Assembly (NCBI RefSeq): GCF_010119195.1
Contig: NZ_WRXL01000001.1
Coordinates: 1 to 64,000 of the forward strand
From: Haloarcula salina
GTDB taxonomy: Archaea; Halobacteriota; Halobacteria; Halobacteriales; Haloarculaceae
Length of the DNA stretch: 64,000 nucleotides
Direction of reading: 5' to 3'
The number at the start of each line of letters is the position of its first letter. The stretch's first letter is position 1. Made by a program: the position numbers and the translations under genes. Of the stretch, positions 1-64,000 are shown one piece after another. Under the pieces are notes generated by a model, which searched no databases, was not told where the DNA came from, and saw nothing but the letters and a program-made list of their open reading frames with translations.

Positions 1-153
1 ACGAATGCAGCGGTGGGACTCGTGTAACACCAGGTGATAGTCCGTGTCCGAAATCCACGTCACGTCAGCCTCGCCGTTCAGTTCCTCCTCGAGACTTTTG
101 ATCGTTCCGGCACCGGCGTACCCTGCTCCGAGTACCACTACGTTCTCTGTCAT
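1..153 (-). CDS. Type II NADH dehydrogenase-like FAD oxidoreductase, N-terminus only
   Basis: Only the first 51 residues lie in the window; the gene runs off the left edge. They begin with a beta strand and a dinucleotide-binding loop, GAGYAG at residues 9-14, followed by a helix and the segment VTWISDTDYHLVLHESHR. This is the FAD-binding start of the pyridine nucleotide-disulphide oxidoreductase fold, and the DYHLVLHE segment matches haloarchaeal single-subunit NADH dehydrogenases that feed electrons to quinone at the membrane. Family membership is recognised from the N-terminus alone, so the exact substrate is inferred. A weak TATA-like stretch lies about 25 bases upstream, near 175-186. 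Confidence 0.75.
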   Translation of the reverse strand, partial: MTENVVVLGAGYAGAGTIKSLEEELNGEADVTWISDTDYHLVLHESHRCIR

Positions 154-298
154 ACCGACGACTCCGCAACCGACCGATACAAACCCTTTGAAATCGGTCC
201 CGTTCCGGGGAAAATTATGCCGATAAAATCGTGATGAATGCGAGGGAGCGACAATCACCGCGAGTGAAAGAGATAGCGAGAGGGAAAACCGACTGGAG

Positions 299-832
299 TT
301 AGTGTTCGGGCTCGCCGGCCGGGGCTCGCATATCGTCGATAGCGAGGATGAGCTTGTTGTTCGTGTCGTCTTTGCCCTCGAGTGTCCCGATGATCTGGAG
401 TTTCGAGAGGGGCGTCGGACCGACTGTCACCGAATCGCCCTCGTGGAACTCGGAGAGAGAGCCCTGGAGTTGGATCTCTGCGCGGCACTTTTCGGGGTGG
501 TGGACGCTGGTCAGGTCGATCTCCTCGACGTTCGAGTGTTCGACCAGTTCGCCGTTGTGGCGAAGCGGGACCTCGGCGGCCTGATCCATGTCCTGGATCT
601 GCAGGGCGTCGTAGGCGTTCGCGGTGGGTTTGTACCCGCCTTTCGGGCCCGGCACGCCCTCGACCAGTTGCAGGGCCTTCAGGCTCTGCATCTGGTTGCG
701 GATGGTCCCCGGGTTCCGGTCGACCTTCTCCGCGATGTCCTCGCCCTTGACCGCGCTCTCGCTCTCCCGGTAGAGATTTACCAGTTCCTGTAGAATGTTC
801 TTTTGGCTGGGTGTCAGTTCGATAGATGACAT
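299..832 (-). CDS. Winged-helix transcriptional regulator
   Basis: A 177-residue protein. Residues 1-75 form a winged helix of the type found in COG2524 regulators and NrpR/RNase R-like HTH domains: LTPSQKNILQELVNLYRESE, then GEDIAEKVDRNPGTIRNQMQ as recognition region and GVPGPKGGYKPT as the wing. In COG2524 proteins this domain precedes CBS domains, but here the remaining 100 residues are beta-rich and acidic with no CBS signature, ending in a segment (GDSVTVGPTPLSKLQIIGTL) that looks like a small barrel. It is therefore probably a DNA-binding regulator with an unassigned sensor domain. A TATA-like element at 856-865 supports the start at 832. Target genes cannot be inferred from neighbours. 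Confidence 0.75.
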   Translation of the reverse strand: MSSIELTPSQKNILQELVNLYRESESAVKGEDIAEKVDRNPGTIRNQMQSLKALQLVEGVPGPKGGYKPTANAYDALQIQDMDQAAEVPLRHNGELVEHSNVEEIDLTSVHHPEKCRAEIQLQGSLSEFHEGDSVTVGPTPLSKLQIIGTLEGKDDTNNKLILAIDDMRAPAGEPEH

Positions 833-855
833 AATTTGTTGTTCGGTATAGCCGT

Positions 856-865
856 CCTTAAATGC
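856..865 (-). promoter_or_regulatory. TATA box of the winged-helix regulator
   Basis: On the minus strand the sequence reads GCATTTAAGG, about 25-33 bases upstream of the ATG at 832. That spacing fits a leaderless archaeal transcript. Confidence 0.5.
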
Positions 866-954
866 GACGGTAGACTGTGTGGAACGCGGCGTGTCGGGCG
901 TTCGAAACGGACAAAAACACCACCACTTTTGACGGGGCCCTTCGTGACACAGAT

Positions 955-1878
955 ATGGAAGATCAACGCGTACTGGTGACCGGCGGCGGCGGGTTCATCG
1001 GCGCGAACCTCGCGAACGAACTCGCGGCCGACAACGACGTCATCGCGCTGGACGACGGGTATCTGGGCACGGCCGAGAACGTCTCGGAAGATGTCGAGTA
1101 CGTGGAACGAAGCGTCGTCGAGGACGACCTGCCGACCGACGTTGACGTGGTGTTTCACCTCGCGGCGCTGTCGTCGTACGCGATGCACGAGGACGACCCG
1201 ACCCACGGCGCGCGGGTCAACGTCGAGGGGTTCGTCAACACCGTCGAGCAGGCCCGCGACGACGGCTGTGACACGATCGTCTACGCCTCGACCTCCTCGA
1301 TTTACGGCAGTCGGACCGAGCCCTCGCCAGAGGACATGGACGTGACGGTCAACACGGGCTACGAGGCCTCGAAGATGGCCCGCGAGACCTACGCCGAGTA
1401 CTTCGGGAACCACTACGACCTCACGCTGGCCGGGATGCGCTTTTTTTCGGTGTACCAGGGCTACGGCGGCGCCGAGGAACACAAGGGCGAGTACGCCAAC
1501 GTCATCGCGCAGTTCGCCGACGACATGGCGAACGGCGAAGCGCCCGTCCTGTACGGCGACGGCGAGCAGACTCGCGATTTCACCCACGTCGACGACATCG
1601 TCCGCGGGCTGATCCAGGCCGCCGACCACGAACTCGACGGCGTCTACAACCTCGGCACCGGCGAGGCCTACGACTTCCTCACGGTCGTCGAGATGCTCAA
1701 CGACGAACTCGGGACCGACATCGACCCGGAATTCGTCGAGAACCCCATCCCGGACGACGTGTACGTCCACGACACCTGCGCCGACGCTTCGAAGATGCGC
1801 GCGGCGACCGGCTGGGAACCGCAGATCAGCTTCGAGGAGGGGATCGAACTGGTCTGTGCGCCCTACACCGGCGACTGA
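955..1878 (+). CDS. NAD-dependent sugar-nucleotide epimerase/dehydratase
   Basis: A 307-residue short-chain dehydrogenase/reductase of the extended type. The NAD-binding loop GGGGFIGANL is at residues 11-20, the serine of the active site is in YASTSSIYG and the catalytic Tyr-Lys pair is in YEASKMA. The family includes UDP-glucose 4-epimerase and dTDP-glucose dehydratase, which work in nucleotide-sugar supply for glycans. The substrate is not determined here. An in-frame ATG at 877 exists, but the ATG at 955 directly precedes the conserved first strand and has a TATA-like CTTTTGA about 27 bases upstream (926-932), so 955 is preferred. Confidence 0.85.
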   Translation: MEDQRVLVTGGGGFIGANLANELAADNDVIALDDGYLGTAENVSEDVEYVERSVVEDDLPTDVDVVFHLAALSSYAMHEDDPTHGARVNVEGFVNTVEQARDDGCDTIVYASTSSIYGSRTEPSPEDMDVTVNTGYEASKMARETYAEYFGNHYDLTLAGMRFFSVYQGYGGAEEHKGEYANVIAQFADDMANGEAPVLYGDGEQTRDFTHVDDIVRGLIQAADHELDGVYNLGTGEAYDFLTVVEMLNDELGTDIDPEFVENPIPDDVYVHDTCADASKMRAATGWEPQISFEEGIELVCAPYTGD

Positions 1879-1938
1879 CCGAGCGGCGACCCGGACCGCG
1901 AGGCGGGGACATTTACTTCTCGGCGGTGAAGCGCGGGT

Positions 1939-2853
1939 ATGAACCGACAGGTGCGCGTCCTCGGCGTTCCGATGGACCTCGGCGCCGACCGACGCGGGGT
2001 CGACATGGGGCCGTCGGCGATCCGCTACGGCGGGCTCGCCGAACAGATCGAGAGCGCGGGTATCGACTGCGTCGACGGGGGCGACATCCACGTCCCCCGG
2101 CCGGAAGAGCGCGATCCGGACGCGGGCAGTCCAACGCCGGGGCGCGCGAAGTTCTTCAGGGAGACGAAGGAAGTGTGCGAAGACGTGGCGACCGCGGTCG
2201 ACGCGACGGTCGGAGAGGGGGGATTCCCGCTCGTTCTCGGCGGCGATCACTCCATCGCCGTCGGCACGCTCGCCGGCGCGGCCCGGGACGACGAGGACCT
2301 GGGCGTCGTCTGGTTCGACGCCCACGGCGACTTCAACACGCCGGAGACGACGCCGAGCGGCAACATCCACGGGATGTCGCTGGCCGCCGTCCTCGGCCGG
2401 GGCCCGTTCGCCGACCACGAGTGGGCGCACACGCCGGCCGTCAGCGAGGAGAACGTCGTCATCGTCGGGCTCCGCGACGTAGACGAGGGGGAGCGCCGCC
2501 TCATCCGGGAGAGCGAGGCGACGGCATTCACGATGTCCGACATCGACGCTCGGAGCGCCCCGGAGGTCGTCGCCGAGGCCCTGGAGATCGCGACCGACGG
2601 CACCGACGGCATCCACGTCAGCCTCGACATGGACTGGCTCGACCCGACGGAAGCACCGGGCGTCGGGACGCCGGTCCGCGGGGGCGTCTCATACCGCGAG
2701 GCCCACACCGCCATGGAGTACGTCGCGGAGCACCACAAGCGACTGCGCTCGATGGAGGTCGTCGAGGTGAACCCGATCCTCGACCAGCACAACAAGACGG
2801 CCGAACTGGCCTGCGAACTGGTCGCGAGCGCGTTCGGTAAGCGAGTGCTCTGA
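1939..2853 (+). CDS. rocF: Arginase (ureohydrolase family)
   Basis: A 304-residue ureohydrolase, the usual family length. Metal-binding motifs are all present: GGDHSIAVG, then WFDAHGDFNTPETTPSGN and SLDMDWLDP. The asparagine and serine of the NTPETTPSGNIHGM segment match arginase, which hydrolyses arginine to ornithine and urea with two manganese ions, rather than agmatinase, so arginase is the best call; formimidoylglutamase or another ureohydrolase remains possible. A TATA-like ATTTACT lies at 1911-1917. The gene is convergent with the next one: its TGA (2851-2853) directly abuts the stop of the minus-strand reductase. Confidence 0.85.
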   Translation: MNRQVRVLGVPMDLGADRRGVDMGPSAIRYGGLAEQIESAGIDCVDGGDIHVPRPEERDPDAGSPTPGRAKFFRETKEVCEDVATAVDATVGEGGFPLVLGGDHSIAVGTLAGAARDDEDLGVVWFDAHGDFNTPETTPSGNIHGMSLAAVLGRGPFADHEWAHTPAVSEENVVIVGLRDVDEGERRLIRESEATAFTMSDIDARSAPEVVAEALEIATDGTDGIHVSLDMDWLDPTEAPGVGTPVRGGVSYREAHTAMEYVAEHHKRLRSMEVVEVNPILDQHNKTAELACELVASAFGKRVL

Positions 2854-3900
2854 CTACCCGAACCCCTCGTACTGCATCTCCGAGTCGGGGACGCCGACGC
2901 TCCGCGCGGCCCGGACCAGCGTCGAGACCATGGCGCTGATGCCACAGGCGTACAGCTCGACGTTCGAGGGGTCGATGCGGGCGTCGACGCCCGACTTCGG
3001 GGCCTGCTTGCGAGCGCCGGCGAGGCGCTCGGGGAGCCGTGCGTTGGCGAGCGCGTCCTCGGCGACGTGCGTGACGAACACCGACTGGACGTAGTCGGTC
3101 TCGCCCTCCCAGTCGGTCAGCAGTGGCTCGCGGGTGAGCGTCGGGACGAAGTGGAAGTGGTCGTGCTCGGCGTCCAGCCGCCGGAAGTGCTCGCGGTGGG
3201 GCAGGTCGTCCTCCCAGCCGCAGCCGAGGAACAGCCAGACGTGCCGGGGGTCGCCGTCGACCACGTCACGGCCCGTCTCAAAGGTGTAGTCGATCATGCT
3301 CTTGAACGGCGCGACGCCGGTCCCCGTCGCCAGGAAGACCATATCGCGCCTCGACGGCGGGTCGAGCACCATGTGGCCGTTGGGGCCGCGGACCACCACC
3401 CGGTCGCCCACGTCGACGTGTTCGAACAGATCGCTCGTGAGCCGTCCGCCGGGGACGAGTCGGATGCAGAACTCCAGTTCGTCCTCGGTTGGAGAGTTCG
3501 CGAGCGAGTACGCTCGCGGCGTGTCGCCCACCCTGAGCGTGACGTACTGCCCCGGCGCGAAGTCGATGTCCACGTCGGCCTTCACGCGGAGGCGAAGCAG
3601 CGACGGATAGGGGCGGTCGAACCGCTCGGCGAGCGTCTCGATTCGGTCGAGACGGGCGTCGGACGCACCGGCCGCTCGCAGGCGCTCGAACAGGTCGTCC
3701 CACCGGTAGGTCGAGCCCTCGTCGGCGTCCGCCAGCCAGGATCGCTCGCCGACGGCCGCGATCTGGTCGCGGAGTGCCGACAGCACCTCGTCGTTGCGGT
3801 TTCGGTCCATCGGCTCGGCCAGCGTGACGCGGGCGTCCTTCGTGACCAGCGGGAGCTGCGCCGCGCGGTCGTGTTGCGAGAGGTGGGAGGGCAGGTCCAT
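2854..3900 (-). CDS. FAD-binding oxidoreductase, ferredoxin-NADP reductase type
   Basis: A 348-residue flavoprotein. The FAD-binding barrel carries FAPGQYVTLRVG and the RAYSLANSP flavin motif, and the NAD(P)-binding domain carries FLATGTGVAPFKSMI and the C-terminal ELYACGIS. This is the ferredoxin reductase-like superfamily that moves electrons between NAD(P)H and a small electron carrier. No iron-sulfur cysteines are present, so a separate partner is needed. The recognisable barrel starts only near residue 100. The first 25-30 residues may supply an early strand (ARVTLAEP), leaving a helical segment of about 65 residues that is unusual for the family. Partner and reaction direction are unknown. 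Confidence 0.8.
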   Translation of the reverse strand: MDLPSHLSQHDRAAQLPLVTKDARVTLAEPMDRNRNDEVLSALRDQIAAVGERSWLADADEGSTYRWDDLFERLRAAGASDARLDRIETLAERFDRPYPSLLRLRVKADVDIDFAPGQYVTLRVGDTPRAYSLANSPTEDELEFCIRLVPGGRLTSDLFEHVDVGDRVVVRGPNGHMVLDPPSRRDMVFLATGTGVAPFKSMIDYTFETGRDVVDGDPRHVWLFLGCGWEDDLPHREHFRRLDAEHDHFHFVPTLTREPLLTDWEGETDYVQSVFVTHVAEDALANARLPERLAGARKQAPKSGVDARIDPSNVELYACGISAMVSTLVRAARSVGVPDSEMQYEGFG

Positions 3901-4001
3901 GGACGGGCTAGCACGTCGACCGTTGTATCTCTACCCCCCGCTCTCGGTCGAGTCGGCGAGAGAGAGAGTCTCACTCGCGGCTAGCGCTCGCCGTGACCGG
4001 C

Positions 4002-4826
4002 CTAGCGGTCGACGGAGAGGCCGGCGTGCCACTGATCGGCGTCGGCGTCCTCGACGGCCTCGTCCATCGCGTCGAGGTAGGTCACGGCGAGGCTGGCGCA
4101 CTTTGCGGCCTTTCGCTCGCCTTCAGTCCGGAACTCGCCCGTGACGCGGTTGGCGTACACCGTACAGACCGCGCCGGCGCGCAGGCCGTAGAGGCTCGCC
4201 AGCGTGAGGATGCTCGCGGCCTCCATCTCGAAGTTGAGGACGCCGGCCTCGCGGAGCGCCTCGATTCGCTCGTCGCTGCCGCTGGCCTCGAAGCCCTCGA
4301 AGCCGGGGCGGGACTGGCCGGCGTAGAAGCTATCCGTCGAGCAGGTGACCCCGAGGTGGTAGTCGTAGCCCAGTTCCTCGGCGGCGGCGACGAGCGCCGA
4401 GACGACGCGGTGGTCGGCGCTCGCGGGGTAGTCCTCGCGGACGTACTCCTTGCTGGTCCCCTCCTGTCGGACCGCCCCGGTCGTGATGATCAGGTCGCCG
4501 ACGCTGGCCTCCTCCTGGATGGCCCCGCAGGAGCCGACCCGGAGGAAGGTGTCCGCGCCGACGCGCGCCAGTTCCTCGACGGCGATGGCGGCGGACGGGC
4601 AGCCGATGCCCGTCGAGGTGACCGAGATGGGCGACCCCTCGTGGGCCCCCGTCGCCGTGCGGTACTCGCGGTGTTCGGCGACGACCTCGTGGTCGTCCCA
4701 GTAGTCCACGATCTTCTCGACCCGCTCGGGGTTGCCCGGCAGCAGCACGCTGTCGGCCACGTCGTCCGAACTCACTTCGAGGTGGTACTGCACGTCGTCG
4801 TTCGGGTCTTCGCTGTCGTCGGTCAT
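4002..4826 (-). CDS. udp: Uridine phosphorylase (nucleoside phosphorylase family)
   Basis: A 274-residue PNP/UDP-family protein. It contains the phosphate-binding start DSVLLPGNPERV, the GIGCPSAAIAVEEL segment, RVGSCGAIQ and the nucleoside-site motif LNFEMEAASI. Uridine phosphorylase cleaves uridine with phosphate to uracil and ribose 1-phosphate. The start at 4826 is chosen because the ATG overlaps the stop of the upstream cytidine deaminase (ATGA), a typical coupled arrangement; the open frame continues further upstream only through the deaminase gene. Together the two proteins would turn cytidine into uracil plus ribose 1-phosphate. Confidence 0.87.
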   Translation of the reverse strand: MTDDSEDPNDDVQYHLEVSSDDVADSVLLPGNPERVEKIVDYWDDHEVVAEHREYRTATGAHEGSPISVTSTGIGCPSAAIAVEELARVGADTFLRVGSCGAIQEEASVGDLIITTGAVRQEGTSKEYVREDYPASADHRVVSALVAAAEELGYDYHLGVTCSTDSFYAGQSRPGFEGFEASGSDERIEALREAGVLNFEMEAASILTLASLYGLRAGAVCTVYANRVTGEFRTEGERKAAKCASLAVTYLDAMDEAVEDADADQWHAGLSVDR

Positions 4827-5209
4827 GCGTCGAGGTGGCCGCGGGTGATCGTCTCCGGGATGAGGTCGCCGAGTTCGTACGCGGTCGGGTCGTCGCCGTC
4901 GGTGACGACCTCGAAGGACTCGTCGCAGAACTCCGCCAGCGTCTGTCGACACATCCCGCAGGGCGTGACGCCGTCGCGCTTGCCGGAGGTGACGGCGATG
5001 CGCTCGAACTCCCGGTGGCCGTCGCTGACCGCCTTTCCGACGGCCACCTCCTCGGCGTGGAGGCTGTTGCTGTAGTTCGCGTTCTCGATGTTACAGCCGG
5101 TGTACACGTCGCCGTCGGTGGTCTCGATGGCCGCGCCGACGGTGTACTCCGAGTACGGGACGTACGCGTCGTCGATGGCGTCTCTGGCCGCTTCGAGGAG
5201 GTCGTCCAT
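4823..5209 (-). CDS. cdd: Cytidine deaminase
   Basis: A 128-residue zinc deaminase, the length of the small tetrameric class. The active site is HAEEVA at residues 51-56 with the catalytic glutamate, and PCGMC at residues 83-87 supplies two cysteine ligands. Substrate-binding residues lie in GCNIENANYSNSL. The first zinc ligand is histidine rather than the cysteine usual in short cytidine deaminases; histidine is known at this place in the longer dimeric enzyme of Escherichia coli. The gene overlaps udp by four bases and would convert cytidine to uridine for it. Confidence 0.88.
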   Translation of the reverse strand: MDDLLEAARDAIDDAYVPYSEYTVGAAIETTDGDVYTGCNIENANYSNSLHAEEVAVGKAVSDGHREFERIAVTSGKRDGVTPCGMCRQTLAEFCDESFEVVTDGDDPTAYELGDLIPETITRGHLDA

Positions 5210-5303
5210 GCTCCGGGGTCGACCGGACGGGTGGAAATGCTGTCGGTCCCGATAGAATGTGCCGGTTCGTCGCCGCGTTCGAGCGCCGAGACAGCGGTCC
5301 GAC

Positions 5304-6671
5304 TCAGGCGTCCGCGACGGTGACCTCGTCCACCGCGTCGCCGACGACCGCGGTCGTCTCGTCGACGAGCGCGTCGATGTCGTCGCTCTCGGCGTAGACG
5401 CGGACGTACGGCTCCGTCCCGCTCGGGCGGACGAGCGTCCACGAGCCGTCCGAAAAGGAGAGGCGGACGCCGTACTCCGTCGAGACCCCCGCGTCGGGGA
5501 ACGTCGCGGGCAGGGCGGATTCGAGGCGGTCCATGACCGCGGCCTTGGCGTCGTCCGGGCACGAGACGCTCACCTTCTCGTAGGGCCGCTCCGAGATAGC
5601 GGCCCGCCGGTCGGCGACGCCCTCCGCGGCGAACAGGCGCGTGAGGACGGCCGCGCTGGCGACGCCGTCGATCCAGCCGCCGAAAGCGGTGTGGATGTGC
5701 TTCCAGGGTTCGGCGGCGAAGACGACTTCGGTGTCGTCGGTCCCGCTCTCGCGGGCGTTCGCGATGCCGACGTGGAGCGAGCCGAGGTGGATGCGCTCGA
5801 CGCGGCCGCCGGCGGCCTCCACCCGCTCGTCGATTCGGCCAGAGGCGTTCGGCGTCGTCACCACGACGGGGTCCGAGGCGGTCGCCGCCCGCGTGTAGTG
5901 CTCGGCGAGCATCGCGAGGACGGTGTCCTCGTGGATCACCTCGCCGTCGCGGTCGACCACGACGATGCGGTCGGCGTCGCCGTCGTGGCCGAAGCCGAAG
6001 TCGGCGTCGGAGTCGGCGACGAACCGCCGGAAGTCGGCGAGGGTCTCCGGCGTCGGCTTGCTCTCGCGGCCGGGGAAGAAGCCGTCGACGTTGGCCTCGG
6101 TCGCCAGCACGTCCGCGCCGAGCGTGCCGAGGACCTGCGGCGTGGCGACGCCGCCCATCCCGTTGCCGCAGTCGACGGCGACCGTCAGCCCGGACGGGTC
6201 GGCCCCGAGCGACTCGGCGTAGGCCGCGACCGCGGCGCGGTAGTCGTCGAGGGCGTCGACGGACTCGGCGCCGGCCCAGTCGCGCCAGACCGCGGGGCCG
6301 GCCTCGTCGGCGACCCGGCGCTCGATCCGTTCTTCGGCGTCGTCGCCGTACTCCGTGCCGTCGGTGAACACCTTGATGCCGTTGTCCGTCGGGGGGTTGT
6401 GACTCGCGGTGATCATCACGCCGTGTCGGCCCCGCGAGGCGTAGGCCAGGGCCGGCGTCGGGACGCGTCCGACTCTGACGACGCGAGCGCCGGCGCTCTG
6501 GAGGCCCGCGGCCATCGCGTCGGCGAGCGCCGGCGACGTGACGCGGCCGTCGTACCCGAGCGCGAACGTCTCGCCGTCCCGCCCCACGGCCTGCCCGACC
6601 CGGAGCGCGAGCTCGGGCGTCACCTTCGATACGACATCCCCCCGGATTCCGGCCGTCCCGAACAGTTCCAT
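5304..6671 (-). CDS. glmM: Phosphohexomutase (phosphoglucosamine/phosphomannomutase family)
   Basis: A 455-residue alpha-D-phosphohexomutase with all four signatures: the start FGTAGIRG, the phosphoserine loop MITASHNPP with Ser90, the magnesium loop GHDGDADRI and the C-terminal sugar-phosphate loop RPSGTEPYVRV. Members interconvert 1- and 6-phosphates of glucosamine, mannose or glucose, and some archaeal members act on pentose phosphates. It lies directly upstream of cdd-udp on the same strand with a 94-base gap, so a role in handling ribose 1-phosphate should be considered beside the default glmM role. A TATA-like GAATTAAACGG at about 6693-6703 supports the start. Confidence 0.8.
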   Translation of the reverse strand: MELFGTAGIRGDVVSKVTPELALRVGQAVGRDGETFALGYDGRVTSPALADAMAAGLQSAGARVVRVGRVPTPALAYASRGRHGVMITASHNPPTDNGIKVFTDGTEYGDDAEERIERRVADEAGPAVWRDWAGAESVDALDDYRAAVAAYAESLGADPSGLTVAVDCGNGMGGVATPQVLGTLGADVLATEANVDGFFPGRESKPTPETLADFRRFVADSDADFGFGHDGDADRIVVVDRDGEVIHEDTVLAMLAEHYTRAATASDPVVVTTPNASGRIDERVEAAGGRVERIHLGSLHVGIANARESGTDDTEVVFAAEPWKHIHTAFGGWIDGVASAAVLTRLFAAEGVADRRAAISERPYEKVSVSCPDDAKAAVMDRLESALPATFPDAGVSTEYGVRLSFSDGSWTLVRPSGTEPYVRVYAESDDIDALVDETTAVVGDAVDEVTVADA

Positions 6672-6778
6672 ACCGGCGATGCGGAAGCCGGCCGTTTAAT
6701 TCTCTCGTTCGGCGACAGCTATGTCGGTGCGTCGGGAAGGCGCGACCGGGCGTCGCACAGAGAAAAGGGAGCGACCGA

Positions 6779-7501
6779 TTACAGCAGTTCGTCGAAGTCG
6801 TAACCGTCGATATCGACGCCCTCGGCCGTGACTTCGGCGAGATAGATGCCGTTCCCGGAACCGGTGTCGCGCTCTGCGGCGGCCTTGATCGAGGCGGCGG
6901 CGACCTCGCGGGCCTCCGCGTTGCTCATGTCGTCCTCGTAGCGGTCTTCGAGGGTCCCGTAGGCGACGGTCAGCCCGGAGCCGGTGACCGTGTAGTCGTC
7001 TTTCATGACGCCGCCGGCCGGGTCGATGGAGTAGACGTGGTGGCCGTCGTCGTCGACGCCGCCGAGGATGGGGTTGATGGCGAAGAAGGGGCCGCCGCGG
7101 GCGAAGTTCCCGGCGAGCGTCGAGAGCCCCTTCATCGTGATGTCCTCGCCGCGTCGAGCCTCGTAGAGGTTGACCTCGGCGCGGAGCGTGCGGATGAACG
7201 ACTGCGCGCCGCCGACGCTGCCCACGAGCGTGAGCGCGGCGGTCGGGTGGATCTGCTCGACCTTCTGGACGTTCTTGTTCGAGACGAAGCGACCGCCGAG
7301 CGAGGCGCGCATGTCCGTCGCGATGACGACGCCGTCGGTCGTCGTGATACCGATGGTGGTCGTACCCGTCTTGTTCACCTTCTCGCCGTCCTGGGCGGAC
7401 TGTTCGGGGAGGGATCCGACCTCTGGCTCGTAGGGATCGCTCTGGAACTCGTCGGCGGTCTTGGGTCCAGAGAAATCCGGCCCGGGAGTCATCTCTCGCA
7501 T
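6779..7501 (-). CDS. psmB: Proteasome beta subunit
   Basis: A 240-residue proteasome beta subunit. A 46-residue acidic propeptide ends in KTG; autocleavage would expose Thr47 as the catalytic nucleophile of TTTIGI. The catalytic aspartate is in TDMRAS (mature residue 17). The lysine equivalent to Lys33 appears one place later because GGRFVSN carries one extra residue. The conserved YSIDPAGG and VTGSG segments follow. With alpha subunits elsewhere in the genome it forms the 20S core in the cytoplasm. GATAAAACC on the plus strand (7526-7535) is a good TATA box 30 bases upstream and favours the ATG at 7501 over the one at 7492. Confidence 0.95.
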   Translation of the reverse strand: MREMTPGPDFSGPKTADEFQSDPYEPEVGSLPEQSAQDGEKVNKTGTTTIGITTTDGVVIATDMRASLGGRFVSNKNVQKVEQIHPTAALTLVGSVGGAQSFIRTLRAEVNLYEARRGEDITMKGLSTLAGNFARGGPFFAINPILGGVDDDGHHVYSIDPAGGVMKDDYTVTGSGLTVAYGTLEDRYEDDMSNAEAREVAAASIKAAAERDTGSGNGIYLAEVTAEGVDIDGYDFDELL

Positions 7502-7524
7502 TACCCTGCGGTATCAGTCCGGCG

Positions 7525-7536
7525 CTGATAAAACCT
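7525..7536 (-). promoter_or_regulatory. TATA box of psmB
   Basis: The minus strand reads GGTTTTATC about 25-34 bases before the psmB ATG, the spacing of a leaderless haloarchaeal promoter. Confidence 0.6.
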
Positions 7537-7622
7537 CTTCTTGTGGTGAGCCTGACCGCCTCCAGCGAGACGTCGCGGTCGCACCTCGTTCGATTACGGA
7601 GACCTCGAATTGTGTGACATCA

Positions 7623-7793
7623 TCAGGCGCTCGCCTGCGCGTAGGCGTCGTTGAGCCCCGAGAGGACCCGGTCCATCGGAAGCCGGAGGCCGAGTCGCTC
7701 CGTGATCATCGCTACCGGCAACAGCAGGATGCCGAGCAGCAGGGTGAACTGGTAGAGTGCGAACAGCGTTGCGGTGTACAGTCGGGCAACCAT
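7623..7793 (-). CDS. Small membrane protein, 56 residues
   Basis: The protein starts MVARLYTATLFALYQFTLLL and has one or two hydrophobic segments (residues 7-30), followed by an amphipathic tail MDRVLSGLNDAYAQASA. The open frame extends upstream to 7910, but the internal ATG at 7793 has a clear TATA box (TTATATA, 7822-7831) about 30 bases before it, so the short form is preferred. It resembles small uncharacterised haloarchaeal membrane proteins; I recognise no domain and assign no function. Confidence 0.65.
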   Translation of the reverse strand: MVARLYTATLFALYQFTLLLGILLLPVAMITERLGLRLPMDRVLSGLNDAYAQASA

Positions 7794-7821
7794 CGTCTTC
7801 GGCTGAGTCCAGAGCGTGTCT

Positions 7822-7831
7822 GGTATATAAG
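7822..7831 (-). promoter_or_regulatory. TATA box of the 56-residue membrane protein
   Basis: The minus strand reads CTTATATACC about 30 bases upstream of the ATG at 7793. It fixes the start of the short gene. Confidence 0.6.
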
Positions 7832-7982
7832 CTTTGTTGCCACCCTGTGGAAACGTATCATCGATTGTGAAGGACTGTCCCGCCGCAGTCTTGCGGTTTG
7901 CCGAACACACTGGGAGCAGTCGTATTCCGGGTCACCGACGCCGCCGGAGGCGTAACAGGGGCGTGAGCCGCGCCGCTGGTTC

Positions 7983-7995
7983 GCATAAGTTATGC
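7983..7995. repeat. 13-base perfect palindrome in an intergenic region
   Basis: GCATAAGTTATGC is a perfect 6-1-6 inverted repeat. It lies in the 274-base gap between the divergent small membrane protein and the UPF0212 gene, about 72 bases before the latter. It may be an operator; no regulator gene is adjacent. Confidence 0.4.
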
Positions 7996-8067
7996 AGATA
8001 GTAACGGTGACGTGCGCACCGGACGCGAATCAAAACTATCGAATAGTCGGGCCACGAGAGTGTGCGT

Positions 8068-8436
8068 ATGAACTACCTCGTGGCGATGGAAGCAGCCTGG
8101 CTGGTCCGTGACGTAGACGACATCGACGACGCTATCGGCGTCGCGGTGAGCGAGGCCGGCAAGCGCCTCAACGAGGCGGAGATGGACTACGTCGAGGTCG
8201 AGGTCGGCGCGACCGGCTGTCCGGCCTGCGGCGAGCCGTTCGACTCGGCGTTCATCGCGGCCGACACCGCACTCGTCGGACTCGTCCTCGAGATGGACGT
8301 GTTCAACGCCGAGTCCCCCGAGCACGCACAGCGCATCGCCAAGAGCGAGATCGGCGGCGCGCTCCGGGACGTGCCCCTGAAAGTCATCGAGGTCTTCGAG
8401 ACTCAGGAAGACGACGAGGCCGAGGCCGAAGCCTAA
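8068..8436 (+). CDS. UPF0212 (DUF555) family protein
   Basis: A 122-residue protein matching the archaeal UPF0212 family along its whole length: start [16 protein letters not shown], the zinc-ribbon-like half [12 protein letters not shown] and the segment [13 protein letters not shown]. The family is conserved in archaea but has no established function. A GTG six bases upstream is possible; the ATG at 8068 matches the conserved start, and a TATA-like CAAAACTATC lies about 30 bases before it. The C-terminus is an acidic tail. Confidence 0.88.
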
Positions 8437-8484
8437 CGCGACCCGTCACGTTCTCCGCCGGCACCGCCCGCGCGTAGCCGTTGG

Positions 8485-8495
8485 CTTTTTATATT
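8485..8495 (+). promoter_or_regulatory. TATA box of the HTH-CBS gene
   Basis: CTTTTTATATT lies 20-30 bases upstream of the ATG at 8515, giving a leaderless or nearly leaderless transcript. Confidence 0.65.
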
Positions 8496-8514
8496 ACCGT
8501 TAGTAATCGCCTGT

Positions 8515-9057
8515 ATGGAGTTACCGACGCCGCAGGACCTCCGGGAACGCCGGAACGACCTCGGCCTGACCCAGAGCGAACTCGCGGAGCGCGCCGACGT
8601 GTCGCAACCGCTCATCGCCCGCATCGAGGGCGGCGACGTGGACCCGCGGCTCTCGACGCTCCGACGTATCGTCACCGCGCTCGAGGAGGCCGAGGGCGGC
8701 ATCGTCAAGGCGCGCGACCTGATGAACGCGCCGGTAGTCAGCGTCGCGCCCGACGACTCCGTCCACCAGGCGAAGGAGCTGATGGACGAGAAGGGGTACT
8801 CGCAGGTCCCCGTCGTCCGCGACGGCGCGCCCCAGGGACTCATCGGGAACTCGGACATCCGCCAGCGATCGGAGGAGAACGTCGGCGAACTCCCCGTCGC
8901 CGAGGTGATGCACGAGTCCATCGCCACCGTCGAGTCGGACGCGCCCATCGACGAAGTCGACGCGTACCTGAACCACAACGCCGCCGTGATGGTGGTCGAG
9001 GGGGGCGAAACTATCGGGGTCATAACCGAGGCCGACATCGCGCGTACGGTGAGCTAA
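8515..9057 (+). CDS. XRE-type HTH regulator with a CBS pair
   Basis: A 180-residue protein with an N-terminal XRE/Cro helix-turn-helix (residues 1-60: LRERRNDLGLTQSELAERAD, then VSQPLIARIEGGDVDPRLST) and two CBS motifs (about residues 65-120 and 125-180), including the second-motif ending VGVITEADIAR-like GVITEADIARTV. It matches the archaeal COG3620 architecture. CBS pairs usually bind adenosine nucleotides or S-adenosylmethionine, so a ligand-responsive repressor or activator is likely; the ligand and targets are not shown. It is monocistronic behind a strong TATA box. Confidence 0.87.
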   Translation: MELPTPQDLRERRNDLGLTQSELAERADVSQPLIARIEGGDVDPRLSTLRRIVTALEEAEGGIVKARDLMNAPVVSVAPDDSVHQAKELMDEKGYSQVPVVRDGAPQGLIGNSDIRQRSEENVGELPVAEVMHESIATVESDAPIDEVDAYLNHNAAVMVVEGGETIGVITEADIARTVS

Positions 9058-9140
9058 CTCCAGTTCTCAGAAACGGAAACGGCGATAGTACCCGCATACC
9101 GGCCGTAAGAGCGGATTAACCGCGAAAAACGGTGCTGTGG

Positions 9141-9150
9141 CTATATATTC
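9141..9150 (+). promoter_or_regulatory. TATA box of the 48-residue gene
   Basis: CTATATATTC lies 25-34 bases upstream of the ATG at 9175 and is one of the clearest TATA boxes in the window. Confidence 0.65.
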
Positions 9151-9174
9151 AGTCTCGCCGACGAGTTACCTACG

Positions 9175-9321
9175 ATGCCCAACCCCGACGACCCGCTCTA
9201 CGCCGAACTCGAAGCCGCGCTCGACAGCGCCGAAAACGAAGCCGCGAAATATCACATCCGACAGGCGCTCCAGATCCGCATCGCCGAGGAGACGGCCGGC
9301 AAGGACCTCCTCTCCGCCTGA
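9175..9321 (+). CDS. Small acidic helical protein, 48 residues
   Basis: A short frame reading MPNPDDPLYAELEAALDSAE and ending with ETAGKDLLSA. It appears to be one continuous amphipathic helix region, acidic and without cysteines or hydrophobic segments. The strong TATA box at 9141-9150, haloarchaeal codon use and lack of a competing gene support it as real. It has no recognised domain; it could be a small regulator or a subunit binding another protein. Confidence 0.6.
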   Translation: MPNPDDPLYAELEAALDSAENEAAKYHIRQALQIRIAEETAGKDLLSA

Positions 9322-9354
9322 CGCGTCGGCGATACCGACGGTTCGATTTTCCCC

Positions 9355-10365
9355 TCACTCGGTCAGTTCGAGCCCGCGGACCGCGACCGCCTCGTCGCCC
9401 GCCTCGACGGTGCCGACGACGCGCGCGTCGTCCGACGCGGCCACGACCTCGTCGGCGTCGCTCTCTGGGACCGCGGCGACGAAGCCGGTCCCCATGTTGA
9501 ACGTCCGGTGCATCTCCTCGTCGTCGACGCTGCCCTCGCGCTGGACGAACTCGAAGACCGGCTGGGCGTCGAACGGGTCCGTGATCTCGTAGCGGTGGGG
9601 CCCCATCCGCGTGAGGTTCGTCCAGCCGCCACCGGTGACGTGAGCGGCCGCGTGCGTGTCGACGGCGCGGAGCGGGCCGAGCACCTCGCTGTAGATCCGG
9701 GTCGGTTCGAGCAGTTCCTCGGCGATGGTCCGGTCCGGGTTCGGCGGGAACGGGTCGGTGTACTCGTGGTCGCGCGTGACCGCCTCGCGGGCGAGCGTGA
9801 GCCCGTTCGAGTGGATGCCCGAGGACGGCCAGCCGACGATGGCGTCGCCGGGCTCGGCCTCGCCGGGGAAGACGGCGTCTTTCGGGGCCAGCCCCGCGCA
9901 GGTCCCGGCGATGTCGAGGCCCTTTATCACGTCGGGCATCACCGCTGTCTCGCCGCCCACGAGGGCGACGCCGGCGCGCTCGGCCCCGGTCTGGAGCCCC
10001 GCGCCGATGTCCTCGCTGGTCTCCTCGTCCGGCGTCTCGACCGCGAGGTAGTCGACGAACGCCACCGGCTCGACGCCGGCCGCGATGAGGTCGTTGGCGT
10101 TCATCGCGATGCAGTCGATGCCGATGGTGGAGTAGTCGTCGATGGCCTCGGCCACGAGCAGTTTCGTGCCGACGCCGTCCGTCGCGAGCGCGAGGTACTG
10201 ATCACCGATGTCGACCAGCCCGGCGTAGTCGCCCTCGAACTCGCCGGCCGCGCCGATGAGCGCCTCCGTCGCCGCCTCGCTGGCGTCGATGTCCACGCCG
10301 GTCTCGGCGTAGGTCAGTCCCTCCTCCGCGTCGTCCTCGGGGTCCGTCGCGTCTCCGTCGGTCAT
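9355..10365 (-). CDS. purM: Phosphoribosylformylglycinamidine cyclo-ligase
   Basis: A 336-residue AIR synthetase. It catalyses the ATP-dependent ring closure that gives aminoimidazole ribotide in purine synthesis. Seen are the start TYAETGVDIDASEAAT, the ATP-binding LATDGVGTKLLVAE, the MNANDLIAAGVEPVAFVDYL segment, LVGGETAVMP and the C-terminal HVTGGGWTNL and FNMGTGFVA motifs. The ATG at 10365 is preferred over 10392 because a TATA-like element (CCCTTTTGCC, near 10389-10398) lies 25-33 bases upstream. Confidence 0.93.
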   Translation of the reverse strand: MTDGDATDPEDDAEEGLTYAETGVDIDASEAATEALIGAAGEFEGDYAGLVDIGDQYLALATDGVGTKLLVAEAIDDYSTIGIDCIAMNANDLIAAGVEPVAFVDYLAVETPDEETSEDIGAGLQTGAERAGVALVGGETAVMPDVIKGLDIAGTCAGLAPKDAVFPGEAEPGDAIVGWPSSGIHSNGLTLAREAVTRDHEYTDPFPPNPDRTIAEELLEPTRIYSEVLGPLRAVDTHAAAHVTGGGWTNLTRMGPHRYEITDPFDAQPVFEFVQREGSVDDEEMHRTFNMGTGFVAAVPESDADEVVAASDDARVVGTVEAGDEAVAVRGLELTE

Positions 10366-10425
10366 ATCCGAGAGCGCGCGTGGCGCGGGCAAAAGGGCGT
10401 CGTTCCGGCGGAGCGCCGGACCGCT

Positions 10426-11103
10426 TCAGAGGACGAACAGCGCGCCGAGTCCGAGCAGGATCGACGGGACCGCGACGACGAGGAAGATCGGCGTGCTCCA
10501 CTCTCGCACCGTTCGCCCGTCGAGCGGGCCGAACGGGAGCATGTTGAAGCCGGCGAGCAGGAGGTTGATCTGGAGCCCCATCCGCGCGACCTCCCAGAGG
10601 AACCCGCCAGCGCCGGAGATGAGCGACGCGACGAACGGGACGAGGAAGGCGACGGCGAGCGCGAGGTTCGTCACCGGTCCGGCGACGGCGATGAGGCCGT
10701 GTTGCTTCGCCGTGAGGCGACCGCGGTGGACGACCGCGCCGGGCGCGGCGAAGAGGAAGCCGACGAGGCCGCCGAGGACCGCGAACCCCAGCATCTTGTA
10801 GTCGGCCTTGAACGCGGCGACCTGGCCGAACCGGACGGCGACGACCTTGTGCGCGAGTTCGTGGAGCAGGAACCCGATACCGACGGTCAGCAGACTGACC
10901 GCGAACGTGCCGGCGGCGGCGGACAGCGACAGGCCCTGGAACTGGAGGAAGACGATACGGGTGAGTTCCCGTTCGAGGAAGAACGTGAACGCGACGCCGA
11001 GGGCGAGCCACGCGACGAGGAGGTCGCGGAGTTCGCGCCCGCTGAACGACAGGCCACCGGGCCCGCCGCTCGCGCCGCCGCGTCGCCCCATCTGCCCGGC
11101 CAT
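10426..11103 (-). CDS. Site-2 protease-like M50 metallopeptidase
   Basis: A 225-residue membrane protein with about six hydrophobic segments. The zinc motif HELAH is near residue 80 and the second ligand motif is NMLPFGPLDG near residue 190, both within membrane segments as in M50 intramembrane peptidases. The N-terminus is a glycine-rich loop. Such enzymes cut membrane-bound regulators or help membrane protein quality control. Its ATG overlaps the last base of the TraB-family stop, so the two genes are co-translated; a joint role at the membrane is an inference from this coupling. Confidence 0.85.
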   Translation of the reverse strand: MAGQMGRRGGASGGPGGLSFSGRELRDLLVAWLALGVAFTFFLERELTRIVFLQFQGLSLSAAAGTFAVSLLTVGIGFLLHELAHKVVAVRFGQVAAFKADYKMLGFAVLGGLVGFLFAAPGAVVHRGRLTAKQHGLIAVAGPVTNLALAVAFLVPFVASLISGAGGFLWEVARMGLQINLLLAGFNMLPFGPLDGRTVREWSTPIFLVVAVPSILLGLGALFVL

Positions 11104-12635
11104 CAGAGGACCCCCACCAGGATCTGGGTCCCCTCGCGAACGCCCTGCCAGAGGAGCCGCGAGACCCCCGCCATGCCGCCGATGTCAGAGGAGATGTACG
11201 GGATCAGCACCGGGAAGACGACGTAGGAGGCGACGGCGCTACCGACGTTCGTGAGGGCGACGACGAGGATGAGCCGAAAGAGCGGGACCTGTCGCATCCG
11301 GGCGACGAGGTCCATGATCGGCGACTCCTGGTCGTTGAGGATATCGTTCAGCGTCGCGATGTCGCTGATGTTTACGGAGATGTACTTGAGCTCGACGTAG
11401 CCGGCGAACCAGCCCGCCGCGAGCAGCGGGAACAGGCTCGTCAGCCAGCCGAACGCACCGGCGGCGAGCGCGCTCGACCAGTGCGCGCCGGCCACCTTGG
11501 CGAGGCCGCCCGCCAGGACGGCGTTGACCGCGACCAGCGCGACGAACAGCTGCAGCAGGACCGACTGGCTCGCGCCGCCGAGGATGAGCAGGCCGAAGAA
11601 GGCCAGAAAGACGAAGCCGAAGCCGTAGCCGATCAGCTTGTACAGCGACACGCGCCGCCCGCTCTCGGTCCCGACGAGCGATTCCATCGGCGGAAGCGAA
11701 TCGGGGTCGTCGAGATAGCGCTCGATGCCCTCGCGGTGGCCCGCGCCCACGACGGCGACGACGTGGTAGCCGGCCTCGCGGAGCGCGACGAGCCGGTGGG
11801 CGATGAAGGCGTCGCGCTCGTCGATGAGCGCCTCCGCGCCGCCGGGCGAGAACTGCCGGAACTCCTCCATCATCGCGCTGACCACGTCGGTGTCGGTCAG
11901 TCGCTCCATGTCGAACTCCTCGACCTCCTCGCCGCCGCGGAACCGGGTCAGAACGGCGGCGATGGGGATTCCGACCGCGAGCGCGACGACGCAAATCGTC
12001 AGCAGCGTGTCGAGCAGACCGGCGACGGTGGTCCCGACGCCGCCCGGCAGCACGCCCGAGAGCGCGCCGCTGGGGACGATAAGCGGTCCGGCGAACGCGC
12101 CGGCGACGATGGCGACGGCTCCACCGAGCACCGCACCGAACGTGAGTCCGACCGTGAGCGGCGGGCCGAGTTCGGCCGCCAGGCTCCCGACGAGCGTGAG
12201 CTTCTCGACTGCGGAGAGGCGCGCCCAGAAGCGCTGGACCGTCGTCTGGATGTCCCGGTCGACGAGCGCGACGCCGAGTCCGAGGCGCTCGGCGGTGTCG
12301 ATTCCGGCTTTCATGTCAGCGCCGGGCTGGATGTCGAAGCGCTCGCCCAGCCGGGTCTGGATGTACGACAGCATCCAGTAGGCGAGGAACTGGAAGACGG
12401 TGTTCCCTCGAAGGAGGTCGCTCGCGTCGAGGTCGTCGGGCGTCTCGCCTTTGATCTGGCGATAGCGGCCCTCGTCGAGTTCGACGGCGACGACGTCGGG
12501 GTCGGCCTCCTCGATGGCGGATTCGACTTCCGCGACGCTGTGCTCGGAGACGTGAGCGGTTCCGACGACGTCGACGCGCCCCGCACCCGACGGCTGGGGG
12601 AGGTCGTCCGCCGCCGACTCCGCGTGTTCGGTCAT
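11103..12635 (-). CDS. TraB/PrgY family membrane protein
   Basis: A 510-residue protein. The N-terminal half is a TraB (Tiki-like) domain with GTAHVSEHSVAEVE, the acidic VVAVELDEGRY and a second conserved histidine in VVGAGHREGIERY; the rest contains about seven or eight hydrophobic segments. PrgY/TraB proteins limit peptide pheromones in enterococci, and related Tiki proteins are metalloproteases; the archaeal function is not established. The ATG at 12635 is preferred over 12683, with a TATA-like GGTAAAGGAC about 25 bases upstream. It overlaps the M50 peptidase gene by one base. Confidence 0.83.
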   Translation of the reverse strand: MTEHAESAADDLPQPSGAGRVDVVGTAHVSEHSVAEVESAIEEADPDVVAVELDEGRYRQIKGETPDDLDASDLLRGNTVFQFLAYWMLSYIQTRLGERFDIQPGADMKAGIDTAERLGLGVALVDRDIQTTVQRFWARLSAVEKLTLVGSLAAELGPPLTVGLTFGAVLGGAVAIVAGAFAGPLIVPSGALSGVLPGGVGTTVAGLLDTLLTICVVALAVGIPIAAVLTRFRGGEEVEEFDMERLTDTDVVSAMMEEFRQFSPGGAEALIDERDAFIAHRLVALREAGYHVVAVVGAGHREGIERYLDDPDSLPPMESLVGTESGRRVSLYKLIGYGFGFVFLAFFGLLILGGASQSVLLQLFVALVAVNAVLAGGLAKVAGAHWSSALAAGAFGWLTSLFPLLAAGWFAGYVELKYISVNISDIATLNDILNDQESPIMDLVARMRQVPLFRLILVVALTNVGSAVASYVVFPVLIPYISSDIGGMAGVSRLLWQGVREGTQILVGVL

Positions 12636-12895
12636 CACCCGCGTTACACAGTCGCGTCCTTTACCGTTGTCGGGTTGGCCCATCTCCCTCGAGCGCGCCG
12701 GATACTTCGTCGACCGGTCATGTTCGTCCCATTGTATGTCACCACCAGTCGTCGAAGCTATTACACGACAGCCTGTTAATACAGGAACAAATTTCGTGGT
12801 AACTACCAGACGTGACGGGGTTCACTGAAAGTACCGAACTCGTTACTGATTCAAAAGACTGATATGTATGGGGTCGAACTGTATCGGACATAGCG
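12636..12895. other. Intergenic region with two inverted repeats and the padR promoter
   Basis: This divergent 260-base gap separates the TraB-family gene and padR. It holds the inverted repeats CCTGTTAATACAGG (12772-12785, 5-4-5) and TGGTAACTACCA (12797-12808, 5-2-5), then a TATA-like CTGATATGTATGG (12859-12871) about 25-35 bases before the padR ATG. I see no protein-coding frame with haloarchaeal character here. The repeats are candidate operators; PadR-family proteins often control their own promoters. Confidence 0.45.
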
Positions 12896-13171
12896 ATGTA
12901 CGACCTGACCGGATTCCAGCGGGACCTCCTGTACGTCATCGCGGGGCTCGACGAGCCACACGGACTGGCGATCAAGGAGGAGCTGGAGGACTACTACGAG
13001 AGCGAAGTGAACCACGGCCGACTGTACCCGAACCTCGACACCCTCGTCGAGAAGGGCCTCATCGAGAAGGGCGAGCGCGACCGCCGGACGAACTTCTACA
13101 CGCTGACCAAGCGGGGCAAGCGCGAACTCGACGCGCGAAAGGACTGGGAAACGCAGTACATCTCGGCGTAA
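12896..13171 (+). CDS. PadR-family transcriptional regulator
   Basis: A 91-residue winged-helix protein that is nearly all PadR domain: DLTGFQRDLLYVIAGLDEPHG, then IKEELEDYYESEVNHGRLYPNLDTL region carrying the recognition helix, and the wing DRRTNFYTLTKRGKREL. It lacks the C-terminal dimerisation helices of longer PadR proteins. PadR proteins mostly repress membrane or stress genes in response to small molecules. The adjacent inverted repeats suggest autoregulation. Confidence 0.88.
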   Translation: MYDLTGFQRDLLYVIAGLDEPHGLAIKEELEDYYESEVNHGRLYPNLDTLVEKGLIEKGERDRRTNFYTLTKRGKRELDARKDWETQYISA

Positions 13172-13220
13172 CCGCTCGCCGGACGACAGACTCAACGGTA
13201 CCCGACGCGAACGTCGGCCC

Positions 13221-13664
13221 GTGCCGACCGTTCTAGAGACCTATCTCGAGAATCGCTGGATGGTGCAGCCGAACCACTCGAACCACCTCGGTTCGACACA
13301 CGGGGGGAACGTGCTGAAGTGGATGGACGAACTTGGGGCGATGTCCGCGATGCGATTCGCCGGCGAGACCTGCGTCACCGCCCGAATGGACCAGGTGAAC
13401 TTCAAGCGTCCCATCCCCGTCGGCGACAACGCCCTCGTCGAGGCCTTCGTCTACGACACCGGCGAGACGAGCGTCAAGGTCCGACTGCGCGCCTCCCGCG
13501 AGGATCTCCGGACCGGGGAGAGCGAACCGACGACGGAGTCGTACTCGGTGTACGTCGCCGTCGACGACGACGGCACTCCCGTCCCGGTGCCGGACCTGAC
13601 GACCGACTCCGAGCGGGGCGAGCGACTGCGACGGCGTGCCCTCGACGGCGAGGCGACACGCTGA
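13221..13664 (+). CDS. Acyl-CoA thioesterase, hotdog fold
   Basis: A 147-residue single hotdog domain of the YciA/cytosolic acyl-CoA hydrolase type: HLGSTHGGNVLKWMDELGAM with the conserved aspartate, and the strand ARMDQVNFKRPIPVGDNALV. Such enzymes hydrolyse acyl-CoA to free acid and CoA. The start is a GTG at 13221 which gives the usual family N-terminus; an internal ATG at 13260 would remove part of it. It is 49 bases downstream of padR on the same strand and could be co-transcribed. The acyl chain preference is unknown. Confidence 0.82.
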   Translation: MPTVLETYLENRWMVQPNHSNHLGSTHGGNVLKWMDELGAMSAMRFAGETCVTARMDQVNFKRPIPVGDNALVEAFVYDTGETSVKVRLRASREDLRTGESEPTTESYSVYVAVDDDGTPVPVPDLTTDSERGERLRRRALDGEATR

Positions 13665-13695
13665 CGTTTATTCCCGCCGCCCGCCTACGGCGACT

Positions 13696-14151
13696 ATGAC
13701 ACTCGATGTCGAGACGCCGCCGCGACCGGAGCTTTCGACCGGCGTCGCCGCCGACGAATACGACGACGCCGAGGTGCAGGGCGACGAGTACCGCCGCGCG
13801 GAACTGGCTGACGCGCTCGACGCGGGCGCGTGGGAAGACGCGTTCGGTCAGTGGGCCGCCGAGTCGTCCCTCGACGCCGACCAGTGGGCCATCGTCACGG
13901 ACCTCGACCTGATCTCGGAGTTCGACTTCTTCTGGGACTCCTTCGCCGGCCGCGTGGGCTATCACGCACCCGGATTGCCGGAGGACTGGCGCGAGCGGGA
14001 GATTCATCCGGACATCGACTCATGGGGCACGGTCTCGGGAATCAACGCCGGCCTCACCGAGTTCGGACAGGTGGTCTGTGAGGTGCTCGCGGAGGACTAC
14101 ATCGACTGGGAAGCCGAAGAAGTCGACGCGGGCGATCTGCCGGACTTCTGA
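13696..14151 (+). CDS. Uncharacterised acidic haloarchaeal protein, 151 residues
   Basis: The open frame begins at 13636 but the ATG at 13696 gives a better start and has the AT-rich TTTATTC about 25-30 bases upstream. The protein is acidic, rich in tryptophan and aromatic residues, with segments VTDLDLISEFDFFWDSFAGRV-like in the middle and an acidic end EVDAGDLPDF. It has no membrane segment, signal peptide or cysteine pair. I do not recognise a family. It ends nine bases before the convergent methyltransferase. Confidence 0.6.
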   Translation: MTLDVETPPRPELSTGVAADEYDDAEVQGDEYRRAELADALDAGAWEDAFGQWAAESSLDADQWAIVTDLDLISEFDFFWDSFAGRVGYHAPGLPEDWREREIHPDIDSWGTVSGINAGLTEFGQVVCEVLAEDYIDWEAEEVDAGDLPDF

Positions 14152-14160
14152 CCCACACAT

Positions 14161-14718
14161 CTACTCCGGCAGGACGCCCTCGAGGACGAACGTCTCGCGC
14201 CTGTCCTCGGCGCGGGTCACGTCGATGCCGGCGTCGGTACAGAACGCCACGGCGTCGTCGGCCGCGTACCGCTCTGACAGCGGCGGCCCCTCTCGCCCGG
14301 TCCCGGTCCGCGTCCAGTCGCCGATGGCGACCCGACCGCCGGGGACGAGCGCGTCCGCGATAGCGTCCATCGCGGCCGGCGAGGCGAACTCGTGAAACGT
14401 CATCGTCGACACGACGGCGTCGAGCGCGTCGGTGAACGGGAGCGCCTCGACGGCCGCGGTGACCGGGACGACGTTCTCCGGCATCCCTTTCTCCCGGTAG
14501 TGCTCGTGCATCGCCGCCTGGACGTCGAGCGCGTAGACCCGGCCGGTGGCCTCGGCGACCGAGTCGGTGTAGAAGCCCGTCCCGCTCCCGAGGTCGGCGA
14601 CGACCGACGACTGCTCGGGGTCGAACAGCGCCAGGAGCTCGTCGACCGAGAGGTACTCGTACCGACCGGGGTCTTCGAGCTGTTCGGCCCGATCCACGTC
14701 GAAGGTGTGAAATCCCAT
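14161..14718 (-). CDS. Class I SAM-dependent methyltransferase
   Basis: A 185-residue methyltransferase. Motif I VVADLGSGTGFYT lies near residues 39-51, an acidic end of strand two is YALDV and motif IV is AVVSTMTFHEF. It resembles the UbiE/Methyltransf_11 group acting on small molecules, but the short C-terminal part gives no substrate clue. It begins 77 bases from the divergent HEWD gene. Confidence 0.82.
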   Translation of the reverse strand: MGFHTFDVDRAEQLEDPGRYEYLSVDELLALFDPEQSSVVADLGSGTGFYTDSVAEATGRVYALDVQAAMHEHYREKGMPENVVPVTAAVEALPFTDALDAVVSTMTFHEFASPAAMDAIADALVPGGRVAIGDWTRTGTGREGPPLSERYAADDAVAFCTDAGIDVTRAEDRRETFVLEGVLPE

Positions 14719-14795
14719 CGGTGGGGGTTCGCGCCCGGCGGAGAAAAACGGTCAGGGACCGGCAGCCTGATAACGGCTCACGCGTTTGCACCGAT

Positions 14796-14975
14796 ATGGT
14801 CGAAATCGTCGCACCCCGAAAACGGGAGTGTGAACGCTGCGGACGGGTCGACGAGTGGGACCCGGACAAGCAAACGTGGAGTATCGTCACGAAAGACGGA
14901 ACCAAGCAGTCCGGCAATCCTCACTGTCTCCACGAGTGGGACATCAACGGCACGTTCAATCCGCTCGCCGAGTGA
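14796..14975 (+). CDS. HEWD family small zinc-ribbon protein
   Basis: A 59-residue protein with a CERCGR knuckle at residues 12-17 and the C-terminal signature HCLHEWDINGTFNPL that names the haloarchaeal HEWD family. A second ligand pair could be Cys-His in PHCLHEW. The open frame reaches 14721, but the ATG at 14796 starts the conserved part. Function unknown; size and fold suggest nucleic-acid or protein binding. Confidence 0.75.
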   Translation: MVEIVAPRKRECERCGRVDEWDPDKQTWSIVTKDGTKQSGNPHCLHEWDINGTFNPLAE

Positions 14976-15065
14976 GAACAGTCCGAACAGACGCGTTTCT
15001 TCTCCCGTTCGAACGGATAGAACCTCCTTCAGAAGAACCGAAAAGCGACTCCGATAGCGTGCCGA

Positions 15066-17885
15066 TCAGGTCGCCGGCTGTGTCGACGCCTCGGGCGTCG
15101 ACGGTGCGGCGAGCGAGCCGTCGGTCGCGTTCCCGGTGGTCACCTCGACCGGCGTCAGTTCGACCGTGGCGGCCGTCTCCTCCTCGCCGATGACCTGTCC
15201 CTCGCTGATCTGGGTGGTGTCCGTGAACGCAGTTCGGGTCCCGTTGTTGGTCCCTACGGCGGTGAACTGGTAGGCGGTCCGGGAGCGGACGCTCACGTTC
15301 GTGTACCCCTCGTCGGTGCCCCACTCGTCGTAGCCGGTCGTCGAGTACGGCACGGTCATCTCGAAGTTACCGTTCTGGTCGGACTGGACCCGCTGGCGGT
15401 AGACGAACGTCTTGTTCGTCGCGGGGTTGTACATCTGCACCGCGGCCCGAACGGTCGTGTTCGCCGGGGCGCTCCCTTCGACGGTCGCGCCGGGGACGCG
15501 CTCGAAGATCTTAGTCCAGGCGGAAGACTGGTACCGGGCGCTGTTGAACGCCTCGCTCTCGCTGGAGCCGACCAGTCGGTAGTGCTCCATCGCCGGGACC
15601 CGCTCGGCGGGCGTTCCGGCGTAGCCGCCCAGTTGCGAAGTCGGGTCGTTCTGGACGTACTGGCGGGCCGCCTCCATCGACTCGAACTGCCGGAGGATTC
15701 GGCCCTGTGGCTGGCCCTCGGGCTCCTCCTCGTTGGTCGGCGCGCCGCGGTACTGCTGGCCAGTGCTGGTCTGTTTGTTCTCCCAGTCGACGACGAGCGG
15801 CTGTGGTTCCGCCGCGCTGCCGTGGAACCGGTACAGCCGCGCCACCGTCGTCTCGTAGTATGCCTGCTTCTGGACGGTCACCTGACGGAACCCGCCGCTC
15901 TGGGTCTGGACGTACAGCCGACTGTAGTAGTCGCTGGCCTGGACGCCATCGACGAACGCCGGCGGCGCGAAGAACTTCCCACCGATGTTCCCGTTCGTCT
16001 CGGCCATCTTCCAGTCGACGGCGACGTACCGGGTCTTGGCGTCGTCTTCGTCGACGTCGTCGAGGACCCCGTTCGCCGCCGTCTCGTTGGGCGCGATCAG
16101 GAACTGCGCGGCGGTGTCGCTCCCTTGCTGGAAGGGGTTCGCGTTCGGAATCCGCTCGGCCCGCGTCGTGATCCAGTGGCCGTAGTCCCACCACGACATG
16201 ACGCCGTAGGCGCCCTGTTCGTAGTCGTAATCCTCCTGTCGCGGGTACGTGCCGTAGTACTCGAGCGAGTCGCCCTCGCCGGTTCCGTACGTCCCTTCAG
16301 CGGGCGTGTGGGTCTGCATCCACTGGAGGCTCTCGTCCCAGCCCTGAATGCCGGCGCCGGGGTTGGCCGACTGGCCGACCTCCGTCGTCGTCGGGCCGAT
16401 CAGGACGAGGGGCGCGATCACGACGAGGATGATCGTCAGGATCGTCAGCACCTGGTAGTACTCGATGCCGTCGTCGGGGACGAGGTCGAACCGCCTGACG
16501 ACTCGGCCGACGGCCATGCCGGTCAGCACCGCGATCGGCACGACGAGGTAGTACGCGAACCGGCGCTGCGTGAACGTGGCCATCAGGAGAATCGCTCCCC
16601 AGACGACCACGAGCAGGTCTTGCGCGGGCGCGTTCTCGTCGAGGATCTGTCGCCCGGCGAGCCATACCGCGCCGCCGGCCGCCACGAGAACGGCGAACCC
16701 GTGGCGGTCGAACAGGACTGACGGGTCGCTGAGCGGCGCGACCTCGCCGACGGTTCCGCCCGAGGCCGTCGTCACGAACCCGACCACACGGCTCAGATTG
16801 TTGACGAAGAAGCCGTACAGGTCCGGGAGCGCGACGGCCATGAACACGATGCCGACGGCGAGGATGCCGAAGACGGTCGCCGGGTAGAAGTACCGCTCGT
16901 AGTCGGATTGCTCCATGTACCGGGCGAGCCAGGCCATGAAGACACAGCCGACGGCGACGGCGAGCGCCATGCCGGGCTGTAAGAGCGAGTGAGAGGTCGC
17001 GGTGATCTGGAGGGTCTGGAGCCGCGACGCGCTCAGCACGGCGACGGTGGCCATCGTGATGGCCCCGGCGATGGCGGTGTGCTCCGGGCTGTGGTCGTGC
17101 ACGTACTCGACACAGAGGCGCAGGAGGAAGAACAGCCCGAGGATGCCGAGCAGGAGAACGCCCGGCGGCCAGGTCCAGAGGTACATCGCGATGGCGACGC
17201 CGGCGAGGACCGACCAGCCGACGGTGTCGCGCAGCGCGTCGAGGTCGCGCTCGAGGAACTGTTCGTAGATCGGCTTGTCTCGCGCGGCGACGCTGACGGC
17301 CACCATGACGCCCAGCACGCCGAGCGTCTGGAACAGCGCCTCCGCGACCTGGTGGTCCGAGAACCCGACCATGCTCCGCTGGAGGAACGAACCGGCGGAG
17401 AACGCGAGGACGGCGACCGCGGTGACGCCGCCGAGTCGGCCGCCGAGTCGACGGCCGATGACGTACGTCGGGATCGCCACAGCGGTGCCGAAGACGGCCG
17501 GCGCGAACAGGAGGGTCATCGCGACCGTCTGATCGCTCGGGGAGCCCAGCCCGACGATCAGCGCCACGGTGGCGACGATCTGGTCGAAAAACGTCCCGAA
17601 CTGGCCCGAGCTGGTCCCGTACGGGAAGTACGTCCACGGGTCGAACGGCATCGTGGCGGGCCAGTTCTGCACCGTGTACTGCGTCGTACGGAGGTGATAC
17701 CAGGCGTCGTTCCCGCTGAAATAGACCTCGCCGTCGATGATGAAATTCTGCCAGCTACGGACGCGATTCCACAGCATGAACCCGAGCAGTACCAGGAGGA
17801 GCGGAATGTGGTACCAGCGCTCGGCCCACTCCAGGGCGGACTCGAGTTCGGGGTTGTCGTCGAAGTATCCCCGGGATTGACTCAT
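15066..17885 (-). CDS. aglB: Dolichyl-phosphooligosaccharide-protein glycosyltransferase (STT3/AglB)
   Basis: A 939-residue oligosaccharyltransferase that transfers the lipid-linked glycan to asparagine of S-layer and other surface proteins. The N-terminal half has about 13 membrane segments; the first luminal loop has the metal-binding GNDAWYH (Asp60). The catalytic sequon-binding motif WWDYG is at residues 565-569, followed by the large external beta-rich domain with DWKMAETN as a probable DK-type motif. A TATA box at 17910-17921 lies about 28 bases upstream. It is divergent from the glycosyltransferase genes, forming the edge of the glycosylation island. Confidence 0.94.
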   Translation of the reverse strand: MSQSRGYFDDNPELESALEWAERWYHIPLLLVLLGFMLWNRVRSWQNFIIDGEVYFSGNDAWYHLRTTQYTVQNWPATMPFDPWTYFPYGTSSGQFGTFFDQIVATVALIVGLGSPSDQTVAMTLLFAPAVFGTAVAIPTYVIGRRLGGRLGGVTAVAVLAFSAGSFLQRSMVGFSDHQVAEALFQTLGVLGVMVAVSVAARDKPIYEQFLERDLDALRDTVGWSVLAGVAIAMYLWTWPPGVLLLGILGLFFLLRLCVEYVHDHSPEHTAIAGAITMATVAVLSASRLQTLQITATSHSLLQPGMALAVAVGCVFMAWLARYMEQSDYERYFYPATVFGILAVGIVFMAVALPDLYGFFVNNLSRVVGFVTTASGGTVGEVAPLSDPSVLFDRHGFAVLVAAGGAVWLAGRQILDENAPAQDLLVVVWGAILLMATFTQRRFAYYLVVPIAVLTGMAVGRVVRRFDLVPDDGIEYYQVLTILTIILVVIAPLVLIGPTTTEVGQSANPGAGIQGWDESLQWMQTHTPAEGTYGTGEGDSLEYYGTYPRQEDYDYEQGAYGVMSWWDYGHWITTRAERIPNANPFQQGSDTAAQFLIAPNETAANGVLDDVDEDDAKTRYVAVDWKMAETNGNIGGKFFAPPAFVDGVQASDYYSRLYVQTQSGGFRQVTVQKQAYYETTVARLYRFHGSAAEPQPLVVDWENKQTSTGQQYRGAPTNEEEPEGQPQGRILRQFESMEAARQYVQNDPTSQLGGYAGTPAERVPAMEHYRLVGSSESEAFNSARYQSSAWTKIFERVPGATVEGSAPANTTVRAAVQMYNPATNKTFVYRQRVQSDQNGNFEMTVPYSTTGYDEWGTDEGYTNVSVRSRTAYQFTAVGTNNGTRTAFTDTTQISEGQVIGEEETAATVELTPVEVTTGNATDGSLAAPSTPEASTQPAT

Positions 17886-17908
17886 TGCAGGGAGAAACTG
17901 CCAACGCG

Positions 17909-17921
17909 CGCATAAGCCTTT
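17909..17921 (-). promoter_or_regulatory. TATA box of aglB
   Basis: The minus strand reads AAAAGGCTTATG about 25-36 bases upstream of the aglB ATG, with a purine-rich element before it as expected for a BRE. Confidence 0.55.
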
Positions 17922-17980
17922 TGACCTCCGGACGACCGCAGGATGGAAACGCCTAACAGCGCCGGTTCCGACCCCGGAGT

Positions 17981-18916
17981 ATGCGAGTCTCGGTGGTGCT
18001 CTGTACGCACACGATGGAGCGCTACGACGACTGCCGGGAAGCGGCCGAGAGCGTCCTCGGACAGACGTACGACGACGTGGAATTGGTGCTGGTCTCCGAC
18101 GGGGACCGGACCGTCTACGACCGCTACGAACGCGACTTCGGCGACCGAGCGGACGTGCTGACGCACTGCAACGACGAGAACGTCGGCCTGCTAGAGAGCC
18201 GGAACAACGGGGCCGAGGTGGCGACCGGCGACGTGGTCGCGTTCCTCGACGACGACGCCGTCGCCGACGAGCGGTGGGTCGAGGCGCTAGTCGACGCCTA
18301 CGAACGACAGGACGCGCTCGCCGTCGGCGGGCGGATGACGCCGGCGTGGGTCGCCGGCAAGCCGAGCTTCCTCCCCGAGGAGTTCTACTGGCTCGTCGGC
18401 GTCACGCACCGCGGGTTCGGCCCGGACGGGGACCCGGACGAGTCCGGCGAGGTCCGCAACACGTTCGGCTCGAACATCTCCTTCGACCGCGCGGTGTTCC
18501 TCGACCTCGGCGGCTTCGACGACGACATCGGCGGCCGCCAGGGTGACAAGAACCTCCAGGGCGGCGAGACGGAACTGTGTGCGCGCCTGGAGACCGAGCA
18601 CGGCGAGCGCGTCTACTACACGCCCGACGCCCTGGTCGCGCACAAAATCTTCGACTACCGGACCGACCCGGGCTGGCTGCTCGACAGGGCGTTCTGGCAG
18701 GGCTACTCCAAGCGCGGGATGGAGGTGTTCGTCCCCGAGTCCACGGGCGAAGAGTCGGACTTCCTCGGCGACCTCCTGCTCCGGTTCGCCCCCGCCAGGC
18801 TCGCCGGGCTCGTCCGCTCGCCGTCGCTCCCGGGACTGTTACAGTTCGTCTTCCTGTTCGCCCTCACCGGATTCGTCGGGCTGGGCTATCTCTACGGGAT
18901 GACGGTCTGGGGGTGA
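17981..18916 (+). CDS. GT2 glycosyltransferase, AglG-like
   Basis: A 311-residue GT-A glycosyltransferase. The N-terminal fold is clear (VSVVLCTHTMERYDDCREA) and the metal-binding acidic motif is FLDDDAVAD at residues 89-96. Long conserved stretches EEFYWLVGVTHRGF, GRQGDKNLQGGETELCAR and AHKIFDYRTDPGWLLDRAF match haloarchaeal AglG, which adds a hexuronic acid to dolichol-phosphate-linked sugar. One C-terminal hydrophobic segment (about 282-306) would anchor it at the inner face of the membrane. The gene is followed after three bases by a GT4 gene, an operon. Confidence 0.87.
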   Translation: MRVSVVLCTHTMERYDDCREAAESVLGQTYDDVELVLVSDGDRTVYDRYERDFGDRADVLTHCNDENVGLLESRNNGAEVATGDVVAFLDDDAVADERWVEALVDAYERQDALAVGGRMTPAWVAGKPSFLPEEFYWLVGVTHRGFGPDGDPDESGEVRNTFGSNISFDRAVFLDLGGFDDDIGGRQGDKNLQGGETELCARLETEHGERVYYTPDALVAHKIFDYRTDPGWLLDRAFWQGYSKRGMEVFVPESTGEESDFLGDLLLRFAPARLAGLVRSPSLPGLLQFVFLFALTGFVGLGYLYGMTVWG

Positions 18917-18919
18917 CGA

Positions 18920-20098
18920 ATGACGGGACCCGAACACCGCGGAGACCGCGCGGCGTCACGGACGGCGGACCTCCCGAGCGTCTGCGTCGTCACGCACCCG
19001 CTGGCCGCCGCCGGCGAGAACGCCACGCGGAGCCTGCTCGACATCCTCTCTGCCATCACGTCCGTCTCGCTCGTGACCGCGGACCTCCCCGCCGACTCCG
19101 AAATTCGCGAGCGCCACGAGCTGATCGAACTCACGCAGAAGGGTGCTGGTAACTCGGTGCTAGTCGCCGCCTTCCGGTTCCTCCTGAACCAGTTGCGGAT
19201 GTGTCGCGTCGTCGCCGAGCGCGACGAGGAGGTCGTCCTGTTCTTCGGGGCGACGTCGTATCTCCTGCCGATCATCGTCGCGCGACTGCTCGGCAAGACG
19301 GTGCTCGTCGAGCCCCGCGGCGACGTGCCGCTGACGCTCCGTCTGAACTGGGAGCGAGAGCTACCCGACGCCGTCGCCGCCGCCCTCGCCGGGGCGGTCC
19401 GGGCGCTGGAGCGCGCCGGCTTCGCCGCCGCACACGGTGTGGTCACGTACACGCCGGAGATGGCGAGACAGCTCGACCTCCACCCCGAAGCGCCGTCCGT
19501 CTACCCCACGGGTGCGCGCTACGTCCGCACGAAGGAGTTCTCCGTGGAGCGGCCCTACGACGACCGCGACCGGGTCGTCGGCTTCCTCGGCCGACTCGAC
19601 GAGGAGAAAGGGGTTCGCGAACTCGCCGCCGTCGCGAGGTCGCTTCCCGACGACGTGACCTTCCGGTTCATCGGAGACGGTGACCTCAGAGAGTGGCTCG
19701 AATCCGACCTGTCGGACGAAGTCGAGCGCGGCGAGGTCGAACTCACCGGCTGGGTGGATCACGACGACGTGCCGCGACAGTTGAACGACCTCGCGCTGCT
19801 CGTCATGCCCTCCCAGCCGACCGAGGGACTGCCGACGACGATTCTGGAGGCCCTGGCCTGCGGGACGCCCGTGCTCGCTTCGCCGGTCTCGGGCGTCCCC
19901 GACGTGGTCCGCGAGGGCGAGACCGGCTTTCTCATCGAGTCGCGAGCGCCCGAGCCGCTCCGCGAGACGGTGCTGGACGTGCTGGCCCGCGACGACCTGA
20001 CCGCCATCAGCGAGAACGGACGCGAACTGATCGAGCGGGAGTACAGTTTCGAAGCCGCGTGCGACCGGTACGCGGCGATCCTTTCGGAAGTGCGCTGA
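18920..20098 (+). CDS. GT4 glycosyltransferase
   Basis: A 392-residue GT-B enzyme. The C-terminal donor-binding half shows VVGFLGRLDEEKGVRELAAV and the EX7E-type motif EGLPTTILEALACGTPVL. The N-terminal acceptor half has a hydrophobic stretch (about residues 108-130), which suggests association with membrane and a lipid-linked acceptor. Its place three bases after the AglG-like gene indicates a later step of the same glycan. Donor sugar unknown. Confidence 0.87.
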   Translation: MTGPEHRGDRAASRTADLPSVCVVTHPLAAAGENATRSLLDILSAITSVSLVTADLPADSEIRERHELIELTQKGAGNSVLVAAFRFLLNQLRMCRVVAERDEEVVLFFGATSYLLPIIVARLLGKTVLVEPRGDVPLTLRLNWERELPDAVAAALAGAVRALERAGFAAAHGVVTYTPEMARQLDLHPEAPSVYPTGARYVRTKEFSVERPYDDRDRVVGFLGRLDEEKGVRELAAVARSLPDDVTFRFIGDGDLREWLESDLSDEVERGEVELTGWVDHDDVPRQLNDLALLVMPSQPTEGLPTTILEALACGTPVLASPVSGVPDVVREGETGFLIESRAPEPLRETVLDVLARDDLTAISENGRELIEREYSFEAACDRYAAILSEVR

Positions 20099-20146
20099 GC
20101 GGTCACGGCCGGTGGCGCGACCCGCAGACTCCGCGGATATCAACGG

Positions 20147-20157
20147 GTCTTATTACG
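20147..20157 (+). promoter_or_regulatory. TATA box of the flippase gene
   Basis: GTCTTATTACG lies 26-36 bases upstream of the ATG at 20183. Confidence 0.55.
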
Positions 20158-20182
20158 CCCGTGGCGTTGTCGAGACATACTG

Positions 20183-21619
20183 ATGCGAATCGGGCAAACC
20201 TCCTTCGTCTCCTTCGTCTCGAAGGCCCTCTCCTCGGTGGCGGGGTTCGCCGCCACGATCCTGTTCGCGCGCCTGCTCGGCCCCACGGTCCTCGGCCGGT
20301 ACTACCTCTTGCTCTCCATCGTCGCGTGGCTCTCGCTCGCCGGCTCGATCGGCATCGGGAGCGCGATCACGAAGCGGATGAGCGAGGGGAACGACGTCGG
20401 CGAGTACAAGACCGCCGGCGGCCTCGTCATCGCCTCCATCGGCGCGGCCATCGCGCTCGGGCTGCTCGTCTTTCAGGGACCCATCGAGCACTACTTCGAC
20501 GTCGAACGAATCGACTTCGTCGTCGCCCTCCTCGCCGTCGGGCTGCTCGGCTCCTACGTCGACGCGATGCTGAACGGCTCGCATCTGGTCCACGTCGACG
20601 CGATGCTCAAGGTCGCGCGTCGGATCGCCAGGACGGTGTTACAGGTGGGCGGCGTGTTCCTCAGCCTCGGACTGACCGCGCTCGTCGGCGGGTACGCCGT
20701 CGGTGGTCTCGTCCTCGTGATTCCGGGGCTGTATCTCGTTGGCAGGCCGTATCGCCTGCCCCGGCGACGGCACTTCGAGCGCCTCTTCGAGTACGCGAAG
20801 TACGCGTGGATGGGCCGGCTGGAAGGGAAGACCTTCCAACAGGCCGACATCCTCGTCCTCGGGCTGTTCGTGCCGAGCGCGCTCGTCGGCGTCTACGGCA
20901 TCACCTGGAACGTCGCGAACTTCCTCATCATCTTCAGCAGTTCGATCAGCAGCGCCCTCTTTCCGGAGCTGAGCAAGCTCTCCGCCGACGACCGGAACCA
21001 GCAGGTCGCCACCCTCGTCGAGGACGCGCTCTCCTTTACCGGCATGGTGACGATTCCGGGGCTCGTCGGCGGGCTCTTGCTCGCGCCCCGTATCCTCCGG
21101 ATATTCGGCGAGGCGTTCGGCCGCGGCGCGCAGGTGCTCGGCCTCCTCATTCTCTCGGTGCTGTTCTACGGCTACCAGACGCAGTTCACGAACGCCCTTG
21201 GCGGTATCGACCGACCGCGGGCGGCGTTCAAGGTCAACGCGATACTGATCGTCTCGAACGTGACGCTGAACCTCGTCCTCGTCTACTACTACGGCATGAT
21301 CGGGGCCGCCGTCGCCTCCGCGACGTCGACGTTTCTGAGCTTGATCGGCGGCTACGTCGTCCTGCGACGGCACGTCTCGTTCGACACGCCCGTCGTCCAG
21401 ATCGCCCGACAGGCCGGCGCGGCGCTCGCGATGGGCGCGCTCGTGGCAGTGGCGAACAGTGTACTGACGCGCATGGGCGACCCGCTCTCAAACGAGGTCG
21501 CGACCACTGTGCTGATCGCGCTCGGCGCCGGGACGTACTTCGTCGTCCTGCTCTCTGTCTCGCCGGACCTCCGGTCGGTCGTCCGCGACAACGCGCCGGT
21601 GTCCGTGATCAGAGACTGA
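20183..21619 (+). CDS. Wzx/MATE-like polysaccharide flippase
   Basis: A 478-residue protein with about 12 to 14 membrane segments and the N-terminal signature FVSKALSSVAGFAATILFAR-LLGP of polysaccharide-exporter flippases (RfbX/Wzx, MVF superfamily). In archaea such proteins (for example AglR) are implicated in moving dolichol-linked glycans across the membrane. It follows two glycosyltransferase genes on the same strand with its own TATA box, so it likely delivers the product to AglB on the outer face. Confidence 0.88.
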   Translation: MRIGQTSFVSFVSKALSSVAGFAATILFARLLGPTVLGRYYLLLSIVAWLSLAGSIGIGSAITKRMSEGNDVGEYKTAGGLVIASIGAAIALGLLVFQGPIEHYFDVERIDFVVALLAVGLLGSYVDAMLNGSHLVHVDAMLKVARRIARTVLQVGGVFLSLGLTALVGGYAVGGLVLVIPGLYLVGRPYRLPRRRHFERLFEYAKYAWMGRLEGKTFQQADILVLGLFVPSALVGVYGITWNVANFLIIFSSSISSALFPELSKLSADDRNQQVATLVEDALSFTGMVTIPGLVGGLLLAPRILRIFGEAFGRGAQVLGLLILSVLFYGYQTQFTNALGGIDRPRAAFKVNAILIVSNVTLNLVLVYYYGMIGAAVASATSTFLSLIGGYVVLRRHVSFDTPVVQIARQAGAALAMGALVAVANSVLTRMGDPLSNEVATTVLIALGAGTYFVVLLSVSPDLRSVVRDNAPVSVIRD

Positions 21620-21637
21620 CTGACGGCCGAGTGGCGC

Positions 21638-23065
21638 TCACCGGAGGTAGCCCAGTTCTTCGAGTTGCCGTTCGACGTCGTCGTCCAGCGAGGCGTCGTC
21701 GGCCGGGCTCCCGCGGACGCCCGCGTCCTCGAACCCGTCGTAAATACGGTCTAAGAGCGCCGTATCGGCCTCGTCTCGCGGGTACGACACCTGCGCGTTC
21801 TCGACGATTTCGGCCCGCGCGTCCGGGCCGTGGTCTGCGTCCTTTCTGACGTGTTCGCCGTCCTGCCGGTAGACGGCTCGCCACGGGCCGCCGTAGGACT
21901 CCCTGTCGGGGCACGCGGACGGGAGCACCCGCTCGGGCTGTTCGAGCCGGTAGGTCATCGCGACGGCGCGGTCGTCGACGGCGAAGGTGCCGCGTTCGCC
22001 CGCTAGCTCGGACCGGACGACGTCGGGGAAGCGGGTGAGGCTCGCGAGTCGGTCCTCGACCGTGCCGTCGCCCCCGTCGGGGTGTCTGACGACGAGAGGC
22101 ACGTGAGTCTGGGCCTCGTGGACGCCCCAGCTGTGGTCCGCGACGCGGACGCCCGGCGTGAGCAGGCTGCGCTCGCCGAAGCCCTCGCCGTGGTCGCTGG
22201 TGACGACGAGCAGCGTGTCGTCGAGCGCACCCCGTTCCCTGAGCGCCGAGACCAGGTGCTCCATCGCCGCGTCGAGCTGGCGGATGCAGCCGTCGTATAG
22301 CGACTCGATGGCGCGGAGCTTCCACCAGCTGCCCTCCGTCGCGATCTCTCTCGACGGCGGGGCCGGCAGCCCGTCGTGGACGGCCTGCAGTTCGTTGCCG
22401 CCCCAGCGGTCGAACGCCGCGTCCGGTTCGTAGGGGTAGTGGGCGTCCATCAGATTGAGACAGGCCGCCCAGGGGCCGCTTCGCGCGTCGGTCCACTCGA
22501 GGAAGGAGTCGATGTACGCCGTGGCGGACTCGTCGACGTCCGCGTCGCTCCCGTCGTAGTACTGGAAGTACAGTCCGTTCACGATCGACTTCAGCGGGGC
22601 GTCGCTGTCGAGACACCGTTCGAGGTACTCGCGCTTCGTCTGGTGGCCCTCGACGTCCGAGGGCGAGATGCCGCCCTCGAAGTAGCGGTGACCCGGGTCC
22701 TGTCGCGGGCCGTCGACGGTGTCGAACGGGTCGATCAGGTTCGAGGACACGCCCACGACGACGTTCGGCGTGAAGATGCCCGTCTCGTAGCCGTGGTCCG
22801 CGGCGAGTTCGTGCCAGATCGTGCTCGTCGGGTCGAGTTCCGACTCGTGCTTGGTGACGTTGTGCTCGGGGACGTGGTGGCCGGTGAAGATGCTCGCGTG
22901 ACTCGAAACGCTGTGAATGCTGGGTGCGCGCGCCTGCTCGTACACCTCGGCCCCGTCGGCGAACCGTTCCAGGAACGGTGTCGTCTCGTTGCCGTGTCCG
23001 TGGAGGCTCGTGTTCTTCGCCCGGACGCTGTCGAGGACGACGAGGAGGACGTTGGGCGTATCCAT
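21638..23065 (-). CDS. Sulfatase-like alkaline-phosphatase-superfamily enzyme (serine at the nucleophile position)
   Basis: A 475-residue protein of the sulfatase fold. It starts MDTPNVLLVVLDSVRA with the first metal aspartate (Asp12), has the nucleophile region APSIHSVSSHASIFTG and the metal motif VVTSDHGEGFGE. Where sulfatases have C-x-P-S-R, this protein has S52-V-S-S-H, so the cysteine that becomes formylglycine is absent; a sulfatase reaction is not supported and a phosphoester or transferase reaction is more likely. The open frame extends to 23221 but the ATG at 23065 has a TATA box 25-34 bases upstream. It is a paralogue of the gene at 25420 and shares the C-terminal ending LEELGYLR. 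No signal peptide, so it acts in the cytoplasm. Confidence 0.83.
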   Translation of the reverse strand: MDTPNVLLVVLDSVRAKNTSLHGHGNETTPFLERFADGAEVYEQARAPSIHSVSSHASIFTGHHVPEHNVTKHESELDPTSTIWHELAADHGYETGIFTPNVVVGVSSNLIDPFDTVDGPRQDPGHRYFEGGISPSDVEGHQTKREYLERCLDSDAPLKSIVNGLYFQYYDGSDADVDESATAYIDSFLEWTDARSGPWAACLNLMDAHYPYEPDAAFDRWGGNELQAVHDGLPAPPSREIATEGSWWKLRAIESLYDGCIRQLDAAMEHLVSALRERGALDDTLLVVTSDHGEGFGERSLLTPGVRVADHSWGVHEAQTHVPLVVRHPDGGDGTVEDRLASLTRFPDVVRSELAGERGTFAVDDRAVAMTYRLEQPERVLPSACPDRESYGGPWRAVYRQDGEHVRKDADHGPDARAEIVENAQVSYPRDEADTALLDRIYDGFEDAGVRGSPADDASLDDDVERQLEELGYLR

Positions 23066-23089
23066 CGTGTGAGGGGACCGGACTGAGCG

Positions 23090-23099
23090 CAATATGTCT
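23090..23099 (-). promoter_or_regulatory. TATA box of the sulfatase-like gene
   Basis: The minus strand reads AGACATATTG, 25-34 bases upstream of the ATG at 23065. It supports the internal ATG over the longer frame. Confidence 0.55.
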
Positions 23100-23183
23100 T
23101 TCGTGAGACACGGCACGGGCAGATCGACCATGCAGAGAATGGCATACGCAACGGTTAAACCACCGACTGCACCACCATCACCC

Positions 23184-24365
23184 ATGCCGCGGGTGCTCGT
23201 CGGGCCGACGAAAGCAGACATCAGCGACGACGAATACGGGAAGAGCTACAACCTCCTGAACAACCTCCACGACGAGTCGGTCACCGTCGACACCTTCACT
23301 CGATCGGTCGCCGACCACCCGGCCCCGGAGAACGTCACCGTCCACGCGCTCGGCGGGGCCAACCGGGTCACGTTCTACGCGCGACTGTACCGCACGCTCC
23401 TGTCGGAACTGCGGAGCGGGTCGGTCGACGTGTACCACCACATGAACCTCAGCTACCGGTGGTTCAACCCGATCCTCGTCTCCGGGCTCCACGACGACGT
23501 GCCCGTCGTCGTCGGTCCGTGCCAGGCGGGCCACGCGATCATGGCCGAGGAGTTCAATCGAATGGTTTCCTCGTGGGTCGGAACGGACCTGCCGCGGTCG
23601 CTCACCGATCCGCTGCACGCGACCGTCGACGCCACCCGCGACGTCGTCCTCGACCCGCCGCGGATGGACCTGTTCCGGCGGACGCTCGACGCCGCGGACC
23701 GAGTCGTGGTCGTCCACGAGGAGGCCCGCGAGGTGTACGCCGACCTGGTCGACGAATCGAAGCTCCGGACCATCCCGCTGGGCGTCGATCCGACCGTCTT
23801 CGAGTACAGCGAGCGCGGGGACTCGCAGGAACTCGTCGCCATTGGGGCCCTCCGCGAGCGCAAGGGCTACGACGTGCTGCTCGACGCACTGACCGAAATT
23901 CGCCGGGAATTCCCGGACGTCCACCTGCACGTCTTCGGCGACGGCCCGCAGGAGACGGCGCTGCGACGGCAGGTCCGAACGCTCGACCTGGAATCGAACG
24001 TGACGTTCCACGGGTACGTCGACCAGTCGGTCGTGCGCGAGCACCTCTCGAGAGCGCGCGCGTTCGTCCACCCGTCGCGCTCGGAGAGCTTCTCGCTCGT
24101 CCGCCTCGAAGCGATGTCGATGGGCTGTCCGATGGTCGTCACGGACATCTCGGGGGCCCGTGAGATGGTCAGGGACGGCGAAGAGGGGTACGTCGTGCCG
24201 ATCGAGTCGCCGGACGCGATCGCCGAGTCGGTGTGCACTCTCCTCGCCGACGACGACCTGGCGAAGCAGATCGGGCGGCGGGCCCGCGACCGCGTCGAAG
24301 AGAAGTACGACTGGCGGAAGATCGCCGAGGAGTACCTCGACGTGTACCGGTCGTTGATCGACTGA
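23184..24365 (+). CDS. GT4 glycosyltransferase
   Basis: A 393-residue GT-B enzyme from the ATG at 23184; a longer frame to 23094 overlaps the divergent promoter and is rejected. The C-terminal half has LVAIGALRERKGYDVLLDAL, the GDGPQETAL loop and SESFSLVRLEAMSMGCPMVV with the EX7E-type glutamates. The N-terminal half has the GPCQAGHA loop. It is adjacent to the phosphodiesterase-like gene on the same strand (71-base gap). Likely adds a sugar to the lipid-linked glycan; sugar unknown. Confidence 0.86.
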   Translation: MPRVLVGPTKADISDDEYGKSYNLLNNLHDESVTVDTFTRSVADHPAPENVTVHALGGANRVTFYARLYRTLLSELRSGSVDVYHHMNLSYRWFNPILVSGLHDDVPVVVGPCQAGHAIMAEEFNRMVSSWVGTDLPRSLTDPLHATVDATRDVVLDPPRMDLFRRTLDAADRVVVVHEEAREVYADLVDESKLRTIPLGVDPTVFEYSERGDSQELVAIGALRERKGYDVLLDALTEIRREFPDVHLHVFGDGPQETALRRQVRTLDLESNVTFHGYVDQSVVREHLSRARAFVHPSRSESFSLVRLEAMSMGCPMVVTDISGAREMVRDGEEGYVVPIESPDAIAESVCTLLADDDLAKQIGRRARDRVEEKYDWRKIAEEYLDVYRSLID

Positions 24366-24398
24366 GACGAGCGTTTCGACCGCTATCGGGCGCATCGA

Positions 24399-24410
24399 AA
24401 GGTCTTAAGC
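24399..24410 (+). promoter_or_regulatory. TATA-like element before the phosphodiesterase gene
   Basis: AAGGTCTTAAGC lies 27-38 bases upstream of the ATG at 24437. It would allow transcription of the phosphodiesterase/sulfatase-like pair independent of the glycosyltransferase. Confidence 0.45.
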
Positions 24411-24436
24411 CGTCGGCCGAGACTCTCGGGATAGAT

Positions 24437-25417
24437 ATGGTGCTCGTGGTGCTGGGTATCGACGCGCTCGACCCGGAACTCGTTGACTCGACGGCACACC
24501 CGAACCTCACGCTCGACGCGCACCGCGCCATCGAGACGATCGAGAGCGAGGAGGGCGGGCCCAGCACGCACGAACTCTGGCCGACGATCATCACCGGCCT
24601 GACACCGCCGGAACACGGCATTACGCTCGACGACGGCGTCGCCTGGGAGAACCCGCTGCTCCGATTCGGGAGCGCCGCCGCGGACTACCTCCTCCCGTCC
24701 GGTCTCCAGACCCGTCTCGGCGCGTGGCTGCTGAACAACACCGAGCAGGACGCCTTCCGGATCCCGGCGACCTACTACGAAGAGGAGGGGCTCTCGACGG
24801 TCTTCGACGGTCGGGAGGCGGCTCCGATCGGGATCCCGAACTACGTCGTCGATCCCGATTCCGAGGACCGCGAACACAGCCTCCGACGGAACCTCGGCGA
24901 CCTCTTCGAGCGCGACCTCGAAGCGAAGGGCGGCCACTCCTCGACGGATCCGGCGCTGTTCTACGAGCAGTGCCTCGAGATGTCGATGGTCCGAATCGCC
25001 CGCGCACGCCGGGCGCTCCGGGGCGGCCGGTACGAACTGGTGTTCGCGTACACGAGCGGACTGGACCTCATCGGCCACGTCGCGTACGAACAGCCTGAAC
25101 TGCAGGATCTGGCCTACGACGAACTGGACGAATTCGTCGGCGAAGTCCGTGGCGACCTCGGAGACGACGACGAACTGCTGCTGGTCAGCGACCACGGCCT
25201 GCAGGACGGCGTCCACACCGACGAGGCGATGGTGGCCGGAACCGACGAGGCGATGGTCGACGCCATCGCGAGCGTCGTCGACGTTCGCGACGCGATCGAG
25301 TCCGAACTCGACGAGCGCGACCACAGGCCGACGCGGCGCGCGACGGCGGCGACCGGCAGCGACAGCGGCCAGTCCGAGGAGGTCAGAGAGCACCTCGAAG
25401 ACCTCGGCTACATGTAG
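24437..25417 (+). CDS. Type I phosphodiesterase/nucleotide pyrophosphatase-like enzyme
   Basis: A 326-residue alkaline-phosphatase-superfamily protein. The first metal aspartate is in VLGIDALDPELV (Asp9), the likely nucleophile is Thr44 in STHELWPTIITG, and other metal ligands lie in TSGLDLIGH and LLVSDHGLQDG. This is the NPP-like arrangement that cleaves phosphodiesters, including nucleotide sugars or lipid phosphates. No signal peptide or membrane segment is seen. The stop codon lies two bases before the next gene's ATG, so it is co-translated with the sulfatase-like enzyme. The C-terminus HLEDLGYM resembles those of both sulfatase-like neighbours. Confidence 0.78.
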   Translation: MVLVVLGIDALDPELVDSTAHPNLTLDAHRAIETIESEEGGPSTHELWPTIITGLTPPEHGITLDDGVAWENPLLRFGSAAADYLLPSGLQTRLGAWLLNNTEQDAFRIPATYYEEEGLSTVFDGREAAPIGIPNYVVDPDSEDREHSLRRNLGDLFERDLEAKGGHSSTDPALFYEQCLEMSMVRIARARRALRGGRYELVFAYTSGLDLIGHVAYEQPELQDLAYDELDEFVGEVRGDLGDDDELLLVSDHGLQDGVHTDEAMVAGTDEAMVDAIASVVDVRDAIESELDERDHRPTRRATAATGSDSGQSEEVREHLEDLGYM

Positions 25418-25419
25418 CT

Positions 25420-26874
25420 ATGACCACAGATCCGAACATCCTTCTCGTCGTTCTCGACAGCGCCCGTGCCCGCAACTGCAGCGCGTACGGCCACGTGAAC
25501 GAGACGACGCCGTTCCTCGAATCGTTCGCCGCCGAGCGGGCGACGCTGTACGAACAGGCCAGAGCACCCGGTGCTCGGAGCGTCACCAGCCACGCCAGCA
25601 TCTTCTCCGGCCTGCACGTCGAGGAGCACGGCGTCGTCTCGGCGGGCCATCGGCTCGACCCCTCGGCGTCGGTCTTCTCACAGTTGCGCGAGGACGGGTA
25701 CAGCACCGGCGTGTTCACCGAGAACGACTGGCTGACGGCGGTCGACGTGGGCCTGCGCGACGGGTTCGACCAGATCGTCGGCGCGCGGAACGTCCCGTTC
25801 CCGGAGGCCGTCAATCCGCACGAATTCGTCTCGAACGAGGGGCGAGGGCAGTACGCCGAGTTCGTCAGGCTCGCGCTGACCGACGACGCGCCGCTTCGGT
25901 CGCTGGCCAACGGGGTGGCGACGAAGCTCCAGTCGGACTACAAGCGTTTCCTCCCGGACAGCGTGCGGGCGTCGACGCCGGCGGACGTGTACGTCGACGC
26001 GCTGCTGGACTGGACCGGCCGACAGAACGGCCCGTGGGCGGCCTGCCTCAATCTCATGGACCCGCACATCCCTTACGAACCGCTGCCCGAGCACGACGAG
26101 TGGGGCGGGTCGAAAGCGTCGTCCCTCCAGTCGTTCTTCGAGGACCAGAAGTGGGACTTCAACGGCGGTCATCGTCCATGGTGGCAGAAGAAGGCGGTGG
26201 AGTCCCTGTACGACGGCGGAATCCGTCAGGCGGACGCGGAGGTCGAACGGCTGGTCGCGGCGCTGGAGCGGCGGGGAGAACTCGACGACACGCTGCTCGT
26301 CGTCACCAGCGACCACGGCGAGGGCTTCGGCGAACCGAGCGACGTTCGCCCTGGCGTCCGCGTGGCTGAACACGGAGTTGCGATCCACGACAGCGTGCTC
26401 CACGTCCCGTTGATCGTTCGGTATCCCGGCCAGACGGAGGCTCGGCGCGTCGACCGCCCCGCGTCGCTGGTCGAGTTCCCTCGCGTCGTGAACCGCGTTC
26501 GGGACGGCGAGCGCCCGGCAGCGGGCTTCTGTCCCGACGGCCCCGTCGTCGCCACCGCGGTCGGACTCGACGAACCGCTGCAGGAGCGAGCGGGCGCGTA
26601 CGTCGACGACCTCTCCCCGTGGACGGCCACCTCCCGAGCGGTGTTCGAGGACGACGGCGACACCGTGCTCAAGTACTGCACCAACCGCGACCGCGCCGCG
26701 ACGGTCGTCTCCCGGGACGCACAGACCTCGTACAAGGTCGACGACGAGGGGGCAGAGCCCGTCGAAGGCGCCTTCGACTCCATCGAAGAACTCGACGTGA
26801 AGTCGGCCGGCGAGGACTTCGACGACCTCGACGACGGGACGTACCAGCGCCTCGAAGACCTCGGCTACGTCTGA
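25420..26874 (+). CDS. Sulfatase-like alkaline-phosphatase-superfamily enzyme (serine at the nucleophile position)
   Basis: A 484-residue paralogue of the gene at 21638. It has TDPNILLVVLDSARARN at the start, APGARSVTSHASIFSG at the active site with Ser54 in place of the sulfatase cysteine, and VVTSDHGEGFGE for metal binding. As in the paralogue, the C-x-P-S-R formylglycine motif is absent. It follows the phosphodiesterase gene by two bases, ends in RLEDLGYV and overlaps the 3' end of the convergent TrmB gene by ten bases. Location inside a glycosylation island suggests work on a glycan or lipid-linked intermediate; no direct evidence for the substrate. Confidence 0.83.
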   Translation: MTTDPNILLVVLDSARARNCSAYGHVNETTPFLESFAAERATLYEQARAPGARSVTSHASIFSGLHVEEHGVVSAGHRLDPSASVFSQLREDGYSTGVFTENDWLTAVDVGLRDGFDQIVGARNVPFPEAVNPHEFVSNEGRGQYAEFVRLALTDDAPLRSLANGVATKLQSDYKRFLPDSVRASTPADVYVDALLDWTGRQNGPWAACLNLMDPHIPYEPLPEHDEWGGSKASSLQSFFEDQKWDFNGGHRPWWQKKAVESLYDGGIRQADAEVERLVAALERRGELDDTLLVVTSDHGEGFGEPSDVRPGVRVAEHGVAIHDSVLHVPLIVRYPGQTEARRVDRPASLVEFPRVVNRVRDGERPAAGFCPDGPVVATAVGLDEPLQERAGAYVDDLSPWTATSRAVFEDDGDTVLKYCTNRDRAATVVSRDAQTSYKVDDEGAEPVEGAFDSIEELDVKSAGEDFDDLDDGTYQRLEDLGYV

Positions 26875-27713
26875 GTCGGCGTCGCGACGCTCTCGTACTC
26901 CCAGATCAGGTCGAAGTAGCGCTTCATCCCGGCGACGAACGAGCCGTTGTCGGTGATGGCGGCCTGTCGCATGTGGTTCGGCACGTCCGGTTCCTCGACC
27001 AGCAGGATGGCCTCGCCGCTGTCGTAGTCCATGCTCGGGTCGACGAGCGTGCCGCGCCACGGGAGCTTCTCCGTGCTGAAACGCAGGCCGACGGCGGGAT
27101 AGTCGTCGCGCAGTCGATCCACGATGTCCGCCTGGACGGCGGCTTTCTCGGCCGGGAGCGCGTCAGGGTGAAGACAGAGCACGTCGACGGCGACGCCGCG
27201 GTCGAGGGCGTCGGCGAGCGCGCGCTCGACGCTGTCGAGGTAGGCGAAGCTGTTCGTGATGACGCGCAGCGTCTCCTCGGCGTCGTCGTACAGCCGTCGC
27301 GTCTCGCGCTCGCTGGGGTCGCCAACGTCGACGACGTGGAACAGCTCTGCCGTGGGTGAGATGTCCTCGCTCGCGCGTTCGAAGCGCGGTTCGTACTCGG
27401 AGAGAAAGGCCTCGCGCCGGGACTCGATGTCGGCGGCGAAGGACTCGTAGGACTGCCGGCGGTTCTCGACGGCGCGGTCCAGGAGGTCCGCGGGGGCCTT
27501 CGGCTGGTACTCCTTCGGCCGACCGGGAATCACTTTGATGAAACCGCGGTCGGACAGCGATTCGAGGACGCCGTAGACGCGGGCCTTCGGGATACCGCTG
27601 GCCTCGGCCAGATTTGGGGCCGTGGTGCGGCCGAGCGAGAGCAACTGCTCCAGCGCCGTCGCCTCGTACTCCGTCAGCCCGACCAGGTCGAACACGTCCG
27701 CGGGGTCGCTCAT
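26865..27713 (-). CDS. TrmB-family transcriptional regulator
   Basis: A 282-residue regulator. Residues 1-80 form the TrmB winged helix: LVGLTEYEATALEQLLSLGR, then the recognition segment ASGIPKARVYGVLESLSDRG and wing PGRPKEYQP. A coiled linker precedes a phospholipase-D-like effector domain of the kind that binds sugars in TrmB proteins. The ATG at 27713 is preferred over 27839, with a TATA-like CGTTTTACAA 24-33 bases upstream. Its position at the end of the glycosylation island makes these genes candidate targets. Confidence 0.85.
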   Translation of the reverse strand: MSDPADVFDLVGLTEYEATALEQLLSLGRTTAPNLAEASGIPKARVYGVLESLSDRGFIKVIPGRPKEYQPKAPADLLDRAVENRRQSYESFAADIESRREAFLSEYEPRFERASEDISPTAELFHVVDVGDPSERETRRLYDDAEETLRVITNSFAYLDSVERALADALDRGVAVDVLCLHPDALPAEKAAVQADIVDRLRDDYPAVGLRFSTEKLPWRGTLVDPSMDYDSGEAILLVEEPDVPNHMRQAAITDNGSFVAGMKRYFDLIWEYESVATPTQT

Positions 27714-27736
27714 ACACGTCCATGCGCGGCAGGGGT

Positions 27737-27747
27737 TGTAAAACGCG
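27737..27747 (-). promoter_or_regulatory. TATA box of the TrmB-family gene
   Basis: The minus strand reads GCGTTTTACAA 24-34 bases upstream of the ATG at 27713. Confidence 0.5.
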
Positions 27748-27804
27748 TCGGGCCGGCGGTCGCATCTACAAGGTTCAAATGCCCCCGCCCCCGAAACGAG
27801 TGTA

Positions 27805-29004
27805 ATGAACGGCAACGAGTTCGGTCGTCTGTTCCGCATGACGACCTACGGCGAGTCCCACGGGGAGGCGATGGGCTGTACCGTCTCCGGCGTCCCGGCG
27901 GGGGTCGAACTCTCGGAGGAGGAGATTCAGAAGGACCTCGACCGGCGCAAGCCCGGCCAGTCGATGATCACCACGTCCCGGGGCGAACCGGACAAGGTGA
28001 GCATTCAGTCCGGGATTCAGGACGGCTACACCACCGGGACGCCGGTCGGCATGGTCATCCAGAACAAGGACGCCCGCTCGGGCAAGTACGAGCCGTTCAT
28101 CACGGCTCCGCGGCCCTCCCACGGCGACTTCACCTACTCCGCGAAGTTCGGGACGCGGAACTGGGGCGGCGGCGGCCGCTCCTCGGCCCGCGAGACGGTC
28201 AACTGGGTCGCCGCCGGCGGAATCGCCAAGCAGGTGCTCGATCAGTCCGAGCACGACGTACAGATCAAGGCGCACGTCTGCCAGATCGGCGACGTGGAGG
28301 CCGGCGAGGTCACCTTCGAGGACATGCTCGAACACAGCGAGGAGAACGAGGTCCGCTGTGCCGACCCCGAGGCCGCCGAAGAGATGCGCGACGTGGCCGA
28401 CGAGTACCAGAAGGAGGGCGACTCCATCGGCGGCGCGATCTACTTCGAGTGTCGGGGCGTCCCGTCGGGGCTCGGCGCGCCGCGGTTCGACAGCTTCCCC
28501 TCGCGGCTGGCACAGGCGATGTACTCAATCCCCGCGGTCAACGACTTCGAGTACGGCATCGGCCGCGAGGCCCGGACGACCCGCGGGAGCGAGTACAACG
28601 AGGACTGGGAGTTCGACGACGACGGCACGCCGACGCCCGTCGGCAACGACCACGGCGGCGTCCAGGGCGGGATCACGACCGGTCAGCCAATCTACGGCGA
28701 GGTGTCGTGGCATCCGCCGGTGTCGATCCCGAAGACCCAGCAGACCGTCGACTGGGAGACCGGCGAGGAGAAGGAGATCACCGTCACCGGCCGCCACGAC
28801 CCGGTCCTCCCGCCGCGGGCAGTTCCCGTCGTCGAGGCGATGCTCGCCTGTACGGTCCTCGACTTCATGTTGCTCTCCGGACGGATCAACCCCGACCGAC
28901 TCGACGGTCGACCGGGCGAGTACGACACCGAGTACCACCCGTCGAGTCCGCAGAACGACCCCGAAGACGCGGACACCCACGCCACGACCATCGACGACGA
29001 GTGA
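27805..29004 (+). CDS. aroC: Chorismate synthase
   Basis: A 399-residue chorismate synthase, making chorismate from EPSP with reduced FMN, the last shikimate step. Signatures present include FGRLFRMTTYGESHGEAMG, the GGGGRSSARETVNWVAAGG region and GGVQGGITTGQPI. The internal basic and acidic FMN-site residues are intact. The C-terminus carries an acidic haloarchaeal tail. A TATA-like GTTCAAATG lies about 25-33 bases upstream. The UDG-like gene follows eight bases after its stop. Confidence 0.95.
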   Translation: MNGNEFGRLFRMTTYGESHGEAMGCTVSGVPAGVELSEEEIQKDLDRRKPGQSMITTSRGEPDKVSIQSGIQDGYTTGTPVGMVIQNKDARSGKYEPFITAPRPSHGDFTYSAKFGTRNWGGGGRSSARETVNWVAAGGIAKQVLDQSEHDVQIKAHVCQIGDVEAGEVTFEDMLEHSEENEVRCADPEAAEEMRDVADEYQKEGDSIGGAIYFECRGVPSGLGAPRFDSFPSRLAQAMYSIPAVNDFEYGIGREARTTRGSEYNEDWEFDDDGTPTPVGNDHGGVQGGITTGQPIYGEVSWHPPVSIPKTQQTVDWETGEEKEITVTGRHDPVLPPRAVPVVEAMLACTVLDFMLLSGRINPDRLDGRPGEYDTEYHPSSPQNDPEDADTHATTIDDE

Positions 29005-29011
29005 GCGGACG

Positions 29012-29638
29012 ATGGACGCCAACCAGGACACGAAGTCGAACCCCTTCGGCATGGACGAGTCGTGTCGGAACTGTCCGGACCTCTGTGAGACGCGCGAAAC
29101 CGTCGTCCACGGCTACGGCGACGTTGGCGCGGAGTTCCTCGTCCTCGGCGACTCGCCGAGCGCCGGCGCGGACGAATCCGGCATCCCGTTCACGGGCGAG
29201 TCCGAGCGGGAACTGCTCGACGTGCTCGCCGCCGTCGACATGTGTCCGGACCCAGACGCCGCCGAGCCGGAACTGCAGAACGCGTTCCTGACGTACGTCA
29301 CGCGCTGTCGCCATCCGAACCGGTCGGCCACCGACGAGGAAGTCGTCAACTGCGAGCCGTACCTCAACAGCGAGATCCGGATGATAAATCCGGAGATCCT
29401 GGTGCCGGTCGGTCAGCGACCGCTCGAGGAACTGGCCTTCGAGTACACGACCGAGAGCGCCGACGACCTCGACATCGACGAGCAGCACGCGACGACAATC
29501 CGCGGCCGCGGTTTCGAGATCATCCCGATGGTACCGGCTGCGGAACAGACCGACAAGGAACGGACGGCGTTCTTGGAGCACTTCAGCGAGACGCTCGGGC
29601 GGGACTACCGGCAGACGAAGGGGCGACGCGGGCGGTAG
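29012..29638 (+). CDS. Uracil-DNA-glycosylase-superfamily Fe-S protein with altered active site
   Basis: A 208-residue protein of the family 4/5 UDG fold. Four cysteines that could hold a 4Fe-4S cluster are seen: CRNC at residues 18-21, one in VTRCRHPNR and one in VNCEPYL. Motif A, usually GEAPG or GEGPG, is instead LGDSPSAGADESGIPFTG, and the C-terminal motif with a conserved histidine is replaced by MVPAAEQTD. These changes argue against ordinary uracil excision, although the fold and Fe-S site are kept. It lies eight bases after aroC and abuts the convergent zinc-ribbon gene. Confidence 0.75.
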   Translation: MDANQDTKSNPFGMDESCRNCPDLCETRETVVHGYGDVGAEFLVLGDSPSAGADESGIPFTGESERELLDVLAAVDMCPDPDAAEPELQNAFLTYVTRCRHPNRSATDEEVVNCEPYLNSEIRMINPEILVPVGQRPLEELAFEYTTESADDLDIDEQHATTIRGRGFEIIPMVPAAEQTDKERTAFLEHFSETLGRDYRQTKGRRGR

Positions 29639-30175
29639 TCAGGCCGTCGGTTCGGCTTCGGCAGCGGGGAACGCCTCGTCAGGTGCGACGAGCGAACCGT
29701 ACTCGCTGGCGGCTTGCAGGCGGTTCTCTGCGTCGTGGCGGTGCTGTCTCGCCCGAAGCCGCTCGCCTTGCTCGCTGGCGAACGTCATTCCGCTGAGCCA
29801 CTCGACTGCCTGCCAGAGGCAGGTCGCCTTCTTGCGCGCCCGCTCGGCGGATTCGGCGACCGACTCGACTTCGGCCTCTCGAACGGCGGTCGTGAAGTGC
29901 GAGACGCTCGTCTCGAAGTCGGCTGCGGCGTCGTCGAACCCTCCACGAGCGAGGGCCGTCGCCCCGTCGTCGGCGAGCGACATCGCGTCTGACAGCTGAC
30001 GGCGCGCCTCGCGGTACTTCGTGTAGCCGATCCGGTACTCCCGCCGCGCCGCAGCGGTGCCACACAGCGCCGCCTCGCGCTCGCAGTCCCGACAGGTCAC
30101 CTTCGGCGTCGGCTCGCCGAGGACCCGATACTCCGTCCCACACCCAGCACACCGATACGTCTCGACCCGGTCCAT
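29639..30175 (-). CDS. Zinc-ribbon protein with helical domain, uncharacterised
   Basis: A 178-residue protein. The N-terminus has two knuckles, CAGC at residues 9-12 and CRDC at residues 28-31, giving a four-cysteine zinc ribbon (YRCAGCGTEYRVL). Residues 45-165 are predicted by eye to be helical, with repeated alanine- and glutamate-rich segments like a four-helix or TPR-like bundle (GFDDAAADFETSVSHFTTAV). I do not recognise a named family. Its stop codon abuts the convergent UDG-like gene. Confidence 0.65.
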   Translation of the reverse strand: MDRVETYRCAGCGTEYRVLGEPTPKVTCRDCEREAALCGTAAARREYRIGYTKYREARRQLSDAMSLADDGATALARGGFDDAAADFETSVSHFTTAVREAEVESVAESAERARKKATCLWQAVEWLSGMTFASEQGERLRARQHRHDAENRLQAASEYGSLVAPDEAFPAAEAEPTA

Positions 30176-30237
30176 GTGCTAGTCGTGTCCGGTACGCCCA
30201 GTTAGGTATGGACCGTCTGCTGGTCCGTAGCGACCGC

Positions 30238-30666
30238 CTACTCCGGGGACCACTTCTCGCGCGCCGCGGCCAGTTCGGTCGCCTCGCGTCGGAGCGACGT
30301 GAACTCCCAGACGATGTCGGTCAGCGTGACGATCCCGACCAGTTCCACGTCGTCCATGACGGGGACTTTCTTCACGTCCTCGGCGGCCATCGTGCGGGCG
30401 ACCGTCGGGACGCTCACCGACGGTTTCGTCGTGACCACCGGACGTTCGGTGACCGCCGACACGCCGATGTCGGCGAGCGGGCGGCCGGTCTCGCGGGCCG
30501 CCTCGAGCACGTCGGACTCCGTGACCATTCCCACCGGATTCCCCTCGGGACTGACGACGATGGTCGACCCCACTCCGTTGCCGAGCAGTTCCTCGGCGAC
30601 CTGGTCGAGCGTCGCGTCGACGGGGACCGTGACCACGTCCGTCGACATCAGATCGCTGACGAGCAT
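30238..30666 (-). CDS. CBS-pair protein
   Basis: A 142-residue protein made only of two CBS motifs: LMSTDVVTVPVDATLDQVAE with GMVTESDVLEAAR, then RPVVTTKPSVSVPTVARTMA with GIVTLTDIVWE. Such stand-alone CBS pairs bind adenosine nucleotides and regulate partner proteins that cannot be inferred here. A TATA-like CGTTTATTTCG lies at 30687-30697, about 25-30 bases before the ATG. Confidence 0.87.
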   Translation of the reverse strand: MLVSDLMSTDVVTVPVDATLDQVAEELLGNGVGSTIVVSPEGNPVGMVTESDVLEAARETGRPLADIGVSAVTERPVVTTKPSVSVPTVARTMAAEDVKKVPVMDDVELVGIVTLTDIVWEFTSLRREATELAAAREKWSPE

Positions 30667-30686
30667 ACGAGAGCTATGGTCTGGAC

Positions 30687-30697
30687 CGAAATAAACG
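30687..30697 (-). promoter_or_regulatory. TATA box of the CBS-pair gene
   Basis: The minus strand reads CGTTTATTTCG 21-31 bases upstream of the ATG at 30666. Confidence 0.5.
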
Positions 30698-30751
30698 CGC
30701 GCAGTGACGGAAAACGCAAGGGACTAACCCGCGACGGGTGCAGATGGAGAC

Positions 30752-31504
30752 ATGACCACGGTAACCGTGTTCGCGGACCCGCCGGTCGAGGGGTTCGTGT
30801 TGCAGGATATCGCGGGCGGTCTGCTCACCGAATCCGAGGCCGCCGCGCTGTACGAGGCGATGCTCGTCGACGTGTGCCGCGCGGTCGAGTCCAGCGGCGG
30901 GGAGTTGCTGGTCAACTATCGGCCGCCGGAGCAGGTCCCGGACGCGGTCGACCCAGAAACCGCGGTTCGCGAGCCACTCGACGAGGCACTCGACTCGCCA
31001 GGGGACGCCCGCTACGAAGTCCAGGTCGGGTCGACCTTCGCGGCCCGGGTCGGCAACACCGTCACGCACCTGCTGGAGCGGGAAGACGTCGCCACCGTCG
31101 CCGCCGTCGAGCCGACCGCGGCGCTGTTGAGTCGCCAACTGGTCGACAGCGCGGCGATGAAGCTCCGCACCAGCGACGTGGTGCTCGGTCCCGCCGGCGA
31201 CGGCCGCGTCTACTACGCCGGCTTCGGCGAGCCCATCGACTTCGAGAACGCGTACGCCACACCGACGGTGGAGACACTTGGCGAGCGCGCCGCCGCCGCC
31301 GGACTGGGGGTCGATTTCCTGCCGTCGACGCCGGTCGTCGAGACGCGCGCGGACCTTCGGAGCGCGGTGCCGCTGCTCCGGGCACGTAATCGGGCTGAGC
31401 GGGCCGTCCCGCCGCGGACCACGGCGTTCGTCGACGACCATGGCCTGCGCGTCGTCGACGACGGCGAGACGCCGACCGTGGTCCGAGAGACCGACAAGCC
31501 TTAG
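30752..31504 (+). CDS. GT-A-like (DUF2064-like) nucleotidyltransferase-fold protein
   Basis: A 250-residue protein starting TTVTVFADPPVEGFVLQDIA with an early helix LTESEAAALYEAMLVDVCRA, then a long alternating beta-alpha region with GDGRVYYAGF and a C-terminal FLPSTPVVETRADL. The layout resembles DUF2064/CofC-like GT-A folds, in which a nucleotide-sugar or similar ligand is bound, but classical DxD residues are not obvious. The call is tentative. It ends 26 bases before tRNA-Ser. Confidence 0.5.
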   Translation: MTTVTVFADPPVEGFVLQDIAGGLLTESEAAALYEAMLVDVCRAVESSGGELLVNYRPPEQVPDAVDPETAVREPLDEALDSPGDARYEVQVGSTFAARVGNTVTHLLEREDVATVAAVEPTAALLSRQLVDSAAMKLRTSDVVLGPAGDGRVYYAGFGEPIDFENAYATPTVETLGERAAAAGLGVDFLPSTPVVETRADLRSAVPLLRARNRAERAVPPRTTAFVDDHGLRVVDDGETPTVVRETDKP

Positions 31505-31530
31505 AAGCATCACCCGGTATCCCCGTCTGC

Positions 31531-31614
31531 GGTGGGGTGGCAGAGCGGCCTATTGCGCCTGCCTTGAAAGCAGGTATCCTCACGGATTCCTGGGTTCAAA
31601 TCCCAGCCCCACCG
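31531..31614 (+). tRNA. tRNA-Ser (anticodon UGA)
   Basis: The acceptor GGTGGGG (31531-31537) pairs with CCCCACC (31607-31613), followed by discriminator G. The anticodon stem CCTGC/GCAGG closes the loop CTTGAAA with anticodon TGA at 31565-31567. A long variable arm (TATCCTCACGGATTC) and the T arm CTGGG-TTCAAAT-CCCAG confirm a serine tRNA. CCA is not encoded. The 3' half is repeated at 31712-31733. Confidence 0.95.
31593..31614 (+). repeat. 22-base direct repeat, copy 1 (3' end of tRNA-Ser)
   Basis: This segment, beginning GGTTCAAATCCCAGCCCC, is the T-loop and 3' acceptor end of the tRNA. The identical 22 bases recur at 31712-31733. Archaeal integrative elements commonly use exactly this part of tRNA genes as their attachment core. 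Confidence 0.85.
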
Positions 31615-31878
31615 CTTCTCTGCGAACGAAAGTGAGCAGTGAACGGTACAACTGGATTTGAGCCCTGGAAGTCGCAGCGCACGAGCGAAGCGAGTGCGAA
31701 CGTCTTCCTCCGGTTCAAATCCCAGCCCCACCGTTTTGCTCCGGGCACGTTCGCGGAGGGAACGGTGTCGCCGGCGATCGTATCACGAGTCAAACCTAGC
31801 GACGGGAGTCGTAGGGCCCGTCTAACGGAGTGTGTCAATCGGGCGGTTTTATGTCGCTGGTCCGGGTCAATCCCTGTA
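31615..31878. other. Non-coding spacer after tRNA-Ser
   Basis: The 264 bases between tRNA-Ser and the secreted protein hold the second att-like repeat and, near 31845-31852, a TATA-like TTTTATG about 28 bases before the next ATG. No believable protein-coding frame is seen; frames that read through it encode tRNA-derived peptides. Confidence 0.5.
31712..31733 (+). repeat. 22-base direct repeat, copy 2 (possible att-site scar)
   Basis: An exact 22-base copy of the tRNA-Ser 3' end, 119 bases downstream of the first and not part of a foldable tRNA. Only 97 bases separate the copies, too few for an integrase gene. The best reading is the remains of an excised or decayed integrative element. Confidence 0.7.
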
Positions 31879-33270
31879 ATGGCACGCGAAAACAGGTCCC
31901 CAAAGCGGGTCGTCCCGCGTCTCGTGGCCGTCGGCGTCGTTGCCCTCCTCCTCACAGCGACGGTCGCGGGGCCGACGGCAGCAGCACCGCGGCTGTTCGT
32001 CTCGGGCGCGACCAAAGACGCGAGTACGATACTCGCTGGTGAGACGGTGAACGTCACCGCGACGGTGAAAAACACCGGCGAAGACGGCGGTGGGATGGAC
32101 ATCGAATTCAAGGTGAACGGTACGACGACAGTCACCGAGCGTGTGGTGGTCGAGGCCGACTCGTCGAACACGACCACGAGGGCGATACGGCTCGGCGAAC
32201 CCGGCACGTACCGGCTGACGGTCACGAGCCCGGAGCGCTCGGCGGGTCGAGTCCAGGTCAAACGAGCGCTCTCGGAGGTCACGCGGGAGGACGCGGGCAG
32301 TCGAGCAATCAGGGTCCGCGGCGGATCGGTCCCGACGTCGCGACCGTACACCGTGGACATGCCCGCGGACACGAACCGGTCGTTCACCGTGCAGTCGTGG
32401 ACGGTCGACGCGTCCCAGCAGTCGTTCACGCAGAGCGTCACGGAGTACACGGACCCCGCTGCGTCCGGGCTCCCGATCCCATCCGACGACGCGGCGGCCG
32501 TGTTCAGCGCCGTTACGGTCGGTTCGACGGACGGCGTGCAGCCGTCCTCGATGCAGTTCGCCCTGAACCGCTCGCAGCTCCGGAGCGCGGGCATGGACGC
32601 TGACGAGGTGCAGGTCTACCAGCGCGTGAACGAGTCGTGGCAGGCGACCGAGACAACCGTCGTGGAAGAACAGACCAGCCGTGTGATCTACGAAGCCGAC
32701 ACGTCCGGCTCGACGGCGTTCGTCGTCGGCTCGATCGAACCGTCGTTCTCGATCGCGCGGACGTCGGTCGTCAGCGAACAGGTTCCGACCGGTCAGCGCG
32801 TCGTCGTCGAGGGCGTAGTTCGCAACACCGGGAGCATCGAAGGAACGTACGACGCCCGGATGCGCGTCGACGACGAGGTCGTCAACGAGACCTCGGTGCA
32901 GATCCCCGCGAACGGGGAGCGAACGGTCGCATTGTCGACCGTCGTCACGACCCCCGGACGCTACCAGATCGCGCTCAACGACACCGGAGCGGGCGTCATT
33001 CAGGTCAGCGAGAGTCAGGTCCAGACCGACGGGAACGGCGGTGCGGAGCCGACCGGGACCGCGAGCGGGACGGACGCGGCTGCGACCGAACCCGGTATCG
33101 GTGAGGGAGACGAAGACGGCGGCTTCGGGCCGCTCCCGGCTACCGTCATGGGCATCAACACGCTGTTCGTCGTCGGGGGACTCGTCGCGGCGCTGCTCCT
33201 GTTCGGCCTCATCATCGCCCTCCTGCGGCGCGGTGGCGGCGGTCGGCGCAACAGCGGCTTCGAACTGTAG
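31879..33270 (+). CDS. Secreted or surface protein with CARDB-like repeats and C-terminal membrane anchor
   Basis: A 463-residue protein. Residues 1-36 form a Sec signal peptide (basic start, VVALLLTATVAGPTAAA core). Two CARDB-like immunoglobulin-fold modules are seen, near residues 40-130 (LAGETVNVTATVKNTGEDGG) and 290-375 (GQRVVVEGVVRNTGSIEGTY); between them is a segment like the archaeal PGF-pre-PGF domain (SWTVDASQQSF and FVVGSIEPSF). A Thr/Gly/Glu-rich linker precedes one membrane helix (about 432-453) and a basic end. Several N-x-S/T sequons could be used by AglB. Likely cell-surface binding or structural role. Confidence 0.78.
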   Translation: MARENRSPKRVVPRLVAVGVVALLLTATVAGPTAAAPRLFVSGATKDASTILAGETVNVTATVKNTGEDGGGMDIEFKVNGTTTVTERVVVEADSSNTTTRAIRLGEPGTYRLTVTSPERSAGRVQVKRALSEVTREDAGSRAIRVRGGSVPTSRPYTVDMPADTNRSFTVQSWTVDASQQSFTQSVTEYTDPAASGLPIPSDDAAAVFSAVTVGSTDGVQPSSMQFALNRSQLRSAGMDADEVQVYQRVNESWQATETTVVEEQTSRVIYEADTSGSTAFVVGSIEPSFSIARTSVVSEQVPTGQRVVVEGVVRNTGSIEGTYDARMRVDDEVVNETSVQIPANGERTVALSTVVTTPGRYQIALNDTGAGVIQVSESQVQTDGNGGAEPTGTASGTDAAATEPGIGEGDEDGGFGPLPATVMGINTLFVVGGLVAALLLFGLIIALLRRGGGGRRNSGFEL

Positions 33271-33319
33271 CGGCGAGCGGAGAGAAACCCTTTTTGTGCC
33301 AGTGTCCAGAGAGTCGCGT

Positions 33320-33619
33320 ATGGACTGGCCACACGATCCGGACGGTGAGGAGGGCAGCGAAGGCCGGCGCAAGTACGGCCACGCCGTCCTGGCGAAGAAG
33401 ATCGACGAGGAAGAGGACTTCCCGCTGACCGCCGAAGAGTACGTCGACCAGTACGGGGACCACCCGGTTCGGATCGACTACGAAACGGTCGTCAGCGTCG
33501 CCGACATCTTCGAACACGTCGATCAGGACGAGTTCGAGGACTTCCCGGACTTCCACAAGTGCCTCGGGCGAGCGCTCCGCGAGGCCGACTGGTGGCCCTA
33601 CCGGCTGCAACACGCCTGA
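33320..33619 (+). CDS. DUF5785-like acidic haloarchaeal protein
   Basis: A 99-residue soluble acidic protein: start MDWPHDPDGEEGSEGRRKYG, then AKKIDEEEDFPLTAEEYVDQ, and tryptophan-rich end READWWPYRLQHA. The start and length fit the haloarchaeal DUF5785 family as I recall it; the assignment is moderate. CCCTTTTTGTG (33289-33299) is a good TATA element 21-31 bases upstream. Function unknown. Confidence 0.65.
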   Translation: MDWPHDPDGEEGSEGRRKYGHAVLAKKIDEEEDFPLTAEEYVDQYGDHPVRIDYETVVSVADIFEHVDQDEFEDFPDFHKCLGRALREADWWPYRLQHA

Positions 33620-33674
33620 CCGCGAGGGATGTGGACGCGACACATACTTGTCGGATGCCGATGTAGCGGCGCGT

Positions 33675-34004
33675 ATGGCCACGACCAGCACCAGCGATGC
33701 GTCCGATCTCCCGGAAGAGGTCGTCTCGGACCTCCTCGGCGACGAGCACCGGCGGCGCGCGCTGTCCATCATGGCTGCGCGCGGCGAGCCGATGGTCGTC
33801 GCCGACCTGGCGGCCGCGATTCTCGCGGTCAAGCGCGAGGTCGACCCCGACGCGGTCCCCGACGCGGACCGACGGGCACTCGCCGAGGAACTGTACACCG
33901 AGCACCTGCCGAAGCTGACGGCGACGGGCGTCGTCTCGTACGACTCGGTCGTCGGGAAGGTGGAGCTTCGACGACCCGACGCAGTCCCGACCGACCAGCT
34001 CTGA
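33675..34004 (+). CDS. DUF7344-like winged-helix protein
   Basis: A 109-residue protein with the layout of the haloarchaeal DUF7344 HTH: SDLLGDEHRRRALSIMAARG, then PMVVADLAAAILAVKRE, LAEELYTEHLPKLTATGVVS and a short wing VGKVELRRPD. The family is predicted to bind DNA. The ATG at 33675 is preferred to the upstream frame start at 33648. It is monocistronic as far as can be seen. Confidence 0.72.
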   Translation: MATTSTSDASDLPEEVVSDLLGDEHRRRALSIMAARGEPMVVADLAAAILAVKREVDPDAVPDADRRALAEELYTEHLPKLTATGVVSYDSVVGKVELRRPDAVPTDQL

Positions 34005-34053
34005 TCGGATTCCGATAGACCAATAGCCGTCGGTTTCGAACGATCGACCGACA

Positions 34054-34812
34054 GTGACGAACACGCAGGTTACCCACATCCAGATCGACAACTACGGACC
34101 GTGGACGGTGACGCCCGAGCCACGCAGGGAAGTCGACCTCCAGACCCTCCAGTCTCGACTGTACGCCGACCTCGCCCAGCTATTCGGCAACCGCGACGGC
34201 TACATCTTCTTCTCGCGGTTCGACAACATGATCGCCGTGACCAACGGACTCGACGAGGAGGCCCACGCGCTCATCCAGGAGTCGGTGGGGAACCGATACC
34301 CCGTGACGATGAGCCTCTCGGTCGCGACCGGGACCACGCCGGTCTCGGCGCTCGGGACGGCCACCGAACAGCTTCAGGAGGCCGGCAGCGCACAGGACAA
34401 GGGTCGCAGGGAGGTCCTGCGCGGTCAAACCATCGACGAGCAGTTCCAGACCGAGACGGACGTCCAGCTCGCGCACTTCGACGTGGACGACGCCACCGAG
34501 AAGTACACTGACGAACTCAACGAGTTCGACACCTTCATCCAGATCGAGCAGGGGTACGCCTCCCTGATGAAGTACATGCGGGAGGCCCACGACTCGCTCT
34601 CGTTCTTCGTCGGCGGCGACAACGTCATCGCGGTCTGTCCCGACTTGGACGAGGCCGCCTACGAGGACGCCATCAGCCACGTCCGCGAGGCGGTCGACGT
34701 GGAACTGAAAGTCGGCGTCGGACGCGGGCGGACGGCTTCAGACGCTGGGATGGACGCGAAGCACGCCTTAGAGACCTGTCGAGCGACCGGCGACGCCGTC
34801 ACCATCGAATAG
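34054..34812 (+). CDS. gch3: GTP cyclohydrolase III (IIa)
   Basis: A 252-residue protein that matches archaeal GTP cyclohydrolase III, a distant relative of nucleotide cyclase palm domains that opens GTP to a formylaminopyrimidine phosphate for flavin or deazaflavin synthesis. Seen are TQVTHIQIDNYGPWTV, the first palm site GYIFFSRFDNMIAV and the second DSLSFFVGGDNVIAVCP, with GVGRGRTASDAGMDAKHALE at the end. The two palm domains with paired metal residues are both intact. The start is a GTG at 34054. Confidence 0.9.
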   Translation: MTNTQVTHIQIDNYGPWTVTPEPRREVDLQTLQSRLYADLAQLFGNRDGYIFFSRFDNMIAVTNGLDEEAHALIQESVGNRYPVTMSLSVATGTTPVSALGTATEQLQEAGSAQDKGRREVLRGQTIDEQFQTETDVQLAHFDVDDATEKYTDELNEFDTFIQIEQGYASLMKYMREAHDSLSFFVGGDNVIAVCPDLDEAAYEDAISHVREAVDVELKVGVGRGRTASDAGMDAKHALETCRATGDAVTIE

Positions 34813-34894
34813 GCACCGACCGAGAGACTTGGGAACCGGGCGACATAAGCGTAGTGTAGGTATCTTTTAGGCTGGTCGTGTGATACTGACACGC

Positions 34895-35470
34895 ATGAAC
34901 GGTGAGGTAACCGTACAGGAGGTCATGAACCGGGAGTACGTCGGTGCCAGCGAGTCCGACGACCTCCTCGAAACGACGGAGCTGTTGATACGCGAAGACC
35001 AGCACCCGATCCTGGTGCTTCGAGGGAACGAACCGGTCGGCGTGGCGACAGACAGGGACATCCTCGCCTACGTCGTCGACGGCGGCGACCCGTCGACGGC
35101 CACTATCGGCGACGTGATGCGCGAGGCGATTCCGACAGTCGACCCCGAGGCAAGCCTCCCGGAGGCGCGCGACAGGATGGCGGCCCGCTCCGCCGAGTTC
35201 CTGGTCGTCACCGCCGGGGGCGAGCCAATGGGGACGCTGACCGAGCACGACATCCTCTCGTCGGCGCGGCTAGAGAGCGAATCGACGGAGACGCCCGAAA
35301 CGGTCCAGCAAGTCGCGACGACGGGCCAGCAAGCGGCGACCGAGGGCATGGAACCGGCCACGGCGGACACGTTCGACGAACAGGGGATCTGCTCCGACTG
35401 CGGGACCCTGACGCGAGACCTCGCCTCGTTCAACGGACAGCTCCTCTGTCCCGACTGTCGCGACGTGTGA
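34895..35470 (+). CDS. CBS-pair protein with C-terminal zinc ribbon
   Basis: A 191-residue protein from the ATG at 34895 (an upstream ATG at 34880 is possible). Two CBS motifs cover residues 5-125: TVQEVMNREYVGASESDDLL with GVATDRDILAYV, then VMREAIPTVDPEASLPEARD with GTLTEHDILSSAR. After a Thr/Gln-rich linker, residues 160-190 form a zinc ribbon with CSDC and CPDC. A TATA-like ATCTTTTAG lies at 34861-34869. The layout suggests a nucleotide-sensing adaptor. Confidence 0.83.
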   Translation: MNGEVTVQEVMNREYVGASESDDLLETTELLIREDQHPILVLRGNEPVGVATDRDILAYVVDGGDPSTATIGDVMREAIPTVDPEASLPEARDRMAARSAEFLVVTAGGEPMGTLTEHDILSSARLESESTETPETVQQVATTGQQAATEGMEPATADTFDEQGICSDCGTLTRDLASFNGQLLCPDCRDV

Positions 35471-35577
35471 GGCCGAATCGCACGGCAGACTCACGAGCGA
35501 GTCCGCCACTCACTCACCGTTCTCCGATCGAGTGACTGCGGCCGAACTGTTTTGCCGTCACGCGCCGGAGTACGAGC

Positions 35578-36045
35578 GTGGATATCGATACGGCCACGAT
35601 GGACGACGTGGACGACGTCGTCGACTTCTGGGTCGCGCTGGCGACGGACCAGCGCGCCCACGGGTCGCACCTCCTCGGTGACCGGAACCGAACCGCGGTC
35701 CGCGGCGCTATCATCCAGCGCATCGTCGCCGAGAACGTGCTCGTCGCCCGCGCAGACGGCGATCTCGTCGGTTTCGTCATGGTCACCGTCGACGGCGGCC
35801 GCTACGAACAGGACGAGCGCCGCGGCCTGCTGGAGAACATCTACGTCGAACCGGCCGCACGGAATCGAGGGATCGGGAGCGCGCTCCTCGAAGCGGCCGA
35901 GGAGACGCTCCGGTCGGCCGGCGTGGACGTGATCGCGCTGGAGGCGATGGCGGCCAACGACGCTGCCCGGCGGTTTTACCGCTCCCACGGCTACGAACCG
36001 CATCGCGTCGAGTTCGAGAAGCGGACGGAAAACGATACTCTCTAA
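35578..36045 (+). CDS. GNAT-family N-acetyltransferase
   Basis: A 155-residue GNAT protein. The acetyl-CoA-binding motif A is IYVEPAARNRGIGSALLEAA (about residues 90-110), preceded by VLVARADGDLVGFVMVTVDG and followed by the motif B segment AARRFYRSHGYEPHRVEFEK. The start is a GTG at 35578 with a TATA-like TGTTTTGCC about 25-33 bases upstream. It may modify protein N-termini or small amines; the substrate is not shown. Confidence 0.82.
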   Translation: MDIDTATMDDVDDVVDFWVALATDQRAHGSHLLGDRNRTAVRGAIIQRIVAENVLVARADGDLVGFVMVTVDGGRYEQDERRGLLENIYVEPAARNRGIGSALLEAAEETLRSAGVDVIALEAMAANDAARRFYRSHGYEPHRVEFEKRTENDTL

Positions 36046-36077
36046 ACGGTCCCCACACAACGCAGGTATGCAACCGC

Positions 36078-36151
36078 GCCAGGGGAGCTTGGGTGGTCCA
36101 AGCACTCGACTTGTAATCGAGAGTTCGTGGGTTCAAATCCCACCCCTGGCT
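36078..36151 (+). tRNA. tRNA-Thr (anticodon UGU)
   Basis: The acceptor GCCAGGG (36078-36084) pairs with CCCTGGC (36144-36150), with discriminator T. The anticodon stem CTCGA/TCGAG encloses CTTGTAA with anticodon TGT. The T arm GTGGG-TTCAAAT-CCCAC is perfect. CCA is not encoded. The discriminator U is usual for archaeal tRNA-Thr. Confidence 0.95.
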
Positions 36152-36207
36152 CTTCCCCGATCGGTACCCCTGAAGCCGCATCTGCCCCCCGCCACCTCAG
36201 CCCTCCA

Positions 36208-37431
36208 ATGAGTGACCGACGGACCCAACTGCTGATAGCCGTCTCAGTCAACGCCGTGCCAATCGCCGGCGTCCTCTGGTTCGACTGGTCGCTGGCGGCG
36301 CTGCTATTGGTCTACTGGGTCGAGCTCGGGATCGACCTCGCGTTCGCGGCCCTGCGCGGACTGTTCGCGCAACGGCCGTCGGAAGCGACGAACGACCCGC
36401 TCGTTCTCGGCGCAGTCCAGCACAAGCGCGGCGGCGTCAGAATCCCCGGCACGCGACTCTCGATCCAGATCGCGAACGTCCCCGTCGTCCTGTTCGCTCT
36501 TCCGGCGTTCGGCGGCGTGTGGGCCTTCGTCGGCGCGGCCGCGATCGGGGGTGCCGGGCAGGCGATTTCCGGGAGCCCGATCGACGAGGCGGCGGCGATG
36601 ACCTTCCTGCTCGGGATTTGCGGCGTCTTCGTCGGTCGGGGCTACGAGACCGTCTCGGAGTACTTCCTCGCGGGCGAGTACGAGAACGCGTCGGTCCAGC
36701 GAGCGCTCCAGTCGGGCATCTGGCCCGTCGTCGTCGTCGGAACGGCGATGGCGTTCGGCGGTGTGGCGGCCGCGTCCGGCCTTCCCCCGTCGGTCGCCCT
36801 CGCCGCCGCGGTCGGCGGAAAGTCGCTGTTCGACGTCGCCGACGTGTACCGCGACCGCCTGGTCGCCTTCGACGAACGGGACCGGATCGACCTCGGGTTC
36901 GCGAGCGAACCGGACGAGTGGCCGACTGTCGAGACGGACCTCCAGCCGCCGGTCGACCGCGTCCGGCCGGCGCGAATGCCACTCCTGATCGACGGCGTCG
37001 TTCGCGGGCTCTCGGTCACGGCAGTGTGGTTCATCGCCGGCCTCGGCGTCCTGCTGGGTGGCGTCTTCGTCGTCACGTCGGGATCGGTCGACGGTGGCGT
37101 GCTCGTCGCGCAGGTGGTCCTGCTCGTCCTCGCAGTGGCCGCGAGCGTCGGCGTGCTGGACAGAGCGCTCCGGTATCTGACGATGGAGTACCGCGTCGGG
37201 CGGGACGTCGTGGGATACGATCGACTGTTCGGTGCGCCGCAGTGGCGGGTGCCGGGCCGGAAACTGGCACAGGACGAGGTGGATCGGACGCTCGCGGACC
37301 GGCTCTGCGGGACGGAGACGGTCGTGGTCGAACACGACGGCCGCGAATTGCGGCTACCGCACCTCGACGGCGAGTCGGCGCTCGAACCGAACGGCCCCGT
37401 GACCGAGGGGGTCCCGGACGAGGCCACCTGA
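36208..37431 (+). CDS. DUF6498 integral membrane protein
   Basis: A 407-residue membrane protein with about seven or eight hydrophobic segments. The start SDRRTQLLIAVSVNAVPIAG and LLVYWVELGIDLAFAALRGL match the DUF6498 family. A soluble acidic loop lies between residues 225 and 260, and the C-terminal 80 residues (YDRLFGAPQWRVPGRKLAQD) are cytosolic. The ATG at 36208 follows tRNA-Thr by 56 bases. Family function unknown. Confidence 0.78.
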   Translation: MSDRRTQLLIAVSVNAVPIAGVLWFDWSLAALLLVYWVELGIDLAFAALRGLFAQRPSEATNDPLVLGAVQHKRGGVRIPGTRLSIQIANVPVVLFALPAFGGVWAFVGAAAIGGAGQAISGSPIDEAAAMTFLLGICGVFVGRGYETVSEYFLAGEYENASVQRALQSGIWPVVVVGTAMAFGGVAAASGLPPSVALAAAVGGKSLFDVADVYRDRLVAFDERDRIDLGFASEPDEWPTVETDLQPPVDRVRPARMPLLIDGVVRGLSVTAVWFIAGLGVLLGGVFVVTSGSVDGGVLVAQVVLLVLAVAASVGVLDRALRYLTMEYRVGRDVVGYDRLFGAPQWRVPGRKLAQDEVDRTLADRLCGTETVVVEHDGRELRLPHLDGESALEPNGPVTEGVPDEAT

Positions 37432-37473
37432 CCGGACTCCACGCTTTTAGGCGTCGGGCGCGTACGGGACTCC

Positions 37474-37878
37474 ATGAGCGAATCCAGCGGTGAGCTACCC
37501 GAAGACGACGCGGAGTGGCGCGAGATACTGTCGGACGAGGAGTACCGGATTCTGCGGGAGGCCGGGACCGAGCCGCGGTTCAGCAGCGACCTCATCGACG
37601 TGAAAGGCGACGGCGTCTTCACGTGCGCCGGCTGCGGCGCGGAGCTGTTCGACAGCGACGAGAAGTTCGAGTCGGGGACCGGCTGGCCGAGCTTCTGGGA
37701 CGTGTACCAGGCGGGCAACGTCGAGACGCGCGCCGACAACAGTCACGGGATGCAGCGGACCGAGGTCGTCTGTTCGAACTGCGGCGGCCACCTGGGCCAC
37801 GTGTTCGACGACGGGCCGGAGCCGACCGGGAAGCGCTACTGCATCAACGGCGCGGCGCTCGATTTCGAGAGCGAGTAG
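37474..37878 (+). CDS. msrB: Peptide methionine (R)-S-oxide reductase
   Basis: A 134-residue MsrB. It reduces methionine-R-sulfoxide in proteins. Zinc-binding pairs CAGC and CSNC are seen, with ESGTGWPSFWDVY for substrate binding and the catalytic cysteine in KRYCINGAALDF. The N-terminus WREILSDEEYRILREAGTEP is typical. The gene is monocistronic and followed by a T-rich run (37898-37907) that could end transcription. Confidence 0.94.
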   Translation: MSESSGELPEDDAEWREILSDEEYRILREAGTEPRFSSDLIDVKGDGVFTCAGCGAELFDSDEKFESGTGWPSFWDVYQAGNVETRADNSHGMQRTEVVCSNCGGHLGHVFDDGPEPTGKRYCINGAALDFESE

Positions 37879-37897
37879 GCGAGGCGGACCACCGGAA

Positions 37898-37907
37898 CCC
37901 TTTTTTC
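37898..37907 (+). terminator. T-rich run after msrB
   Basis: CCCTTTTTTCCC lies about 20 bases after the msrB stop. Runs of T end transcription in archaea, but the same stretch lies 33-42 bases before the next gene and could be part of its promoter. Confidence 0.3.
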
Positions 37908-37939
37908 CCTCATCGGGCTCCCTAGGATAGGGTTCGGAC

Positions 37940-38668
37940 GTGACACGTGACGGGTACGACAAGTCAGGCGGAGACGAAGGGGAACCGACGAGAGCGGCGG
38001 ACACCGTCGGCGGGACACCGATAGACGAGCCGCCGACGGCGTCGGCCGAGCCGAGCCAGCCCGAGAGCCACGTGCTGGACGAGAGCCTCCGCACGTTCCC
38101 GTGGCTTCGAGCGGTCGGCGTCGCGGCGGCCACGCTGGCCGTCGAGTACGCGCTGGTCGCGGCCATCTTCGTGCTGGGGCCGTCGAACGTCGACATGCCG
38201 TCGCTCTCGGACCGACTGATCCAGTACGGGTTCGTGCTGTACAACGCCCACCACGTGCCGACGCTCGTGACGGCGTCGGACGCGGAGGTGTACGGCGCGG
38301 CCGCGAGGAACGTCCTCTACGGCGTCGAGAATCCATCGGTACCGCCGCTCGTGTTCTTCCTGCTCCCGCTCGTCGCGCTCGTCGTCGCCGGCGCGCTCTT
38401 CGAGCGCTCTCGCGGCCCGAGTCGGTCGGAGAGCCTGCTCGAAGAGGTCGCGCTCGTCGGGACCGGCATCGGTCTCGGATACGTCCTCGTGGGCTTCGCG
38501 GGGAGCTTCGTGTTCGTCCGCCAGGTCACGTTCGACAGCGGGGCCGAGGGGCAGGCCGCGCCCGCGGTGCTGTGGCTCCTGATCCTGCTGTTTTTCATCC
38601 CGTTCGTGTTCGCGGGGCTGGGGACGGCCGCCCGGTATCTCTACGACGAGCGGCTCGCTCAGGCGTAG
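37940..38668 (+). CDS. Uncharacterised membrane protein with four helices
   Basis: A 242-residue protein with an acidic disordered N-terminus of about 50 residues, then about four hydrophobic segments (VAAATLAVEYALVAAIFVLG near 58-78, PLVFFLLPLVALVVAGALFE near 132-152, a third near 172-195 and a fourth near 208-232). The start is GTG at 37940. I recognise no family. Its 3' end overlaps the convergent glutaredoxin-like gene by ten bases. Confidence 0.65.
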   Translation: MTRDGYDKSGGDEGEPTRAADTVGGTPIDEPPTASAEPSQPESHVLDESLRTFPWLRAVGVAAATLAVEYALVAAIFVLGPSNVDMPSLSDRLIQYGFVLYNAHHVPTLVTASDAEVYGAAARNVLYGVENPSVPPLVFFLLPLVALVVAGALFERSRGPSRSESLLEEVALVGTGIGLGYVLVGFAGSFVFVRQVTFDSGAEGQAAPAVLWLLILLFFIPFVFAGLGTAARYLYDERLAQA

Positions 38669-38898
38669 CTGCGGTCGGCGAACTCGAGGATTCGCTCGGA
38701 CTCGGCCATCGTCACGCCGCGGTCTTCGTCGACCAGCACCGGGACGCCGCGCTGGCCGGAGACGCGCTTGACCTCGTCGCGCTTCGAGTGTAATGCCTCG
38801 ACCCAGACGCTCTCGTAGTCGACGCCGAGTTCGTCCAGTCGGTCGGCCACCTTCTCGCAGTACGGACAGCCGTCGAGCTGATAGAGCGTGCGGCTCAT
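38659..38898 (-). CDS. Glutaredoxin-like protein
   Basis: A 79-residue thioredoxin-fold protein. The redox motif is CPYC in LYQLDGCPYCEKVADRLDEL (residues 11-14) and the conserved cis-proline is in RGVPVLVDEDRGV. It resembles the N-terminal domain of GST or glutaredoxins that in haloarchaea may work with gamma-glutamylcysteine. The ATG at 38898 is preferred to 38925, which adds a non-conserved leader. Confidence 0.8.
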   Translation of the reverse strand: MSRTLYQLDGCPYCEKVADRLDELGVDYESVWVEALHSKRDEVKRVSGQRGVPVLVDEDRGVTMAESERILEFADRSYA

Positions 38899-38970
38899 AG
38901 GGCTCCGTTCGGACGCGCGACTCAAGGGGATTGCGCTCGGTGAAAAATCGAAGCGGCGGGGCGCGCCGCG

Positions 38971-39435
38971 TTACTCGTACAGCCAGGGCGCGTCGATCTG
39001 GTCCCAGTCGACGAGTTCGTCCTCGTCGAAGAACAGGTCGATCTCGCGCTCGTTCGCGCCCTCGTCCTCGTGGTCGGAGCCGTGGATGACGTTCCGACCG
39101 AGGTCGAGTCCGTAGTCGCCGCGGATGGTGCCGGGCGCGGACTCGGCGGGGTCGGTCTCGCCCATCATGGTACGGACCTGTCGGGTCGCGTCCTGCCCTT
39201 CCCAGACCATCGCGAAGACCGGACCGGACGTGATGAAGTCCACGAGACCGTCGAAGAACGGCTTGTCCGCGTGCTCGCCGTAGTGTTCCTCGGCGAGGTC
39301 CTGGTCGATCTGCATGAACTTGCCGCCGACCATCTTCAGGCCGCGGTCCTCGAAGCGGGAGACGATGTCGCCGATGAGCCCGCGCTGGACGCCGTCGGGC
39401 TTGACCATCACGAAGGTGCGCTCTGTCTCGGACAT
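38971..39435 (-). CDS. ndk: Nucleoside diphosphate kinase
   Basis: A 154-residue Ndk that balances NTP pools by phosphate exchange. The start [19 protein letters not shown] is typical and the phosphohistidine is His118 in GRNVIHGSD. The ATG shares one base with the TAA of the rpl24e gene (TAATG), so translation is coupled in the ribosomal protein operon. Confidence 0.95.
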
Positions 39436-39785
39436 TACGCTTCAGCCTCCTCGGCTTCCTCTTCGTCTTCGGTCTCGTCCGCCTCGTCGGCGTCCGCGTC
39501 GCCCTCGTCTTCGGCCTCTTCGAGGTCCGGAGCGGCGGAGTCGTCCGCGTCGGCGTCAGCCTCGGCGTCCGCGTCCGTCTCTGCGTCCGCTTCCTCGACT
39601 GCGCCCTCGGTGCCGCGACCGGAGGCGGTCCACTCGAGGTTACGGGCCTCGCGGCCCAGGTCGGCGTTGTTCTCGCACTTCGAGGAACAGAAGTGCGTGG
39701 TCGCGCCGTCCTTGTGGACGAACATCGTGCCCGTGCCGGGCTCGATGTCCGTGCCGCAGTAGTCGCATTCGCGTGTTCGGGGCAT
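39435..39785 (-). CDS. rpl24e: Ribosomal protein L24e with acidic C-terminal extension
   Basis: A 116-residue protein. Residues 1-56 are a complete eL24 domain: [20 protein letters not shown] with the first cysteine pair, and [20 protein letters not shown] with the second pair. Archaeal L24e usually ends soon after this. Here about 60 more residues follow, nearly all Asp, Glu and Ala with a few Thr and Ser. The ribosomal core role is secure; the tail is unexplained. The ATG lies two bases after the rps28e stop on the minus strand. Confidence 0.93.
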
Positions 39786-39787
39786 GG

Positions 39788-40015
39788 TTACTGTCCTCCG
39801 ATGGAGTCGGCCTCGCGAGCCGTCTCGCGGAGCTGGAGCACGTCGCCTTCGCGGACCGGGCCGAGAACGTTGCGGGTGATGATGCGCCCCTGGTTCTCGC
39901 CCTCGCGGATGCGGCACTTGACCTGCATGGCCTCGCCGTGCATCCCCGTTCGGCCCACGACTTCGATGACCTCAGCGGGCGTGGAACCGCTGCTTTCGGA
40001 TTCCTCAGCGCTCAT
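39788..40015 (-). CDS. rps28e: Ribosomal protein S28e
   Basis: A 75-residue eS28 protein of the small subunit, with the hallmark segments [49 protein letters not shown] (split here) and the end [10 protein letters not shown]. It has an acidic haloarchaeal N-terminus of about ten residues. It lies between rpl7ae (11-base gap) and rpl24e (2-base gap) in one operon. Confidence 0.95.
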
Positions 40016-40026
40016 CCGAGGTCACC

Positions 40027-40389
40027 TCACCGAAGCTCCTCGACCTTGTCGGCGATGTCCTCGACGTCGGCCTCGGCCTCGCCGGCGTCGGTGACGGCCG
40101 CGGCGGCCGAACCGACTTCGAGCCCGGCGGCGTGTCCGAGGTCGTCCTGCTGCTCGACGAAGATGAAGGGGACGCCCTTCTCGTCGGCCAGCTCGGGGAT
40201 GTGCATCACGATCTCCTCGGGCTGGACGTCTTCGGCGACGAAGACGAGCTCGGCGGAGCCGCGCTCGATTGCTTTAGTCGTCTCGTTGGTACCCTTCTTT
40301 ACCGAACCTGTGTCCCGGGCGACCTCGAGCGCCTCGAGGGCGTCGTCTTCGAGGTCCGCGGGAACGTCGAAATCTACGTATACTGGCAT
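40027..40389 (-). CDS. rpl7ae: Ribosomal protein L7Ae
   Basis: A 120-residue L7Ae, a large-subunit protein and core component of box C/D and H/ACA guide RNPs and RNase P that binds kink-turn RNA. The RNA-binding signature [20 protein letters not shown] and the hydrophobic [18 protein letters not shown] are present. The ATG at 40389 is chosen over 40410 because GGAGGTGA (plus 40398-40405) is a strong ribosome-binding site before it. That site and the distant promoter show a leadered mRNA, unlike most genes here; the leader has a box C/D-like fold and the protein may regulate itself. Confidence 0.95.
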
Positions 40390-40510
40390 TTTTACGTTCA
40401 CCTCCTGCACGCGAGCTCAGGCTCCCCCGCCGTGTCCGGGCGCGCGCCCGTCACGCCGTCTGGCGTGTTGTCCTGAGAAGGCTGGGAGCATCATCAACTC
40501 GGCGCAGGCT
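40390..40510 (-). promoter_or_regulatory. Structured rpl7ae leader with box C/D-like (kink-turn-like) element and ribosome-binding site
   Basis: On the minus strand the leader contains TGATGA (plus 40491-40496), then GCTCCC (40484-40489), which can pair with GGGAGC (40421-40426), directly followed by CTGA (40417-40420). Outside, GAG (40498-40500) can pair with CTC in GCTC (40413-40416). Thus box C and box D sequences face each other between two stems. Inside lie a hairpin CACGCC-AGAC-GGCGTG and the palindrome GGGCGCGCGCCC. The ribosome-binding site GGAGGTGA follows. Internal loop geometry is not a perfect canonical kink-turn. Confidence 0.5.
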
Positions 40511-40532
40511 GTACCCAATTCTGTGCCACCGG

Positions 40533-40548
40533 CCCTAAAAGCGCTTTC
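40533..40548 (-). promoter_or_regulatory. Promoter of the rpl7ae-rps28e-rpl24e-ndk operon
   Basis: The minus strand reads AAAGCGCTTTTAGGG, a BRE/TATA-like element about 145-155 bases upstream of the rpl7ae ATG. It predicts a leader of roughly 120 bases, consistent with the ribosome-binding site seen. Confidence 0.5.
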
Positions 40549-40600
40549 GAAGCCGAAATCCCGTGCCAGCCCGCCACACGGTCGCTGTCGGGCGGTCTCC

Positions 40601-41611
40601 CTATCGCGTCAGGTCGGCCGTATCCGACAGCGCGGCCGCTGCGTCTGCGACGAGTCGCTCGACGACCGCCGCGGCCGAGGGCACGCCGTCGGCGAGGCCG
40701 ACGCTCTGGCCGGCGTAGTGCGGGAGGGAATCGAGGTCGCCATCCATTCCCTCGAGTGGCGGCAGGTCGGCGAACCGCTCGACGGGGTCGCCGTCGGGCG
40801 TTCGGGCGACGGTGGCTGGTTCGTCAGCGTCCGTATCAGGTGGTGACTCGCCGGCGTGTTCGGCGATCGCCTCGGTTTCGACCACGCGGTGGGGCTGGTC
40901 CGGCCACCCGCGGCTGAACAGTTCGGTGTAGCGGGTCGCCGTCTCGTCGGCCGCGACCAGCCGGTCGCGGTAGTCCTCGTGCGCGCCTGACTCGGCGGTC
41001 GCGACGAACCGCGTCCCCAGCCAGCCGCCGTCAGCGCCCAGCGTCAGCGCCGCGGCGAGGCCGCGCCCGTCGCCGAGTCCGCCGGCGGCGACGACCGGCA
41101 CGTCGACGGCGTCGACCACGCGGGGGAGCAGCGCCATCGTGGTCACCTCGCTCTGGACGTGGCCGCCGGCCTCTCGGCCCTGTGCGACGACGACATCGGC
41201 CCCGGCGTCGACGGCGGACTCGGCCTCGGCGGCGCTGCCGACGGTCACCATCGCCGTGCCGCCCGCCTCGTGGACGCGGTCGACGAACGGGCTCGCGTCG
41301 CCGAACGAGAACGAGACGACCGACGCGCCGGCGTCCAGACAGGCGTCGAGGCACGCCGACGGTGAGAGATCGCCCGTCGCCTCGTCGAGGACGACGTTGA
41401 CGCCGACCACGCCGTCCGTGGCTGTCGCGGCCGCCTCGTACGCGTCTCGGACGGCGTCTGCGTCGCGCCACGACATCGCGAGCATGCCGAGGCCGCCGGC
41501 GTCGGCGACCGCTGCGGCCAACTCCGGCGTGGAGACGCTCCCGACCGGGGCCTGGACGACCGGGTGCTCGATACCGAGCGCGCCACAGAGGGGCGTCTGG
41601 AGAGGAGCCAT
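40601..41611 (-). CDS. Nitronate monooxygenase/2-nitropropane dioxygenase-like FMN enzyme
   Basis: A 336-residue TIM-barrel flavoprotein. The start PLCGALGIEHPVVQAPVGSV is typical; FMN-site segments are VVAQGREAGGHVQSEVTTMALLP (split) with the catalytic-type histidine in EAGGH, AAGGLGDGRGLAAALTLGAD and GTRFVATAESGAHEDYRDRL. Such enzymes oxidise nitronates, and relatives include enoyl-ACP reductase FabK; the physiological substrate here is unknown. It is divergent from tmcA. Confidence 0.85.
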   Translation of the reverse strand: MAPLQTPLCGALGIEHPVVQAPVGSVSTPELAAAVADAGGLGMLAMSWRDADAVRDAYEAAATATDGVVGVNVVLDEATGDLSPSACLDACLDAGASVVSFSFGDASPFVDRVHEAGGTAMVTVGSAAEAESAVDAGADVVVAQGREAGGHVQSEVTTMALLPRVVDAVDVPVVAAGGLGDGRGLAAALTLGADGGWLGTRFVATAESGAHEDYRDRLVAADETATRYTELFSRGWPDQPHRVVETEAIAEHAGESPPDTDADEPATVARTPDGDPVERFADLPPLEGMDGDLDSLPHYAGQSVGLADGVPSAAAVVERLVADAAAALSDTADLTR

Positions 41612-41711
41612 GTCCGCTCTCCGTTCCGGACGGCCGAAAAACGTCGGGGATCGCGCCCGCCGCGACCCGTCCGACCGTCAGGCCCATGTCGGCGCGCCGT
41701 CCACCACCGGT

Positions 41712-43949
41712 ATGGACATCGCGCGGTCGCTCCGCGAGGAGGCACGTCGAGCGAACGAGCGCCGACTGCTCGTGCTCGCGGGCGACCCCGAGCGGACGCG
41801 AACGCGCGCGGCGGCGGCCCTCGATGCGGCGGACATCCCGCGGGCGGAGACGACCGTCCTCGGCCCGAAGTCGTTCATCGACTGCGAGCGCTACGAGCAG
41901 TCGCGCGCGGAGGAACTGCTCGGTCGGACGCGGACGGCGGTCGTGCTGGACGCCCACGCGGAACTGCGGCCGAACGCCGTCGGTCGCTCCGTCGGCGCGG
42001 TCGACGGCGGCGGGCTGTACGTCCTGCTCGCGCCGCCGCTGGATACGTTTCCCCAGCGACGTGACGGCTTCGACGAGACGCTCGCGGTTCCGCCGTTCGA
42101 GACCGCGGACGTGACCGGACACTTCCGCCGGCGGTTCGTCGAGACGCTGCGCGCCCACCGCGGCGTCGCCATCGTCGACGTGGACTCGGACACCGTCGAG
42201 TCTGACGGCCTGACCGACCCGCCGCCGCGCCGACCCCCAGCGCCGCCGACGCCCCCCGACGACGCCGCGTTCCCCGCCGAGGCGTACGAACAGTGCCTCA
42301 CGGACGATCAGCGAGACGCCGTGCTGGCCTTCGAGGCGCTTCGGTCCGCCGGGACCGCGGTGGTCGTCGAGGCCGACCGCGGCCGCGGGAAGTCGAGCGC
42401 CGCGGGGCTGGCCGCCGGGGCCCTCGCGGCCGAGGGACGGGACGTGCTGGTGACCGCTCCGCGGTACCGAAGCGCCGCCGAGGTGTTCGCGCGGGCGGCG
42501 GCCCTGCTGGACGCGCTCGGCGTCGACTACACCCGGGATCAGGCGTCCTCGCCCCGGTCGCTGACGCTCGACGGCGGCGGCCGCGTCCGGTTCTGTCCGC
42601 CGGCGACGGCGGTCGACCTCCCCGAGGCCCCGGACGCGGTCGTCGTGGACGAGGCGGCCGCACTGCCGGTCCGGCGGCTCGAACGGTTCCTCGACGCGCC
42701 GGCCGTCGCGTTCACGACAACGGTACACGGCTACGAGGGGGCCGGACGGGGCTTCTCCGTTCGGTTCCGCGACCGACTCGCCGACGGTGAGCACGAAGTG
42801 ACGGACGCGACGATGACGACGCCGATTCGCTACGGCGACGCGGACCCGGTCGAGGTGTGGGCGTTCCGGGCGCTGCTGCTCGACGCGCGGCCCCCCGTCG
42901 ACCCGCTCGTCACCGATGCGACGCCCGAAACCGTGGACTACCGGCGGCTGTCGACGGCCGACCTCCTCGACGACGAGCACCTGTTGCGGGAGGCCTTCGG
43001 CCTGCTCGTGCTGGCCCACTACCGGACGGAGCCGGCCGACCTGGCGCGCCTGCTCGACGCGCCGAACCTCACCGTCAGGGCGCTCACCCGCGACGGCCAC
43101 GTGGTCGCCGTCGCGCTGCTGGCCCGCGAGGGGTCCCTCTCGGCGGCGACGCGGGCGACGATGTACGGCGGCGGGCGCGTCAGGGGGAACATGCTCCCCG
43201 ACGTGCTGACGACGCAGTTGCGCGACGAGGAGGCGGGGGTCCCCGTCGGCCAGCGCGTGCTGCGTATCGCGACCCACGCCGCCGTCCGCTCGCGCGGGCT
43301 CGGCTCTCGACTCCTCTCGGAGATCGAAGCCGAGTTCGCCGACGAGGCGGACTGGCTCGGCGTCGGCTACGGCGCGACCCCGGAGCTGGTCCGGTTCTGG
43401 GACGCGAACGGCTACGGGACGGTCCACCTCTCGACCTCGCGCAACGACACCAGCGGCGAGTACTCCGCCGTCATGATCGACCCCTGTTCGCCGGCCGGCG
43501 AGCGACTGGCCGAGCGCCATGCCGCGTGGTTCCGGGACCGCATCGCCGCGGTGCTATCGGACGCGCTCGCGGACTGCGACCCGGACGTGGTCCGCGCGGT
43601 CCTGCGGGCCGCCGACGCCGAACCGGACCTGTCGCTGTCGCCGTGGGAGTGGCGACTGGTCGCGGGCGTTCCCGGCGGCGCGTCGATCATGGACACGGAC
43701 CCGAAGCCGTTCCGCGACCTGACGGTGCGACACCTGCTCGACCCGGCGGACTCGGACGCGCTGACAGCCCGCGAGGAGCGCCTGCTCGTCCGGAAGGTCC
43801 TGCAGGCGGCTCCCTGGCTGTCCGTGACCGACGAGCTCGAGTTCGTCTCCCGGCGCGAGTGCATGCGGGCGCTGGGCGGGGCCGTCGAAAGCTTGACGCG
43901 GCTGTACGGCGACGTGTCGGTACAGGAGGAACTCGACAGACACCGATGA
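41712..43949 (+). CDS. tmcA: tRNA(Met) cytidine acetyltransferase
   Basis: A 745-residue TmcA/Nat10-family RNA acetyltransferase that forms N4-acetylcytidine, using ATP and acetyl-CoA. Domains in order are an N-terminal DUF1726-like region (residues 1-180), a helicase-like ATPase with the P-loop EADRGRGKSSAAG and Walker B VVVDEAAALP, a GNAT domain with RIATHAAVRSRGLGSRLLSE, and a C-terminal tRNA-binding region. The open frame continues to 41139 without a family match; ATG 41712 fits the family start. The stop overlaps the next ATG. Confidence 0.93.
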   Translation: MDIARSLREEARRANERRLLVLAGDPERTRTRAAAALDAADIPRAETTVLGPKSFIDCERYEQSRAEELLGRTRTAVVLDAHAELRPNAVGRSVGAVDGGGLYVLLAPPLDTFPQRRDGFDETLAVPPFETADVTGHFRRRFVETLRAHRGVAIVDVDSDTVESDGLTDPPPRRPPAPPTPPDDAAFPAEAYEQCLTDDQRDAVLAFEALRSAGTAVVVEADRGRGKSSAAGLAAGALAAEGRDVLVTAPRYRSAAEVFARAAALLDALGVDYTRDQASSPRSLTLDGGGRVRFCPPATAVDLPEAPDAVVVDEAAALPVRRLERFLDAPAVAFTTTVHGYEGAGRGFSVRFRDRLADGEHEVTDATMTTPIRYGDADPVEVWAFRALLLDARPPVDPLVTDATPETVDYRRLSTADLLDDEHLLREAFGLLVLAHYRTEPADLARLLDAPNLTVRALTRDGHVVAVALLAREGSLSAATRATMYGGGRVRGNMLPDVLTTQLRDEEAGVPVGQRVLRIATHAAVRSRGLGSRLLSEIEAEFADEADWLGVGYGATPELVRFWDANGYGTVHLSTSRNDTSGEYSAVMIDPCSPAGERLAERHAAWFRDRIAAVLSDALADCDPDVVRAVLRAADAEPDLSLSPWEWRLVAGVPGGASIMDTDPKPFRDLTVRHLLDPADSDALTAREERLLVRKVLQAAPWLSVTDELEFVSRRECMRALGGAVESLTRLYGDVSVQEELDRHR

Positions 43950-44443
43950 TCGCGCTCGGACTCGACGCGCTGCTGGTCGTCGTCGCCTTCGCGCTGCTGG
44001 TCGGCGGCGTCGTCGGCAGCCTCACGCCGCAGGTCCCCGGCGCGGCGCTCTCGCTGGCCGGCGTCTACACCTACTGGTACGCGAGCGGAACGACCGAGCC
44101 CGGCGCGCTGTTGGTCGCCGCGCTCACGCTCGTGGCCGTGCTGACGTGGGTCGTCGACTGGGCGGGCGGCGCGGTCGCCGCGCGCGTCGGCGGGGCCTCG
44201 AACTGGACGGCGCTGCTGGCCGGACTGGTCGGCCTCGTCCTCTTCTTCGTCACTGGCCCGCTCGGGATTCTGCTCGGGGTCGCCGGGACCGTGTTCGCCG
44301 TCGAGTTCTACCGCCAGGGGGACGCCCGCGGCGGCGCGAAGGCCGCGCTCGTCACAACGGCGGGAATGCTCGCCTCCGGCGTCGTCCAGGCGCTGTTGAC
44401 CGGGTCGATACTGATCGTCATGCTCGCCGTCGCCCTCCTATGA
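43946..44443 (+). CDS. DUF456 membrane protein
   Basis: A 165-residue protein with four or five hydrophobic segments. The N-terminal motif VVGSLTPQVPGAALSLAGVY and the glycine-zipper-rich GLVLFFVTGPLGILLGVAGT followed by EFYRQGDARGGAKAAL fit DUF456 membrane proteins, whose function is unknown. The ATG overlaps the tmcA stop by four bases and the gene's TGA overlaps the next ATG, so three genes are translationally coupled. Confidence 0.8.
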   Translation: MIALGLDALLVVVAFALLVGGVVGSLTPQVPGAALSLAGVYTYWYASGTTEPGALLVAALTLVAVLTWVVDWAGGAVAARVGGASNWTALLAGLVGLVLFFVTGPLGILLGVAGTVFAVEFYRQGDARGGAKAALVTTAGMLASGVVQALLTGSILIVMLAVALL

Positions 44444-44604
44444 CGCGGTGCGAGGAAGCCGACTGCGAGGCCGAGGCCGCGGTCGAACTCCACATCCCGT
44501 GGGACGCGAATCGCGTGGTGTGCCCGGCCCACGCACGCGTCTGGGCACAGAAGGACGGCGTCGTCTCCCATCCGCTAGAGGGACAGGAGGACGAGTGGCC
44601 CTGA
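44440..44604 (+). CDS. Small cysteine-containing protein, 54 residues
   Basis: The ATG overlaps the DUF456 stop (ATGA). The protein reads MTRCEEADCEAEAAVELHIP and has WDANRVVCPAHARVWAQKDG after it, ending in GQEDEWP. Cys4, Cys9, Cys28 and His31 form a plausible small zinc site. No named family is recognised. It belongs to the tmcA operon by overlap. Confidence 0.7.
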   Translation: MTRCEEADCEAEAAVELHIPWDANRVVCPAHARVWAQKDGVVSHPLEGQEDEWP

Positions 44605-44729
44605 GTCGGCGCGGCCTGTCGGCCCACGGTTCCCACGAGTAAATCTGATCCGTGGCGCGAGGCTCACCGCTCGTTCTCGAAGAAAATATCATAGTCGTTC
44701 GATATGAATGGTTGGTGTGAGGTGTTACC

Positions 44730-46331
44730 ATGAAACGAGAAATGCGCACGCTCGACTTCCTGGACCGCGCCGTGGACCTCTACGACGACGTGACGGGGAT
44801 CGTCGCCCACGACGGAACCGAGTACACGTACGCCGAGGTGAACGAGCGAGTGAACCGACTGGCACACGCGCTGGCGGAGCGCGGCGTCTCCCAGGGGAGC
44901 CGCGTCGCCGTCCTCGCGCCGAACACGCACTACTTCATCGAGACGCTGTACGCCACGAGCAAGCTCGGCGGCGTGTTCGTCCCGCTGAACTACCGGCTCG
45001 ATCCGGCGAAGATCGAGTACATCCTGAACGACTGCGACGCGTCGACGATAATCGCCGACCACGCCTTCGCCGACAAGGTCGAGCCGGTACGAGACGGCGT
45101 GCCGGCGGAGACGTTCGTCGGCTACGAGGCTGACCGTATCGAGGGCGACTGGGAGGAGTACGCGACACTGCTGGACGGGCAGCCGACGGCCGAACCGGAC
45201 CGGCCAGACATCTCGGAAGACGACGACGCCAGCATCAACTACACGTCGGGGACGACGGGCGACCCGAAGGGCGTGGTCAGGACCCACCGGACCGAGAGCT
45301 GGCACGCGCTCGTACTGAACCAGCACATGGAGATCCGCGACGACGACACCTACCTCTGGACGCTCCCCATGTTCCACTGCAACGGCTGGGGCCACACCTA
45401 CGCGATAACGGGGACGGGGGGAACGCACGTCTGTCAGCGGACGTTCGACGCGGCGGAGACGTTCCGCCGGGTCCGCGAGTACGACGTGTCGTTCATGTGC
45501 GGCGCGCCGACGGTCCTGAACAAACTGGTCCAGCACTACCGCGCGAACGACGGCGAGGTCGAGACGCAGGGCGACCGCGACGTGCGCATCGCGACGGCCG
45601 GCAGCGCCCCCGCGACCGCGACGATCGAGCGCGTCGAGGACGAGTTCGGCTGGCGCATCATCCACATCTACGGCCTGACCGAGACGGCCCCGGTCATCAC
45701 GACCAGCAACTCCCCGCGGCGCATCGCCGAGCGCGGGCGCGACCTCAAGGTCATGCAGGGCGCGGCGGCGCTGTGCACCGAAATCCGCGTCGTCGACGAC
45801 GACGGCGCGGACGTGCCCCGGGACGGGTCGACCATCGGCGAGGTCGTCGTCCGCGGCAATCAGGTGATGGACCGCTATCTCAACAAGCCCGAGATCACCG
45901 ACGAGGCGTTCAACGCCAAGGTCGAGGGGTACTTCCACACCGGCGACCTCGCGACGTGGGACGGCGACGGAATGGTCCAGATCATGGACCGCCGGAAGGA
46001 CATCATCATCTCCGGCGGCGAGAACATCTCCTCCATCGAACTGGAGGACGCGCTCTACGACCACCCCGGCGTCCAGAAGGCCGCTGTCATCCCCGTCCCG
46101 AGCGAGGAGTGGGGCGAGACGCCGATGGCCATCGTGGTCCCGACGCCCGGGAGCGAGCCGACCGAACGGGAGATTCTGGACTTCCTCAGAGAGCACGTCG
46201 CGAGCTACAAGCTCCCCGCCGGCGTCGACTTCCGCGAGAGACTCCCCGAGACGGCGACCGGAAAGATCCAGAAGTACGAGCTCCGCAAGGAGTACTGGGA
46301 GGAACAGGAGCGGATGATCGGACAGGAGTGA
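44730..46331 (+). CDS. Acyl-CoA synthetase (AMP-forming), fatty acid-CoA ligase type
   Basis: A 533-residue ANL-superfamily enzyme. The AMP-binding P-loop is [18 protein letters not shown], the adenine motif [13 protein letters not shown], and the C-terminal hinge and catalytic part includes [20 protein letters not shown] and the lysine in [13 protein letters not shown]. It activates a carboxylic acid to acyl-AMP and then acyl-CoA. Length and the [14 protein letters not shown] segment resemble medium-chain acyl-CoA ligases. A TATA-like GATATGAATG lies about 20-30 bases upstream. It may feed the Etf/FixC module a few kilobases away. Confidence 0.88.
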
Positions 46332-46378
46332 GCGCGGTCGGAGCCGGCCGAGGCGCGCCGTAGCCAATCCAACACGAT

Positions 46379-46389
46379 TCTTTATTATC
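46379..46389 (+). promoter_or_regulatory. TATA box of the LLM oxidoreductase gene
   Basis: TCTTTATTATC lies 22-32 bases upstream of the ATG at 46411, a clear leaderless promoter. Confidence 0.6.
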
Positions 46390-46410
46390 GTCCCGCCGGT
46401 CGGAGCGAGT

Positions 46411-47385
46411 ATGCACCTCGGAGTGGTCGTCCCGCGCGTCGACGATTTCAGCACCATCGACCTCGCCGTCGAGGCCGAGACCCACGGCTACGACTCCGTC
46501 TGGCTCAACGAGCTGTGGGGAGCCAGCTCCGTCGTGGAACTGACCGACATCGCGGCTCGCACGGACGAGATCGAGATCGGGACGGCGATCCTGAACGTCT
46601 TCTCGCGGTCGCCGGCCGTGCTCGCGATGACCGCGGCGACGCTCGACAGAGTATCGGACGGGCGCGCGGTCCTCGGGCTGGGAACGAGCACGAAGCGCTC
46701 CGTCGAGAGCATGCACGGGGCTTCGTTCGAGCGGCCGGTGCGGCGCGCCCACGAGACCATCGACATCGTGAAGCGACTGCTGACGGCCGACGATCGGGTG
46801 TCCTACGACGGCGAGGTGCAGTCCGTCGAGGGCGTCCCGCCGCTGGGCCGCGACGTTCCCGTCTACCACGCGGCGCTCGGACCGGCGAACCGGCGGGTCG
46901 TCGCCAGGCTCGCCGACGGCTGGCTCCCCCACATGGTCCCCTTCTCCGAACTCGAATCGTCGTTCGACTACGTCGCGGAGACCGCGCGAGAGGCGGACCG
47001 GAACCCGGACGAGATCACCGTCGCGCCGTACGTCCCGGCCGTCGTTCACGACGACCCCGAACGGGCCGAAGCGGAACTGCGCAAGCATATCGCCTACTAC
47101 GCGGGAAGCGGCGAGGGGTATCGCCGCGCGGTCGCGTCGGCGTACCCGGACCGCGCCGAGCGCATCGCGGAGGCGTGGGGTGCGGGGGACCGCGGCGAGG
47201 CCGCCGAACTGGTGACCGACGAGATGCTCGCCGATCTCGGAATCGCGGGGACGCCGGAACAGGCCCGGGAGAAGGTGCAGTCGGTGACCGAGGACTCGGT
47301 TATCGACCGGCTACTGATAACTGTGCCACAACAGGTCGACGGGGACCTCGCTCGGGAGACGATTCACGCGCTGGGCCCGAACTAG
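46411..47385 (+). CDS. LLM-class F420-dependent oxidoreductase
   Basis: A 324-residue luciferase-like TIM-barrel flavoprotein. Typical segments are MHLGVVVPRVDDF at the start, HGYDSVWLNELWG, IEIGTAILNVFSRSPAVLAM, GRAVLGLGTSTKRSVESMHG and GGYDG-like VSYDGEVQSVEGVPPL. In archaea such enzymes commonly use coenzyme F420, as in methylenetetrahydromethanopterin reductase and its paralogues; the substrate here is not known. Its 3' end overlaps the convergent HTH-GNAT gene by four bases. Confidence 0.85.
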   Translation: MHLGVVVPRVDDFSTIDLAVEAETHGYDSVWLNELWGASSVVELTDIAARTDEIEIGTAILNVFSRSPAVLAMTAATLDRVSDGRAVLGLGTSTKRSVESMHGASFERPVRRAHETIDIVKRLLTADDRVSYDGEVQSVEGVPPLGRDVPVYHAALGPANRRVVARLADGWLPHMVPFSELESSFDYVAETAREADRNPDEITVAPYVPAVVHDDPERAEAELRKHIAYYAGSGEGYRRAVASAYPDRAERIAEAWGAGDRGEAAELVTDEMLADLGIAGTPEQAREKVQSVTEDSVIDRLLITVPQQVDGDLARETIHALGPN

Positions 47386-48113
47386 ATGTCCATCTCCATC
47401 ATCACCTCGTCGGCGTACTCGTCGCCGAACTTGTAGTGGTCCTCGCGGACTGCCTCGGTGTCCCAGCCGTGGGTCGAGAGGAACTCGATCGCGTCCTCGT
47501 TTGTCGACGGAATAGAGTTGTACAGCTTCTCGTACCCGTGCGAGGCCGCCCATTCGGTGCCGCGGGCGAGCAGTTGCGAGCCGATGCCGTGGCCGCGGTA
47601 CTGTTCGAGGACGCCGAGCGTGAGTTCGGCCGTGTGGCTCAGCTTCTCGATCTCCGGGTGCTTGAGGTGGACCCAGCCGACCACGTCGTCGTCGATGCAG
47701 GCGACGAAGAAGATGCGCGACTCCAGTTCGTTGTGGCGCAGGAGCACGCCCTCGGAGTCGACCACGTCGGCCACGGTCTCGGCGTTGACGTACTCGCCGC
47801 CACCGATGGCGGCCCGGATGGCCCCGACGAGACCCGTGAGGTCCTCCTGGCGGGCCTGCCGGATCGTGAACTCGATGTCGTCGGCCTCGAACTCCTCCTC
47901 GACGGTGTCGTCGTAGGCGATTCGTAACTCTCCGTCGACCTCCGTGAGGACGCCGTCGCGCTTGAGAATGGCGACGTGGTGGCCGAACGGCCGCGGTTCC
48001 ATCTGGAGCGCCGACCGAGCCATCGACGGCTCGACCGAGCCGTGCGATTCGACGTACTCGTAGATGTCCCTGCGGTCCTCGTGGTCGAACTGCAACTGCT
48101 CTGTGAGCTCCAT
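47382..48113 (-). CDS. HTH-GNAT acetyltransferase
   Basis: A 243-residue protein. Residues 1-75 look like a winged helix (EDRRDIYEYVESHGSVEPSM, then FGHHVAILKRDGVLTEVDGE) and residues 88-235 are a GNAT domain with motif A LTLGVLEQYRGHGIGSQLLA and WAASHGYEKLYNSIPSTNED. An HTH joined to an acetyltransferase suggests a DNA-binding or self-regulating enzyme. The ATG at 48113 is preferred over 48128. A TATA element (48143-48153) and a 15-base palindrome (48160-48174) lie upstream and could be its own operator. Confidence 0.82.
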   Translation of the reverse strand: MELTEQLQFDHEDRRDIYEYVESHGSVEPSMARSALQMEPRPFGHHVAILKRDGVLTEVDGELRIAYDDTVEEEFEADDIEFTIRQARQEDLTGLVGAIRAAIGGGEYVNAETVADVVDSEGVLLRHNELESRIFFVACIDDDVVGWVHLKHPEIEKLSHTAELTLGVLEQYRGHGIGSQLLARGTEWAASHGYEKLYNSIPSTNEDAIEFLSTHGWDTEAVREDHYKFGDEYADEVMMEMDI

Positions 48114-48142
48114 GTTGAACGTTACCACGAGACAGCACTTAG

Positions 48143-48153
48143 TCCTTTATCAA
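48143..48153 (-). promoter_or_regulatory. TATA box of the HTH-GNAT gene
   Basis: The minus strand reads TTGATAAAGGA about 30-40 bases upstream of the ATG at 48113. Confidence 0.5.
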
Positions 48154-48159
48154 AAATCA

Positions 48160-48174
48160 TTTACCTCAGGTAAA
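48160..48174. promoter_or_regulatory. 15-base palindromic operator candidate
   Basis: TTTACCTCAGGTAAA is a perfect 7-1-7 inverted repeat placed just upstream of the TATA/BRE region of the HTH-GNAT gene and seven bases after the end of the convergently spaced 119-residue gene. The position suits control of transcription from the 48113 promoter; a terminator hairpin for the upstream operon is an alternative, as it follows that stop codon. Confidence 0.5.
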
Positions 48175-48180
48175 GGGTCG

Positions 48181-48540
48181 CTACCGCTCCGGAACCCCGG
48201 TCAGCACCTGCGCCACGTCGCGGGCGTTGTGGGTGTCGACGAGCAGTTCCGCGGCCTCTCTGATGGCGTAGGAGCCGGCTAACTCGACGCCGTAGCAGGC
48301 GGCGTAGCAGTCCAGCCAGTCGTTCATCGCTCCCTCCAGGCGCTCGAATTCGGACTCGGAGAACCGCACCCAGGTGCCGCCGGTGCGGGCCTCGCAGTAC
48401 AGCGCCACGGTGGGGCCAAAGCCCTCCCGGAGCAGGGCCATCGCGCGCTCGTCGTCCGGTGGATCGGGGTCGAGCGACTCGCGGGCCGACTCGGCGCGCC
48501 GTGAGAGCGCCCGGATCCGGTCGTCGTACTGGTGGCTCAC
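48181..48540 (-). CDS. Uncharacterised acidic protein downstream of fixCX
   Basis: A 119-residue protein from a GTG at 48540, five bases after the fixCX stop; longer frames lie inside fixCX. It is helical and acidic (DDRIRALSRRAESARESLDP), with a middle segment VALYCEARTGGTWVRFSESE and two cysteines in DCYAACYG. No domain is recognised. Spacing indicates that it is the last gene of the Etf operon and may serve it. Confidence 0.65.
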   Translation of the reverse strand: MSHQYDDRIRALSRRAESARESLDPDPPDDERAMALLREGFGPTVALYCEARTGGTWVRFSESEFERLEGAMNDWLDCYAACYGVELAGSYAIREAAELLVDTHNARDVAQVLTGVPER

Positions 48541-48545
48541 GGCGG

Positions 48546-50207
48546 TCAGCCCTGCTTGAACTCGACCCCCTTCCCCCCGGCGGGGTGTTCCCACTCGGTG
48601 TCGGCGACGACCGCACAGGTCCCGCACTCCACGCAGGGCTGGGTGTCGAGGCTCACGAGGTGTTCCTCGGTGCCGTTCGTCTGGACCCGCTCGTCGCGGT
48701 AACAGCCGCCGCCGAAGTCCTTCGCGCTGACCGGACACGCCGTGACCGCGGTCCCCGACGCCTCGAAGGACTTGTCGAGGAGTTCGATGTGGGGGTCGCC
48801 CACGTCGTAGGTCAGGTCACCGATGCGGTCGGCCAGGTCCGGCGGCGAGACGGTGTTCTCGTCCTCGACGCGCTCGCCGAGTTCCTCGGCGATGACCGTC
48901 GGCAGCGTCACGTATGGCAGTTTGGTGTCCGGTATCATCGACACCAGCGTCGGCGAGGAGTAGGCCCGTTCGAGCAGGCCCGACGCGGCGCGGACGCCGA
49001 AGCGACCGACCGCCGACTCAGCGACGCTGTTCGAGAGGTCGTCGACCGGACCGAGTTCGCCGAGTCGCCCGAACACCTCGTAGCGAGTCGGCCGGAGCTT
49101 GTCCATCACGCCCTCGTCGTGGAGCTTCTTCTCGTACAGTTCGCCGGCGCGATGTGGCTCGCTGCGCGAGCGGGCGTCGGCGAAGGCCTCGGCGGCGAGC
49201 GCCCCCGCGGTGACGGCGTGGTTCATCCCCTTGATGATGGGCCCCTGGGCCTGCATCTGCCCGGCGGCGTCGCCGACCAGGACGAGGCGGTCCTCGTGTG
49301 GCGAGGGGTGGGCCGCCTTCTTCGAGTCCGGGACCAGCTTGGCGCTGTACTCGCGCTCGTCGTACTCGTCGCCGAGCCACTGGGCCATGAGCGGGTGCGT
49401 GAGCAGGCTGTCGAGCAGTTCGTGGGGCTCGGCCTCCTCCTCGGCGAGCGAGTCGAGGTGGAAGACGGTCCCGATCGAGAGCGACGACTCGTTGGTGTAG
49501 AGGAAGCCGCCGCCGCGGACGCCGTCGAAGAGGTCGCCCGAGAACAGGTGGGCCGCGCCGTCGTCCGCGTCCACGTCGAAGCGCTCGTTGATCGCCGCCG
49601 GGTCCACGTCGACGACGGCCTTGACGCCCTGGAACCACTCCTCGGGCTCCTCCCAGTCCATCAGCCCCGCGTCACGGGCCAGTTCGGAGTTGACGCCGTC
49701 GGCGGCCACGATCAGGTCGGCCTTGATCGGGTCGAGTTCCTCCGTCGTCACGCCGACGATCTCGCCGCGCTCGCGCAGCAGGCCGGTGACGTGGACCTCG
49801 GTCAGCAGGCCGCCGCCGGTCTCCCGGGTGCGCTCGTGGACCTGCTGGGCGAGCCAGGAGTCCATCTTCCGGCGCAACACCGAGTCGGCCCACGCCGTGT
49901 CGTGGTGGTGCAGGTCGCCGATGTCGAAGGTCTTCACCTTCTCGCCGGCGACGTTGTGGATGTAGTTCTCGGTGACCGGCCGCTCGGTCGCCTCCTCGCG
50001 GAAGTCGGGGAAGAGCCCGTCGATGGTGTAGGGGGCCGACTCCTCGGCGTAGATGAGGCCGCCGGAGACGTTCTTCGACCCGGCGTCGACGCCGCGTTCG
50101 AGCACGAGCGTCTCGACGCCGTTCCGCGCGAGGTTCGCCGCCGCCGCGGCCCCGCCGGGGCCACAACCGACGACGACCGCCTCGTACTCCTCGTAGGAGT
50201 CAGTCAT
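48546..50207 (-). CDS. fixC: ETF-quinone oxidoreductase, FixC-FixX fusion
   Basis: A 553-residue flavoprotein. The N-terminal FAD-binding motif AVVVGCGPGGAAAAANLARN starts at residue 9, and GGLIYAEESAP and VLVGDAAGQMQAQGPIIKGM are typical of FixC/ETF-QO. The last 85 residues are a FixX-like ferredoxin domain: VTACPVSAKDFGGGC, then PCVECGTCAVVADTEWEHPA and GGKGVEF. FixX is a separate gene in many organisms. The protein would pass electrons from EtfAB to quinone. Its ATG overlaps the etfA stop by eight bases. Confidence 0.9.
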   Translation of the reverse strand: MTDSYEEYEAVVVGCGPGGAAAAANLARNGVETLVLERGVDAGSKNVSGGLIYAEESAPYTIDGLFPDFREEATERPVTENYIHNVAGEKVKTFDIGDLHHHDTAWADSVLRRKMDSWLAQQVHERTRETGGGLLTEVHVTGLLRERGEIVGVTTEELDPIKADLIVAADGVNSELARDAGLMDWEEPEEWFQGVKAVVDVDPAAINERFDVDADDGAAHLFSGDLFDGVRGGGFLYTNESSLSIGTVFHLDSLAEEEAEPHELLDSLLTHPLMAQWLGDEYDEREYSAKLVPDSKKAAHPSPHEDRLVLVGDAAGQMQAQGPIIKGMNHAVTAGALAAEAFADARSRSEPHRAGELYEKKLHDEGVMDKLRPTRYEVFGRLGELGPVDDLSNSVAESAVGRFGVRAASGLLERAYSSPTLVSMIPDTKLPYVTLPTVIAEELGERVEDENTVSPPDLADRIGDLTYDVGDPHIELLDKSFEASGTAVTACPVSAKDFGGGCYRDERVQTNGTEEHLVSLDTQPCVECGTCAVVADTEWEHPAGGKGVEFKQG

Positions 50208-51855
50208 CGCTGACCTCCCCCACGACCGCACCGAGGTCGCCCGCTTCGACCGCCTCCGTCAGGCGCGGCAGCACCTCGAACAAGTCGCCCTCGATGAGGT
50301 AGTCCGAGAAGTCGCGGATGTCGGCGTCCAGGTCGGTGTTGATAGCGATGATCGTATCCGACTCGTCGCAGCCGACCTTGTGCTGGATCGCGCCGGAGAT
50401 ACCCGCCGCGATGTACACGTCCGGTTCGACCTCCTGGCCGGACTCGCCGATCTGGCGCTCCTCGGTGACGTACTGCTCGACGTGGCCGTCGAAGGAGTAC
50501 GAGGACGTGATGACGCCCCGCGAGAGCCCCAGGTCGGCCTCGTCGAAGGCGTCCACGAGATCGAGCGCCAGTTCGATTCCCGTCGTCGGATCGTCGCCGA
50601 TGCCGCGGCCGACGGCGACGACCACGTCGTTCCCGGTGAGGTCGACGCCGCCCGAGAGCCGGTCGAACTCCTCGACCTCGACCTGGAACCACCCGTCGTC
50701 TAGTTCCATCTCGTAGTCGACCACCTCGGCCTCGCGTTCGAAGTCGGGGTCGGGGAGCTCGAAGCTCCCCGGGATGACCGACGCCCCTTGCGGGTGGAAG
50801 TCGCGGTTGGGCTTGTCGATACAGAGGATGGTCGAGTACTCGAAGCCCGAGAAGTCCGGGCGCTTCATGTGCAGGACGCGCTCGAACTCCTTCTTGTCGC
50901 CGGCCGTTCCGACCTTCGCGGGGTTCGAGATCATCGCGTTCTCGATGTACAGCCCCGAGCAGTCCGAGGCCAGCCCCGAGTCGAGTTCGCCCTGGACGAG
51001 CGCCGAGAGGTCCCTGCCGTTGTTCGTGGCCGGGAAGACGGTGTAACGCGGTTCGTGGTAGTCCTTCCAGTCGACCTCCTCGCGGCCCTCGGCGGCCAGG
51101 TCGCCGCCCGCTCGCGCCATGTCACAGAAGATCTCGGAGTAGGGCTGGTGGCGGAACCGTTCCAGGCGGTCGTCCTCGTGGTAGATGACGAGGTCGGCCC
51201 CGTAGGCGATCACGTCGTCGACGTGGTCGCTGGCATCGGCGCCGATCAGCACCGCGACGACGCGTTCGTCCTCGCCGTAGTCCTCGTTGTAGGTGTCCAT
51301 CAGCCCGCGGGCCTTCCCGAGCATCTCCTTCGAGACGTCGACGAGGGCTCCGGCCTGCGTCTCGCAGTAGACCCACATGTCGCGGTACTCCGCGCCGACG
51401 GTCCCCTCGACCCACTGCTTGTCGTTTGTCGGGTGGTCGAGTTCGGGGTACTTCTCCTCCGGCGGGACGTACTCGACCTCGCCCGCCTCCTCGTCGCTCC
51501 CCTCGACGGACTCGATGCGGCTCTCGATCTGTGACTTCGCCGTCTTTCGGTCCTCGCCCGCCTGCTCGCGCTCCAGGAGGTCCCGGAGCACGTCCGCGTC
51601 GTCGATGTCCCGGACCATGTTCGCCACGTCGGCGACGGTCAGCGACGCGAGGTCGACGGTCTCCGGGTCCACCTCACCGTCGCCCTCGTCCTCGACCTTC
51701 TCGATGCGGTCCTCGATGAGCGTCTTGACGGGAACGCGGTCCTCGCCGCCCTCCTCCAGGTCCAGCATCTCCCGCAGTTCGTCGGCGTCGTCGATATCTT
51801 TGATCTTCGGTCCGAGTTCCGCGATCTCGTACTCCGTGGGGTCGTACTCGACCAT
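50200..51855 (-). CDS. etfA: Electron transfer flavoprotein alpha subunit with repeated N-terminal domain
   Basis: A 551-residue protein, about 230 residues longer than a usual EtfA. The C-terminal half is the FAD domain, with AVGRGIGDDPTTGIELALD, SGQEVEPDVYIAAGISGAIQ and AINTDLDADIRDFSDYLIEGDLFEVLP (split here). The N-terminus holds two copies of a helical unit of about 50 residues (about 4-54 and 67-117) built around KDIDDADELREMLDLEEGGED and RDIDDADVLRDLLEREQAGED. It pairs with EtfB (two-base gap) to form the heterodimer that accepts electrons from dehydrogenases. The role of the repeats is unknown. Confidence 0.9.
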   Translation of the reverse strand: MVEYDPTEYEIAELGPKIKDIDDADELREMLDLEEGGEDRVPVKTLIEDRIEKVEDEGDGEVDPETVDLASLTVADVANMVRDIDDADVLRDLLEREQAGEDRKTAKSQIESRIESVEGSDEEAGEVEYVPPEEKYPELDHPTNDKQWVEGTVGAEYRDMWVYCETQAGALVDVSKEMLGKARGLMDTYNEDYGEDERVVAVLIGADASDHVDDVIAYGADLVIYHEDDRLERFRHQPYSEIFCDMARAGGDLAAEGREEVDWKDYHEPRYTVFPATNNGRDLSALVQGELDSGLASDCSGLYIENAMISNPAKVGTAGDKKEFERVLHMKRPDFSGFEYSTILCIDKPNRDFHPQGASVIPGSFELPDPDFEREAEVVDYEMELDDGWFQVEVEEFDRLSGGVDLTGNDVVVAVGRGIGDDPTTGIELALDLVDAFDEADLGLSRGVITSSYSFDGHVEQYVTEERQIGESGQEVEPDVYIAAGISGAIQHKVGCDESDTIIAINTDLDADIRDFSDYLIEGDLFEVLPRLTEAVEAGDLGAVVGEVSDD

Positions 51856-51857
51856 CG

Positions 51858-52712
51858 TCAGTCACCCGCCGCGTACGGCGCGAGTTCGTCCAGCACCTGT
51901 TCCATCCCCTCGTCCGCGCCGGCGTCGATCACCGTCGCCTCCCGCTCGGAGGGAGCTTTGGGAATCGGGTCGACGCCCGCGACGATCGTGGGCGAACCGT
52001 CAAGTCCGATGTAGTCCGGGTCGAGGTTGAGGTCGGTGTGGTCCCAGACCGTGAGGTGGTCCTCGTAGTCCGCGGCGCGCGCCTGCGTCTCGTCGCGGAG
52101 GTCCTTGTGTTTCAGCCGGTGGCTGGCCCGCCGGTAGGTCGGCTCGAACTCGGGGTCGGCGACGATGAAACACGGCATCGGCGCTTCGACCGTCTCGATC
52201 TCGGAGATGTCGCCGTCGACCAGGCGCTTCGCCCGGACGGTCCGCTCGTCCTCGTCGATGTCGAGCGAGAGGACGTGCGTGATGATCGGCCAGTCGAGAC
52301 ACCAGCAGGTCTGTGGGCCGGTGTGGCCGGTCTCGCCGTCGGCGGTCTTGAAGCCCGCGAACACCAGATCCGGCTCCTCGTCCAGCTTCTGGAGCCCGCT
52401 CGCGACCGTCATCGCGGTCGCCCACGTGTCGGCCGCGCCCATTTCCCGATCGGAGAGGAGATAGAGGTCGTCGGCGTACACGTCCCGCATCCCCTCCTGT
52501 AAGACCTCCTCGTAGCCCGGTGGCCCCATGCTCATCAGCGACACCTGCCCGCCGTTGCGGACTTTCGTCTGGAACGCGGCGCGGAGCGCGTGTTTGTCGT
52601 TCGGGTTCATCACCGTCGGTGTCTTCCCGCGTTCGAGGTGGCCCTCCTCGTCGAACGATACCTGTCCCTCCCGGAAGTCCGGAACGCCCTTCGTCAACAC
52701 TACTGTGCGCAT
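51858..52712 (-). CDS. etfB: Electron transfer flavoprotein beta subunit
   Basis: A 284-residue EtfB/FixA. Seen are RTVVLTKGVPDFREGQVSFD, NPNDKHALRAAFQTKVRNGG, the AMP-site segment DLVFAGFKTADGETGHTGPQ and the DWPIITHVLSLDI region. It binds AMP and, in bifurcating FixAB, FAD. The ATG at 52712 is favoured, though a GTG nine bases upstream is also in frame. A strong AT-rich promoter lies at 52753-52765. It heads the etfB-etfA-fixCX operon. Confidence 0.92.
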   Translation of the reverse strand: MRTVVLTKGVPDFREGQVSFDEEGHLERGKTPTVMNPNDKHALRAAFQTKVRNGGQVSLMSMGPPGYEEVLQEGMRDVYADDLYLLSDREMGAADTWATAMTVASGLQKLDEEPDLVFAGFKTADGETGHTGPQTCWCLDWPIITHVLSLDIDEDERTVRAKRLVDGDISEIETVEAPMPCFIVADPEFEPTYRRASHRLKHKDLRDETQARAADYEDHLTVWDHTDLNLDPDYIGLDGSPTIVAGVDPIPKAPSEREATVIDAGADEGMEQVLDELAPYAAGD

Positions 52713-52752
52713 TTTTGTCACGACCCTCGTGACCGTATCTCACACAGGAGTC

Positions 52753-52765
52753 GGTAATAAATTTA
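52753..52765 (-). promoter_or_regulatory. Promoter of the etfB-etfA-fixCX operon
   Basis: The minus strand reads TAAATTTATTACC, the most AT-rich TATA element in this region, about 41-53 bases upstream of the etfB ATG. It predicts a short leader of some 15-25 bases. Confidence 0.6.
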
Positions 52766-52840
52766 TGTTTACAATTCCGGTTGACAGTACTAGCCGCTAC
52801 TGGAACGTCGGTGTGAGAAGAACTCGAGCGGTCGGCGCGG

Positions 52841-53176
<336 letters not shown>

Positions 53177-53219
53177 CTAACCACACTGCTGCGAGCTACT
53201 TAACTGTTCGACCTCCGCG

Positions 53220-54155
53220 TCAGTACCCCGGGCCGTCGCGGGGGTCGTCCGGCCCGTGCGCCCCCGTCGGGTGATCGACACCGATATCGGACGGACCGCC
53301 GGATTCGCCCGGCTCCCCGCCGGGCCCGCTCGCCGCACCCGCCGCGGCGAGGCCGACGCGACGCAGGAACGCGACGGTCCGCTCGAACACGTCGTCGTAG
53401 TGCGTGCCGTGAAACGGGAAGCCGTGGGCTGCCGACATCGTCTCGTGGGTCACGTCGGCCACGGGCGACAGCGCGTCGGCGAACAGTTCGGACTGGGACG
53501 GCGGGACCGTCTCGTCCGCGTCGCCGTGGAGCAACAGCGTCGGCGGGACGTCCGGGCCGACCTGTGCGACCGGGGACGCGAGGTCGTAGGCGGCCGGTTC
53601 CTCGTCCGGACCGCCGCCGAGATATTGCCGGTGGAACCGTTCGCCCTCGCCCGTCGCCGCGTCGAGCGAGCGGAAGTCGTACACGCCGGCGTAGCCGACG
53701 ACGGCCGAGAGCGCCGACGAGCGACCCGGGTACGCCTCCGGTTCGAAGCCCGGTTCGTCCGCCGTCAGTGCGGCCAGCGCGGCGAGGTTCGCGCCGGCCG
53801 AGTGGCCGACTGCGACTATCCGGTCGGTGTCCGCGCCGTACTCGTCGCCCTCCGCACGGACCCACTCGATGGCGGCCTTCACGTCCACCAGCGCCGCGGG
53901 GAAGGTCGATTCCGGCGCGAGGCGGTACTGCGGCTCGACGACGAGAAAGCCCTCGGCGGCGAGGTCGATGGCGTGGCGGGCGAACTCGCCCTTGTCGCCC
54001 CAGCAGAACGCGCCGCCGCGAACGAGGACGGCGACGGGCTTCGGACCGGTCGCCGCCGGGTCGTCGTACAGGTCGAGCGCCAGCGTCTCGCCGTCCGCCT
54101 CGCGAAAGGGGAGGTCGCGCTGTACGGTCACCGTCGACGGAGCGCTGTCTGTCAC
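53220..54155 (-). CDS. Alpha/beta hydrolase, esterase/BD-FAE type
   Basis: A 311-residue alpha/beta hydrolase. The oxyanion segment VLVRGGAFCWGDKGEF, nucleophile elbow VGHSAGANLAALAAL, the acid in HGDADETVPPSQ and the histidine in SAAHGFPFHGTHYDD are present. The GTG at 54155 is chosen as start: an ATG at 54182 is in frame but is itself part of a TATA-like GTCTTATGG about 25 bases upstream, which fits a leaderless GTG start. The last 30 residues are a glycine-rich disordered tail. Substrate unknown. Confidence 0.8.
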   Translation of the reverse strand: MTDSAPSTVTVQRDLPFREADGETLALDLYDDPAATGPKPVAVLVRGGAFCWGDKGEFARHAIDLAAEGFLVVEPQYRLAPESTFPAALVDVKAAIEWVRAEGDEYGADTDRIVAVGHSAGANLAALAALTADEPGFEPEAYPGRSSALSAVVGYAGVYDFRSLDAATGEGERFHRQYLGGGPDEEPAAYDLASPVAQVGPDVPPTLLLHGDADETVPPSQSELFADALSPVADVTHETMSAAHGFPFHGTHYDDVFERTVAFLRRVGLAAAGAASGPGGEPGESGGPSDIGVDHPTGAHGPDDPRDGPGY

Positions 54156-54219
54156 AGTGGTCGGTCGGAGCGTCCGAACCATAAGACCGTCGGGCCGAAC
54201 CGCCCGAACGCGCGGCCGC

Positions 54220-55959
54220 TCAGGGGTGGCTGAAGTACGCGACGGACTCCGTCTCGGCGTCCGCGGCCACGTCGTCCAGGCGGGCGAAGCCGATGCGCTC
54301 GAACTGGACGACCGCGTCGGCATCGTAGTCCAGCAGGCCGGGCTCTGCGACGCCCGTCACGTCGCCGTCCATCGTCCGCAGGCGGAGCGCGGGGCCGTCG
54401 GCCGGGGCCCAGTGGATCACGTCGACGCCCTCCTCGCGCACGGCGTCGATGTCGTCGCCGGCGTACTCGAAGGCGTCCCGCGTGTGGCGCACGCAGCCGT
54501 AGCCCTTGAGCCAGACGCGCTCGCCGTGGGGCGGCAGGTCGTCGCCCTCCACGGCCACGCCGCCGGCGACCGGAATCTCGCGGCGGCCGCGCTCCTCGTG
54601 ATCGGGGTGCAGCGGCGGTTCGCCGGCGTCGGGACCGCCGACGATCTGTCGCTCGACGAGGCCGCCGTGGGCGTCGTCGTCGCGGACGAAGAAGGCGCGA
54701 TCCGAAGCGTCGTCGACCAGTTCGCGGTTGTTCGCGTAGATCGAGGACATCGCGAGGTCGACGTTCGAGGTCGACGTGCCCAGTTGAATCATCGCGTCGA
54801 CGACGGCCTCGCCGCGGATGCCGCGCCGTTCGAGGCTCGCGACGGTCGGCGCGCGCGGGTCGTCCCAGCCCGCGAGGTCGCCGTTTTCGATGAGTTCCGC
54901 GATGCTCGACGTGGACAGCGGCACGTCGTACGCGTCGACCTGGACGTGGCCCCAGTGGATGACCTCGGGGTACTCCCAGTCGAAGTAGTCGTAGACGAAC
55001 TGCTGGCGCTTCGCGGAGTCCTGCAGGTCGATGCCGCGGATGATGTGGGTCACGCCGAGCAGGTGGTCGTCAAGCCCGCTCTGGAAGTCGAGCATGGGCC
55101 AGCAGCGGTACTCGGCCGCCGCCTCGCGCGGGTGTGGCGTGTCGACGATGCGGAACGCCACGAAGTCCCGGAGCGCCGGGTTCTTGTGCGTGATGTCGGT
55201 CCGGACCCGCAGGACCATCTCGCCGCTCTCGTACTCGCCGTCGACCATGGCCTCGAACTCCTCGCGGGTGGTCTCGGCGTCCTTCTCGCGGTGGGGACAG
55301 GCCTCCCCGCCGTTCTTCAGGTCGGAGAACTCGCCCTGCGGACACGAGCAGGTGTAGGCCCCGCCCTTCTCGATGAGGTCGCGGGCGTACTCGTAGTACG
55401 TCTCGACGCGGTCGCTGGCTTTCACCACGTCGTCGGGCTCGAAGCCGAGGTAATCGATGGCGTCGAGGATGGCGTCGTAGGCGTCGAGGTCGGGGCGCTT
55501 CGTCTCGGGGTCGGTGTCGTCGAACCGACAGAGGAACTCCCCGTCGTAGCGCTCCTTGTACGTGCCGACGACGGCCGCCATCCGCGCGTGTCCGATGTGC
55601 CACGGACCGTTGGGGTTGGGCGCGACGCGCATCCGGACGGTGTCGTAGTCGTCGGCGTCGGGCAGGTCCGGCAGCGGGTGGTCCTCGCCCTCGTCCTCGG
55701 CCTCCAGTTCCTCGAGCTTCTCGGGGGCGAGTTCGGCCAGTCGCTCCCGCCGTTCCGAACCACTCATGCCGTTGACCCGCTCGACGACCGGTGCGATGAC
55801 GCCCGGGATCTCGTCGCCGTGCTCGCGGAACTCGGGGTTCGCGCCCATGAGCGGCCCCATGATCGCGCCGACCTGTGCCTCGCTGTCGTGTTTGACTGCG
55901 TTGAGGAGGGCGTTCGTCTCCGCCGCCTCCCTGACGCGGTCTCGCAGCTCGTCGTCCAT
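54220..55959 (-). CDS. gltX: Glutamate-tRNA ligase, archaeal type
   Basis: A 579-residue class Ic aminoacyl-tRNA synthetase. The HIGH-type motif is APNPNGPWHIGHARMA (about residue 115), and the KMSKS-type loop is DVPLSTSSIAELIENGD. CSCPQGEF and the C-terminal beta-barrel anticodon domain (WLKGYGCVRHTR) are archaeal/eukaryal features. The long N-terminal helical extension (residues 1-100) is usual. Without a GlnRS, archaeal enzymes also charge tRNA-Gln. TATA-like CGTTTTGACC lies about 25-33 bases upstream. Confidence 0.95.
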   Translation of the reverse strand: MDDELRDRVREAAETNALLNAVKHDSEAQVGAIMGPLMGANPEFREHGDEIPGVIAPVVERVNGMSGSERRERLAELAPEKLEELEAEDEGEDHPLPDLPDADDYDTVRMRVAPNPNGPWHIGHARMAAVVGTYKERYDGEFLCRFDDTDPETKRPDLDAYDAILDAIDYLGFEPDDVVKASDRVETYYEYARDLIEKGGAYTCSCPQGEFSDLKNGGEACPHREKDAETTREEFEAMVDGEYESGEMVLRVRTDITHKNPALRDFVAFRIVDTPHPREAAAEYRCWPMLDFQSGLDDHLLGVTHIIRGIDLQDSAKRQQFVYDYFDWEYPEVIHWGHVQVDAYDVPLSTSSIAELIENGDLAGWDDPRAPTVASLERRGIRGEAVVDAMIQLGTSTSNVDLAMSSIYANNRELVDDASDRAFFVRDDDAHGGLVERQIVGGPDAGEPPLHPDHEERGRREIPVAGGVAVEGDDLPPHGERVWLKGYGCVRHTRDAFEYAGDDIDAVREEGVDVIHWAPADGPALRLRTMDGDVTGVAEPGLLDYDADAVVQFERIGFARLDDVAADAETESVAYFSHP

Positions 55960-56189
55960 TACCGGGACCTGCGGCTGGGAGGGTCAAAACGCCGTCGGGT
56001 TCGGCGAGCTATTGGGGTTGGGTGTCAGAACGCGGTTCACGTACTCCGCGGGCTGCGATGACTCGGCTCGTTCAGTTCGACCGAATCACGGGCCACTCAG
56101 ATGTTAAACTAGCCGCATCTTGTCACCATCGACGTGCGGGCTACAGAGAGTATAGTCACAGAATGATACTCGGCCAACTTGCTGCCCCG

Positions 56190-56366
56190 CTATCCAGTTT
56201 GCCACTCGATGAACTTCTCGAACCCATAGGTGAACCCGAGAAAGACGACAACGAACACGAGCCAACGGATTCCGTCGAAGGTACCAGTGAACGCGAGAAC
56301 GTTGAATATGTACGATAGCGACGCACCAACGAACGCAGCGACGTAGAGGGTACGTCGACTGTCCAT
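56190..56366 (-). CDS. Small two-helix membrane protein, 58 residues
   Basis: A short frame read directly from the sequence: MDSRRTLYVAAFVGASLSYI, continuing FNVLAFTGTFDGIRWLVFVV and ending KFIEWQTG. Two hydrophobic helices (about 7-27 and 34-50) separated by a short polar loop are clear. A TATA-like AATTAATTC on the minus strand (56388-56397) lies 22-31 bases upstream. The opposite strand holds a longer open frame with no protein character, so this one is the real gene. Function unknown. Confidence 0.65.
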   Translation of the reverse strand: MDSRRTLYVAAFVGASLSYIFNVLAFTGTFDGIRWLVFVVVFLGFTYGFEKFIEWQTG

Positions 56367-56387
56367 GGGGGCACTTCTACCGAACCC

Positions 56388-56398
56388 GAATTAATTCT
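56388..56398 (-). promoter_or_regulatory. TATA box of the 58-residue membrane protein
   Basis: The minus strand reads AGAATTAATTC about 22-32 bases upstream of the ATG at 56366. Confidence 0.5.
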
Positions 56399-56459
56399 TT
56401 TCCAGTGCCGTATACGAACGGCTCCTCCGGTGGAGTCCGTCGCACGAGTTCTTTCCCGG

Positions 56460-56852
56460 TTACCGCCGAGTCAGCTCGCCTGTTTCTCGGATGTCGAAGG
56501 TGAGACGCTCTGTCCCGTCTCCTGATGGAATGAAGTGAACGTGGTCCTCGTCGGTCAGCCTGGAGTGGTCCTCGTAAGCGTGATAGCGAACCAGATACCG
56601 TCCGGTCGCAACGACTGCCTCACGCGTCACCTCTCCATCGGGTTCGACATCGAGGGACGAACGATACGCTCTCGCCGCTGTGGCTGAAGCACCGTCGTCG
56701 AAGAAGCCAATCTCGACAGTGTATGCGGCGTCTGTTTGATTGAAAACGGTCACGTCGACGCTTCCGTTGCGGGACTGGAGCCACGAACAGCCGCCGAAGA
56801 GGCCGGTCGTTGCGACGCCGAGCGTACCGATGACGGCTCGTCTGGAGGGCAT
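56460..56852 (-). CDS. Tat-type lipoprotein, uncharacterised
   Basis: A 130-residue protein with a twin-arginine start (SRRAVIGTLGVATTGLFGGC) ending in the lipobox GGC, so Cys22 would be lipid-modified and the protein anchored outside the membrane, as is common in haloarchaea. The mature part is a beta-rich domain (VDVTVFNQTDAAYTVEIGFF) with a histidine cluster YHAYEDHSRLTDEDHVHF. A TATA-like GCTTATCG lies about 25-32 bases upstream. No family is recognised. Confidence 0.75.
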   Translation of the reverse strand: MPSRRAVIGTLGVATTGLFGGCSWLQSRNGSVDVTVFNQTDAAYTVEIGFFDDGASATAARAYRSSLDVEPDGEVTREAVVATGRYLVRYHAYEDHSRLTDEDHVHFIPSGDGTERLTFDIRETGELTRR

Positions 56853-56964
56853 AGTCCCAATGAGAAAGAACGCACGATAAGCTTTCTTCGTTTACTCCTC
56901 GCTGAGCCGCGCACGCTGTCTATACAGCCGAACGCTTTATTGAGTCAAGCTTCTGTCAGTTCGT

Positions 56965-57255
56965 ATGGAAGCAATTCAACAGGTGTTGTTTCGCGAGCCA
57001 GGTGGACGGCGGAAGGGTCTCCTCTTCTTGCTCTTCTCGTTCATTTGCATCCTCGGGTGGGTGTATTTCGGTATCGCACTCGACGGGCCGCACGTCATGC
57101 TCTTTTTGGGTATCGCGTTTGCGTTCTCTGGGTTCGCCGAATCCCTCCCACCGACTCGACAACACGCAGCGGGAGTCCTGCGACTACTCGGCCTCGGTTT
57201 TCTCGTCGCCTTGATCGTTCTCCTCACCCTGGTTCCAGAACCGATATTGGGCTGA
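56965..57255 (+). CDS. Small membrane protein, 96 residues
   Basis: A protein with about three hydrophobic segments: GLLFLLFSFICILGWVYFGI, then VMLFLGIAFAFSGFAESL and LGLGFLVALIVLLTLVP. The N-terminus MEAIQQVLFREPGGRRKG is basic and cytosolic. CGCTTTATTGAG (56932-56943) is a good TATA element about 22-33 bases upstream. Codon use is less GC-rich than its neighbours, as in the two preceding small genes. Function unknown. Confidence 0.7.
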   Translation: MEAIQQVLFREPGGRRKGLLFLLFSFICILGWVYFGIALDGPHVMLFLGIAFAFSGFAESLPPTRQHAAGVLRLLGLGFLVALIVLLTLVPEPILG

Positions 57256-57335
57256 GTAATAGCAACCGGACTGGACAAATACGGACACGGGCTGTGCATT
57301 CCCCGCAGGCCAATTCACCCGCGCTCGAGGAGCGG

Positions 57336-58271
57336 TCACTCCACAGCACCCAGCGAGTCCGCGACCCGTTCCAGCGCGTCGAGGCCGGTCACCTCGCCGG
57401 ACTGGTCGGGAATCGTCCACACGTCGAGGTCGGGGAGCGCGTCCCGGAGCGTCGCGATGGCTTCCTCCTGATCGGCCTGCTTCGCGTGACAGCGCTCGCA
57501 GTCCCCGGCGTCCTCGATGACCTTGTTCACGACGAGCGTCGTCACCGGGACCTCGAACTCGCGGAGCTTTCCGACCAGCCGCTCTGACTCGCGGACGGCC
57601 ATCGTCTCCGGAATGGTGACGACGCGGAACTCGGTCTGTTCCGGGTCCCGAAGCACCCTTCCGACGCGCTCCATCCGCTCGCGCATCGCGGTGAAGTCGT
57701 CGGGGCCGTCGTCTCGCCGGCCGGCCATCGGGCCGAACATCATGGTCCGCGCCGTGTTCACTTTCCGGCGGACCTGGTCGCGCAGGTCCATCGCCGTCGC
57801 CACGCCGCGGTCGAGCACTGACGGGAGGTCGAGCAGGCGCAGCGTGTGGCCGGTCGGCGCGGTGTCGAACACCACTCGGTCCCAGCGGTCGCTCTCGACG
57901 TAGGTCGCGAGACCCTCGATGGCCGCCAGTTCGTCGCTGCCGGGCATCACGCCAGACGTGAACAGTTCCGCGACCTCGTCTTCGTCCAGCCTGATGCCGG
58001 CGTCGGAGAACTCCGCCGCCAGCCCCTCGAACAGCGAACGGTAGCGGTCGATACCCGCCTGAGGGTCGACTTCGACGCCCCACAAGTGGTCGCGGATTTC
58101 GGTGGGTTCGCCGCCGACGGTCGTCTCGACGGCATCGCCCAGCGAGTGTGCCGGGTCCGTCGAGACGACCAGCGTCTCCCGGTCCGCCTCGGCCAGTCGC
58201 AGGCCCGACGCCGCCGCGACCGTCGTCTTGCCGACGCCGCCCTTGCCGCCGTAGAGGACGAATCGAGTCAC
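57336..58271 (-). CDS. Get3/ArsA-family ATPase
   Basis: A 311-residue deviant-Walker ATPase. It starts RFVLYGGKGGVGKTTVAAAS with the P-loop at residues 9-16, followed by VVSTDPAHSLGDA (switch I) and VVFDTAPTGHTLRLLDLP (switch II). A CxxC pair, CERC in DAGDCERCHAK, matches the zinc-bridging cysteines of Get3, which targets tail-anchored membrane proteins; arsenite-pump ArsA is the alternative, but no arsB or arsenite-site cysteine set is near. Get3-like function is the more likely. It probably acts as a homodimer in the cytoplasm. Confidence 0.88.
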   Translation of the reverse strand: MTRFVLYGGKGGVGKTTVAAASGLRLAEADRETLVVSTDPAHSLGDAVETTVGGEPTEIRDHLWGVEVDPQAGIDRYRSLFEGLAAEFSDAGIRLDEDEVAELFTSGVMPGSDELAAIEGLATYVESDRWDRVVFDTAPTGHTLRLLDLPSVLDRGVATAMDLRDQVRRKVNTARTMMFGPMAGRRDDGPDDFTAMRERMERVGRVLRDPEQTEFRVVTIPETMAVRESERLVGKLREFEVPVTTLVVNKVIEDAGDCERCHAKQADQEEAIATLRDALPDLDVWTIPDQSGEVTGLDALERVADSLGAVE

Positions 58272-58343
58272 GGGCGTCGCTAGGGAGCGACGCGTCTTAA
58301 CTGCTGACCGGCCGAGAACCGCGGAAAAGGGACCGCCGGGGCC

Positions 58344-59384
58344 TCAGTACTCGCGCTCGACGAGGTAGTTCGCGATGCCTTCGAGCAGGTAGCGCGCCTC
58401 GTTGTCCGGGAGGACTTCGAGGTTCTCCTTGCCGCTGGCGATGAGGTCCTGGCCCGTCTCGCGGGCGTACTCGATGGAGCCCACGTCGCGCAGGCGCTCG
58501 ACGGCCGCGTCGATCTCGGCCTCGGAGACCGCGTCGACGGAGTCCGTATCGACCAGCTCGCCCACGTCGACGCCCTGCTGGCGGGCGTGCAGCGTCACGA
58601 GCGTCTGCTTGTTCTCAACGAGGTCGGAGCCGCGCTGCTTGCCCAGCTTCTCCGACGGCGTCGTCAGGTCGAGCAAGTCGTCCTGGATCTGGAACGCCCG
58701 GCCCACGTCCAGGCCGTAGTTGTACAGCGCGTCGACGGTCTCCTCGTCCGCGCCGAGCAGGGTCGCCGGGATGGACGCGGCCGCGCCGTACAGCACGGCG
58801 GTCTTGAGTTCGACCATCTCCAGGTACTCCTCGGGCGTGACCACGTCGCGTTGTTCGAACTCGATGTCGAGGGACTGGCCCTCGCAGATGCGCGTACAGG
58901 TCGTGGCGAGACGCTCGGTCGCTTCGACGGACCGCTGGTGATCCGCGCCGGTCGAGAGCAGGAACTCGAAGGCCTTCGAGTACAGCGTGTCGCCGGCGAG
59001 GATCGCCGTCGAGAGGTCGTACTCCTTGTGGACGGCCGGGACGCCACGCCGGAGGGCGTCGTCGTCCATGATGTCGTCGTGGATGAGCGTGAACGTCTGG
59101 ATGACCTCGATGGCGAGCGCCGCCGACATGACGTCGGCTCGGCCGCCGTCGAGCGTCGGGAACTCACGGTAGTCCGCCGTCAGCGGGTCGACGTCGAGCA
59201 GCGACTCGGCGACCAGCAAGAGGACCGTCGGCCGGAGCCGTTTGCCCCCGGCGTCCAGCAGGTACCGCGACGCCTCGTAGAGGTGGTCCGGCTTCGTGAC
59301 CGGGAGGTTCTCGGGGAGGGCGTCGTTGACCTGGTCTCGTCGGGCGACGATCGCATCTTCGACCTGCTGGTGGCGTTCGGACAT
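58344..59384 (-). CDS. idsA: Polyprenyl diphosphate synthase (geranylgeranyl diphosphate synthase)
   Basis: A 346-residue trans-prenyltransferase. The first aspartate-rich motif is IHDDIMDDDALRRG (from Asp103) and the second is QIQDDLLDLTTPSEKLGKQ. GGKRLRPTVLLL and the KTAVLYGAAASIPA segment are typical. It makes the C20 precursor of archaeal ether lipids from isopentenyl and dimethylallyl diphosphates. Its ATG lies six bases after the RNase J stop on the minus strand, so the two are in one operon. Confidence 0.93.
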   Translation of the reverse strand: MSERHQQVEDAIVARRDQVNDALPENLPVTKPDHLYEASRYLLDAGGKRLRPTVLLLVAESLLDVDPLTADYREFPTLDGGRADVMSAALAIEVIQTFTLIHDDIMDDDALRRGVPAVHKEYDLSTAILAGDTLYSKAFEFLLSTGADHQRSVEATERLATTCTRICEGQSLDIEFEQRDVVTPEEYLEMVELKTAVLYGAAASIPATLLGADEETVDALYNYGLDVGRAFQIQDDLLDLTTPSEKLGKQRGSDLVENKQTLVTLHARQQGVDVGELVDTDSVDAVSEAEIDAAVERLRDVGSIEYARETGQDLIASGKENLEVLPDNEARYLLEGIANYLVEREY

Positions 59385-59390
59385 GTGAGT

Positions 59391-60737
59391 CTACTCTGTG
59401 AGCTGGATCATGTTGCCGTTGCGGGTGATGTGGAGGTCCCGTCCGGCCTTGTAGCCCATGTCTTCGGCGAGATCGACGTACGGTGCGAACCCTTCGAGGC
59501 TCTGGTGGGCCGGGATGACGTTCCGGGGCTGGAGCGCGTCGAGCATCTCGTAGTGCCCCTCCTGTCGCAGGTGGCCGGAGACGTGGATGTCGTCGTAGAT
59601 GCGCGCGCCCTGCATCCCGAGCAGCTTCTCGGACTGGTAGCGCTGGCCCTCGTTGGTCGGCTCCGGGATGACCCGGGCGGAGAAGATGACCTTGTCGCCG
59701 TCGTCCAGCTCGTAGGGCGTCTCGCCGCGGCCCATGCGTGTGAGCATCGCTCGCGGCTCGCCCTGGTGGCCGGTGACGATGGGGAAGAAGTTCTCCTTGC
59801 CCTCGTTCATAATGCGCTTGAACGTCCGGTCGACGGACTTGCGGTGGCCGTACATGCCCAGGTCCTCCGGGAAGTCGACGAAGTCCAGTCGCTCCGCGGT
59901 GCCGGAGTACTTCTCCATCGAACGGCCGAGCAGGACCGGCTGTCGGCCGATGTCGTCGGCGAACTCAACGAGGCTCTTCACGCGAGCGATGTGTGAGGAG
60001 AACGTCGTCGCGACGATGCCGCCGTCGTAGTCGGCGACGCTGTCCATCACGTCCTTGAGGTGGCGGCGAGCGACGGACTCGGAGGGGGTTCGGCCCTTCC
60101 GGCCGGCGTTCGTACAGTCCTCGATGTAACAGAGGACGCCGTTGCCCTCGCGGCCGATCTCGCGGAACCGCTCCATGTCGATGGGGTCGCCGATGACCGG
60201 CGTGTGGTCCATCCGCTTGTCGAGGCCGTAGACGACCGCGCCCTCCGGCGTGTGGAGGACGGGGTTGATGGCGTCGATGATGGAGTGGGTGACGTTGACG
60301 AACTCCAGTTCGTTGCGCTCGCCGATGGACATCGTCTCGCCCGCCTCCATCTTCACGAGGTCGTTCTGGACGCCGAACTTCTCCTCGCCCTTGATCTGCT
60401 GTTTGACGAGTTCGATGGTGAAGGGCGTCGCGACGATGGGCGCGTCGTAGCGGTGTGCGAGCTTCGAGATCGCTCCGATGTGGTCGAGGTGACCGTGCGT
60501 CGGCACGATGGCCTTCACGTCGCCCTCGAGGTCGGACATGACGCGGTCGTCCGGGATCGCGCCCATGTCGATGAGGTCGAGCGAGTGCATGCGCTCGGTC
60601 TCGACGTTGTCGTGAATCAGTACCTTCGAGAGGTTCAGGCCCATGTCGAAGATGACGACGTCGTCCCCCGCACGGACGGCCGTCATCTGTCGGCCTACAG
60701 CCTCGTAACCGCCAATTGTCGCAATTTCGACTTCCAT
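59391..60737 (-). CDS. rnj: Ribonuclease J (beta-CASP metallo-beta-lactamase)
   Basis: A 448-residue aRNase J, a 5'-3' exoribonuclease of archaeal RNA decay. The metallo-beta-lactamase motif is [13 protein letters not shown], followed by [20 protein letters not shown] and [11 protein letters not shown] for other metal ligands; the beta-CASP part has [11 protein letters not shown] and [16 protein letters not shown]. The ATG at 60737 is preceded by GGAG (plus 60746-60749), a ribosome-binding site. The nearest promoter-like element is about 240 bases upstream, so the mRNA appears to carry a long leader. Confidence 0.94.
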
Positions 60738-61071
60738 GGTTGTAGCTCCGAGTGGAGAGCCGACCGCGAGAAGCGGTGGGGCACGGCAACGACGGTGGCT
60801 GCAATGGAGGCGACTCTGGTCCGCGCTGACGTGCCAGGCCATCCGGGTACGCCCGTAGCCCGCACGTCCGCAGTAGAGGGACTTCCGTCCCGCGACTCAC
60901 ATCCGCCGTCTGCCGGCCGCCGAACCGCGGTCCGCGGGCGGCCGTGCGCTCGGTTACTCGGGCCTACAACGGCGCTTCTTAAAACGGTGTGGGTTCCCGA
61001 CGACGCGTGTCGGCTGTCGGACGGGAACGCGCGACGGCGTGACGAAAGCGAGCGGCCGACGGCCGCGCTCG
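60738..61071 (-). other. Long GC-rich leader and promoter region of rnj
   Basis: These 334 bases hold no believable gene. On the minus strand a TATA-like CGTTTTAAGAA (60977-60986) lies about 240 bases before the rnj ATG, and the region between is GC-rich with self-complementary stretches such as CCGCGGTCCGCGG (near 60935-60947). With the GGAG element before the ATG this reads as a structured 5' leader of roughly 210 bases. The left part near 61000-61071 is the spacer after the acidic membrane protein gene. Confidence 0.5.
60977..60986 (-). promoter_or_regulatory. Probable promoter of rnj-idsA
   Basis: The minus strand reads CGTTTTAAGA, the only clear TATA-like element between rnj and the upstream gene. 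Confidence 0.4.
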
Positions 61072-62568
61072 TTACTTGTCGTCCAGCGCGTCCGACAGCG
61101 GGTCGTCGTCGCTGGCCACGTCGAAGCCGGAGACGTCCTCGTCGGCGAGCGTTTCGGCCCCGTCTTCGTCGCCCGACGCCTCGACTTCCTCCTCCGCCGA
61201 CTCCACACCCGCGTCGGTCGGCACGTCGCGGAGTTCGCTTCTCGAATCGTTCGTCCGGCCCGGTTCGGTCCAGTCTGCTGGCTCGCCTTCCGGCGCGTTC
61301 CGGGGGTCGGACTCGGCCGCCGAGTCGTTCGTCCGGTCGGTCGAATCTCCGCCGAACAGGTCATCGGTGGTACGGGGTCCGTGCTGGTCGCTCGACTCGT
61401 CGAGCACGCGCGTCTCCCGGGCCGTCACGTCCTCGTGCGACTCGTCCGCACTCTCGTCCGCGCCGTCCCAGCGCGACCCTGAGTCCGCCGTTTGGGCGGA
61501 GTCGGAGTCCGACGGTGCGTCGGATGCAGGCGGCGTCGCGTCGCCGTCGGCCGCGGGCGCGTCGCGTCCGGCGTCCGCTGTCGACGACCCCCCCTCGTCC
61601 CCCGTCACCCAGCCCGATTCGTCGGCTGCCTCGTCGTCCGGCGTGTCGAACTCCGCGGGGTCCGGCGGCGTCCACTCCTGGGGCTCCGTCCGCGGTTGCT
61701 CCTCCTCCGGCGGGTCCTGATCTAGCAGGTCGCGGTCCGGTACGTCGCCCGCGTCGGACTGCTCGGGAGACGCCGTCTCGGACTCGGTAGCGACCCCAGC
61801 GGCTGACGGCGCGGCATCGGGTTCGGCGTCTGGCGTCGCCCCATCGTCGACAGCCGTCGCTGCGGTGTCGGTATCGGGCGTCACGTCGGCGGACGGGACC
61901 GCCGACGCCGACTGGTCGTCAGCGGACGCCGGTCCGGCGTCGGCAGCCGCGGCTCGCGTCTCCGCGGCCGCCGGTTCGGACGCTGCGGGTGCGCTTTCGG
62001 TCGCCGGCTCGGGCTCAGATACCGCGGGTGAGTTCTCAGGTTCCGGTTCGGCCCCGGCTTCGGCCGGAGGGTCCGAGTGCACCTCACCGGCGGACGGATC
62101 GGAGACCGGTTCCTCGTCGTTCTCCGCCGTGTTGGGCTCTGATTCAGCGGCGACCGGTTCGGTCCGTGGTTCGGTTTCGTCACCCTCGTCAGAGCGCTCG
62201 GAGTCGGTCTCCGGGCCCGTGGCGGGGGCGGGAGGGGCACTGTCGGACTCCGCCTCGCCGGTCGCCGCGCTCACGGTGTCCGGTCGCGTCGCCCGGGCCG
62301 CGACGGCGCCGGCCATCGTCGCGTCGGCGACGAGCTTGTGGAACAGCCCGATGAGGCCGGAGACGAGGAGCAGGCAGCCGAGCGCGCCGACGACGACGCC
62401 GAGCAGCGCACGGTAGCCGGCGTTGCCGGAGAGCGCGTCGAGCGAGCCGTTCTGTATCAGAACGTAGCCCGCGGCGACGAGGCCGCCACCGACGCCGGCG
62501 ACGACGAGCAACGCGCCGAGAAACTTCGTTCCGTATCGATAGACGTCGGTCAGACCTACAGCAGACAT
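61072..62568 (-). CDS. Membrane protein with a long acidic disordered tail
   Basis: A 498-residue protein. Residues 15-90 hold two or three hydrophobic segments (GALLVVAGVGGGLVAAGYVL and ALLGVVVGALGCLLLVSGLI). The remaining 390 residues are almost wholly Asp, Glu, Ala, Pro, Ser and Thr, with no hydrophobic core, ending ASDDDPLSDALDDK. Repeated blocks such as EPEPENSPAVSEPEPATE suggest low-complexity expansion. The ATG at 62568 is preferred, with TATA-like ACATATTTGC at 62592-62602. It lies in the isoprenoid gene group but with its own promoter. No function is assigned. Confidence 0.72.
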   Translation of the reverse strand: MSAVGLTDVYRYGTKFLGALLVVAGVGGGLVAAGYVLIQNGSLDALSGNAGYRALLGVVVGALGCLLLVSGLIGLFHKLVADATMAGAVAARATRPDTVSAATGEAESDSAPPAPATGPETDSERSDEGDETEPRTEPVAAESEPNTAENDEEPVSDPSAGEVHSDPPAEAGAEPEPENSPAVSEPEPATESAPAASEPAAAETRAAAADAGPASADDQSASAVPSADVTPDTDTAATAVDDGATPDAEPDAAPSAAGVATESETASPEQSDAGDVPDRDLLDQDPPEEEQPRTEPQEWTPPDPAEFDTPDDEAADESGWVTGDEGGSSTADAGRDAPAADGDATPPASDAPSDSDSAQTADSGSRWDGADESADESHEDVTARETRVLDESSDQHGPRTTDDLFGGDSTDRTNDSAAESDPRNAPEGEPADWTEPGRTNDSRSELRDVPTDAGVESAEEEVEASGDEDGAETLADEDVSGFDVASDDDPLSDALDDK

Positions 62569-62591
62569 GGTCCAATTATTGATAACAGTAG

Positions 62592-62602
62592 GCAAATATG
62601 TT
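62592..62602 (-). promoter_or_regulatory. TATA box of the acidic-tail membrane protein
   Basis: The minus strand reads AACATATTTGC 24-34 bases upstream of the ATG at 62568. Confidence 0.55.
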
Positions 62603-62757
62603 ACGCCGAGGTCGGGACCGGGTGTTTCCCGGGACGCTCGGTCAAAAACCACGAGACGGCGCCGTGGCCGTCTCGCTACGCAAGGGCGTAAACCGCGGTT
62701 CGGACGAACCCGGTCGGGATTCGGGCGACGACATTCTCAATAGATAACACGACGGCG

Positions 62758-63519
62758 TCACTGGTTCACTTCAGCGTCGCCGCCGTCGATAGTCGTCCCC
62801 GGACGCTCGCCCGCGAGGAAAGGCCCGAGCGCGTCCGGGCCGAAGACGACTGCCTCGGAGGACAGCGAGAGGAGCGAGCGGACTTTCCCGGCCATCCCGC
62901 CCGACACGTCCGTCGCGTCGCTCCCGCCGAGCGCCGACGCCACGGCCTCGAAGGACTCGATTCGGTCGATCACGTCGCCGTCCTCGTCGAGGACGCCGGG
63001 GACGGTCGAGCAGACGCCTACGCGGTCGGCGTCGACGGCCGGCGCGAGTTCGACCACCAGTTCGTCGCCGCTCAGGACCGTCGCGCCCTCGCCCGCGTGC
63101 GCGACGAGGTCGCCGTGCAGGACCGGAACGAATCCCTCGCCGAGCAGCGTCTCGACCTGCTCCGTCGGGAGCGAGAGCACCCCGTCGGCGTCGCGGGCGG
63201 CCGCCGAGAACGGGTGGACTGGCACGGCCGGAACGCCTCGCTCCGCGAGCGCGTCGACGACAGCGTCGTTGAGTCGACACATCGCGCCGTGGACGGCGCG
63301 CACGCCGGCGGGGTCGCGGGTCCCGGAGGTCGTGCTGACGCCGTACTCGGCGGCGTGGTGGTGGCCGAAGCTCCCGCCGCCGTGGACGACCACGATGTCG
63401 TTCCCGACCGCGGCGTCGGCGACCGCGGAGGCGGCGGCGTCCAGCGCCGCTCGGTCCACCGTCTCCGGTTCGTCTTTCTCGGTGACGACGCTGCCGCCGA
63501 GCTTGAGGACGACCGTCAT
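62758..63519 (-). CDS. ipk: Isopentenyl phosphate kinase
   Basis: A 253-residue amino-acid-kinase-fold enzyme that makes isopentenyl diphosphate from isopentenyl phosphate in the archaeal mevalonate pathway. The start VVLKLGGSVVTEKDEPE, the catalytic histidine in VVHGGGSFGHHHAAEYG (His53), and the nucleotide segment TDVSGGMAGKVRSLLSL are present. Its ATG overlaps the mevalonate kinase stop by four bases, so the two steps are co-translated. Confidence 0.93.
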   Translation of the reverse strand: MTVVLKLGGSVVTEKDEPETVDRAALDAAASAVADAAVGNDIVVVHGGGSFGHHHAAEYGVSTTSGTRDPAGVRAVHGAMCRLNDAVVDALAERGVPAVPVHPFSAAARDADGVLSLPTEQVETLLGEGFVPVLHGDLVAHAGEGATVLSGDELVVELAPAVDADRVGVCSTVPGVLDEDGDVIDRIESFEAVASALGGSDATDVSGGMAGKVRSLLSLSSEAVVFGPDALGPFLAGERPGTTIDGGDAEVNQ

Positions 63520-64000
63520 TCCCGCCGGACTCCGTCGGTGTCCAGTTCGGCGCGGAACACGTCCTCACAGCCCGGCGTGTACTTCAGCGCCGTGAGCGCG
63601 TCGTCCGTCTCGTCCAGCGCGACGATACAGCCGCCGCCGCCCGCGCCGGTGAGCTTCGCGCCGTGGGCGTCCGCGTCGCGGGCCGCCCACACCATCGAGT
63701 CCAGCGACCGCGAGGAGACGCCGAGCGCCGAGAGCAGGCCGTGGTTGAAGTCCATCAGTTCGCCCAGCGTCTCGTAGTCGTCCGTGCCGAGGACCGACTC
63801 GCCCTCGCGGACGACGTCGCCGATGGCATCGACCGTGTCCGCGGCGAAGCCGTACTCGTCTCGGAGGTCGCGGACGCCGGCGACCAGCGCCCCGGTGTCG
63901 CCCGCGCCGCCGTCGTAGCCGATGACGAACGGGAGATTGTCGATGCCCTCCAGCCGGCGGCAGTCGTCGCCTTCCACGCGGACCGCGCCGCCCATCGCCG
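63516..64000 (-). CDS. mvk: Mevalonate kinase, C-terminal part
   Basis: The C-terminal 161 or so residues of a GHMP kinase; the N-terminus lies beyond the right edge. Seen are the middle segment DNLPFVIGYDGGAGDTGALV, the helix NHGLLSALGVSSRSLDSMVW and the GHMP motif 3 AKLTGAGGGGCIVALDE. The ATG at 63995 is internal, because the family continues upstream. Mevalonate kinase phosphorylates mevalonate; it is directly followed by ipk. Confidence 0.9.
   Translation of the reverse strand, partial: AMGGAVRVEGDDCRRLEGIDNLPFVIGYDGGAGDTGALVAGVRDLRDEYGFAADTVDAIGDVVREGESVLGTDDYETLGELMDFNHGLLSALGVSSRSLDSMVWAARDADAHGAKLTGAGGGGCIVALDETDDALTALKYTPGCEDVFRAELDTDGVRRE

Follow-up and report, generated by a model that had tools for sequence, protein, structure and literature searches.

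A class-wide kink-turn leader before rpl7ae in Halobacteria and its probable role in L7Ae autoregulation

Does the ribosomal protein L7Ae limit its own synthesis in haloarchaea through the leader of its mRNA? The question was raised by a window of 64,000 nucleotides from Haloarcula salina (contig NZ_WRXL01000001.1, positions 1 to 64,000), in which an earlier note, made from the sequence alone, had described a box C/D-like fold upstream of rpl7ae as a candidate site for L7Ae. As the note had stated, L7Ae autoregulation through leader kink-turns is known in some archaea: it has been shown in Sulfolobus acidocaldarius, was supported for other archaea by an E. coli reporter, and was proposed for most archaea (Daume et al., 2017; PMC5539422). 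The regulatory hypothesis is thus not new in kind. High leader conservation was reported for Sulfolobales only (PMC5539422).

RESULTS

The rpl7ae Locus and Its Leader

The rpl7ae gene (40027..40390, minus strand) encodes L7Ae/eL8 (TIGR03677 match of 177 bits, above the cut-off) and heads the minus-strand gene order rpl7ae-rps28e-rpl24e-ndk. A TATA-like box at 40540-40536 places the transcription start near 40514 and, with the ATG at 40390-40388, gives a leader of about 124 nt, in agreement with the distant promoter and roughly 120-base leader described earlier. Leader positions are numbered from 1 (40514) to 124 (40391). The sequence elements of the earlier note were all present on the minus strand: TGATGA at 40496-40491 (leader positions 19-24), CTGA at 40420-40417 (95-98), the inner stem GCTCCC (40489-40484) with GGGAGC (40426-40421), the outer stem GAG (40500-40498) with CTC (40415-40413), and the Shine-Dalgarno (SD) sequence GGAGGTGA at 40405-40398. 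An in-frame GTG start at 40410 was rejected because the spacing to the ATG varies among relatives by non-multiples of three. The features of the leader are listed in Table 1.

Table 1. Features of the rpl7ae leader and promoter in the window, with the basis for each assignment.
Feature	Coordinates	Strand	Basis
TATA-like box TTTTA, rpl7ae promoter	40536..40540	-	TTTA spacing in relatives
rpl7ae 5' leader, inferred transcription start to the base preceding ATG	40391..40514	-	R1 match, alignment A1
Outer helix (C-helix), 5' strand, with a single U bulged out at 40497	40496..40508	-	Seven pairs changed on both sides
Kink-turn three-base bulge GAU (L1-L3), last U invariant	40493..40495	-	GAU, CAU, UGU or CGU among relatives
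GA of bulged strand (tandem G.A pairs)	40491..40492	-	Invariant in 78/78
Inner helix (NC-helix), 5' strand GCTCCCAGCC	40480..40489	-	Five pairs changed on both sides
Conserved apical AGGA	40471..40474	-	G42, G43, A44 in 74-76 of 78 rows
Variable apical region, two small hairpins in the window	40432..40470	-	Alignment A1; length varies widely by species
Inner helix, 3' strand GGCGGGGGAGC	40421..40431	-	Covariation of the helix
GA of non-bulged strand	40417..40418	-	Invariant in 78/78
Outer helix, 3' strand GCTCGCGTGCAGG, terminating within the SD	40404..40416	-	C8-G110 invariant, C7-G111 always paired
SD AGGAGGTGA	40398..40406	-	Sequence; pairing of the first AGG predicted for almost every leader

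The single-sequence folding energy of the leader was unremarkable (z = -1.19; matched by 21 of 200 shuffles), and comparative evidence must therefore decide. Covariance model R1 scored the window leader at 104 bits, the window being part of its training set.

Covariation of the Leader Helices

A protein scan of the genome contigs yielded 80 haloarchaeal rpl7ae loci, 79 of them with enough upstream contig. The same leader immediately preceded rpl7ae in the window and in 79/79 assessable loci. Alignment A1 comprised 78 distinct leader sequences, window included, and showed two helices, the outer one about 12 pairs long and the inner one nine. Altogether, 96.9% of cells were paired (outer helix 96.7%, inner helix 97.2%), a raw figure biased in favour of pairing because the structure was derived from the same sequences; double changes provide the independent evidence. 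Changes on both sides occurred in 12 of 21 pairs (seven outer, five inner), and 93 double-changed cells were observed against 17.9 in shuffles. With columns evolving independently along the tree of coding sequences, a tree-based null of 100 runs produced 10 ± 5 double-changed cells, never more than 27, and 3.8 both-side-changed pairs, never more than 7. When the partner strand was slid by one to three columns, pairing fell to 35-56%. Covarying examples in the outer helix included CCTGC/GCAGG, CCTAC/GTAGG, and CCGAC/GTCGG; pairs adjoining the kink-turn included GAG/CTC, GGG/CCC, and CGG/CCG. The two leader helices covary strongly, beyond both the shuffled and the tree-based nulls. The fold proposed earlier is real but larger than had been claimed, as its outer stem has about 12 pairs instead of three, its inner helix has nine, and the structure reaches the SD.

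The apical region between the strands varied wildly in sequence and length, and AGGA was near-invariant in all A1 rows (AGGGA in some families). It was kept in leader L049 despite a hairpin inserted before it. AGGA might contact the 30S subunit or belong to a tertiary structure. The search for a pairing partner yielded none, and a UCCU/AGGA hairpin competing with the inner helix was rejected, its 87.5% pairing being at the shuffled level and without covariation.

Kink-Turn Register

Five bases of the core (T22, G23, A24, G97, and A98) were invariant in 78/78 leaders. Within TGATGA, the first GA (G20, A21) varied and the second was conserved. CTGA occurred in about a quarter of leaders; most relatives had GCGA, GTGA, TTGA, or TCGA, with only the GA invariant. 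The comparison that the earlier note had called for, covariation in both stems with the two boxes invariant, was thus borne out for the stems over the 78 leaders and failed for the boxes.

The bulge contexts were GGGGU-CAU-GA in Halalkalicoccus, GGGGC-UGU-GA or GGGGU-UGU-GA in the Natronomonas type, and GGGGU-CGU-GA in others. In these relatives the pair before the bulge is C-G, U.G, or U-A, followed by a plain three-base bulge and then GA; the window's UU-GAU-GA is the same arrangement plus one bulged U. This extra U before the bulge was present in most leaders and missing in L025, L034, L044, L052, and others. The bulge variants GAU, CAU, UGU, and CGU, together with the invariant U, GA, and GA, fix a standard kink-turn register. 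As read from the alignment, it is a three-base GAU-type bulge followed by tandem G.A pairs, three bases further on than the box C/D reading, whose TGATGA and CTGA are not conserved units. The shift explains why the loop geometry had seemed imperfect.

Position 3n, which precedes the D-side GA, was C, U, or A and never G in the 78 leaders. Under the published rule, a 3n other than G indicates L7Ae-dependent kinking, so that folding on L7Ae would be expected, but the helices themselves are predicted to be stable, and 19 leaders had a C at 3b, a base that can promote ion-induced folding. One extra base lay beside the D-strand GA in 70 leaders and was lacking in eight (Haloferax/Halobellus group).

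Shine-Dalgarno Pairing and the Inferred Transcription Start

At its far end the outer helix engages A109-G111 in pairing, and these three bases are the first AGG within the SD. Their mean predicted unpaired probability was 0.009, against about 0.48 in the GGTGA that comes next. In Haloferax the outer helix stops just short of the SD. The outer helix is predicted to be stable without protein.

The TTTA of the TATA-like box begins 24-27 nt before leader position 1 in 80/80 leaders (identical ones included), despite wide differences in total leader length; transcription therefore very probably begins just before the outer helix. At the inferred start, GTACA (40514-40510, minus strand) lies outside the helices and is 76-96% conserved; it is a possible initiator, and no covariation of GTACA with the SD was seen. 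RNAfold proposed that the conserved 5' UAC pairs with GUG in the SD; this is not supported, as UAC does not change in leaders that have GGAGA or GGAGC instead.

Distribution and Copy Number

Of 292 Halobacteria genomes, 272 had a leader recognised by R1, and these covered 71 of 77 genera. Each genome had one convincing copy; in the window's genome only the rpl7ae site was strong. Sixteen missed or weakly scoring genomes were inspected, and 13 carried a version with the same helices that had been lost or weakened through a stricter filter or divergence. The other three (L141, L142, and L143; families f5 and f11) had a compact hairpin kink-turn directly before the l7ae SD, a form also found before the SD in four sampled genomes outside Halobacteria. 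The f5 and f11 lineages belong to the same order, yet carry only this compact, methanogen-like form. The distribution, drawn from few genomes, suggests an origin of the long leader within Halobacteria from a compact ancestor.

Among 148 genomes of a phylum sample, R1 matched no l7ae leader outside Halobacteria, and its weak matches there were not located at l7ae. Further matches were judged to be chance: L083, where an MscS-like gene begins; L184, within a coding sequence; and L181-L183, where an oxidoreductase gene ends. On comparison of sequence words, mimicry of 23S rRNA was also rejected, the longest common word being only 10 nt and G/C-rich.

The nop5-fibrillarin genes were considered as a second L7Ae target. 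L7Ae-regulated nop5 has been reported in Sulfolobus and Thermococcus, whereas the haloarchaeal nop5-fibrillarin genes look leaderless, their TATA-like box lying about 30 nt upstream of the ATG. No kink-turn leader was seen by eye in their upstream regions (L149-L177), and the candidate was rejected.

DISCUSSION

A Probable Autoregulatory Leader

From the observed structure, covariation, SD pairing, and TATA spacing we infer that L7Ae binds and represses, and that it does so by occluding the SD. It is likely, and we hold this with good confidence, that the ~124-nt leader acts as a translational autoregulatory element in which L7Ae would bind the kink-turn and lock the outer helix over the SD. 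L7Ae in excess of its ribosomal and sRNP sites would bind the leader kink-turn, formed by the GAU bulge and the tandem G.A/A.G pairs from GA 40492-40491 and GA 40418-40417. Bound L7Ae would clamp the outer helix and, with it, the first SD AGG, which is paired at the far end of that helix; 30S loading would then be poor and L7Ae synthesis would fall, perhaps along with that of S28e, L24e, and Ndk by coupling.

L7Ae very probably limits its own production through this leader, judging by the covariation, the invariant kink-turn letters, the class-wide spread, the position before rpl7ae, the SD pairing, and the TATA spacing. Further support comes from the single PF01248 protein of the window's genome, which is L7Ae, and from published leader kink-turn autoregulation in other archaea (PMC5539422, PMC6298567). 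Class-wide conservation and covariation thus lend strong support to the autoregulation idea of the earlier note, which agrees with the published archaeal cases, whereas its box C/D form is not supported. Counting against the L7Ae reading are the extra base beside the D-strand GA in most leaders and the predicted protein-free stability of the outer helix, which contrasts with the published fold-on-binding model.

Alternative Explanations

That the fold is a chance arrangement in G/C-rich sequence fits the ordinary single-sequence folding energy (z -1.19), and can practically be dismissed: covariation lies far beyond the shuffled and tree-based nulls, and 272 of 292 genomes have one strong site each, so that comparison already refutes it. 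The leader might also hold a guide sRNA of the box C/D type, either transcribed together with the mRNA or cut out of it, in which case L7Ae would serve 2'-O-methylation and not rpl7ae regulation. Box C/D sRNA kink-turns share the GA/GA core read by L7Ae, TGATGA and CTGA both happen to be spelled in the window, and short RNAs have been reported from the intergenic region adjoining rpl7ae in Haloferax mediterranei (PMC5852579). We nevertheless regard an sRNA as very improbable. The register is three bases off, neither box is conserved among relatives, no C'/D' boxes or guide sequence were visible on reading the window leader, the wildly variable apical region leaves no conserved guide, and the fold always abuts the rpl7ae SD.

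Somewhat less remote, though still unlikely, is regulation of rpl7ae by another ligand (S28e, L24e, or another RNA-binding protein) or a ligand-free effect on mRNA stability. The product of the first gene is not always the ligand of ribosomal leaders, and the conserved AGGA is an additional element. Against this, the bases that never vary match a kink-turn exactly, the window's genome has L7Ae as its only member of the family that reads kink-turns, and the same gene has kink-turn leaders in other archaea (PMC5539422).

Relation to Known Leaders

Like the l7ae leaders of S. acidocaldarius and Archaeoglobus fulgidus, the haloarchaeal leader combines the same gene, a GAU three-base bulge, tandem G.A pairs, a 5' leader position by the SD, and a 3n that is not G. 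The GAU-bulge register has been described for other archaeal l7ae leaders, including the A. fulgidus case (Huang et al., 2019; PMC6298567). The haloarchaeal leader differs in being about three times longer, with a ~12-pair outer helix running into the SD, a 9-pair inner helix, variable apical hairpins, the AGGA, and predicted protein-free stability. The Haloferax volcanii construct of Daume et al. was ~50 bp and had a substitute bulged strand, and its legend notes a Kt-b strand lying further upstream in those authors' alignment (PMC5539422). In the Haloferax leaders L075 and L076 the bulged strand lies about 100 nt upstream of the ATG, beyond the reach of a ~50 bp fragment.

Covariation-supported, class-wide leaders of archaeal ribosomal genes were described by Eckert and Weinberg (2020; PMC7247131) for S15 in Halobacteria, eL15, and L4; these concern other genes and structures, and no halobacterial L7Ae leader is among the 20 new motifs. 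Against Rfam 15, only tRNAs matched in the window, with no meaningful leader match up to E = 10. As far as the searchable literature goes, the haloarchaeal architecture, covariation, register, spread, and AGGA are new; the principle of L7Ae leader autoregulation, proposed in 2017, was already known (PMC5539422).

A more tentative proposal, which we think doubtful, is that haloarchaea enlarged a compact ancestral l7ae kink-turn by a long, salt-stable, SD-containing outer helix and the apical AGGA, L7Ae arbitrating between pre-folded states. AGGA would then perhaps be a 30S standby site or a tertiary contact, and L7Ae would choose among folded states rather than induce folding of an unstructured RNA.

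Few cis-regulatory RNAs are known in archaea, and here a class-wide, covariation-backed leader has a defined kink-turn. The kink-turn strands are now placed in haloarchaea, and the alignment and model are good enough to propose an RNA family. Haloferax and Haloarcula are genetically tractable, which makes L7Ae feedback testable in its own host instead of E. coli. For Haloferax mediterranei, the table of PMC5852579 lists short RNAs on both strands beside rpl7ae (entries HM10_V and HM9_V), which could be leader-derived.
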